A stretch of DNA of 38,122 bases from Jaapia argillacea MUCL 33604. Lineage: Eukaryota; Basidiomycota; Agaricomycetes; Jaapiales; Jaapiaceae. The notes beneath the pieces were generated by a model. The model had not been told where the DNA came from and made no database searches. It saw only the letters and a program-made list of their open reading frames with translations. Positions 1 to 38,122 of the stretch are shown one piece after another. Position 1 is the first letter of the stretch. Each line of letters opens with the position of its first letter. A program made the translations under genes and the position numbers. The stretch is taken from NCBI GenBank assembly GCA_000697665.1, contig KL197779.1, positions 1-38,122 of the forward strand, given 5' to 3'.

Positions 1-485
1 ATTATTGTAACCGATGTCGTTCACACACTAACTCTGTTTGGACTGACAGCGTGAATTTCGCCATACACTTGCGACCAATAGCATAAATCACTGACTACTT
101 GTCCCGTAGCAATTATACCTAAAGTAAGACCTGAACGGACGGTCGTGGGGGTTACTGCGCATTCCGGTTTGACCCATGGTCGGCTGGGTGGCTATGCCTC
201 TGCTTCGCAGACCTATTACGGGTGCAGTTCTTGTGTCATGGCAAGATTCGCTCTGCCCGCTGACCTTGTCGGCTGTGATGGAGAAACGGGTATATCATTC
301 CCGATGGGAATTCTCTCATGGGTACTCCGGGGTTAGTTCGGGCCGGAACCCATGCCAGGTAATATAAAAGCCTAGAGTAAAGAGTCTGAAGAGATTATCG
401 AAACAGTGTCTACTCTTCGGATAGCCTGTTATTCTTTACTCCTTTCAACTTATCTTGATTCGCTCGCGCTTCGCGCTCGCTTCCC
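1..485. other. gene-free left edge, possibly the end of a retroelement
   Basis: No convincing coding region is seen on either strand. A TATA-like AATATAAAAG lies at about 361-370, followed by T/C-rich sequence and a self-complementary GC-rich stretch CGCTCGCGCTTCGCGCTCGC at 461-480, directly before the telomere-like tract. A TATA box shortly before a T/C-rich end would suit the terminal part of an LTR or other retroelement, but no terminal repeat or encoded protein is available to prove it. Confidence 0.3.
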
Positions 486-524
486 ACCTAACCCTAACCT
501 AACCCTAACCCCTAACCCCTAACC
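486..524. repeat. degenerate telomere-like repeat tract (CCCTAA type)
   Basis: Consecutive units are CCTAA, CCCTAA, CCTAA, CCCTAA, CCCCTAA, CCCCTAA and a final CC, i.e. the C-rich strand of a TTAG(2-4) repeat. Most fungal telomeres are TTAGGG, so this is a short interstitial telomere-like tract. The C-rich strand runs 5' to 3' on +, as it would at the left end of a chromosome, so the tract may mark an old end or a junction at which sequence 1-485 was added. Confidence 0.75.
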
Positions 525-1738
525 AAATACACATACACCGCAGGCGAAACTTCGTTGTTCACGCAAATTGAAGCATACTGCTCAACTCCTTCTTCGCACC
601 CTTAAACCCAACATCCCCCCTTGTCGTACGCATCTCAAAACTTTATACGCTCCTCAAAACCTACATCCCCTCATCGCAAAATCTCAAATCGTACGTCAAC
701 AGCATATTGTATTCCACTGCCTCTTAACAATTTTCATATCTCAGCCTGGCCAGGATCCCATTATAAGATATATACCCGTTCCGAGAATTTGCAGCTTGTA
801 CCACATGGCCAGCGGTGCGAGTATATGATATGGGCGAGCCGCTATCAACACTTTCGGTTTGGATTTTCAACCGGATTAACTCTCATAGAAATCGTGGATG
901 GCGGTAAGTCTGCCCCTCATTGACGGGTACGTATGCGATCACTTGTCATATTACTGTAAAATCCAGCCGAGATATGGCGTGGTTCTCAAATGATATTTGT
1001 ACCCAGGCGAGAGCATCGCGCGTGAAGGACGAGATCTATGGGCAGGGTTGGATGTTGGGAGTGGGAACTTGAGACGAAGACTGGACTGGTGAGTAATAAT
1101 CTCAATATCGTAGAAATCCGAAAACGTCTAAATACACTTTTAATTTTCTATCAGGCCCAATCTTAGCCGAGCTTGCCGTACTGAAAGCTATCTTGTATGT
1201 TGGTTTTTGACAGGGATCGTTGCACTCGCCGTGGTGACAACCCGCCACTTCGACATGCTGTCGAATATGACAAAGTCCGGTGTTTTCCCCGAGTGTATTA
1301 GTACTTCACCCACGCAGTGCTTGCCCCTTCACTTCTGTAAAGTCATTCTACTATCAACGATCAATCCACACTATAAGTATGCTTCGACACTGAAGACAGC
1401 GAGATCGGAGAGGCAATTAGGCGCCGGGAGACACGTGTCACAGGCGCTTATCTCGAATTCGTTGCTGGCTCATGCGCGTCGCCCTCTAGTATTGCTGTGT
1501 TACACTGTACAACAAACACTCTGCATCGGTACCCCATCTCGCTTCTTCCTACACAATTCTCACATCGACTGTGTCTTTGACCGTAACCACTGACAAACTG
1601 CACCTCTAAACATTGGCCGAACCAGACACCCATCCACTCCCTCATTTGACTCCACAGCACCCCCGACAATCTCACTATCAGCTCGTCTCGACCCATTCGT
1701 CGCCGCTGAAGTCCTAGGGCACATCGCTCTCACTTCCG
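525..1738. other. intergenic, nothing recognised
   Basis: Only short ORFs with no recognisable motif occur here on either strand. The last few hundred bases would contain the promoter and 5' leader of the gene starting at 1739; no clear TATA box was seen. Confidence 0.4.
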
Positions 1739-4700
1739 ATGGACGGATACTACTACGGATCATCTTCGATTGACTATGCGCTCACAAACCAATACTCCGT
1801 ACCACCATCTAGCGATCTCACCAACCTCTCATATGCCCCCATTCCCGCATTAATTTCGAACGACGATCAAAAACTGTTGGAAGAACTCGCGAGTTATGGG
1901 CCCGTTCGATCGTACCGATTGTATTGCTTATGGTATGTTCTGACCCGCTTCAGTCACAGCAGAGATCATGATTGGATCCCGTGGACTCTCATTCGCATTC
2001 TCGAAGGCAACGATAATGACCTAAATGTTTGGCTGTGGGTGGATGGAGATGAGAAATGGATGGAGGAAGTCATGCCTCAACTGTGCCAATCATCAGTCTT
2101 CCTCTGTTGGTCGTGGTTCGATAGTTGGATGAAGGACCAGTTCCGACATGATGCCACGAGTGCGCTACGCCGACGTTTGCAATTCACTTCTTCATCTTCA
2201 CCTCATGATCAACATGCGGGTGGGGAGCTTTCGGAAAGACAATGTCTGGTTCAAGATGTACCAGATTGTGTACTACGACTCGCCGCCATATGTTGGATGC
2301 TATGTATTTCCAACAGTGTGGCAAGTCGTGAAGTGGAATATGGCGTCCGACCAACAAGAACTTTTAAGTTGGCCGATTGGCACATTTACCACCCATGGTT
2401 CAGATCCGACCCGCCACACGAGACCTTCGATCAATTCTATAAACAGATGGACCTGTGGGGCCACACTTGCCACCATGGTATGGAGGACTACCTGCCGAGG
2501 TGGTACAATGTTATCACCTTGTTATCCAAGAAAAGCCAAGTTGGAGTGCTTTGCCTGGACCGCACAGACTGCCCCGCCAGGTAAGTGCTAGTCTATTGGC
2601 CCCCTTATTATCTCATATTGATTCCCACCCAGAGACCAACCTCCATCACCATTGGTCAACTTTCCAGACGATTTCAAGCATCAGAGGGCAATAACATCGG
2701 ACAAGATGCTCATTGATCATCAAGGCCTCATGCATCCTGACATAATTTATGGTGCACTGTTGGTCAACTTCGATCTTTGGCACAAAGAGAGCTTTCAATA
2801 TATTGCTCAGCGCCTCGCAGAGATCTTTACCGTCCAGACATGGGCCTCGTGCAACGAAGACTTAAAGAAGCATCTCACCATAGAACCTCCTGATCTTCGC
2901 TACCTTCCATGGATTAACTCATATCCGCGTGCATGGAGATGTAGCATTTCTGAGTCGTTGCATTACTCTGTGGGGCAGATACGAGAATCAATCGGACACT
3001 TGGTTTCAATCTCCACGTCCACCACCTCCCAAACAACCCAGTCTCGTACACTTTTGGGTGCGGTTAACTGGGTCGCCATTGAAGCTTTTGGTTGTCGACG
3101 CAATGTCGATATCCTACACGATTGGTTCGACTCGATCGAGGAAATCGTGGACTGTTTCCCTGGTCTCCCAGCAATCGAGACGACTTCGGCCATGGCATCA
3201 CTTTACCGACAGGTCAAGGAGTCCAGAGCTACCTGTAGCAAAAGTCACAACGCGCCAATTTTCGATTTATATGTTTCTGTTATGGCTTTGCTGAACAAAT
3301 CGGAGGTACCTGAGTCTCTCAAGGAGTGTGCCGATCATTGGGGATGGAAATGTGTACAGTGTCACGTCTCGACAAATTGGTGTTCCGAGGATTCTTCTCC
3401 AACCAGCTCCCGAGGATCCTCCCATGATCAGCAACCCGTCAATGCCCCACCCTCCCTGCAGCCCATAGCCGAAAATCCACCTTCTGTAGTAATTCTCAGT
3501 CACGACTCCGTCGACTCCGCCTTCCACGCCCCAGAAATTAGGCACGAGTCTTCGTTGGGAGGGTTGTTTTTGCTAGAATGGGCCGACTCAATCATATATC
3601 AGCCCACGTGCTCAGGAGGTAGAGAGAATGGCGCACCGCAGGCCTCCGCCGTTGCTGCTGATGAAGTTGACTCGATACTACCGATACCACCACTCCGATC
3701 CAGTGAGCAGGAAGATCACGATCACCTCACGGATCTCTACGAACACCCAACATTCGCTGCCCTGCCAGATCTTGGCCTTGCAGTCGATGGGACCTCCGCG
3801 ACCACTCAGCTTCCTGTCTCCAGCAACCCGGTGCAGCCTGAATCGGTCAATGCTGTTGGGACGATTTCAGCCCTGCTTAGGGATCCCAGGTTATCCTTTG
3901 CTGACCGTCAAGCTCTACTGAACGACGTGCAACGAGAACTGGTAGAAATATATTCCCCATTATCTGTTGGTACTGCCCTCATTCTGTGGCTATTTAGATT
4001 GATGTGGCAAGCTCAAGTAATTTTTTTCTTTCGGTCCCGACTGCTGATCGCCTGATCATTGAGCATGGAAGGTTGTGAGTATCTTGCTTTCTTGTCACCC
4101 GTTCTCCGGGGCTAAATGAGATTTTGTTTACAGAAGCTCAGAAACTGTCCCGGCTGGATCTAGCTCCGAACCCATGAACGAAGATCCTCCACTCGTCGGA
4201 AACGATCGAGCTGCTCGCAATGTGCCCGAGAACAAAATAATCCAAGGGAATATGATGCTTACTATGAATGGTGTTGCCGCTGCTCCGTCTCCTAGGACGG
4301 GCGAAACGACGAAGGCTAAAAAAGTCAACGCTATCAAACTGTATCTAAGGACAAGACTGGGTTCGCACCTTGGCTTCTACTCATCTTGATCTGGAAACCT
4401 CATGCCCCTTTCAGAGGAAATCGGAGCCAACCCTCCTGGTACCGGCGTACCATGGTCAACTCTCCCTCAGCTTGTCAAGAAGTGTGGGTACAAATTCGTG
4501 AACTGGCCGAAAGACGTGCCTGTCCCAATACCATCGGAGAACAAGGGTATAATGGGTCTGCGAGCGAAACAGATTAACTCACTTTACCGGGCTGTGACGA
4601 GACAAGATGAAGCTCGCCGACTTACGTTCCGGCCTATCGGATCGGGTGGTGAATCCGTATTGTTCGTCTCTTCGAATACTCCATTGCTGAGTATTGCTTC

Positions 4701-4767
4701 GCAGATCCGGGAGAACCATCGATGCAGGAAGAGGCGGAGAGGATTGGTGCTGGTGGGGAAATGCTGA
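1739..4767 (+). CDS. unrecognised multi-domain fungal protein, family member 1
   Basis: Not a family I can name. Exon 1 (1739-2580) starts MDGYYYGSSS and contains the block LYCLWYVL...WLWVDGDEKW. The intron at 2581-2632 is clear. Exon 2 (2633-3941) carries YLPWINSYP, TLLGAVNWVA and a CVQC pair, then a Ser/Pro-rich, probably disordered stretch. Exon structure between 3942 and 4133 is uncertain. Exon 4134-4360 is basic at its end (KAKKVNAIKLYL). After the intron 4361-4414 the last exon encodes a compact domain with WSTLPQLVKKCGYKFVNWPK, SENKGIM and QINSLYRAV. The same blocks occur in the same order in the minus-strand gene at 32033-34941, which is the main evidence that this is a real gene. No signal peptide or membrane segment is evident. 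The C-terminal domain resembles short domains I associate with Agaricomycete hypothetical proteins; its function is unknown. Confidence 0.65.
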
Positions 4768-4869
4768 TGATGCGAGTCTTGACGCAGGAGAACTTTATAG
4801 ATTCATTTCGATGAGTTCGAATCGATAGTGGAAAGGTGGGTTGGGACGGTACATAGTTGCGATAACCGG

Positions 4870-5095
4870 CTTGCTAAGAGGCACCTGTATGCCAAGCACG
4901 CAAAAGCAGAAACATCACTCTCTGTTGTTGGATGATCGTTACTGAGGAGTTCGGGGGCAGAAACCCGGATATTGCTCATCGGGTCGATGCCAGACGGTGT
5001 CTATGTCATGGAGGCTACACTTGGGACATGTCTCGTTAATCCAAACTCGCATAGTAGTGCATCACCATCGTCCGAAACAAGAATTGCGAGGGGTG
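4870..5095 (-). pseudogene. relic of a tyrosine-kinase-like protein kinase
   Basis: On the minus strand, one frame reads ILVSDDGDALLCEFGLTRHV, then an in-frame TAG (5001-5003), then IRVSAPELLSNDHPTTESDV followed by SAFACLAYR. This aligns along its length with exon 4 of the intact kinase at 27887-30277 (VLVADNGEALLADFGLARHV ... APELL ... ESDVYAFGCLGLQ), and a GT donor lies at the same place as in that gene. The DFG aspartate is glutamate (EFG). No convincing remainder of the kinase was found at 5100-5400. It is a dead exon fragment; it overlaps no intact gene and lies between the unknown-family gene on the left and the aminopeptidase 3' end. Confidence 0.75.
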
Positions 5096-5408
5096 GTTTC
5101 AGAAGGGTTTTCTGGCGGGGCTCTGTTGAGGCCGAAAAGTGCTGAGGTTGTTGATTGTCGGGAGGATTCAGACTCGGACACATGAAGCCGGTGTAGCGAA
5201 TCGGGTGTGGAATCTACCTCTGTGTTTCCGGTCCACTTCGCTCTCGTTCTTGAATATCTGTTGTCAATGTCACGATGTTCTCGTCTCCACTACGTTCGTG
5301 TCCGTTCAACAAATTGGCGATATCTCTCCGATAATAGGATATTCCTGCAGAGCCCAATAAGCCACAATGATTCGGGTTGGAACACAAATATGTTGACATC
5401 TCCACTAT

Positions 5409-8052
5409 CTACTGCTGAGATGATCGCCGTACGAACTCGATGAGTGCCCTGGTGGAATGAGAGTGAGAACTGGAAAAGATACAGCGAATAACAAACTCAC
5501 CGAGTGGGACGTCCGGTCATGCCTTTTTCCTGATACGGTGTCGGCCGAGTCGCCTATGACAGTAAACCTTTAGTATCGAGAGGATGAAAGTTTTTGATGG
5601 TGCAGACCTCCATGCTTCCGGCAATGTCAAGATGGGCCCAACGAAGAGGTGCTTCCCCGCCGTCCTTGGCTTCAATTCCTTCGACGAAAGCCTTCAAGAA
5701 CAATGCAGCAGTGCAACTGCCAGCTGGCCTGCCTCCAGTCTCGATGAAGAAGTGAGATTGGAGCCAGAAGTATCGAATTAATTAGAGCTCACATTGCACA
5801 AGTCGGCATTGGACGAGTGAATCTGAGGGCCGAACTCATCGTCGAGGGGCATACGCCAGAAGCGATCATATTCGACTTCACCCGCAGCATAGAGTTCTTG
5901 CCAGAGAGAGTCCGACGTCTGCGCAAAACAATAGTGAATACCGAGAGAAATTCAATTGAGACACGAACGCACCGAGAACACGCCGGAGAAAGCTTCCCCA
6001 AGGGCGATAACCATGGCGCTGGAGTTTCAATCAGATGGGTTACAAAGGGCACAGGAGAAATGCGTACCCGGTGAGAGTTGCCACGTCGATCAGGGTATGA
6101 GGCTTGTAAGTCGTCGAGACGTAGTACAAGGCATCTAAATCGATGAAAATGAGATACGAGAGAACACGAGCATCTCCAGCTGCGTAGGAGACGTGACGGA
6201 CCTGATAGAATCAATCGTCCTTCAGCGTCAGTGTTGTCGATCTCGACGGATTTGCCGTTCATCGCATAGATACTATTAAACCGACATGTCTTGTCAGCAA
6301 AACTTCGGTTGCAAGTGATGCGAACTCACATATCTCCAGGCTTATTCGCGCTGGGTCCGGGCAAGTTCTCGCAAAGAGGGGTCGCGACAATGAGGTTCAC
6401 CCTAGCAAGAATCCAGAAGGGAGAATGAGAACATGTTAATCAACACCCATTGAACGTACGGGAGTTGGAGCTGCGCGATGGCCAACGCAGCTGAGACGAC
6501 GGTTGCGGCACCGCCTAGGATGGAGTATCAATAAAACGAGTCGAAGAGGTAGTTGTAGTGGCCAATGACATACCCATATCACCACGCATCAACTTCATAC
6601 CCTGAAGGATAAGGTGAATTGGTACGTTTCAAAAGTGAATTGGCCAGGGCGAATACATACCGCTGCGGGTTTCAAGCTGATTCCTCCGGAATCGAAAGTG
6701 ATACCCTTGCCGACGAAGGCAAGCGGTTGCGAGTCCTTGGAAGCGCCGTTGTAGTGACTGAAGTGAAAATCGAACAACATCAGAAATTGAAAGTTCGCCA
6801 AAAGGGCAAGCGGGGTAAAGAAACAGCGGGGGATAACAGTAGAGGATACGAGAGTGAAATCAGTTGCCTACATCTCGAGGAACTTGGCTGGCTCGTCGGT
6901 ACCTTTGGTGACAGAGAGGAAAGTCCGCTATTCCACTTGTGTATGAGACGTGGAGAATCTGGAAGCAGGATGCGGCTTACCATTCCCTTCTCCTGCGCCC
7001 AAGCTATACAGACGAGTTAGTAACATTCCATACAACGAAGGGTAGGACGCTGGCAAACGGGCAGTGCGAGACAGCAAGCACGAGGTAAAGCATGACGAGG
7101 AAATAGGTTGAAGAGGAATAAACGGAAAACGAGTAAAGAAAGGGAAGCGAATGGCTATCGCAACCCGGCACGAATAGCGAGTGCGCCGAAAAATACTCAC
7201 CTTCATCTCGAACAATAATCTCTACGTTGGGGATGCCGGCAAATTCTGTCTTCACGCGTTCAGTAAACGCCTGTGACGGACGCGGATAAGTTTTGACTCT
7301 TGATATGACGAAGGAGGCGTGATATTGGCTTACCGTCGGAGTAAGGATATTTGCAGGAAGTTCCATCAACTATATTTAGAAATTATGATCTTGAGTATCG
7401 TATGGCGCGAAGAGTGGACCATGCTAACCGTTCTCGCGAAGTTCTGGGCTTTGGCGTAGATGGCACCCGAGTCCCAGTCTTTGGAACCAGCGAGAGGGTG
7501 GAAGCTAAGCTTCTCCGGAGGATAGTTCCCAGTCTCTGGCTTATAAGAAGCAGACCCTTCAGTCTTCAGAGAAAATTTGTATGCAGACAGATTCGCCGCG
7601 ACGGCTGGGTCAAGAGGGTCAGAGTCAAAAAGGAAGAAAAGTTGCGGCAACGTACCCGCAGCATGAGGATCGAGGGAAGCATCAACAGCTACCTCCTTCA
7701 CACCCTCTCCGAGATCCTTGACTGCTTTAACGGCACTCCCGACTACCTTCCTGACGAGCTCCCTCTTCGAGTCGCCAGACTTGCTACCGAAGCTATCGCC
7801 AAGGGAGGTCAAAGCTGTGAGATTGGAACCTTCCTTCTCTTCAGGGGTATTGTAGAATATACGGGTAGCTCCGACTTTGGGAGGCTTGGAGCCAGCAGGA
7901 ACGGTTGACCAGAGCTTTGCAAGATTGAGGCTAGGAACAGCCTTGGACGAGGGAGCCTTGGGGTCGACGGGGATGATGAAAGCGGTGGAAGACATTGCGC
8001 GATATGTACGAGGGAGAGATGAACGATAAAGCCTGGAAGTCGAGCGCAACAT
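5409..8052 (-). CDS. leucyl aminopeptidase, peptidase family M17
   Basis: Metal-dependent aminopeptidase removing N-terminal residues (often leucine) from peptides; family members are hexameric and bind two metal ions. Metal-site motifs are visible in order: [11 protein letters not shown] near 6680-6715, MRGD near 6588, and [10 protein letters not shown] near 6200. The gene is cut into about a dozen exons; the first is 7429-8052 and the last ends [15 protein letters not shown]-stop at 5409. The N-terminal domain is typical in length. Two starts are possible: ATG at 8052 gives an Arg/Ser-rich, acid-free leader ([19 protein letters not shown]) like a mitochondrial targeting peptide, and ATG at 7995 gives a cytosolic form starting [12 protein letters not shown]. 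It is divergent from the gene at 8445. Fold and activity are secure; localisation is inferred. Confidence 0.93.
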
Positions 8053-8444
8053 CGACAAGGCTAATCTTGGCTTCAAGGACAGATCTTGAGACACAACCAA
8101 TTTTGGATGGGTTGAGTAACCGGTGGGATGCCGGCAAACGCATGGTCCCAAATCACACGATCATCCAAGTCTCTTCCTCCTCCTCAATTGTTCTACGGAC
8201 TCTGGCGACCCTTGCTGGCGACGAATCCTTGTCTTTTTGTCAAGACCTCTGTACCGCTGATCTGGCCTCTGGAATCCTGCTCAGCCACGTCAAAGAAGCT
8301 ATAGGCACCAAAGCGCATCAACGTTTGAACAATTGTGCTTGGGAATGCCCCTTCGTGAATCACGGTTCTTTGGCTTTACCTGTGGCTCTCTTATAAAGAA
8401 CAGAACAACAATGGGACTTGTATCCATCTTTTAATTCGTTCGCC
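8053..8444. promoter_or_regulatory. divergent promoter region with TATA box
   Basis: The 392 bases between the aminopeptidase start (minus) and the ATG at 8445 (plus) must contain both promoters. A TATAAA at 8392-8397 lies about 50 bases upstream of the plus-strand ATG and suits that gene. No clear TATA box was seen for the aminopeptidase. Confidence 0.5.
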
Positions 8445-9859
8445 ATGGCTACGTCCACAATTTCTTCGCGCATCTCGTTTCCGACACTCTCTTCTTGTCC
8501 TTCACCGCCACTCGCTCCAAAATCAGGCTCCCAATCCGACCAGGACCCGATCTCTTATCGCCGCCAACATATCCAGCTCTTCATTAATCTTCAACACCTT
8601 ACGGAGATGTGCAGCAAACGGTCATCTGTGGAGCTGGTCTCCGACGAGGACGACGGAGGTTTCATTTTCAACTTCGATTCGCTCAGTGCTGGTCCACGAA
8701 CTCGACTGCGAAGTGGATCCAACTCCTCGATCAGCACGATTTGCCCTCCTAGTGAACTGGATATGCGAGACGACGCGGATGCGTGGCGACAGTCACCTAT
8801 TATTCCCCCTCTCATCAAGGTTAGTCCTGGCCGCCCCGTTCCCGCAAAAGCTGTTCTTTCACCCACGGCTTCGAACGGCTTCGACTTTTCGAAACACCTT
8901 CCACCATCGAAGCCAGCTGGGAAAGGTTGTTTTACGGCGCAGGACGAGGGAGCTCCGCACGTTACGTCCAAGGTAAGTGCTTGTCGTATTTCAATGACTT
9001 TGGCGTCTGAGTTGGGTCCTTAGGATGAGCTTCCCGAGATTCCGGATGAGGAACCTTCGCCATTACGTTCGACGTCGCTGGCGCCGTCGAGTAAGAAGCC
9101 GGATTTCTTGTTCGGCTTTCCCAAAGTCAACCTGTCCCCTCGGTTCTTCCCAGTCAAACGCATGAAGGTCGAGCCGACTCGTTATGCCCTTTCTCTACAT
9201 CCAGCTCAGCACCACGTCGAGTTCTGGGACCTTCCAACCAAGTACCCCACACTTTCTTCGCACCTTGCTCTGCCAACTAACAACATCATTGTAGCCTATA
9301 CTACATCTGGTCCGGAACGCTGTATATTATCGACACTCAACCGCACCTCGATCCGATTCGACCTCCGATCTCTAATCTGTCCATCGAGTGCTCCAGCTAT
9401 TCTCGCCAAGCTCGACACTCACCCACTTCACCTCTCTTCGTCGTCAAATTTGCCGAATCGAAAGTAGCTCGCGACCAAGTCCCTCAGATGATGGACTGTT
9501 CGAAGGGCATATATTCGGACGTGACTTGGCGTCGCGAGGCTTGCGACGGCACGCCCGTTCCCGTTGACGATAAGGCCTCGAGTGGAGAGCGCCGTGTTCA
9601 TTTTGCGGACGACGAAGATCAGGCGGTGCACGAACCCCAACTCCGCCCGAGCAGGTGGAGTCTGCAGTTCTGGGTACCGATTCCGATCGCGCTGTTCAGC
9701 AGGAAGGAGACGAGGAAGTTCAAGCTGAAGTCGAAAGCTTCGTTTTGGAGTGGTTCGTTTTTGGATCAGCCACCTTCTGCGGTTGCTGAGGACGTTGAGG
9801 TGACAGTTTCGCATTTACATTGGGATCGGGAGAAGGGTCTGGCACCCGCTCGCCGGTGA
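8445..9859 (+). CDS. unrecognised Ser/Pro-rich protein, 436 residues
   Basis: No family recognised. Three exons splice cleanly: 8445-8972, 9024-9241 and 9295-9859. The introns are 51 and 53 bases; the second contains a CTAAC branch site, and its removal joins frames that otherwise stop. The N-terminal half is rich in Ser, Pro and acidic residues (VELVSDEDDGGFIFNFDSL, later DELPEIPDEEPSPL) and looks disordered. The middle contains LYYIWSGTLYIIDTQPHLDP and VVKFAESKVARDQ, which look like folded strand/helix segments. The C terminus has VHFADDEDQ and a basic segment RKETRKFKLKSK. No signal peptide or clear membrane helix. The ATG at 8445 has a good context (GCCATGG). Probably a fungus-restricted intracellular protein; its role cannot be inferred. 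Confidence 0.75.
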
Positions 9860-10183
9860 AAGCTTGTCACTTATCATTTCCGTACCATCTTCCCCCCTTT
9901 TCGTCATTTACCCTACATCTTTATATTGGCTCCAAGCCACGACACCTTCCTTATCACTCTTCTTACACACCGTATTGTAGCTCTCGAAATTCCTTACATA
10001 ATCATTCGGCGATTAATGCAGAGACGAACAAGCATTGCATAGCGAGATAAACAAGAAAATTGGCCAGCCATAGATAGGGATATACAGGTTGTGAAGTCCA
10101 ACAATCCACCCACACAGAACAAATGAATCACGCTAACGTACAAGGTCGGTACCAGAGTCTATCCGCCAAGCCGACGATGATCA

Positions 10184-11242
10184 TCACAAGGACATCGACC
10201 TCGACCCCGGCCTCTCGACCTCTTCCCAATCCTCCGACTTTATCGAGGCGCGACGTTGCTGGATCCGTCCCTTACCAAGCCTAGCAGCCAGCCAGTTGCG
10301 GAAGACCATCAGGTAGCGGGTGAGGGTAAACACGATAATTTCGCCAACAGCAATGCCAACGATATAACCGGCGAGGACAGCACCTTCCTTCTCGGGATTC
10401 AGGAAGTCGTAGGCTGTTGGTAAATGATTTAGCATTCAGGAAACGAAGCACGGGAAGCTGAGGTGGACGTACTGTAGAATCCTTGTGTGGCGTGCGTGAT
10501 GTACGCCACCCCAAGATAAAGAGCGAGAATGATGACCAGGAACGGGAGATGGGACCAAGGATTCGGCCCTCCGTAAGTCAGAAGAATTTCGAACAGCGCG
10601 AATACCGTGTTGAAAGCATGCTGGGAGATATTCGACCACGCTGGGGAGGATATCAGCTCAAATTTTTCTGAAACGTAAACGGAAGTCACGTACTGGTATA
10701 CCTGGTGGCAAATGAGTTACTCGATAACAACACCCAATAAACGACAGTGACAATGATAGCTGGGTGGATATGAGCCACAGTTGAGAAACCGATGAAGTGG
10801 GGGACTCACGGAACGTAGTGACGGTAGAGTATAACAGGACGTGCAGAAACTGGAAAACCCGGGGCCATCCCTGCAAAGGATAGCTCTTCTCTCTCCTCGA
10901 AGCAAATGCCAAGGTTTGAACGCTGGACGCCCAAAAGTACGCGCACAGACCGATATAGGAGAGATCGGTAAAGTACGAAAAGTACCTGGAATGAATGGTC
11001 ATTGCCCGCTACAAACGATGATAGCCAGGCGTTCCAAATTGTATTGCTCACCCGAAGTTCCTAGTGCTATGTGCATTAACACCTTCCCATGTTACGACGA
11101 CTACACAAGTTGTAAACGTGTACACGGCGAGAGCGAGGCGAATGAAACCGAGAGTCAATGGCGAAAAGAGTGGTGAGGTGACGAGAGCCTGGTCGTTATC
11201 GAAAGTTGAGGAGACACCGAGGAGAGCGTACACAGCGACCAT
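10184..11242 (-). CDS. AIG1 / FAR-17a family membrane protein
   Basis: Homologue of the androgen-induced gene 1 family, multi-pass membrane proteins; the animal members AIG1 and ADTRP are threonine hydrolases of fatty acid esters of hydroxy fatty acids. Six exons of minus-strand sequence give about 275 residues, normal for fungal members. Hydrophobic segments include LGFIRLALAVYTFTTCVVVV, IIVTVVYWVLL, LPFLVIILALYLGVAYITH and LAGYIVGIAVGEIIVFTL. The block WSNISQHAFNTVFALFEILL carries the histidine that aligns with the catalytic His of animal AIG1 (family knowledge, not tested here). The C-terminal tail is hydrophilic and basic/acidic, cytosolic in expectation. Substrate in fungi is unknown. 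Confidence 0.85.
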
Positions 11243-11605
11243 CGAGGCTGTCTGCCGTCGTTGACAGGGAAAGAGGAGAGTTGGCTAATATAGTGGGCGA
11301 AACGAATCAATCTGGGCAGCGCCCCCGACCTTTTCGTATATAGCCGAACGTGATCAAAATATTCTCAGCGGACTTCGAACTCCTTGTTCTTCAACCCCGC
11401 CTCTGCGCTGCCAGCCTCAAGCTATCCCCATACAATTTTCTTAGGGGCTCCTCACGCTGAAGCGAACACGAACAATGGAGAATGCGAACGCGTCTGAGAC
11501 AGAAATATCCTCAACGATGGTTGGATTTAGAACTCGATCGTGCATCCCTTGTGGGGTCGATCTCACGGATCAACGGGTTCAGATAAGGATTTCGTACGCC
11601 AGAAT
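11243..11605. other. intergenic between two minus-strand genes
   Basis: This stretch holds the promoter of the AIG1-like gene and the 3' end region of the Mpv17-like gene. No coding signal and no clear TATA box were found. Confidence 0.4.
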
Positions 11606-12668
11606 CTAGTCTATCTCGTTCTTTATTGGTGGCGCAGGAGGACTCTCTAATCTCTGCTGCCTGGCATTCACTGCGCTCAGGTAGGTATCTGTGAACAACG
11701 AAAGAAAGACCGCGTAAGACAGAACCCAGAATGATCAACCGTTCGGGAGAACAATCTCACTCCAGAATAAGCTGACTACTCCGACCACGAAGAATCGGAG
11801 GTGGTTCGGGACGATGGCGAAGTTGATGATTTGGGTGGGTACAAATACGCACCTAATTACGGGAGAGCTGTCAGTTGCGAGTAGCGAGAGTGCGCAGAAC
11901 AAGATAGGCACCAATTGCGAAGAAGTGTCGGCGCGTAAGCCTATACAGTCTTTGTGAGAGGCAGCACCACGACCATGAAGAGGCAACGTACTGTCTGGAT
12001 ACGATCTATCGCATCGAACGGCCCCTTACCCTCCAAAAAGGTCATCGAAGTGAAGAAATAGCCAATGACGACTAGGGAAAACGCTTCCGTCAGTATCAAA
12101 ATCCTTGGAACAGAGCTCCCTCTTGCCTGGAGTGAAGATTGCTTGATCCAACCAGACCTACGCCGAGCGATCAGCCGATGAGTGCCGACCGCTGATAGCG
12201 AGGTCCACGTACCCTGTAGATGACTCCCCTGGTTGGGCTCTTGAAATGAAGGCGATTGAGGAATTGAATCCATTTTGTGAGGGGAGGTCCGAACATGCAG
12301 CCTGAAACGGAACCGGGCTCTCAGAATCAGGTCATTGAGGAACTGAATCGAATACTCACCTCCGTAGAACGATAGCCTCGCTGTCCTCATCCACTGGTTA
12401 TTGCCAACCCGCGACCATCGCATCAGCCGCTCTACGCTTTCTTCTTCTTTTCCGAACCGAGAAGAACGAGAAACATACGTCGTGATTTATCCCCTTCTTC
12501 TCGAAAGCTTGCTGAGCGATGATATCTCCGCTACCGAAGAGAACCGCCGCTGTGGCACATTGCGCCAACATCGGTCGCCGAATCAGAGCCGCGCTAGCAC
12601 TTGGTTAACATCCATTGCAGCCAGTGAAAGACGTAGAGCTACTTGTAGGCACGAAGAATCGAGGCCAT
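11606..12668 (-). CDS. Mpv17/PMP22 family inner-membrane protein
   Basis: Member of the Mpv17/PMP22/Sym1 family of small four-helix membrane proteins of mitochondria or peroxisomes, thought to form channels or to support membrane metabolite balance. Splicing at least seven introns gives about 200 residues, the normal family length. Diagnostic blocks in order: MASILRAYNAALIRRPMLAQ, FGSGDIIAQQ, WMRTARLSFYGG, FGPPLTKWIQFL, VWLDQAIFTP, LLRNW..VFVPTQIINF and VPNHLRFFVVGVVSLFWNTY. The start at 12668 is fixed by the first block, where a short exon is joined across an intron at codon AA|C. One intron, after TPV, appears to use a GC donor (CAG|GCAAGA) with a TACTGAC branch site. The exact organelle cannot be told from the sequence. 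Confidence 0.93.
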
Positions 12669-13220
12669 TGTTGCGTATCCGAATTCTTGGTGTCAAATGC
12701 AGAGATGGTCGTGTCGGAAAGCCAGCGAGCGATGGTCGGACAGCGAGGGAAAAGAGCCTGAGATTTTAGGCAATCAGTGCGGTCCGAGATGGAGACTACG
12801 AGGCAGCGGGCAAAGGCGAGCAACAACGTAAACGAAGAACTGCTTTGTGCTGCCTGACATGGAGACTCGGAGGGTGTTTGGTTTGATTTTCATCATCCCA
12901 GTCACTTGTCTCTCCACGCACATACTGTCCAGTTTACCGTCATCCATATCCACTCACCGTTATCATCATCATCATCATCATTCTTTTGTTCTGGGTATTC
13001 GGCAAGTGAAATGTTTCGTTCTCGGATTTTCTCTTCGCTAATACAGTTCCTGGCAGCCATTTCCCGACATCTGGGATTTACGCTCAGCTGGGCTGAAATC
13101 TCGAGCTCTTGCGTATCATACTCTCCCTTCATTCTACTGTATCTGCCGAATGAAACCTTCCAAACCCCTCACGCCTGTTGGCGTTATCGGAGTTGACGAT
13201 GATCAGTGCTGAGCAGATTC
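12669..13220. other. intergenic with an (ATC)n microsatellite
   Basis: Upstream region of the Mpv17-like gene. A short perfect run of ATC/CAT repeats lies at 12962-12981. No coding region is supported on either strand. Confidence 0.5.
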
Positions 13221-13227
13221 TCCCTCC

Positions 13228-14095
13228 TTGTCGCCAGTGGCAAGTTCTCTGATCACCCAGTCGGGCATTTCGCCCATCTGTATGGTATCAGATTTCGCGA
13301 TACCCCTTGATATGTTCACCACCGAAGCTTCACAACAGCCCTTGCATCACCAGCAATATTCAAACCTAGCCGATCTACTCGAGGTATCCTTGGCCCTGCG
13401 CTTCACAGAATCTGCCATGGTTCATGGCAGCTGTTCGGGCGTTCTGCGTCTGACGCCAGGCAACAATGGTGCGGTGATCAGCAGATATCTGGGGTCACCA
13501 AGCATCCAAGAAATCTGGAGACATTGCAGATCCAGTCGACCAAATGCTGGGGAGATGGATGGTACGTAACTATGTTGATGGCTGAGGTCACTCGAACTTA
13601 TCCACGCGCCTTCAGCCCTCTTCAACCTCAATCTATGTATCAAACCGAGTCCCTCTATCGACCCATGACCATGAGTTCTTTTACTCGCCGACCATCACCG
13701 TTCAATACCGCATTACTCCTGGCGATCAGCACACTTTCATGAACTCCCGAATGTTACCTCTGGCAGTAATTTCAATGGCTTGCACCATAGTCCGCTCAAC
13801 GCCACCAAGTTCGGCGTCGTTCTTTGGTTCGATATCAGTTCCAATCCAACCGAAAATTTGGCTTACTTATTTGGATGGACGACGGACGTCATGTGAGCGT
13901 TCGAGATACTGCCAGTGCAATGGTGATGGCGGGTTAGATAATTCGGGAGTGGATATGGCACTTTCGACGTACTGTTAGCCAAGCGTACCTCTCAACCTGA
14001 CGCTGGATTAGACCAGGATATTCTGACGATGATTACAACCTTCTTTTTTGGATTGACCTCGTTATGCATGGCATACTTGTGAGTCTTTTCTCAGT
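13228..14095 (+). pseudogene. unrecognised, probably decayed coding region
   Basis: Fragments that look protein-like are spread over different frames. One frame has NLADLLEVSLALRFTES and LRLTPGNNGAVISRYLGSPS (to 13569). Another gives FFYSPTITVQYRITPGDQHT around 13675-13735. About one base out of register, the next gives NATKFGVVLWFDISS and NPTENLAYLFGWTTDV (to about 13893). A hydrophobic stretch ILTMITTFFFGLTSLCMAYL ends at about 14080 with a GTGAGT donor. A single base change near 13736 would join two of the pieces. I do not recognise the family. It could also be a live gene with introns I have not resolved. Confidence 0.35.
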
Positions 14096-14520
14096 GTTCA
14101 TATACCCTTGTCTCGACGATAGTTTCCTAGACCCGACGACAAATGCACCAGGGCGTTTTCGAGTCTTAGAAGGGGCCTGTGATGTGGCGGGTCGAGTTTC
14201 GTTGCTCGAAGAGTTATCCTTTCAAAAATGGAATCCCATCTGAGTGGTAATACCAAAACTCCTCGCAATCGGCCCGCTTCTTACTTTCGTCTCTTCGCGT
14301 GCCTTCTCGCCAAAACCTCGGACTACTGGAACTCAGTGGGGGAGAGCGTTCGATGTGAACCCATTTTGTAAATGCGTCTTCTCCTGCCGTCAGTCGCCTC
14401 GTTTCGCCTCCAGAATATTTTGGCACGTGATCATTCTCCTCCCCAGCGCTCCGCACGTCCGCGATCACAAGATGAAGTGGATTTCTTCTCTGGCACGTTG
14501 TGCGGACGCAACCCATTCCC

Positions 14521-14527
14521 TATAAAA
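14521..14527 (+). promoter_or_regulatory. TATA box of GH27 copy a
   Basis: TATAAAA lies 70-76 bases upstream of the ATG at 14597, a normal distance for a fungal core promoter. The upstream flank of GH27 copy b lacks an equivalent box and is not visibly similar. Confidence 0.6.
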
Positions 14528-14596
14528 CACCCTGGAGGTCATGGAAATTTACCTGCGAACAAATTTCCACCGAGTTTCCTTGACGCTCTCAACACG

Positions 14597-16661
14597 ATGC
14601 TCTCACTACTCGCTGTGACCGCCTTGTACGCGGCACACGCTACTTTGGCCTACAACAATGGTTTAGCTATTACCCCACAGATGGGATGGAATACCTGGAA
14701 CCACTTTGCGTGTAACATCAGCGAGGATACGATCTTGAGCGCAGCCAAGACGATCGTGGCCCAAAATTTGACGCAATATGGGTACGAATGTGCGTAGCTC
14801 ATATATACATCTTTACCGCATAGAACTCACCAGAGGGTATTGATAATGTTATACAGACGTGATCATGGATGACTGTATGGCCATCATCGACTGAGAGCTC
14901 CCTCCACACTAACGCTGCATCTCGCACCAGGCTGGCAAGCCCCCGCTCGTGATAATGCTACAGGAGCCCCGGTAGCTGACCCTACAAAGTTCCCGAATGG
15001 TGTCAAGGCCCTCTCAGACCAACTGCACGCCATGGGTTTGAAGGTTTGTCCCATGACACTCTTGCGGAGGATGGGCTGAAATTGGTTGTAGTTCGGAATA
15101 TACAGCTCAGCCGGCGAGTGAGTGGGAGTCCTTTCTCTGGTTGATGTTTAACATGCTTAGGCGGTTGAGACAGGAACACCTGTGGTGGCCGATTCGGCTC
15201 CTTAGGATACGAGACCATCGACGCACAGACCTACGCGAGCTGGGGAGCGGACTATCTTAGTGTGTTTTTTCCTTGATCCGCGAGCTCGCCCTTATCTTTC
15301 AAATCCAGAATATGATAACTGCTACAATGATGGTCGTTCGGGTTATCCTCTCATCTCTTTCCAGCGGTACCAGAACATGAGCCTGGCGTTGAATGCGACT
15401 GGTCGACCTATCTTGTACTCAATGTGTCAGTGGGGAGAAGATCAACCTTGGAATTGGGCAACGGCACGTTTTTACCGACATTTTCGAATCAAATCTCCTA
15501 ACCCGTTCCGATTTTTGTGTGTTAGACTATCGCCAATAGCTGGAGAATATCGGGCGATATCATGGATGTGAGTCTCGCACCTCTACCCTCGCTCGACCTT
15601 GTGTTCATCTATGCTCCGACGATAGAATTTTGGAAGGTATGACGATCGCTGCCCATGTACCTCGATGCTCGACTGCAAACTCTCCGGATACCGTGAGCTT
15701 CAATCCCTATCTCAACTTATTCCAGATTCTCCTGATAACCAAAGGTGTCTGGTAGACTGTGCGATGTCTCGTATCATCGATTTCGCTGCGCCATTAGGCC
15801 AGAAAGCCGGACCTGGCCGGTGGAATGATCTTGATATGTTGGAGGTACGATCTTGAAGCCACCGTCGTTGCATGACCGAACTCATCAGTTTTTCGTTTCA
15901 CTTAGGTCGGAAATGGTGGCATGACCTACGACGAATATGGTAGGCCTCCCTGAATATCAGTACTAAAGGAAGGGCTAAGAATTCTACCAGTAACGCACTT
16001 CACGATGTGGTCTATCCTCAAAAGCCCGTTGATTCTCGGTAACGATGTGACCAACATGGTATATACTCTCTTCCTACCGTTCTTCGCGTAGGCTTGATTG
16101 GTGTTTCTATCATACAGGCAGCCGAAACGTACTCCATCATCACCAACGATGCTCTCATCGCGATCAACCAGGATGCGAATGGTTCTCCTGCGACTAGGAT
16201 GTGGAAAGTCTTGGTCGATGGAGGTGATCTATCGCTATGGTCGGGTTCGCTTGTTAACAAGTGAGTTGCTTATACCAAGGCCAATTACCGGCGAAGATCT
16301 AAACTGACGTTCGTCATGTCACAGCACATACGTATTTGCCCTTCTCAATACCTCTCCGTCAAATCAAACCGTGGACATTGAGTTTACTGACGTCTTCTTC
16401 GATGAGGTATGCGCTTACCCGTGTTTCCACAACCAGTAGTTTCTTACAATAAGATCACGTCTGCAGGGTCCAGCGTATCAAACTGGTACTTACACACTCT
16501 ACGACCTATGGCAAAAGAGCGCTTCTGGAGCTTGGGGTCTAACCGTCGGAGAGGCGACGGGAAGTTTGCCTGGCGTGGTTGTTGGTCCTCATTCGACAAA
16601 GGTCTGGAAGGCTGTTCCTGTGAGTGCCGGGATGGCAAGACGAAGTGCTGAGGAGTTATGA
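14597..16661 (+). CDS. secreted alpha-galactosidase, glycoside hydrolase family 27 (copy a)
   Basis: Predicted retaining alpha-galactosidase (melibiase) releasing terminal alpha-galactose from oligosaccharides or galactomannan outside the cell. A signal peptide [18 protein letters not shown] is followed by [19 protein letters not shown], the typical start of the mature enzyme. After splicing, LKYDNC carries the nucleophile Asp and [10 protein letters not shown] the acid/base Asp. [30 protein letters not shown] and [13 protein letters not shown] follow, then the C-terminal beta domain to the stop at 16661 (about 445 residues). There are more than ten short introns; the one after WNWAT has a GC donor (ACG|GCACGT) where copy b has GT. 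All exons are in frame, so this copy looks functional. Its 3' end faces a dead VTI1 copy. Confidence 0.92.
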
Positions 16662-16934
16662 CGGGAATGCTTGGGAAGGTAGTGACCGTTGATGTGGATG
16701 GACAGCTGTCGTCTGTTCAGGAATGTTGCTCTTTTGAGGCTTGTTGACGACTGCAACAACGTTTGTAGATTGTGTAATGTAGAGCGATCGATCTTCTATT
16801 CACCTGCGCCCGGAAGTGACATTCTGATAAGGACGGGAAACAAACGATCAAGATCCTCAGTATATTTGGTCGTATGGTGGACGAGTTGCCACATGTAGAT
16901 ACGACCACACATCTGCAACTTCAGTAGAGCAGGA

Positions 16935-17610
16935 TATGAGATACTGGCCCACAAGATGGTAAGTATCAGCGGTGCACGGACGACGTGATAGCGACAATCA
17001 CGATGCCTACATCCTACACAATGCATCACCAGAGATGCGGGGGAAAGGAGGGGAGAAGGGGACGTACCGTCTGATCTCCTTCAACGTCCAGGATGCTCTG
17101 CAACTGGCCAGCACAAAAGATCAGCTAAAATCAAACGAAAGGACGGGTGGTGTGTCCAATCGCCTCCCTCTACCCACTCGAATCGTTCGAGATATTTGCC
17201 TCTCGCTCCCCAGTCCAAGTCTCGAGCGCACTCCTCTAACTCTCCAAAACATCCTACCCACATCTTCCAACGGAGTCGGGCCTGCGCTTGAGGCATCTGC
17301 TCCTCCCGTGTCTCTTCAGTTCCATGAGGGCAGATATGACGATGCGAATCCATATGTAGTGGAGGAGAGGAGGTCAGTACGAGAGCGAGATAGCCAGAGG
17401 GAAACTTTGGAGGGCTTTCAGACGCGAGGTGCAGGAGATGTTGAGTGAATTGGGATGGGTGATTACTTGGATTTCCAACGTGATTCTTTGGAGTGGAAGT
17501 GGTATAGAAGTGGAAGAGGGGCATCATGATACCGTCTCCTACGCCGCGTCCAAATCCATCTCTCGTCTCCACTGAGATACCGCCTTTCTTCGCTCCATCA
17601 CGCTGAATCG
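16935..17610 (-). pseudogene. decayed copy of VTI1
   Basis: This stretch aligns base by base, with many substitutions and small indels, to the intact VTI1 gene at 24257-25229: for example GGCCCACAAGATGGTAAG against GGCCCATAAGATGATAAG at the membrane-anchor end, GACGTACCGTCTGATC against GACGTACCGTCTAATC at an intron donor, and the GGAGGAGAGGAGGTC segment in the middle. It sits downstream of GH27a in the same opposed orientation as VTI1 sits downstream of GH27b. No open reading frame preserves the SNARE sequence. It was carried along in a GH27-VTI1 duplication and has decayed. Confidence 0.8.
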
Positions 17611-18410
17611 ACCCCGTAGTAAACTGGTGCACAGAGACAGCAATCAAAGATATATACTTATCGATAACCCGCTGTTTCGTTCGAGATTCGCTTGACGCGT
17701 CAAGTTCAACCGCGCTGAGTGGACGCGTTGAGACCACGTGACCAGGGCGAATGACGGATCCTAGCGGTTTGTTCCAGCTCACATTACAGCTAAATTCAGA
17801 ACGATAGACCAGAGCGATTTTACTCGACTCAGGCCCGTCCGTTGAAAAAAGGGGAAATTATATTGATTTCGGGGATTCGAACTCGTATTGTGGTGCTGGG
17901 TGGAGCCAGTCGTCAAGGCACCGCGTTCGACTTGCCTCAAACAGCGACTGAACCGAGAGGCTTCTGAGAGTGAAAGAAATCTGAACGGTCTATCGTTCTG
18001 AATTTAGCTGTACTTCCTCTCGTCCTCCTCCTCTATAGCTTCATCCGAAGTATCTGCAGCGATCATAATGGTGAGCAATGTCTAGAAATTGAAGATGAAC
18101 AAGGTTGACGGCGGCCGCTGGTTCCGAAGAGAATGTCCGATTAGTGATTGCGAGGACTAATGGTACTGTCAGCCTCCGACGAGCTGAGGCGGCATGCAGG
18201 ACGCGTCACCTCAAGTCGCTCCCGGTGACTCAGCCTCAAAGTAGGATGACCACTACCGCAGCAGCTGGGATCACCAGAATGCTGTTGCGAGCGTAAGTTA
18301 CTAAGTATATAGGAACATCGAAATGCTGCTGGTGTCGCTAGTCATCCCTCGTCAACGAATCGACTTCATCAGGAAACCACCACTACCCCAGCAAAGAACA
18401 ACTTGTAATC
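17611..18410. other. upstream region of epimerase A
   Basis: No gene is supported. The last ~350 bases (from about 18059) are similar to 20059-20378 upstream of epimerase copy B, including a GGACTAATGGTACTGTCAGC block. A TATATA at 18306-18311, about 100 bases before the ATG, is kept in both copies and is the likely core promoter. Confidence 0.5.
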
Positions 18411-19301
18411 ATGCGTGTCTTCGTCACCGGCGCCACAGGTTTCGTCGGATCCGCCCTCGTTCCCCAGTTGATCCAGGCGGGACATCAGGTCGTCGGTCTC
18501 GCCCGCACAGACGCTGCCGCTGAATCCCTCCACGCTGCGGGGGCCGAATCTGTCCGCGGTTCCCTCGACGATCTCGAAATCCTCAGTAAAGCAGCAGCTT
18601 CCGCCGATGGTGTTATTCATGCCGGTTTCATCCACGACTTTTCCAACTTCGTCGCCTCTTGCGAGACCGACCGTCGCGCCATCGAAGCGTTCGGCGCCGC
18701 GTTAGCAGGGACCAATAAGCCACTTGTTGTCACCTCCGGGACCATGATAGCATCTGGTGGCAGTACAATCGCCACGGAAGAGGATGGTCCCAAGATGGTG
18801 GGAAATCCACGTGGGCAGTCGGAGGAGCTGGCGTTAGCATTGGCTGAGAAAGGCGTGAGGGTATCGGTCATAAGGTTGCCTCCTTCCGTTCATGGAGTAG
18901 GCGATCACGCATTCATGCCTGCGCTAATCGGCATCGCAAAGAGCAAGGGCGAGGCGGCGTACGTCGGTGATGGTTCGAATCGCTGGCCAGCAGTTCACAG
19001 ACAGGACGCTGTGCGTCTCTACCGACTTGCATTGGAGAAGGCTCCCGCTGGAACGAGGGTACACGCGGTTGGTGATGAGGGAGTGAAGATAAAGGATATA
19101 GCAGGGGTAATGGGTCGTCAACTCGGTATTCCGGTGGTGTCCAAGTCTGCTGAGGAGGCGGTCGGACACTTTGGATTCCTCGGCCACTTTATTGCAGTTG
19201 ACAATCTGACTTCGAGTGCGCTTACGAGGGAGAGGTTTGGCTGGACCCCCACACAGCCAGGTTTGCTCGCTGATTTGGAAGAGAACTACTTCAAGGTGTA
19301 A
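18411..19301 (+). CDS. NAD(P)-dependent epimerase/dehydratase-like protein, extended SDR family (copy A)
   Basis: Intronless, 296 residues. The Rossmann start [14 protein letters not shown] has the TGxxGxxG cofactor motif, and an Arg after strand 2 (GLARTD) favours NADP(H). Later blocks include [53 protein letters not shown] and LTRERFGW. The usual catalytic YxxxK is not visible: where it should lie the sequence is GNPRGQSEELALALA, so it is an atypical SDR and the reaction cannot be predicted. Close relatives are, from family knowledge, common in bacteria. The lack of introns beside intron-dense neighbours would fit an old transfer from bacteria (inference). A TATA box is at 18306. A damaged tandem copy follows at 20379. 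Confidence 0.85.
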   Translation: MRVFVTGATGFVGSALVPQLIQAGHQVVGLARTDAAAESLHAAGAESVRGSLDDLEILSKAAASADGVIHAGFIHDFSNFVASCETDRRAIEAFGAALAGTNKPLVVTSGTMIASGGSTIATEEDGPKMVGNPRGQSEELALALAEKGVRVSVIRLPPSVHGVGDHAFMPALIGIAKSKGEAAYVGDGSNRWPAVHRQDAVRLYRLALEKAPAGTRVHAVGDEGVKIKDIAGVMGRQLGIPVVSKSAEEAVGHFGFLGHFIAVDNLTSSALTRERFGWTPTQPGLLADLEENYFKV

Positions 19302-19519
19302 CGGCGAGGGAGGAAGTTTAGTGATAGGTGTTATACAGGAGGTGTTAGATACGGGGATGGTTTCTTTGTTCTTGTACTTGTAAAGCTGTTGATCCATGTA
19401 GTCGTATCCTTGATTTCCCTGTCGATATTGAGCAGATCTTTGGTTGAATTGTTCATCATTATGTAACTATATATATTCGCTCTCTTTGACATCTACTACA
19501 CTAGTGGAGTCTTCTCACT

Positions 19520-19689
19520 GAGAAATCACTGGGACAGTCTCTGCAAAAATCGACACATCGGCAGCTGGAATCTATCGTGTTGCCTCCTTCCGACTCTTCG
19601 ACTCTTGTTTCCGACGGTTTGTCCAGTTCCTACGAGACTCATGCTTTCACTACTCCCAATCGGATGGCATTTTACGCTGTGAACATCGA
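19520..19689 (+). pseudogene. truncated 5' end of a third GH27 gene
   Basis: The region matches the leader and first codons of GH27b: CGGCAGCTGGAATCTA and TCTTGTTTCCGACGGTT are shared with 21620-21680, and the ATG at 19641 opens a signal-peptide-like sequence homologous to that of GH27b (starting at 21692), but it is frame-damaged. Similarity ends at about 19689, after GTGAACATCG. The breakpoint defines the right edge of tandem unit A. Confidence 0.75.
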
Positions 19690-20378
19690 TACCCTCTGAG
19701 GTGTCTGACACTAGAAGTTTTTTCAACCTTGAGACCACCAGAGATAGCTGTACGGTATGTTGCAGTATGTTGAACAATTTCATTTGCTTGCTCAAGGAGT
19801 GGATTTTGCTCAGATTCCCACAGCGTCAACATGGCCCTAGTTCGACATCCCTTCCACCAGCTATTCTCCTTCCTCCTCCTTGTAGATCGAATCGAATCTA
19901 GACTGCTTGGGATAGTACATTGACAGGCGCTCCGTTGGGACTGGAAAGACGCTGCGGTTTGATTCGCGGATTCGAGCCGGACGACACATGAACCTTGGGT
20001 GAGTTTATCGCCTCCGAGTCTATCACTTCATAGGAAAACATTTGAACTCGTGCTTACAGCGATAGTGATGGTGAGTTGTCACATCAAGACATTGAAGATG
20101 GATTGTGCGGTTCCAAACGGCCACGGAGAAAGTGCGATTAGTGATCGCAAGGACTAATGGTACTGTCAGCATCGAACCACGAGTTCGCCGTCTGCGAGTC
20201 GGCCCTCGACGTTGAATGACCACTACTGCAGCATCTGAGTTACCAGAATTCAGTTTCGAGCATCGATATATAGGAACAAGGAAATGCTGTTGGTCTTGCC
20301 GGTACTAGTCATCCCTGCATCGACGAATCCACTTCACCAGGAAGCGAGGACCACTCCAGCAGAGAAAACTTCACAATC
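19690..20378. other. intergenic, promoter of the decayed epimerase B
   Basis: Sequence from 19690 to about 20000 shows no coding signal and no clear homology to the block. From about 20059 it is the duplicated epimerase promoter, with the ATATATAGG TATA element retained at about 20266-20274. Confidence 0.5.
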
Positions 20379-21740
20379 ATGCGCGTATTCGTCACCGGCG
20401 CCACAGGTTTCGTTGGACCACCCTCGTTCCCGAGTTGATACAGGCGGGACATCAGGTCGTCAGTCTCGCTCGCTCAGACGCTGCCGCTGAATCCCTCCAC
20501 GCTGCAGGGGCCGAATCTATCCGCGGTTCCCTCGACGATCTCGAAATCCTCAGTAAAGCAGCAGCCTCCGCTGATGGTGTCATTCACGCCGGTTTCATCC
20601 ACGACTTTTCCAACTTCGTCGCCTCTTGCGAGACCGACCGTCGCGTGATCGCGACGTTTGGTGCTGCGTTGGCTGGGACAAGCCGCTTGTGGTCACTTCG
20701 GCGACTATCATAGCATCTGATGGCACTACAATCGCCACTGAAGAGGATGGTCCCAAGATAGTGGGACATCCACGTAGGAGTTGGCATTGGCTGAGAAAGG
20801 GGTGAGGGTATCGGTCATAAGGTTGCCTCCTTCCGTTCATGGAGTGGGCGATCACGCATTCATGCCTACGCTAACCGGCATCGCAAAGAGCAAGGGCGAG
20901 GCGGCGTACGTCGGTGATGGTTCGAATCGCTGGCCAGCGGTTCACCGAATGGACACCGTGCGTCTCTATCGACTCGCATTGGAGAAGGCTCCGGCAGGAA
21001 CGAGGGTCCACGCGGTCGGTGAGGAGGGAGTGAAGATGAGGGATATAGCTGGGTTAATCGGTCGGCAACTCGGTGTTCCGGCAGTGTCCAAGTCTGCTGA
21101 GGAGGCTGTCGACCACTTTGGATTCTTCGGACACTTTATTATGGTCGACAATCTGACTTCAAACGCGCTTACGAGGGAGAGGTTTGGTTGGATCCCCACA
21201 CAACTAGGATTGCTCGCTGATTTGGAGGAGAACTATATCAGTGTGTAATGAATTCTTAGTGATAGGTACTCACACGAGCAGCTGCAGGAGGTGGTAGATA
21301 GGAGGGCGTCAGTTTCTTTGTTCTTGTAAAGTTGTCGAACTGTTGTCTTTTCCGAGTCCCGACCGTGATATTCAACAGATCTTTGATTATTGTGAATCAA
21401 CATCGTTTTTCGTTACTCTCAAGTTTCCTTGTCATCTACCACAGTACTTGTGGAGTCCGAGTCTTCTCGCTGCTCAGCGAACATCCCAATCCACAGTGCC
21501 TAGGATGCTGTAAACAAAATATCGTTGACCATCTCGGAAGCATTCCTGAAGTGAACACTCGACCAGCTTCCCTCAGAAAACACTGACTCGGAGACAGCCT
21601 CTCTGTAAATCGACGCCTTGCTGCTGGAATCTACTTCCTTGCCCCTCCTTCTGATTCTCGGCTCTTGTTTCCGACGGTTCCTACAGGACTCATGCATTCA
21701 CTACTGCCAATCGCGACGGCAATGTACGCTGCGAACATCG
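20059..21740 (+). repeat. tandem duplication unit B (epimerase plus GH27b 5' end)
   Basis: Direct repeat partner of 18059-19689. Here the epimerase is broken but the downstream GH27 is nearly complete, whereas in unit A the epimerase is intact and GH27 is truncated. Confidence 0.75.
20379..21248 (+). pseudogene. decayed epimerase copy B
   Basis: Very similar to the gene at 18411-19301 but with three deletions relative to it: one base in the codons after GFVG (about 20416-20424), four bases near 20680, and sixteen bases near 20775. The first brings an in-frame TGA at 20436-20438, codon 20. The three losses add to 21, so the last third (from about 20781) is again in the original frame and reads LAEKGVRVSVIRLPPSVHGV to the normal C terminus. 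The middle is out of frame. Many differences in the C-terminal part are silent or conservative, so decay may be fairly recent. A functional protein is not expected. Confidence 0.88.
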
Positions 21741-23931
21741 CTTGGGCGTATAACAACGGCTTAGCCATCACTCCACAAATGGGATGGAATACCTGGAATT
21801 ATTTTGGGTGTGATATCAGTGAGGATACGATCTTGAGCGCGGCCAGGACGATTGTTGCTGAAAACTTGGTGCAACACGGGTATCAATGTGCGTCATTTCT
21901 CGATACGTAGTTTACGCGTAATCACTCCTCCTCACCCGAAGTCTGACCCCAAAGCATGCTTGATGGTTTTCTCTAGATGTTCTGATGGATGATTGTATGA
22001 CTACCTTCAAATCATACGTCGACCCGACCTGACGTCTGAGCGAAACAGGTTGGCAAGCGCCAGAACGAGACAAAACTACCGGAGCACCTATCGCTGATCC
22101 CGAGAAGTTCCCAAACGGAATCAAAGCACTTTCGGATGAGCTGCATACGATGGGCTTGAAGGTATGTCTGTCTAACATTTTTTTCACTAAATACGATGTT
22201 GAACTTGACTCTAGTTCGGAATCTACAGTTCGGCTGGCCAGTGAGTGCCGTTCCCCCAACCTCCGCGTCGTCATTCTGAGGAACGTGAGATAGGTACACC
22301 TGCGGTGGCAGATACGGTTCGTTAGGGTACGAGACGATCGATGCTCAGACTTATGCAAGCTGGGGAGTTGATTACCTTAGTACGTCCCATCCTCTCCTTG
22401 TCCACTTTCAACACTCTTACTTTGCGTCTTGACAGAGTATGATAACTGCTATAACGATGGCCGCTCCGGTACGCCTCTCATCTCATTCGAGCGATACCAG
22501 AACATGAGTCTGGCATTGAATGCGACTGGACGACCTATCTTGTACTCGATGTGTAACTGGGGAGAGGATCAACCCTGGAATTGGGCTACGGTACGCAGGA
22601 ACCTCGTTCTTTCTCTATTTTTTTCGTTAAGCCGAGGAGTTCCTTGCTTTCAGACCATAGCGAATAGTTGGAGAATTTCAGGCGATATCATGGATGTAAT
22701 AATCATCCTCTACCAAGTTTATCAAGCCATTTACTGAACGTGGTACTCTATCGCAGAACTTTGGGAGGTACGACGATCGATGCCCATGCACCTCCATGCT
22801 CGATTGCAAACTTCCTGGGTTCCGTGAGTTCTTTCTCCATTCTGTGGCGATGAAACCATCGTTCATTTTTCGATGTTTTAGATTGTGCTATGGCTCGCAT
22901 AATCGATTTCGCTGCGCCGTTCGGCCAAAAGGCAGGACCAGGTAGGTGGAATGATTTGGATATGTTAGAGGTTCGTACTACCAGAGGGTCAACTATCCTC
23001 TCTTTCCCGCATGTTAATACTGATCGGGTTTCTGTCGACCATTTGTAGGTCGGAAACGGTGGCATGACTCATGATGAATACGGTGGGCATCTAATCTTCG
23101 CCGCCATCTCACCACGAATAACAACCAATAACGCCAGTCACTCATTTCACAATGTGGTCTATTCTCAAGAGCCCTTTGATCCTCGGCAACGACATCACCC
23201 ATATGGTCACCACACGCTTCCTTCATACGCCGCCCCTTCCAGACCGCTAACATTCATCCTGCAGACGAGCGAGACGTATTCGATAATAACCAACGACGCA
23301 GTCATCGCAATTAACCAGGACGCGAAGGGTTCCCCCGCAACTAGGATATGGAAAATCTCGGTTGAAGGGGGTGATCTGTCGCTTTGGTCTGGGTCGCTGG
23401 TTAACAAGTGAGTTCAGATGTCTCTCGAGCAAATAAAATGATGGGAACTGGGGGTTTGTTACAGTACTTTCGTCTTCGCCCTCCTCAACACGTCTCCCTC
23501 TAGCCAAACCGTCGATATAGACTTCACAGATGTATTCTTCGACGATGTGCGCTCTCTTCCCACTGTTCATCATCGAGTTTCTCACCTCTGCGAAACATCT
23601 CCATAGGGTCCCGCTCATCAGACTGAGCGGCTCTCGGCCTACATCGCATGTCATGTCGACAACGACGTCTCACCCTAGAGACCGCCCCGTCAGCCTCAAT
23701 TCGGGAGACAGATCCACGACCGTCCTCTCCTCTCCCTTCCTTCGATATTCACGGAATAGGGGTGCCCGCCACCCGAACCAATCTCGCACTTACAACCTAT
23801 ACGACCTTTGGCAGAAATCACCCTCTGGAATTTGGGGTTTGGATGTTGGAGAAGTACAAGGTGGTCTACGTGGCGTGGCGGTTGGACCACACTCGACGAA
23901 GGTGTGGAAGGCAGTGCCCGTAAGCCCTTGA
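21692..23931 (+). CDS. alpha-galactosidase, GH27 (copy b), C terminus interrupted
   Basis: Close paralogue of the gene at 14597 with the same exon pattern. Signal peptide [19 protein letters not shown], then [25 protein letters not shown] (nucleophile Asp), [10 protein letters not shown] (acid/base Asp), [17 protein letters not shown] and [13 protein letters not shown] are all in frame up to the last intron. The final exon starts GPAHQT at 23607, but about 160 bases are then present that copy a lacks, giving a TAG at 23676-23678. The homologous ending ([20 protein letters not shown] to VWKAVPVSP) resumes at 23791 in another frame and ends at 23931. As read, the enzyme loses about 60-70 residues of its C-terminal beta domain. 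The catalytic barrel is intact, so it may be a truncated enzyme, an early pseudogene, or spliced in a way I did not see. Confidence 0.8.
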
Positions 23932-24256
23932 GTAGCAACACGATTCAGAGCGGAGTTGTAGGGGAGTGAATGGACTGGTGGATGGCTGATCTTCATGTGT
24001 ACCTCCACCACGGTAGAGACGAAGGGGAGCGAGACAGTACCAACTCCGGAATCCAAATGCAATCCATCATAACACCGCAAACGATCTACATAAAAATACG
24101 AAAAACAATAGGCAAAAGTCCAGGTATCCTCAGTATAATCAGATATCATAATCAACAACCAACCGTTCCCCACTCCTGGGTGGGGTGAACATCGCGAAGG
24201 TCAGCCTTCCAACAGATACCACCCCCAAATCTCCATCCTTCAGCCGTGCGTATCCA

Positions 24257-25229
24257 TTAATGGAAGAACTTGGCCCATAAGATGATAAGAATAAGCAGGA
24301 CGAGGACAAGGATGATAGCGCCCGTCACGACCCGTTGTTGATACATCCTAGCTCACCAGAAACTGCGTCAGATCACGACTTGATGAAGAGAGGAGTGCGA
24401 GGAGGGAGACGTACCGTCTAATCATCTTCTTCAGCGTCCCAGAGGCTCTGTCGATAGAAGTGTCCGCCGTCCGTAACTATGCAGCAAAGCCGCTAATTAG
24501 CACACAACTCGCATGAGAATAGTAACGGCAGCACGCACGGTATCCCTAGCATGCTCAATCTGTTCCCTCTGCCCCCTCAAATTCCTCAGAATATCGGCAC
24601 CCTGCTCCTCAGTCTCAAGCGCAACCCTCTGACTCTCCAACAATCTCCTACTCCCATCTTCCAATACCGCCGTACCAGCCAACAACCTACCCCTCTCATC
24701 CCTCTCTCCATTCCCATACGGTTGATCTGAAGAGTTGAATCCGGGTTTGGAGGAGGAGAGGAGGTCGGAGCGAGCGAGAGAGGTGTAAAGGTCCTTTGAG
24801 AGTTTCTTGTATTGGGTAAGGGAGGCTTTGGAGGCTCTAAGGCGGGAGGTGTAGGACGGTTTGAGAGATTGTGGGATTCCTTGGATTTCTATTTCCATTT
24901 GGGAGATCTGTGGAGAGAGGTTGTGTTGGTATCCACGAGTGAAGGGTGGTGGGAGGTGGGCGAAGGTGCTTACCATCTCATCTGCCTCGTCCAACTCCAT
25001 CTCTACTCTCCGTAGCGCAGCCTTTCTTTGCTCTATCGTGTCATAACGTACCAAACGAGGAGCGTGCAACAACGAGAGTCAACCACTCGTCAGCATTGTC
25101 TCGCTCGATAGTGAGGGATGAGAACTAACCACCCTGTCCATCGCCCTCAACTTTCTCTCGAATACTCTGTATAATCTGTTGGAAATCCTGTTCGTAAGAG
25201 TCAAAGAGTGCCGTTGGTGAATTGTCCAT
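24257..25229 (-). CDS. VTI1: Vti1-type Qb-SNARE
   Basis: SNARE of Golgi, endosome and vacuole transport. Five exons give 225 residues, the family length. The N-terminal Habc region starts MDNSPTALFDSYEQDF and includes RKAALRRVEMELDEADEM and IEIQGIPQSLKP. The SNARE motif runs from about residue 125 (RLLAGTAVLEDGSRRLLESQ) to 196, with the zero-layer glutamine in LRGQREQI at about residue 165 and IDRASGTLKKMIRR at the end. A C-terminal anchor VVTGAIILVLVLLILIILW is followed by AKFFH-stop at 24257. The start at 25229 matches the family N terminus. It is divergent from the prefoldin gene with 150 bases between starts, and a dead copy lies at 16935-17610. Confidence 0.95.
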
Positions 25230-25379
25230 CGTGTTGTCCGCTGTGTCGAACTGCGGCGTCACCGTGAGCTATGGAGGTAAGGAGAAGAATGGCTGTTTGG
25301 TGCTGTTTGTCAGTCAGCTTCACCCAATTGGATTTCGATTTCCACAAGGGACTCATACTTGACTTGATTGATTTCGAGG
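25230..25379. promoter_or_regulatory. shared promoter of VTI1 and prefoldin subunit 6
   Basis: Only 150 bases separate the two divergent start codons, so both 5' leaders and core promoters must fit here. No TATA box is obvious, as is usual for housekeeping genes. Confidence 0.5.
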
Positions 25380-25934
25380 ATGGAGGCCCTTCAGCTACGG
25401 TTACAAACGACGACTCAAGAGTTCCAGAAATTACAAGCCGATCTTTCAGCTTCTGTTGAAGCGAGGCAGAGGTTAGATGCTCAGCTTACAGAGAACGAGG
25501 CCGTCAAGAAGGTACACTCCCCTTCATCAGATTGACCGACAATCAACGGAATGCCTTGTGGACAGGAATTTGATATCCTTACACCCGATAATGTGGTCTA
25601 CAAACTCGTCGGACCCGTACTTGTGAAAGAGGAACAGGATGAAGCGAAGAGTAACGTCGGGAAGCGGTTGGAGTTCATCAAAAGTGAAATGTACGCCCAA
25701 TCGCACCTTCCCTTCCATGCAAATACTTACTCTGTTGGTATGAAACGTTAGAAAACGAGTGGAAGGCCAACTAAAAGAGATCGGAGTGAAGACAGAGAAG
25801 AAAAAGGTCGAGGTGAGCGTTTCGCTACGATTGTGGAGGGAATCGATGTTGATTTTGGTGATTGGCAGCTTGTGGAATTACAGACGACGATCCAACAGCA
25901 ACAGCAACCTCAACCACCTGGGATCACAGCATAG
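25380..25934 (+). CDS. YKE2: prefoldin subunit 6
   Basis: Beta-type subunit of the hexameric prefoldin co-chaperone, which hands unfolded actin and tubulin to the CCT chaperonin in the cytosol. Four exons (25380-25511, 25566-25690, 25752-25812, 25869-25934) give 127 residues, typical of the family. The N-terminal helix MEALQLRLQTTTQEFQKLQA and C-terminal helix KRVEGQLKEIGVKTEKKKVE form the coiled coil around the beta hairpin segment LTPDNVVYKLVGPVLVKEEQ. The tail is Gln/Pro-rich. All three introns join in frame. The yeast name is used as the symbol because the family assignment is clear. Confidence 0.93.
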
Positions 25935-26047
25935 TCATCCGACCATCGCCCTTTCTTGTCAGCAGTGTTCTACCATCCAGTCCTCCACCCCAACCGTTAT
26001 CCCATCACCGCCCAACCCCCAAAACCAGGTTGAATCCAACGCCTTTC

Positions 26048-26665
26048 TCATGCAGTCGCCTTCACTTTCTGACCCAGATCTTTCTTCACGCCCACTGACG
26101 CCTCCCCATCTTGCTTAGCATGCGCCAAATCTCGTTCCGTCTCCGGACTTCTGAGGATCTTGTCTAGCTTGAAGCGTTTCCGTGCAGAGATGGGCGGGCA
26201 ATTTCGGATTAGGACTGTATCGTTTAGTCGGAGCTCTATTGTGTTTGTGGCAGGATTCATGAGCAGGCGACAGAATTGAGCACGAATTGAGATTCCATCG
26301 TAGACGAGAGCCAATAAAACGCGATGAATGAGGCGGGATTAGGGTGGGCAACGAACGGAAGGACAATATGGTGGAGACGTACGGTTCTCTTCGTCATGCG
26401 TCAAGAACTTTTTGCTCCTCTCTATTCGCTAACCAAACCACAAAACAAATGTCAGTAACGAAATCAGAGCGCACATACAACGCCCTTATCCTTCCCAAGC
26501 CTTCTCCAGCCAACAACACATATAACCATAAAAAATGGAACCAAAAGTCAAGCAACGCACTTTGCCAGTAATTTTATGGACGGCCCATCGGGAAACAGTG
26601 ACGGTGGCTGTTTTGTTCATGCAACCGACTTTGGTCACTAGACCAGTGAAAGCCATTGGAGGCAT
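26048..26665 (-). CDS. mitochondrial small-subunit ribosomal protein uS17m
   Basis: Component of the mitochondrial 30S-like subunit, homologous to bacterial S17. Three exons (26561-26665, 26383-26428, 26048-26235) give 112 residues. The S17 fold is recognisable: FTGLVTKVGCMNKTATVTVS at the start, then KKFLTHDEEN (the S17 segment with a conserved His), then LRLNDTVLIRNCPPISARKR (the DxV.I..C.P.S motif). The two introns, 132 and 147 bases, are longer than most in the window. The first ATG (26665) is chosen; an internal Met lies three codons on. A basic C-terminal extension is present. It is convergent with prefoldin subunit 6 and divergent from bL33m. Confidence 0.9.
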
Positions 26666-26845
26666 GGTGGGCTGTCGTGTACTAGAATTAAATGATAGAT
26701 ATTGTCGACGAGGAGCAAGCTGAGCCCAGGGATGAGACGGTCGGGAGGTTGGAGGAGAGGTGATCGGGGGTCTGGGAATCAGAGTCCATGGGACTCGGGT
26801 CTAACGCGAGACCTCAAATTCTGTTCTTCTCCACCGTCGACGACG
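26666..26845. promoter_or_regulatory. shared promoter of uS17m and bL33m
   Basis: 180 bases between the start codons of two divergent mitochondrial ribosomal protein genes. A single bidirectional promoter could give matched expression (inference). No TATA box is evident. Confidence 0.5.
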
Positions 26846-27158
26846 ATGGCGGCGAAAAGCAAAGCAAAGTCTGTCTCCGTTCCTATCTCGCTCTCAACCA
26901 TCACGACGTCTAACATTCTTGAATTCGCGGTTGCTTAGAACCCTCATCGTCCGGTTAATCTCAACGGCCCAAACAGGTTACTTTTATACCTCCAAGCGAG
27001 TTAGGCAGGGAGTAAAGTTGTCTGGTGTCAAGTATGATCCTGTCGGTGAGTTCATTTGCCCTTTCATTGGAGCTTGGGTGGGTGCTGACTTTGGGTTGTG
27101 GTCGGTAGTGAAACAGAGGGTGTTGTTCGTGGAGAGTAAGAAGACGAGAGGGAAGTAG
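26846..27158 (+). CDS. mitochondrial large-subunit ribosomal protein bL33m
   Basis: Homologue of bacterial L33, a small protein of the large ribosomal subunit. Three exons (26846-26868, 26939-27045, 27109-27158) give a 59-residue basic protein: MAAKSKAKTLIVRLISTAQT, GYFYTSKRVRQGVKLSGVKY, DPVVKQRVLFVESKKTRGK. The L33 signature (LISTAxTGxxY, then KLxxxKYDPxxKxxVLFxE) is complete. Fungal bL33m proteins often lack the zinc-binding cysteines of some bacterial L33 forms, as here. Both introns are needed to keep the frame. A second copy of exons 2 and 3 lies at 31225-31445. Confidence 0.93.
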
Positions 27159-27886
27159 GTTGGTTGGGTACCGTTGGATGGGGATTTATTCAAGGAGGTC
27201 GACGGCTTCGAGTCGCCCCCTTTCCTGCCAGGTGAAGGCGGTTCCCGTCAGTCCGCGACGGTGAAGTGTGTATTGAGGTATGATTGATTGCAACCATTTT
27301 GGTTGGCGCAATGGGCAATACGACACCTTATTGGAATCGTGACCTCGTCTCGTGCTTCTTACCGAGTATCATTCGCATCTTCAAACTCTCAAATCGTGGT
27401 GCGGAGTCCCTCGTCCCTCCGCGGGATGTGACTGGCTCAAGTTGAACACGTCCATCTTTGTGCCATGGTCTCCAGGCGATTAGTCGTCTCTCTACAGTTC
27501 GTCCGCCTCAGGTCTCACACAAGCCATTCAGGTCGCGTCTTGCTTTCATTGGAACGACCAAGACCACATAACAATCGTCACTTCTACCGTACTATGCCCT
27601 GCAACAGGGCGACATGAGCATCCCAGGAGAGGACGACGCGTCCCACACCAATTGAAGCTAGAGGCTTGGAATCACTCGGTAAACGCCTTGGTGACTGTTC
27701 AATTTTTCTCGACGATACGTCCAACGAATCCTAAAGGCCTGAAATTCGATACACATGTACAAAATCCCGGGTCAAGACATCCATCTCTGTGCGTAAGAGT
27801 GCATCAGCAGTCTCGTTCTTGATGGGTGCTGAGCGGATGTCAGCTATCCGCACAATGTGTCATAGGGGATCATTCGACTCACCTTT
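27159..27886. other. intergenic, nothing recognised
   Basis: The first ~100 bases are 3' flank of bL33m and show weak similarity (a GGTCGACGGCTTCGAG block) to the flank of the second bL33m copy near 31484. The rest has no coding or RNA signal that I can support. Confidence 0.4.
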
Positions 27887-30277
27887 TTACATTTCATTGC
27901 GAAACTTCCTCAGCGTTCTTGTGATTTCATTCATTGTCGGCCTACGATCTGGCTGATGGTCCAAGCACTGATCCACTAATGCCCATAAACGATCATCGAA
28001 GCCCGCCCACTTGACAGCCGGATCAGAGGGTCTCTCTGGCTTCACGCCATTAACCAGTCCCGACAGCACGTCGAACAGTGACCGATCACCGAAAGGCCAC
28101 CGACCTGTAAATATCTAGGGGAATGTAACATTCAGCTCAATTGGCAACAAAATAAGTACCAAGAACCCACCTGGATTACCAAGCACCCAAACGCGTAAAC
28201 ATCGGTCTGAGGTGATTTTCGATTACCTTCGCCTATGAGGAGTTCCGGAGCCCAGAATACTTGAGGGAATTGTTCCCCCACGAAGGAATTATCTTCGTAG
28301 TCTGAGAGACCGAAGTTGTCCAAGAGGGCACGGCCCGCGTCCGAAATGAGGATATTGTCCTGTAGACAGGTGGGCGGCATCTTCAAGGGGCGAGAAAACA
28401 TACTCACCCCTTCAAGGTCCCCGTGGGCACAAACCCTACCAGATCTCCCAGAATGAAGATACTCCAATGCGTCTGCAATCTGCAGAATCTAGAGAGAGGA
28501 CTGGTTCAGGTTTAGTGCATGGGCATAGATTGCTACATTAACATACAAGTCTGTTGCGGTCGAAGGAAGGGTATTGTCGAAGGAAATTGATGCAATTCCC
28601 TTGAGCAACATAAGGTGAAACGAAGCAAATTATTCCTCGAAAATCCGCAATGCCGTAAAGCGGTAGAATGGACGGGTGGTCAAAGCTGGACCAGGTTCGG
28701 GCTCGCTGCCGCAAATATAGCTGGAAGCCACAAGACGTCAGCCCACAATCATGTAAAAAAAGGCGAAACTAAGTCGGTATACCATTCTCGCTCTGTGCCT
28801 CACATCGGTATCAGCCCTCAGACTCATGGTGCATCGAAAAGCTTTTACCAAAACCTTCTCCCTCCGCCCTCCTCTGTCTAATTCAATCAGATACGCATCG
28901 GAGTTCATATCGGAGGCAAAAGGATCTTTGGGGAGCACCAACATTCCAGTGAGGTCCTCCAGCCCATCGAAAACGTCTACGTCAGATGTATTTGTTGACG
29001 GCGATGCCTGACTTTGATTCTGGTACGCGGGTGAGAGGTAGTTATCAAGTGCCTTTGCGGATCAAAATGAACAGGTAAGGTCTTCAGTGAATGTGTGGTA
29101 ATAATTACTCACAAGCTCAGATGGTATAGTCATGCGTGGCGAAGGAATTGCGTCCACATCATTTTTGGCGCATAGAGCGAGAAAGACATCTCGTATTGAT
29201 GGTCGTGACGATGGCTCGTACTCCAAGCATTGATCAACAAGCAACCACATCTCGTCATCAAGCCCGGCAGAGATGGCGCCTTGATTCTCAGGGCGAGATG
29301 GCTTGGATCTCTCTATGACCTTCAAAACTAGCATGCGACCTTCCGACATGCGAGCGAAGGGAGCATCTCCGGAGAAGATCTGGCAATCAAGTAAGTTCCG
29401 AACAATATTTTCAGAAAGATGACGAGGAAATTTCCGCACCTGGAGACCCAAGCATCCAAAAGCATATACGTCACTCTCTTTTGTCGGCCTGGTGTCGGTC
29501 ACAAGGAGTTCAGGCGCAGCAAATCGAGCATGTCCAACATTGGGTAACTTTAATCCGGTCTGTGACAATGAGCACATGGCTTCAACATGTCGCGCCAGCC
29601 CAAAGTCTGCCAACAGAGCTTCTCCATTGTCGGCTACGAGCACATTATCCTGCCTGGCGTCAACAGGGAATTTCAGGAAAGTTGATGAGAGAGTGACAGC
29701 TGACCCCTTTCAAATCACCGTGAACAAACGAGAAGCCAGCACCGCCTGAGTGAAGGTAGTCCAATGCATCTGCTACCTGCCGTACCTGAAAAGTCGTTCG
29801 AACGAGTTCTATCAATAGTGAAACCACACCCGAACTCACTAAGGGCAGTCGCCTGGCTTCTGGATGCTTCTGCAAGTATTGCATACAATTTCCGTTGTTC
29901 GCCCAAGGCGATATCATTGAAAACCGTCGAAAGTCATTCTCTATCGAGTAACCCAAAAACGGCAAAATGTGGGGATGACGGAACTTGAACCAGCGATTCA
30001 CCTCCCTATGAAACAGCTAAAGCGGGGCCATTCATAAAGCTATGAAGTCAGTACAAACTCGAGAGGAGAAAGAAGAAGGGCGCACCTGCAATGCCGGCTC
30101 AGGTTGATCTACATATACTCTTAGACGTTTCATCGCGACCACGCATACTTTTCCGTCGCGTTTCCACTCTCCTTTAAAGACATCGCAAAAGGCGCCGGAG
30201 GCGAAGGGACCTGTTACGTTGGTGATTTCTTGGCTGAGGTCGGGAGGTTCTTCATTATTGACTGACGAGAACTCCAT
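27887..30277 (-). CDS. tandem kinase-pseudokinase protein, tyrosine-kinase-like type
   Basis: Ten exons, all joined at phase-0 introns, give 622 residues with two kinase domains. Domain 1 (about 20-300): glycine-loop region GPFASGAFCDVFKG, VAMK lysine K50, HGDLKG with Asp147, DFG at 165-167, APELL, SDVYAFGC and a C-lobe ending RPSIRDVF; all catalytic residues are present. A Ser/Asp-rich linker (about 310-345) follows, starting ALDNYLSPAYQNQSQ. Domain 2 (about 346-622): DPFASDMNSDAYLIELDR aligns with the glycine loop but lacks its glycines; VLVK lysine K379; HGDLEG with Asp481; the DFG motif is NFG (N499-G501); then WAPELL, TDVYAFGC and RRPTMNEI. The exon joining the two domains, 28783-29052, reads straight through both and supports one protein. 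No signal peptide or membrane helix. Targets are unknown; an upstream exon cannot be excluded. Confidence 0.85.
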
Positions 30278-31224
30278 AGCGATGCCAAAGAGCGATAACT
30301 GTGAATCAAGGATCAAGAGGAGGGTGGTTCGATTGCCCTGATGTTAGCGAGTTCGGGCCTGCCACAAAAGGATCAACGGTCACAAACTGGGTTGCGCAGG
30401 CTATCAGCGCCGACATTCGTCATTACTGCCCGCTGATTACACCTGTAGTCGGGGCGAGCGAGTGAAAGAGGGGGAAGACAGATGCAGAGAAATGCCTTTC
30501 CGCGAACCTTCAGATGGTATCAAGCGCTTCAGGATCGATAGCCGTATGGCCCAAAGGGTACCGAGTTCCTCGATAGGAAAGACAATACTGTGTGATTTCG
30601 TCCCCGGCAGCTAATCAGATTCAGCTGGACAGAATAGCAGGCTCGGACCGATGGAAGGTCGTAGAGGACCCGGCATTCCAGCGTATGGACGACAAATGAC
30701 TGCTGGGATCGAACCAAGGTGCAAACTTGGCGCCACAACCATACAGCAAGTCACAACGAACGAACATTTACCGGCCCGGTCACTCCGCTCCCGCGTCCAT
30801 GTACACTCCCAGTCATCGTCTTGAACGACGTCGACGGCGTCTTCTCACCCTGGTTCGACCCGCGTTCTTGACAACTGAACCTCGTTCTTGAATCATGATC
30901 TTCTTTGGAGTACAGTAATTGCTTGTGCAGCAGACGCACAGGATGTCCCGCGTCTCGCCATCTCCCGAGCAGCCCCCTCCCACCTCGAAATCATCTGTAG
31001 CGGCTTCACAGCTCTAGGTGGTTAATTCTGCAAAGGTTTCTCCCGAGACTTAGCACCTCCCTTCGCCTCACTCCGCACAAACCGATGCTAAGCATGTTTA
31101 ACATACCAAGCTCAAGCCAAAATGAAGATATTCGCCCCTATTGGTTTATTAGTGCGGTGAAATTGAGGGTTAGTCTATGCCATCGTCAAATCTTTATAAA
31201 TATTAATCCTCTTTTTCCGCGTAG
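30278..31224. other. intergenic, nothing recognised
   Basis: Upstream region of the kinase gene. Short ORFs lack motifs. A GGTTCGATCCC sequence (minus strand, near 30706-30716) resembles a tRNA T-arm but no complete tRNA fold could be made around it. Confidence 0.35.
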
Positions 31225-31445
31225 AACCCTCATCCTCAGACTAATCTCAACGTCACAAATGGGGTACTTTTCTATCACTCGATGGGTTAGGCAGGGAGGA
31301 AAGTTGTCTGCTGTCAAGGGTGCATCTGTGGGTGCGTTTTGTCTGCCTTGGTTCATTAGTATGGAGGGATGATGATCTTGGATTTTGCTAGGTTGCGAAA
31401 CAGAGGGTGTCGTTCGTGGAGCATAGGGAAACAAGTGTGAAGTAG
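31225..31445 (+). pseudogene. partial second copy of bL33m (exons 2 and 3)
   Basis: Exon 2 follows a GCGTAG acceptor and reads TLILRLISTSQMGYFSITRW, then VRQGGKLSAVKG, matching bL33m exon 2. After a shifted donor (TCT|GTGGGT) and a TGCTAG acceptor, exon 3 reads VAKQRVSFVEHRETSVK-stop. Splicing would still keep frame, but no recognisable exon 1 with a start codon was found upstream. Substitutions affect conserved positions (TGY to MGY, KYDP to KGAS). About 100 bases of 3' flank are also similar. Likely a decayed partial duplicate; a diverged live paralogue is possible if an upstream first exon exists. Confidence 0.7.
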
Positions 31446-32032
31446 GTTGGTTTGGGATCATCGGTTGACGTGTTATCCAGGAAGGTCGACGACTTCAAGG
31501 CACAACCTCCACCGACTGTGATAGACTGGTCCCTTTCCTCCTGGGCGTCGAAGTGCGAGTTGACGTGTGGTTCATTCCAGCCAATGCCGTCATCGGCAAT
31601 GGTCAATGGTGATATGGGTGTTGGATCAGGACACTGCTTCCGTGATTGAATGTTTCGAATCGTTCGAGGTTGTGGAATATTCGTGTGGGTTGTCACCTAT
31701 AACTACACCTCAGGGTCTTAGGATGTGGATCGATGGAGACGAGGCGAATGATGGCCTGTCGGTGAGTAGTCATCTCGTCACAAGGTTCCTTAGCTGATTA
31801 ACCCTACAGCACCCCACATCAAGTTTTCAATCATGATAGCGAATTTAGAGTGAATCGCTTCGCACACATAACAAAGCTTGGAGTACAGCCTGTAAGCCCT
31901 CCCTATACACCAGTGTTACGTAGGCGCGCGAGGGGATGCTCGTATGGACATTGAGCAGCAGGCCGTTCTACTCCTCTTCGTCCAAGAACGACTGTAAATC
32001 CTTTGGTGTCTGTACGTGTAGAACGAATGTCC
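31446..32032. other. intergenic, 3' side of unknown-family member 2
   Basis: No gene supported. Around 31715-31760 the plus strand encodes LRMWIDGDEAND, which resembles the WLWxDGDE block of the unknown family, and the bases GGATCGATGGAGACGAGGC resemble the matching part of the gene at 34675. This may be a tiny family fragment or chance. Confidence 0.3.
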
Positions 32033-34941
32033 TCAAACTACCAACGGCCGCATCATTTCGCGTTGGGGAATCTGTGCCATCCGAATAAAACTATCAATGA
32101 GGTCATGCGTTGGGACTGGTCGAAACCCACGATGTCGACGAAACACCGGGCGACGATTCTCCTTTTGATGTATCACCGCCTTGTAAAGGCTGTTGATTTG
32201 ACTTGATTTCAACGCCATGATCCCCTTATTCTCAGAGACGATGGGAAGCGGGACGTCTTTCGGCCAGTTGACAAACTTGTATCCATGCTTGGAGAGAATG
32301 CGAGGCAGAGTAGACCATGGCAACCCATTCCCTGAAGGTCGGGCCCCAATCTCATCTGAAAATCCAAGTGAGTTGCAAAACACTCGTCTCCTTTTGAAAC
32401 AAAAGGTCCGACCTAGTTGATGGAGCAGGTACTCTTTGATGACGTTAATCTTTTCTGCTTTTTTCTTCTCTCCCGAATTACGGGACGAAGTCACCAGTGG
32501 GACGAGATTCGTCGGTGTAATGAAAGCGGACTCCATGCGAATGTCATTGGCATGAGTGTCAACAACTTGATTCGAGATTGGTTGCGGAATCGAACGCGCT
32601 GGCACCATATGGATGAACTCGACGCTCCTAGAGGAAGAAATGTGAGCAATGTTTGACTCCGAGGTAATGAATATCTGTTACGGTTCTACGATACATTCGG
32701 GATCTCTAATGTCATCCTCACTGGAGGACAGGACATGCGAGTCGTGTTCTTCGTCCACCTGCTCGACTTCGTTCGAAACGGGGCCAACATCTTGGAAGGA
32801 TGATGACAGATCGATTGGGGAAATCAGATGGGTCGATGGTCCGTCGGATTCCGTAGGTGAAATCCGTATCGCCACCTCGTTAACCCTCGCAAACTCCGAC
32901 TGTAACCACAGTTGAGTCACCAATATTTGGAGGAATAGCGGACTTACTAGTTCGTGCAGCTTTTCATCCAGTAGTCTTTGACGTGTTCGAGGAGAATGAC
33001 AGGGATTTCGAATGATCGACACGAAACCCTCCAACCCAACTGGTGTAGGATTGTCCGGTGCTTCTACGCAACTAGTATTTTGGCGTCCAAGTTGATGCGG
33101 CACATCATCGACATCCGTTTGTGTGGGTTCATATAATGGATGGCCGACGGTAGTCGTAATGGTAGAGAAAGATTCGCCGGCAATAGCGACAGAGAAAGAA
33201 GTGTTGGTGGGATTTGAGACTGGGCATGGAGGAGGAATAGAGAGTCCAGGGCCTCTCGAATATTCCTGGGGGCGCGTACGAAGAAGACGTGGAAAAGGTG
33301 AACTCAGCTCTCTGCATATCTTGCAAGAGCCGCCGTCTGATACACCATCAATCCCAGGAAAGCCAACTTCCCACTCTTCCCCTGCTAGAAAATGTCGGAT
33401 AGAAAAATACCAGTCAAGGTTCTGTTTACCAACAATCCCATAACACGTATGCCCAGTGGAGTTGAGCAGCTCGTGCTCCGCGGTGAACGAAGTGGCCAAC
33501 GGCGAATCGGGAATGTCAGGAAAACAGTGCGACAATTCCTCGGCAAAGGAGAACCAGCGACGTTCTCGCAAAGTTGGATGTCCAGAGAAAGAGTCACATG
33601 CTTTATCGCGTGGACGAACTGCAACCCACAATACAACTCCGAGAAGAGTTTTGAGGTGATAATCCAAGAAGCACGGGTCGAGAGATGGGGATGATGTCCG
33701 AGGAAAGTATTTGTTGACTAAAGATTGTGCTCGATCTCGATACCAAGGCCCATCACAGTCGGCCAAATCTGATCGCCACTTCATGGGATACGAGTTGACC
33801 CAGGGAAGAAACCCCATCGAGGGAGGAGCAGTCGCGAGATATTGCTTCCACCGATTTTCGCAAGCTTCCCACAACTCGAGACTGAACGTCTCTGCGAGGA
33901 TCCGGAAGGTTTCGTCTAATTCCTCCTCGAACTCCCGAAGGATACAGGTACCCTGGCGAGCGGCAATCCACCAAATTACTGCCATCATAATTCCAGGGTG
34001 CTTTGTTCCGCAATCTGTCCCGTCAATCCTTTTGGAGACACTTTCAAGGTCGCTTGGAAAGGCCAGGAACCTAGGAAGAGATGATGGTCGTCTAAAAATA
34101 CGAGAGTACTCTGAGTCACACAGATCACGCTAGGATGCGGATAGGATGTGGACTCACGGGGCTGAACACGTGATATGATTGAGGCAAACTTCTCCGAATT
34201 GTATTTCGCCGTAGAGCCAGAGCATAAAATTGTGCCATCTGAGGAGATCGTCTGTGTGAAAATGTAGCGACTGGTGGCAATCGTGACCAGCGTCGCACAT
34301 CCTCCGTTCGAACTCGCGAAATCTTTTGAACGTCGGGTCGATGGAGGCCAGGGGAGTAGGGAGAATGCTGGAGAGAAGATAAATGATTTTTGCCAAAACG
34401 ATGCTCCTTCCAGGCCTCAAGCCAACTTCCAACTCCTGATTGGCAACGCCTTCAGATGTTAGTAGCATCCATTGAATGGCTGCAAAACGTCGGCGGTGAT
34501 CGGTGGTGTCTTGGACCCGAAGTCTTCTCACTCTGGCTTCGATGGAGGGCGCCGTCCGCCGGATGCCCTTACGCCAAAGATCTTGAAGACATCGGAGGGC
34601 CTCATCTCTGAACTGTTCATGCATTTTTGATGATGAAGTACCTCCGGGGAGTTGGGGCTGTATTTGAAAGGCCCATGCCTCATCTCCATCGTTCCAAAGC
34701 CATAGATCTCCGTCCCGTTCTTCGGACCCTGCGATTACCCGTAGGAGGAGTTTGGAAAGGGGTTCCGAGAGGCGATTCTCAGATGAAGGGAAATAGTTGG
34801 CGAGTGTGTCCCACAAGAAACGAAGGCGCCATGAATGCACTGGGCCATCTGCTTTCAGTTGCTGGAGAAGCTCGTGGTCGTCCTTTACTGTTCGAAGACG
34901 TTCGGGAGGGTTGTGGGAAGGGTGAGGAGCGAGAGCGTCGG
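32033..34941 (-). CDS. unrecognised multi-domain fungal protein, family member 2
   Basis: Paralogue of the gene at 1739-4767, with the same blocks in the same order: LLQQLKADGPVHSWRLRFLW, WLWNDGDEAW, FLPWVNSYPMKWR, TLLGVVLWVAV, a CKIC pair, then a Ser/Pro-rich region, EKKKAEKINVIKEYL, and the C-terminal domain LPWSTLPRILSKHGYKFVNW with SENKGIMALKSSQINSLYKAV. A clear intron lies at about 34094-34159, at the same place as in member 1, and another between HQLG and DEIGARPSG. The 5' end is uncertain: the homologous frame opens after an acceptor-like TTAG at 34942, and a TAA lies just upstream, so either a first exon is missing from my model or the start has been lost. The region between about 32700 and 32950 is also uncertain. 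Function unknown. Confidence 0.6.
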
Positions 34942-35434
34942 CTAATGATTAATAAGGTGACATTCTGGCGTTCTGGAGTCAATCCAGGGTGGTGACTTGG
35001 AGCAGTAGGTTAGCCTGTTGGGTCGCTCAGTCTAAATGGGAGCACAAACTGTTTAACCTGCTCACCTTGTTGCGCCGAACACTGAAGAAGAGATATTCTG
35101 AGAGCAAAGACAACGAGATGAAAAGTCGACGAAGTTGGTCATTTGCGCTGAAGGGTAGAAGTATCACTGCCAGGCTGTGAAACCTGGCAATGCTTCGCTC
35201 AGTGCGACGATATCGGACTGCATTGAGCCTGCGTTGCAATCGGAATGCGCTTCGAGCGCATCCGTTTTGCCAGAGCCGATCTCATTTCCGGCTATCTGAG
35301 CACCTGGAGCTAATCAAGTAAATGATTTTCACTCCGCAAATTTATCGTAATAACGACTTGGACTTGGTGGTCCACTTGTCTTCTCCAGCCTCGTCTTTCG
35401 CAAAGGGGAATCGATGTTAGCTGTTAGCTAGAAG
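34942..35434. other. intergenic between unknown-family member 2 and the foldback element
   Basis: May contain a first exon or promoter of the minus-strand gene, but no block like the N terminus of member 1 was recognised. Nothing else is seen. Confidence 0.35.
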
Positions 35435-36031
35435 CACTGCAGACGGGTGAGGATAACCCCCTTGGGCATATTGTTGTCAAAGCCATTGGTATTTTATCAA
35501 AATATCCGTACCTGTGGCGCAGGAACCAAGCCAATTATATAGTTTACTCATACCGTTGAGTATCGCCGAGCGACGCAGCCACATGGCGGAATTCAAACTA
35601 TATCTCAAATTATACCACTTGCCTCTGTCAAATGGACATATTATAAAAATACCACTAAGGATATGGCGCAAGGGTGAAGCCATGCGGTATTTTTTGAATA
35701 AGTCAGCATGCTATTAGTCTCCCCTCTGCTCGCTGATCGTCCTGCCACCTACACCACTCCTGGCATATTCAAAAAATACCGCATGGCTTTGTCCATGGGC
35801 CATATCCTTGGGGGTATTTTTATAATATGTCTATCCGACGTAGGCAAGTGGTATATTTTGAGACATAGTTTGAATTCCGCCATGTGGCTGTGTCGTTCAG
35901 CGATACTCTATGGTATAACCAAACTATATAATTGGCTGGGTTCCCGTGCCACAGGCATGGATATTTTGATAAAATACCAATGGCTATGCTGACAATATGC
36001 CTGGGAGGGTTATCATCACCCGTCTCCAGTG
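35435..36031. mobile_element. foldback (MITE-like) element with CACTG ends
   Basis: Two arms of about 265 bases are inverted copies of each other around a ~65-base unique centre (about 35701-35765). Examples: CATGCGGTATTTTTTGAATA (35681-35700) against TATTCAAAAAATACCGCATG, and GCCATTGGTATTTTATCAAA against TTTGATAAAATACCAATGGC. The outer ends are CACTGCAGACGGGTGA at 35435 and TCACCCGTCTCCAGTG ending at 36031, one mismatch. Both sides are flanked by AAG (35432-35434 and 36032-36034), a 3-base target duplication. CACTG-type ends with a 2-3 base duplication suit the CACTA/EnSpm group. No transposase is encoded; the ORFs are mirror images of arm sequence. Arms differ by scattered substitutions. 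Confidence 0.85.
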
Positions 36032-36034
36032 AAG

Positions 36035-36735
36035 GTTGGGTGGGAACCAATGAGATTGATTCGGACGCAGTGCAAGATCTATCTTCTCACCCACTTACAG
36101 GTGGATCTTGAATCACGATTTGCTAACATCAGAAACCCCAAGGAGAACACAGGTTGCAAAGTATCACAATATAATATAATACTCATAGCTACAGGCTTGA
36201 GGGAGTGGTGTGTGGGTGCAAATAGACTAGTTAAAGGGTGAATATGGTACAGGAAATGAGGGGAACGACGCGGACAGTGGTCAAAACTCAATGCTGAAGA
36301 AAACTTCAATCGATGAAATCTGCTAGGTGCCGGCTCTCACGGCTCTGTGAGCGTTCACCAGCCCCTGCACTCAAGGATAATTTTCCTTCCATGAAATAGC
36401 ATAATGGGATGTGGATGCGCAGGTAATTGGGACTCCCTAGCTGACAGCCCACGACACCTTTATGTGTGTACTCCAGCCAAGCGGGATCACAATGAACGGC
36501 ACAAGGGGATCCACAAAAAAATTGGTAGCGAGCATCATGGGGGAAGGGGGTGTACTGATAAGAGACGAGAACCAACTATCAGAAGAAGGGTAAGGTCGGC
36601 GACGGGGGCGGAAAGTCGAAAGAGAGTAGGTGGCATATGAGGACACCACATAGGAGTGATTTGTGTGCGTCAGGCTGAACAGATAGAGAACAGAGAACAC
36701 ATGGGAGGAGATATGAATTGTGAAGTGTGGGTTGT
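36035..36735. other. intergenic, nothing recognised
   Basis: No coding or RNA gene is supported. ORFs on the minus strand across this stretch are of low complexity or antisense to the minisatellite that follows. Confidence 0.4.
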
Positions 36736-36824
36736 ATGGGCCGTGTAGTTGCATGGGCTGTGTAGTTGCATGGGCTGTGTAGTTGCATGGGCTGTGTAGT
36801 TGCATGGGCCGTGTAGTTGCATGG
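36736..36824. repeat. minisatellite, five 17-base units
   Basis: Five tandem copies of ATGGGCYGTGTAGTTGC (36736-36820) plus a partial ATGG. The first and fifth units have CC where units 2-4 have CT, so the inner copies probably arose by a recent unit duplication. Confidence 0.9.
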
Positions 36825-37003
36825 ACGTCGAGCATCACAGCACTGGAAGGCACATTACGCAGGGACTTGTGGAGTGGGGGAGGAACCACATTACAGAGAA
36901 CTAATCGATGGATAGACAAACACAGTACCATGAACCAACATGAACCAAACCATTACCACGCCGATAAAAGCATAAGAACTCACCTTCTCGATCAATAACC
37001 CCC

Positions 37004-37204
37004 ATGAAAATCCTAGCTCCGTCAACTGCCTTCGTCATCTCTACTTCCTTCACTTCAAATAACGTGTTCGCCACTCAACATACAGCCCCAGCCTTCCGAA
37101 CTTCAGAGAGCGATTTCACGATCATCTTGTCCTTGACCACTTCCCTGAACTCGAACTCTTCCTCAAGAAACGACGAATTAGCAGAGCGAGAAGCGACAGC
37201 CTGA
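37004..37204 (+). CDS. possible small protein with hydrophobic N terminus, 66 residues
   Basis: An ATG at 37004 opens a 66-residue frame starting MKILAPSTAFVISTSF and ending RNDELAEREATA. The start is loosely like a secretion signal and the tail is acidic/basic. No family match is recognised and no intron is needed. It lies in repeat-rich, gene-poor DNA, so it may be a chance ORF or the first exon of a short secreted protein. Confidence 0.2.
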   Translation: MKILAPSTAFVISTSFTSNNVFATQHTAPAFRTSESDFTIILSLTTSLNSNSSSRNDELAEREATA

Positions 37205-37541
37205 GCAACGTGACGAAGTTCGGAGAACACGTTGGTTATTGAGAATAGGGCACTTTTAAAGTGAATGTTCTGGGTCTGGATTCGGGTTGCTTCTGGTGTG
37301 AACCGTTATCAGCATCCTTGGTGACCGGGGCTTCAAAACCATCCAGCTCGAAACAAGGGATGGAGAGGGAGGTCCTTCAGCGAGGGAGGAGCACAAGGGT
37401 GTGTTGTGAGAGTGGATGGGACGGTAGCAGTCACTGGTCCAAGTCTGATTGGCAGGTGAGCAATCTTTGATCCTAGCTTTCTTGCTTGGTTGGTGGCCAG
37501 GGTGTGAATCGCCACTCTGACTTTCTTCAAAATGGGCTACC
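37205..37541. other. intergenic, nothing recognised
   Basis: No supported gene. It ends at the putative LTR start. Confidence 0.3.
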
Positions 37542-38122
37542 TGTTAAGAATCACACCTCGCTACACCTATTTTCATTTTTCTTTATTATTCGACACTCCT
37601 TGCGGATATCTGATCCTTCCATATATGGATCATCAAGCACTACGACCATATTCCTCCTGAACACAAGAGACAGGTACATATCCCTTCGACATCCCTTTGA
37701 TACATCCTCGTTCCTGCACATCCGACTTCTAGTGCATCATCCCTCATTTACACTCAACCATCGACACTCCGAACTCCTGTTACCTCAATACTCCACCTTC
37801 CTGCGCGACCCGGGCCATATACTACAGACCCCTATGTCTCTGACTCACGGATCAGACCATCGACTGTGGACTACGGACTACGGACCCCTAACTACGGACT
37901 CCTATCTCTCTGACTCACTTCGACTCATGCTTACTACTGTCTTACTACTGTCTTACTCATCGCTACTACGGACTATGGACTGTGCTTCATCTTAGTATAT
38001 ATACTTCCCTGTATTCGCTAGTATTCCCCATCTTGTTCACTTTGTCAATATAGATCGTTATCTCTATTCGCATCGTCCCAACTTGATCCCTGTCTGATCA
38101 TCTGTCTGGAAGCCTCTGATAG
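37542..38122. mobile_element. probable long terminal repeat, cut by the window edge
   Basis: Starts TGTTAAGAATCACACCTCG, as many basidiomycete Gypsy-type LTRs begin with TGTTAAG. It is followed by T/C-rich sequence, repeated CTACGGACT motifs (37870-37980), a TATATATA promoter-like box at about 37995-38003 and a T-rich tail. No matching second LTR, primer-binding site or polymerase lies within the window, so the assignment rests on the sequence style alone. Confidence 0.4.

Follow-up and report, generated by a model that had tools for sequence, protein, structure and literature searches.

The genome of Jaapia argillacea MUCL 33604 carries a gene whose predicted protein joins an active-looking kinase domain (domain 1) to a pseudokinase (domain 2). 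The best overall explanation, which we consider probable but far from assured, is a fungal kinase-pseudokinase fusion of two paralogues that was later copied and in which domain 2 would control or scaffold domain 1. The gene lies in the stretch of DNA analysed here, called the window (38,122 nt; contig KL197779.1, positions 1-38,122, i.e., C71:1-38122), and the genome has 43.7 Mb in 95 contigs.

Rebuilt exon by exon, the gene runs on the minus strand from 30423 to 27887, with 11 exons that give one frame of 641 aa (Table 1). Ten exons, from 30277 to 27887, give 622 codons with phase-0 joins and GT-AG introns of 48-69 nt, whereas the intron between exons 1 and 2 has 89 nt. A preliminary description had proposed a single frame of 622 residues; the joined frame stands, but its length becomes 641 aa once a first exon of 12 codons and another 7 residues are included. 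The start at 30277 was dropped for the exon at 30423 on the ground that this first exon is found in three copies of the gene. The Met at 30277 is preceded by the block LSLFGIA, whose counterpart in the copy on contig C42 is LSLFGII, and the third, decayed copy on C71 has a short first exon (MANIIANVPRKL) and an altered form of the LSLFGI block. Since C42 likewise has the short exon as well as the LSLFGI block, the true start is placed upstream of 30277.

Table 1. Exons and linker intron of the fused kinase gene, in window coordinates.
Feature	Position	Strand	Remarks
Exon 1, MTNVGADSLRNP	30388..30423	-	36 nt; GT donor, phase 0; equivalent 12-codon exons are MANFVAYALRKS in the C42 copy and MANIIANVPRKL in the third, decayed one
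Exon 2: N-terminal leader (LSLFGIAMEFSS...), glycine loop, beta3 Lys (VAMK), domain 1	30086..30298	-	
Exon 3: alpha-C helix with Glu, N-lobe to hinge, domain 1	29840..30016	-	
Exon 4: alpha-E and HGDLK catalytic loop, domain 1	29705..29785	-	
Exon 5: DFG, activation loop, APE, SDVYAFG, domain 1	29440..29649	-	
Exon 6: end of domain 1 C-lobe and start of linker	29113..29379	-	SEL/SDL splice position kept in the C42 copy
Linker intron joining both domains, GTGAGT...AAAG	29053..29112	-	60 nt, in-frame TGA; C42 equivalent of 55 nt, GTGAGT...CAG
Exon 7: remaining linker, degenerate glycine loop, VLVK, domain 2	28783..29052	-	
Exon 8: alpha-C without Glu, N-lobe to hinge, domain 2	28547..28720	-	
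Exon 9: alpha-E and HGDLE catalytic loop (Lys lost), domain 2	28408..28488	-	
Exon 10: NFG for DFG, shortened activation loop, TDVYAFG, domain 2	28171..28359	-	
Exon 11: end of domain 2 C-lobe and stop codon	27887..28114	-	

Both domains match PF07714 (PK_Tyr_Ser-Thr) above its curated cut-off of 23.1 bits (domain 1, E = 1.6e-35, 123.1 bits; domain 2, E = 6.2e-26, 91.7 bits). In the 622-aa protein, a query to which the 19 N-terminal residues added later are external, only kinase families pass the Pfam cut-offs. Most of the best 60 of the 2228 PDB sequence matches of this protein are chains of B-RAF, in agreement with the earlier assignment to the tyrosine-kinase-like group, and in all 60 the best-matching stretch lies in domain 1; the kinase domains of B-RAF, TNNI3K and SYMRK are among these 60 (6xfp_A, E = 6e-24; 8peh_B; 4yff_A). 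None of these three proteins is known to have its kinase joined to a pseudokinase in one chain. The motif DL(R/A)A(A/R)N of subdomain VI, given as the tyrosine kinase motif in a passage of PMC3937382, is not in domain 1, where DLKGDN is found instead.

Residues were tabulated for 34 domains of this genome, 29 of which are active-looking (domain 1 of both copies included, together with two rows that bear an aligner frameshift mark) and define 39 near-invariant columns. Domain 1 keeps all of them in the window gene and in the C42 copy (39/39 each), and domain 2 keeps 33/39 and 27/39, respectively. The beta3 Lys, alpha-C Glu, HxD Asp, Asn and DFG Asp are all present in domain 1, as would be expected of an active kinase, and its motifs VAMK, HGDLK and DFG are as first described. 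Domain 2 still has the beta3 Lys, the HxD Asp and the catalytic-loop Asn, but lacks other residues expected of an active kinase: the alpha-C Glu (aligned to Arg, or to Gln under another placement of a one-residue insertion), the catalytic-loop Lys (HGDLE for HGDLK) and the DFG Asp (now Asn). The other three losses concern one glycine of the phosphate loop, another just past it, and a glycine that falls in an alignment gap, presumably within the shortened activation loop. The preliminary description was right about VLVK, HGD, NFG and the lost glycine loop, but its list was short: part of the activation loop is missing as well, and so are the catalytic-loop Lys and the alpha-C Glu. In the domain 2 of C42, NFN replaces DFG, and, unlike in the window gene, the beta3 Lys and the catalytic-loop Asn are also gone. 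That Asn stands for the DFG Asp there too suggests that this change predates the parting of the copies. The DFG Asp is present in 30 of the 34 rows, the exceptions besides both domains 2 being C60_113380 and the decayed C71_49653. In 32 of the 34 rows HGD replaces HRD, which makes these non-RD kinases.

The C42 copy has the same two domains, linker, linker intron and short first exon as the window gene. Its domain 1 is interrupted by a stop codon, and at the third intron no acceptor stands at the usual place (the aligner took one a few codons further on); this copy may be a pseudogene. The third copy starts at about 55.7 kb of C71, on the minus strand, and is decayed; no domain 2 was found at this place. 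The locus concerned (L056, C71:48-56 kb) thus holds, on the same contig as the window gene, both this copy and a decayed tandem kinase pair, and its decayed kinases are a sign of gene birth and death. The window itself contains, at 4893-5084 on the minus strand, what is left of another kinase of this family, with CEFGL where DFG is expected and a stop in frame.

The window contains several repeats. The kinase gene lies between two directly repeated stretches of about 283 nt (26933-27212 and 31219-31499) that are 73% identical; a genome search with 31190-31560 matched just these two places, and the repeat may mark an old local duplication. Further away are a duplication pair at 14617-16267 and 21715-23414 (about 7.1 kb apart) and, nested between its members, another at 18129-19129 and 20126-21076 (2 kb apart). 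From their motifs, we take the duplicated genes of 14617-23414 to be a GH27-like alpha-galactosidase and an NAD-dependent epimerase. The window also has an inverted repeat at 35435-36031 (272-nt arms, 86%) and a 17-bp tandem repeat at 36714-36841.

The origin of the two domains was analysed with a tree of 34 domain rows, which leaves out L052 (a partial match) and the decayed minus-strand copy of L056. The domains 1 of the window gene and of C42 are sisters (support 100/99). Their domains 2 are also sisters (98/95), within a clade of 17 rows (100/99), 14 of which were modelled as single kinases; domains 1 and 2 are not each other's closest relatives. In AU tests, forcing the four domains into one clade gave -17.7 log units (p = 0.0048), and forcing the two window domains into one clade gave -40.5 log units (p = 4.35e-6). 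The rows of domain 2 are long branches, and the tree was rebuilt with one domain 2 at a time, also without C60_113380, C14_579823, C32_76583 and C71_49653. Each domain 2 keeps its place in that clade (99/99 and 98/98), with AU values that are borderline (0.057 with the domain 2 of the window gene, 0.037 with that of C42). By plain identity in this set, the row closest to the domain 2 of C42 is C60_112112 (45%), which is related to domain 1, and the row closest to that of the window gene is C72_9859 (44%).

Other characters were considered as markers of origin. The beta3-alphaC loop was measured as the number of residues between the beta3 Lys and the first conserved junction. All six rows of the domain 1 kind (window, C42, three from C60, and C24) have 14; the domain 2 of C42 has 18, as do the 14 single kinases in the other clade, and the domain 2 of the window gene has 20-21 (20 when counted on the exon itself). 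As distant rows (C25, C32, C71_48065 and one from C73) also have 17 or 18 residues, 18 may be the older state. These rows, together with a length of 11 in the decayed C71_49653, which belongs to the clade of domain 2, weaken loop length as a proof of that clade; it argues only against domain 2 having been copied from a domain 1 of the 14-residue kind. Four intron positions are common to both domains, but all four occur in 23 of the 34 modelled domains and each one in 29-33 of them. Being so common, they mark the family rather than an internal duplication, and we dropped them as proof of the latter. Nor do the shared blocks that had been offered as evidence of duplication single out these two domains: HGDL and SDVYAFGC are widespread in the family, and PFAS, present in both window domains, is missing at that place from both C42 domains, which we take as chance.

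The comparison of the two copies informs on the constraints acting on domain 2. Identity between the window gene and C42 is 62% in domain 1 (169/273 aligned residues) and 47% in domain 2 (128/270). The NG86 estimates of dN/dS are 0.267/1.239 = 0.22 for domain 1 and 0.445/1.038 = 0.43 for domain 2, both of them rough since dS exceeds 1 and the recent evolution of the broken C42 copy may be relaxed. Domain 2 evolves faster, yet it is constrained (dN/dS below 1). Its five exons are open and flanked by GT-AG introns in both copies, at a divergence of 34-48% of sites depending on codon position. In simulations with 0.2 neutral changes per site, domain 2 stayed free of stops in 0.05% of 2000 draws; with 0.1, the value was 2.3%. 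The C-lobe of domain 2 is better conserved (96/183 identical) than its N-lobe (32/87). The better-kept C-lobe and the open exons fit a domain that would retain its fold and a binding role.

The kinase and the pseudokinase very probably form a single gene, as supported by a second tandem copy, on C42, with the same two domains, linker and linker intron. Read without splicing, the frame ends soon after domain 1, at the TGA of the intron at 29112-29053, and there are ATG codons in exon 7; this would suit two adjacent genes, a kinase that ends at the intron TGA and a separate pseudokinase that starts at an exon 7 ATG. Intron retention would likewise yield a product with domain 1 only. Against two genes stand the 60 bases, scant room for the end of one transcript and the start of another. 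The C42 copy moreover retains the splice position (after SEL in the window gene, SDL in C42), the GTGAGT donor, the spacing between linker and domain 2, and a related linker (QNQSQASPSTN... vs HNQIKSSPSTS... between the two copies; 20/51 aligned residues alike over residues 310-366 of the window protein). Other tandem loci can also be read through an in-frame linker bearing an intron (by eye, and by the aligner for C60), and we regard two genes as highly improbable. The single gene with an active-looking domain followed by a pseudokinase, as originally put forward, is thus upheld by the tandem C42 copy, its linker and intron, and the loss of motifs. No third kinase domain was found beside it: the best flank scores are 46.5 and 44, in a scan of 70 flanks (some short at the end of the locus) where the best scores were at most 57, or at least 273 where a tandem domain was present. 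That domain 2 is a pseudokinase is nearly as secure. CASK has been reported active without the DFG Asp, and a domain 2 that retains the beta3 Lys, the HGD Asp and the following Asn could by that precedent be an unusual yet active enzyme. We find this quite improbable, as this domain has also lost its glycine loop, its alpha-C Glu and its catalytic-loop Lys, and as the domain 2 of C42 additionally lacks the beta3 Lys and the Asn.

It is likely, with somewhat less confidence, that the gene arose by fusion of two diverged paralogues rather than by internal duplication, which the preliminary description had thought likely. The internal duplication of one kinase domain followed by inactivation of the second copy would explain why the domains are of one family, have four intron positions in common and are 42% identical over 282 codons. 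The borderline AU values with a single domain 2, and the closeness of the domain 2 of C42 to a relative of domain 1 in that set, also speak for it. However, these intron positions are widespread in the family, the tree and AU tests set domain 2 in the other subclade, where each domain 2 taken alone also falls, and the 14-residue loop of domain 1 and its kin is in neither domain 2, which leaves internal duplication unlikely. A slightly better, though still low, chance goes to domain 2 being a dying appendage, functionless and heading for loss. Its evolution is 1.7-2.6 times as fast as that of domain 1 (dN of 0.445 vs 0.267; branch sums of 1.70 vs 0.65), C42 has a stop in domain 1 and further residues lost in its domain 2, and no domain 2 was found in the third copy, which is decayed. 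All this would be expected of a domain under decay, but a dN/dS of about 0.43 would not, nor would a fairly conserved C-lobe or five exons that are open in both copies at a divergence where neutral sequence would carry stops.

We thus favour the fusion, and its history and working may be pictured as follows. Two already diverged kinases of one expanded family would have been joined through a phase-0 intron, and the fused gene afterwards copied at least once. In the 641-aa protein, a Ser/Thr kinase of the tyrosine-kinase-like group, active-looking and non-RD (HGD), would be followed by a linker of about 55 residues and then by the pseudokinase. The pseudokinase is expected to remain folded as a kinase and, with its Lys, HGD Asp and Asn retained, may still bind nucleotide; having lost the DFG Asp, the alpha-C Glu and the catalytic-loop Lys, it would not perform ordinary Mg-dependent transfer. 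Most likely it sets the activity of domain 1, either by packing against it or by binding a partner or substrate. On the sequence data at hand, we lean slightly towards such control or scaffolding in cis. Non-RD kinases are thought to be independent of activation-loop phosphorylation. Since the RD arginine is absent, domain 1 is probably not switched by this means, and a fused pseudokinase would be a natural way of controlling a kinase that does not need such phosphorylation, or of choosing its partners.

The family from which both domains would be drawn is large: a profile search of this genome gave at least 163 exon-level matches to PF07714. We took 61 loci and modelled 24, the remainder overlapping these or the window. 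Two tandem kinase domains are found in six of the 24, i.e., C42, C60 (112-114 kb), C71 (48-51 kb, decayed), C25, C73 and C32, the last three having been chosen because their match coordinates looked tandem; fusion was judged from the open frame and the splice sites. The first domains of C25 and C73 are sisters, and so are their second domains; by eye these loci (L059 and L060) have similar linkers and look like kinase-kinase fusions. The second domain of C32 has an LAIK stretch in an unmodelled piece. At L040 (C60:112112-114408), a degenerate domain (SFA for DFG) precedes an active-looking kinase, with an in-frame phase-0 linker intron; this is apparently a pseudokinase-kinase tandem, in reversed order relative to the window gene. 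Two sister kinases of C60_112112, C60_105987 (L040) and C24_80694 (L048), have a related linker and a different N-terminal stretch upstream, which in C24_80694 has no Pfam match, and the front module may have been swapped. No hidden kinase domains were found upstream of the "single" kinases within the flanks scanned, some of which were short.

Among known systems, the closest analogues appear to be the tandem kinase-pseudokinases (TKPs) of plants. The passages of PMC6170490 drawn on here present WTK1/Yr15 and RPG1 as TKPs with two kinase domains and no other. They describe WTK1 as a kinase followed by a pseudokinase, with a non-RD KinI and an apparent origin by fusion of two kinase families, and report a faster divergence of its pseudokinase (about 80% vs 30% identity between paralogues; PMC6170490). 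The window gene has the same architecture, a tandem kinase and pseudokinase with no other domain, and resembles TKPs in having the kinase first, a non-RD motif, a putative origin by fusion and a faster pseudokinase. Plant TKPs differ in belonging to plant kinase families and in having, for some, demonstrated roles in disease resistance, whereas the function of the window gene is a prediction. Among the rows compared, those closest to it are other kinases of this fungus. TKPs would be analogues rather than kin, with a likeness that came by convergence. Within an expanded non-RD kinase family of rapid turnover, the gene could then be a fungal counterpart of the plant tandem immune proteins, with a fast-changing captured pseudokinase acting as bait or sensor for a kinase-targeting factor of an invader or rival and releasing the attached kinase, but this is a speculation to which we give little credence.

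Two other kinds of protein also pair a pseudokinase and a kinase in one chain. Janus kinases are tyrosine kinases in which the pseudokinase precedes the kinase (JH2-JH1), with FERM and SH2-like domains. The window gene has the opposite order, kinase first and pseudokinase second in the spliced frame, as the preliminary description had recognised, and the Pfam search found no FERM or SH2-like domain in it. GCN2, of another kinase group, occurs in fungi and has both kinds of domain, again with the pseudokinase before the kinase and thus in opposite order, together with RWD and HisRS-like domains.

Kinase expansions are reported in Laccaria, Agaricomycetes and Rhizophagus in passages of PMC2838846, PMC3937382, PMC4219462, PMC10197012 and PMC8778642; these passages concern TKL kinases in Laccaria and FslK in Agaricomycetes (PMC2838846, PMC3937382), most FslK members having no additional domain (PMC3937382). 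Like the family of the window gene, these are large kinase sets in mushroom-forming fungi. Fused pseudokinases do not appear in the passages of the five papers; the terms "pseudokinase" and "two kinase domains" are absent from the main text of PMC3937382, as are "pseudokinase", "two kinase" and "tandem" from that of PMC2838846. Literature searches, covering titles and abstract openings among the matches listed and few subscription journals, returned no paper on a fungal tandem kinase-pseudokinase; protein databases of domain architecture may well hold such fungal genes without comment.

A passage of PMC3937382 states that the functions of FslK need experimental work, and the roles of the large TKL expansions in mushroom-forming fungi are still to be settled by experiment. 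The presence in one genome of apparent kinase-pseudokinase and kinase-kinase tandems and of one pseudokinase-kinase tandem would provide a natural series on how pseudokinases gain control of kinases, and this series bears on whether fungi evolved the design of plant resistance kinases.
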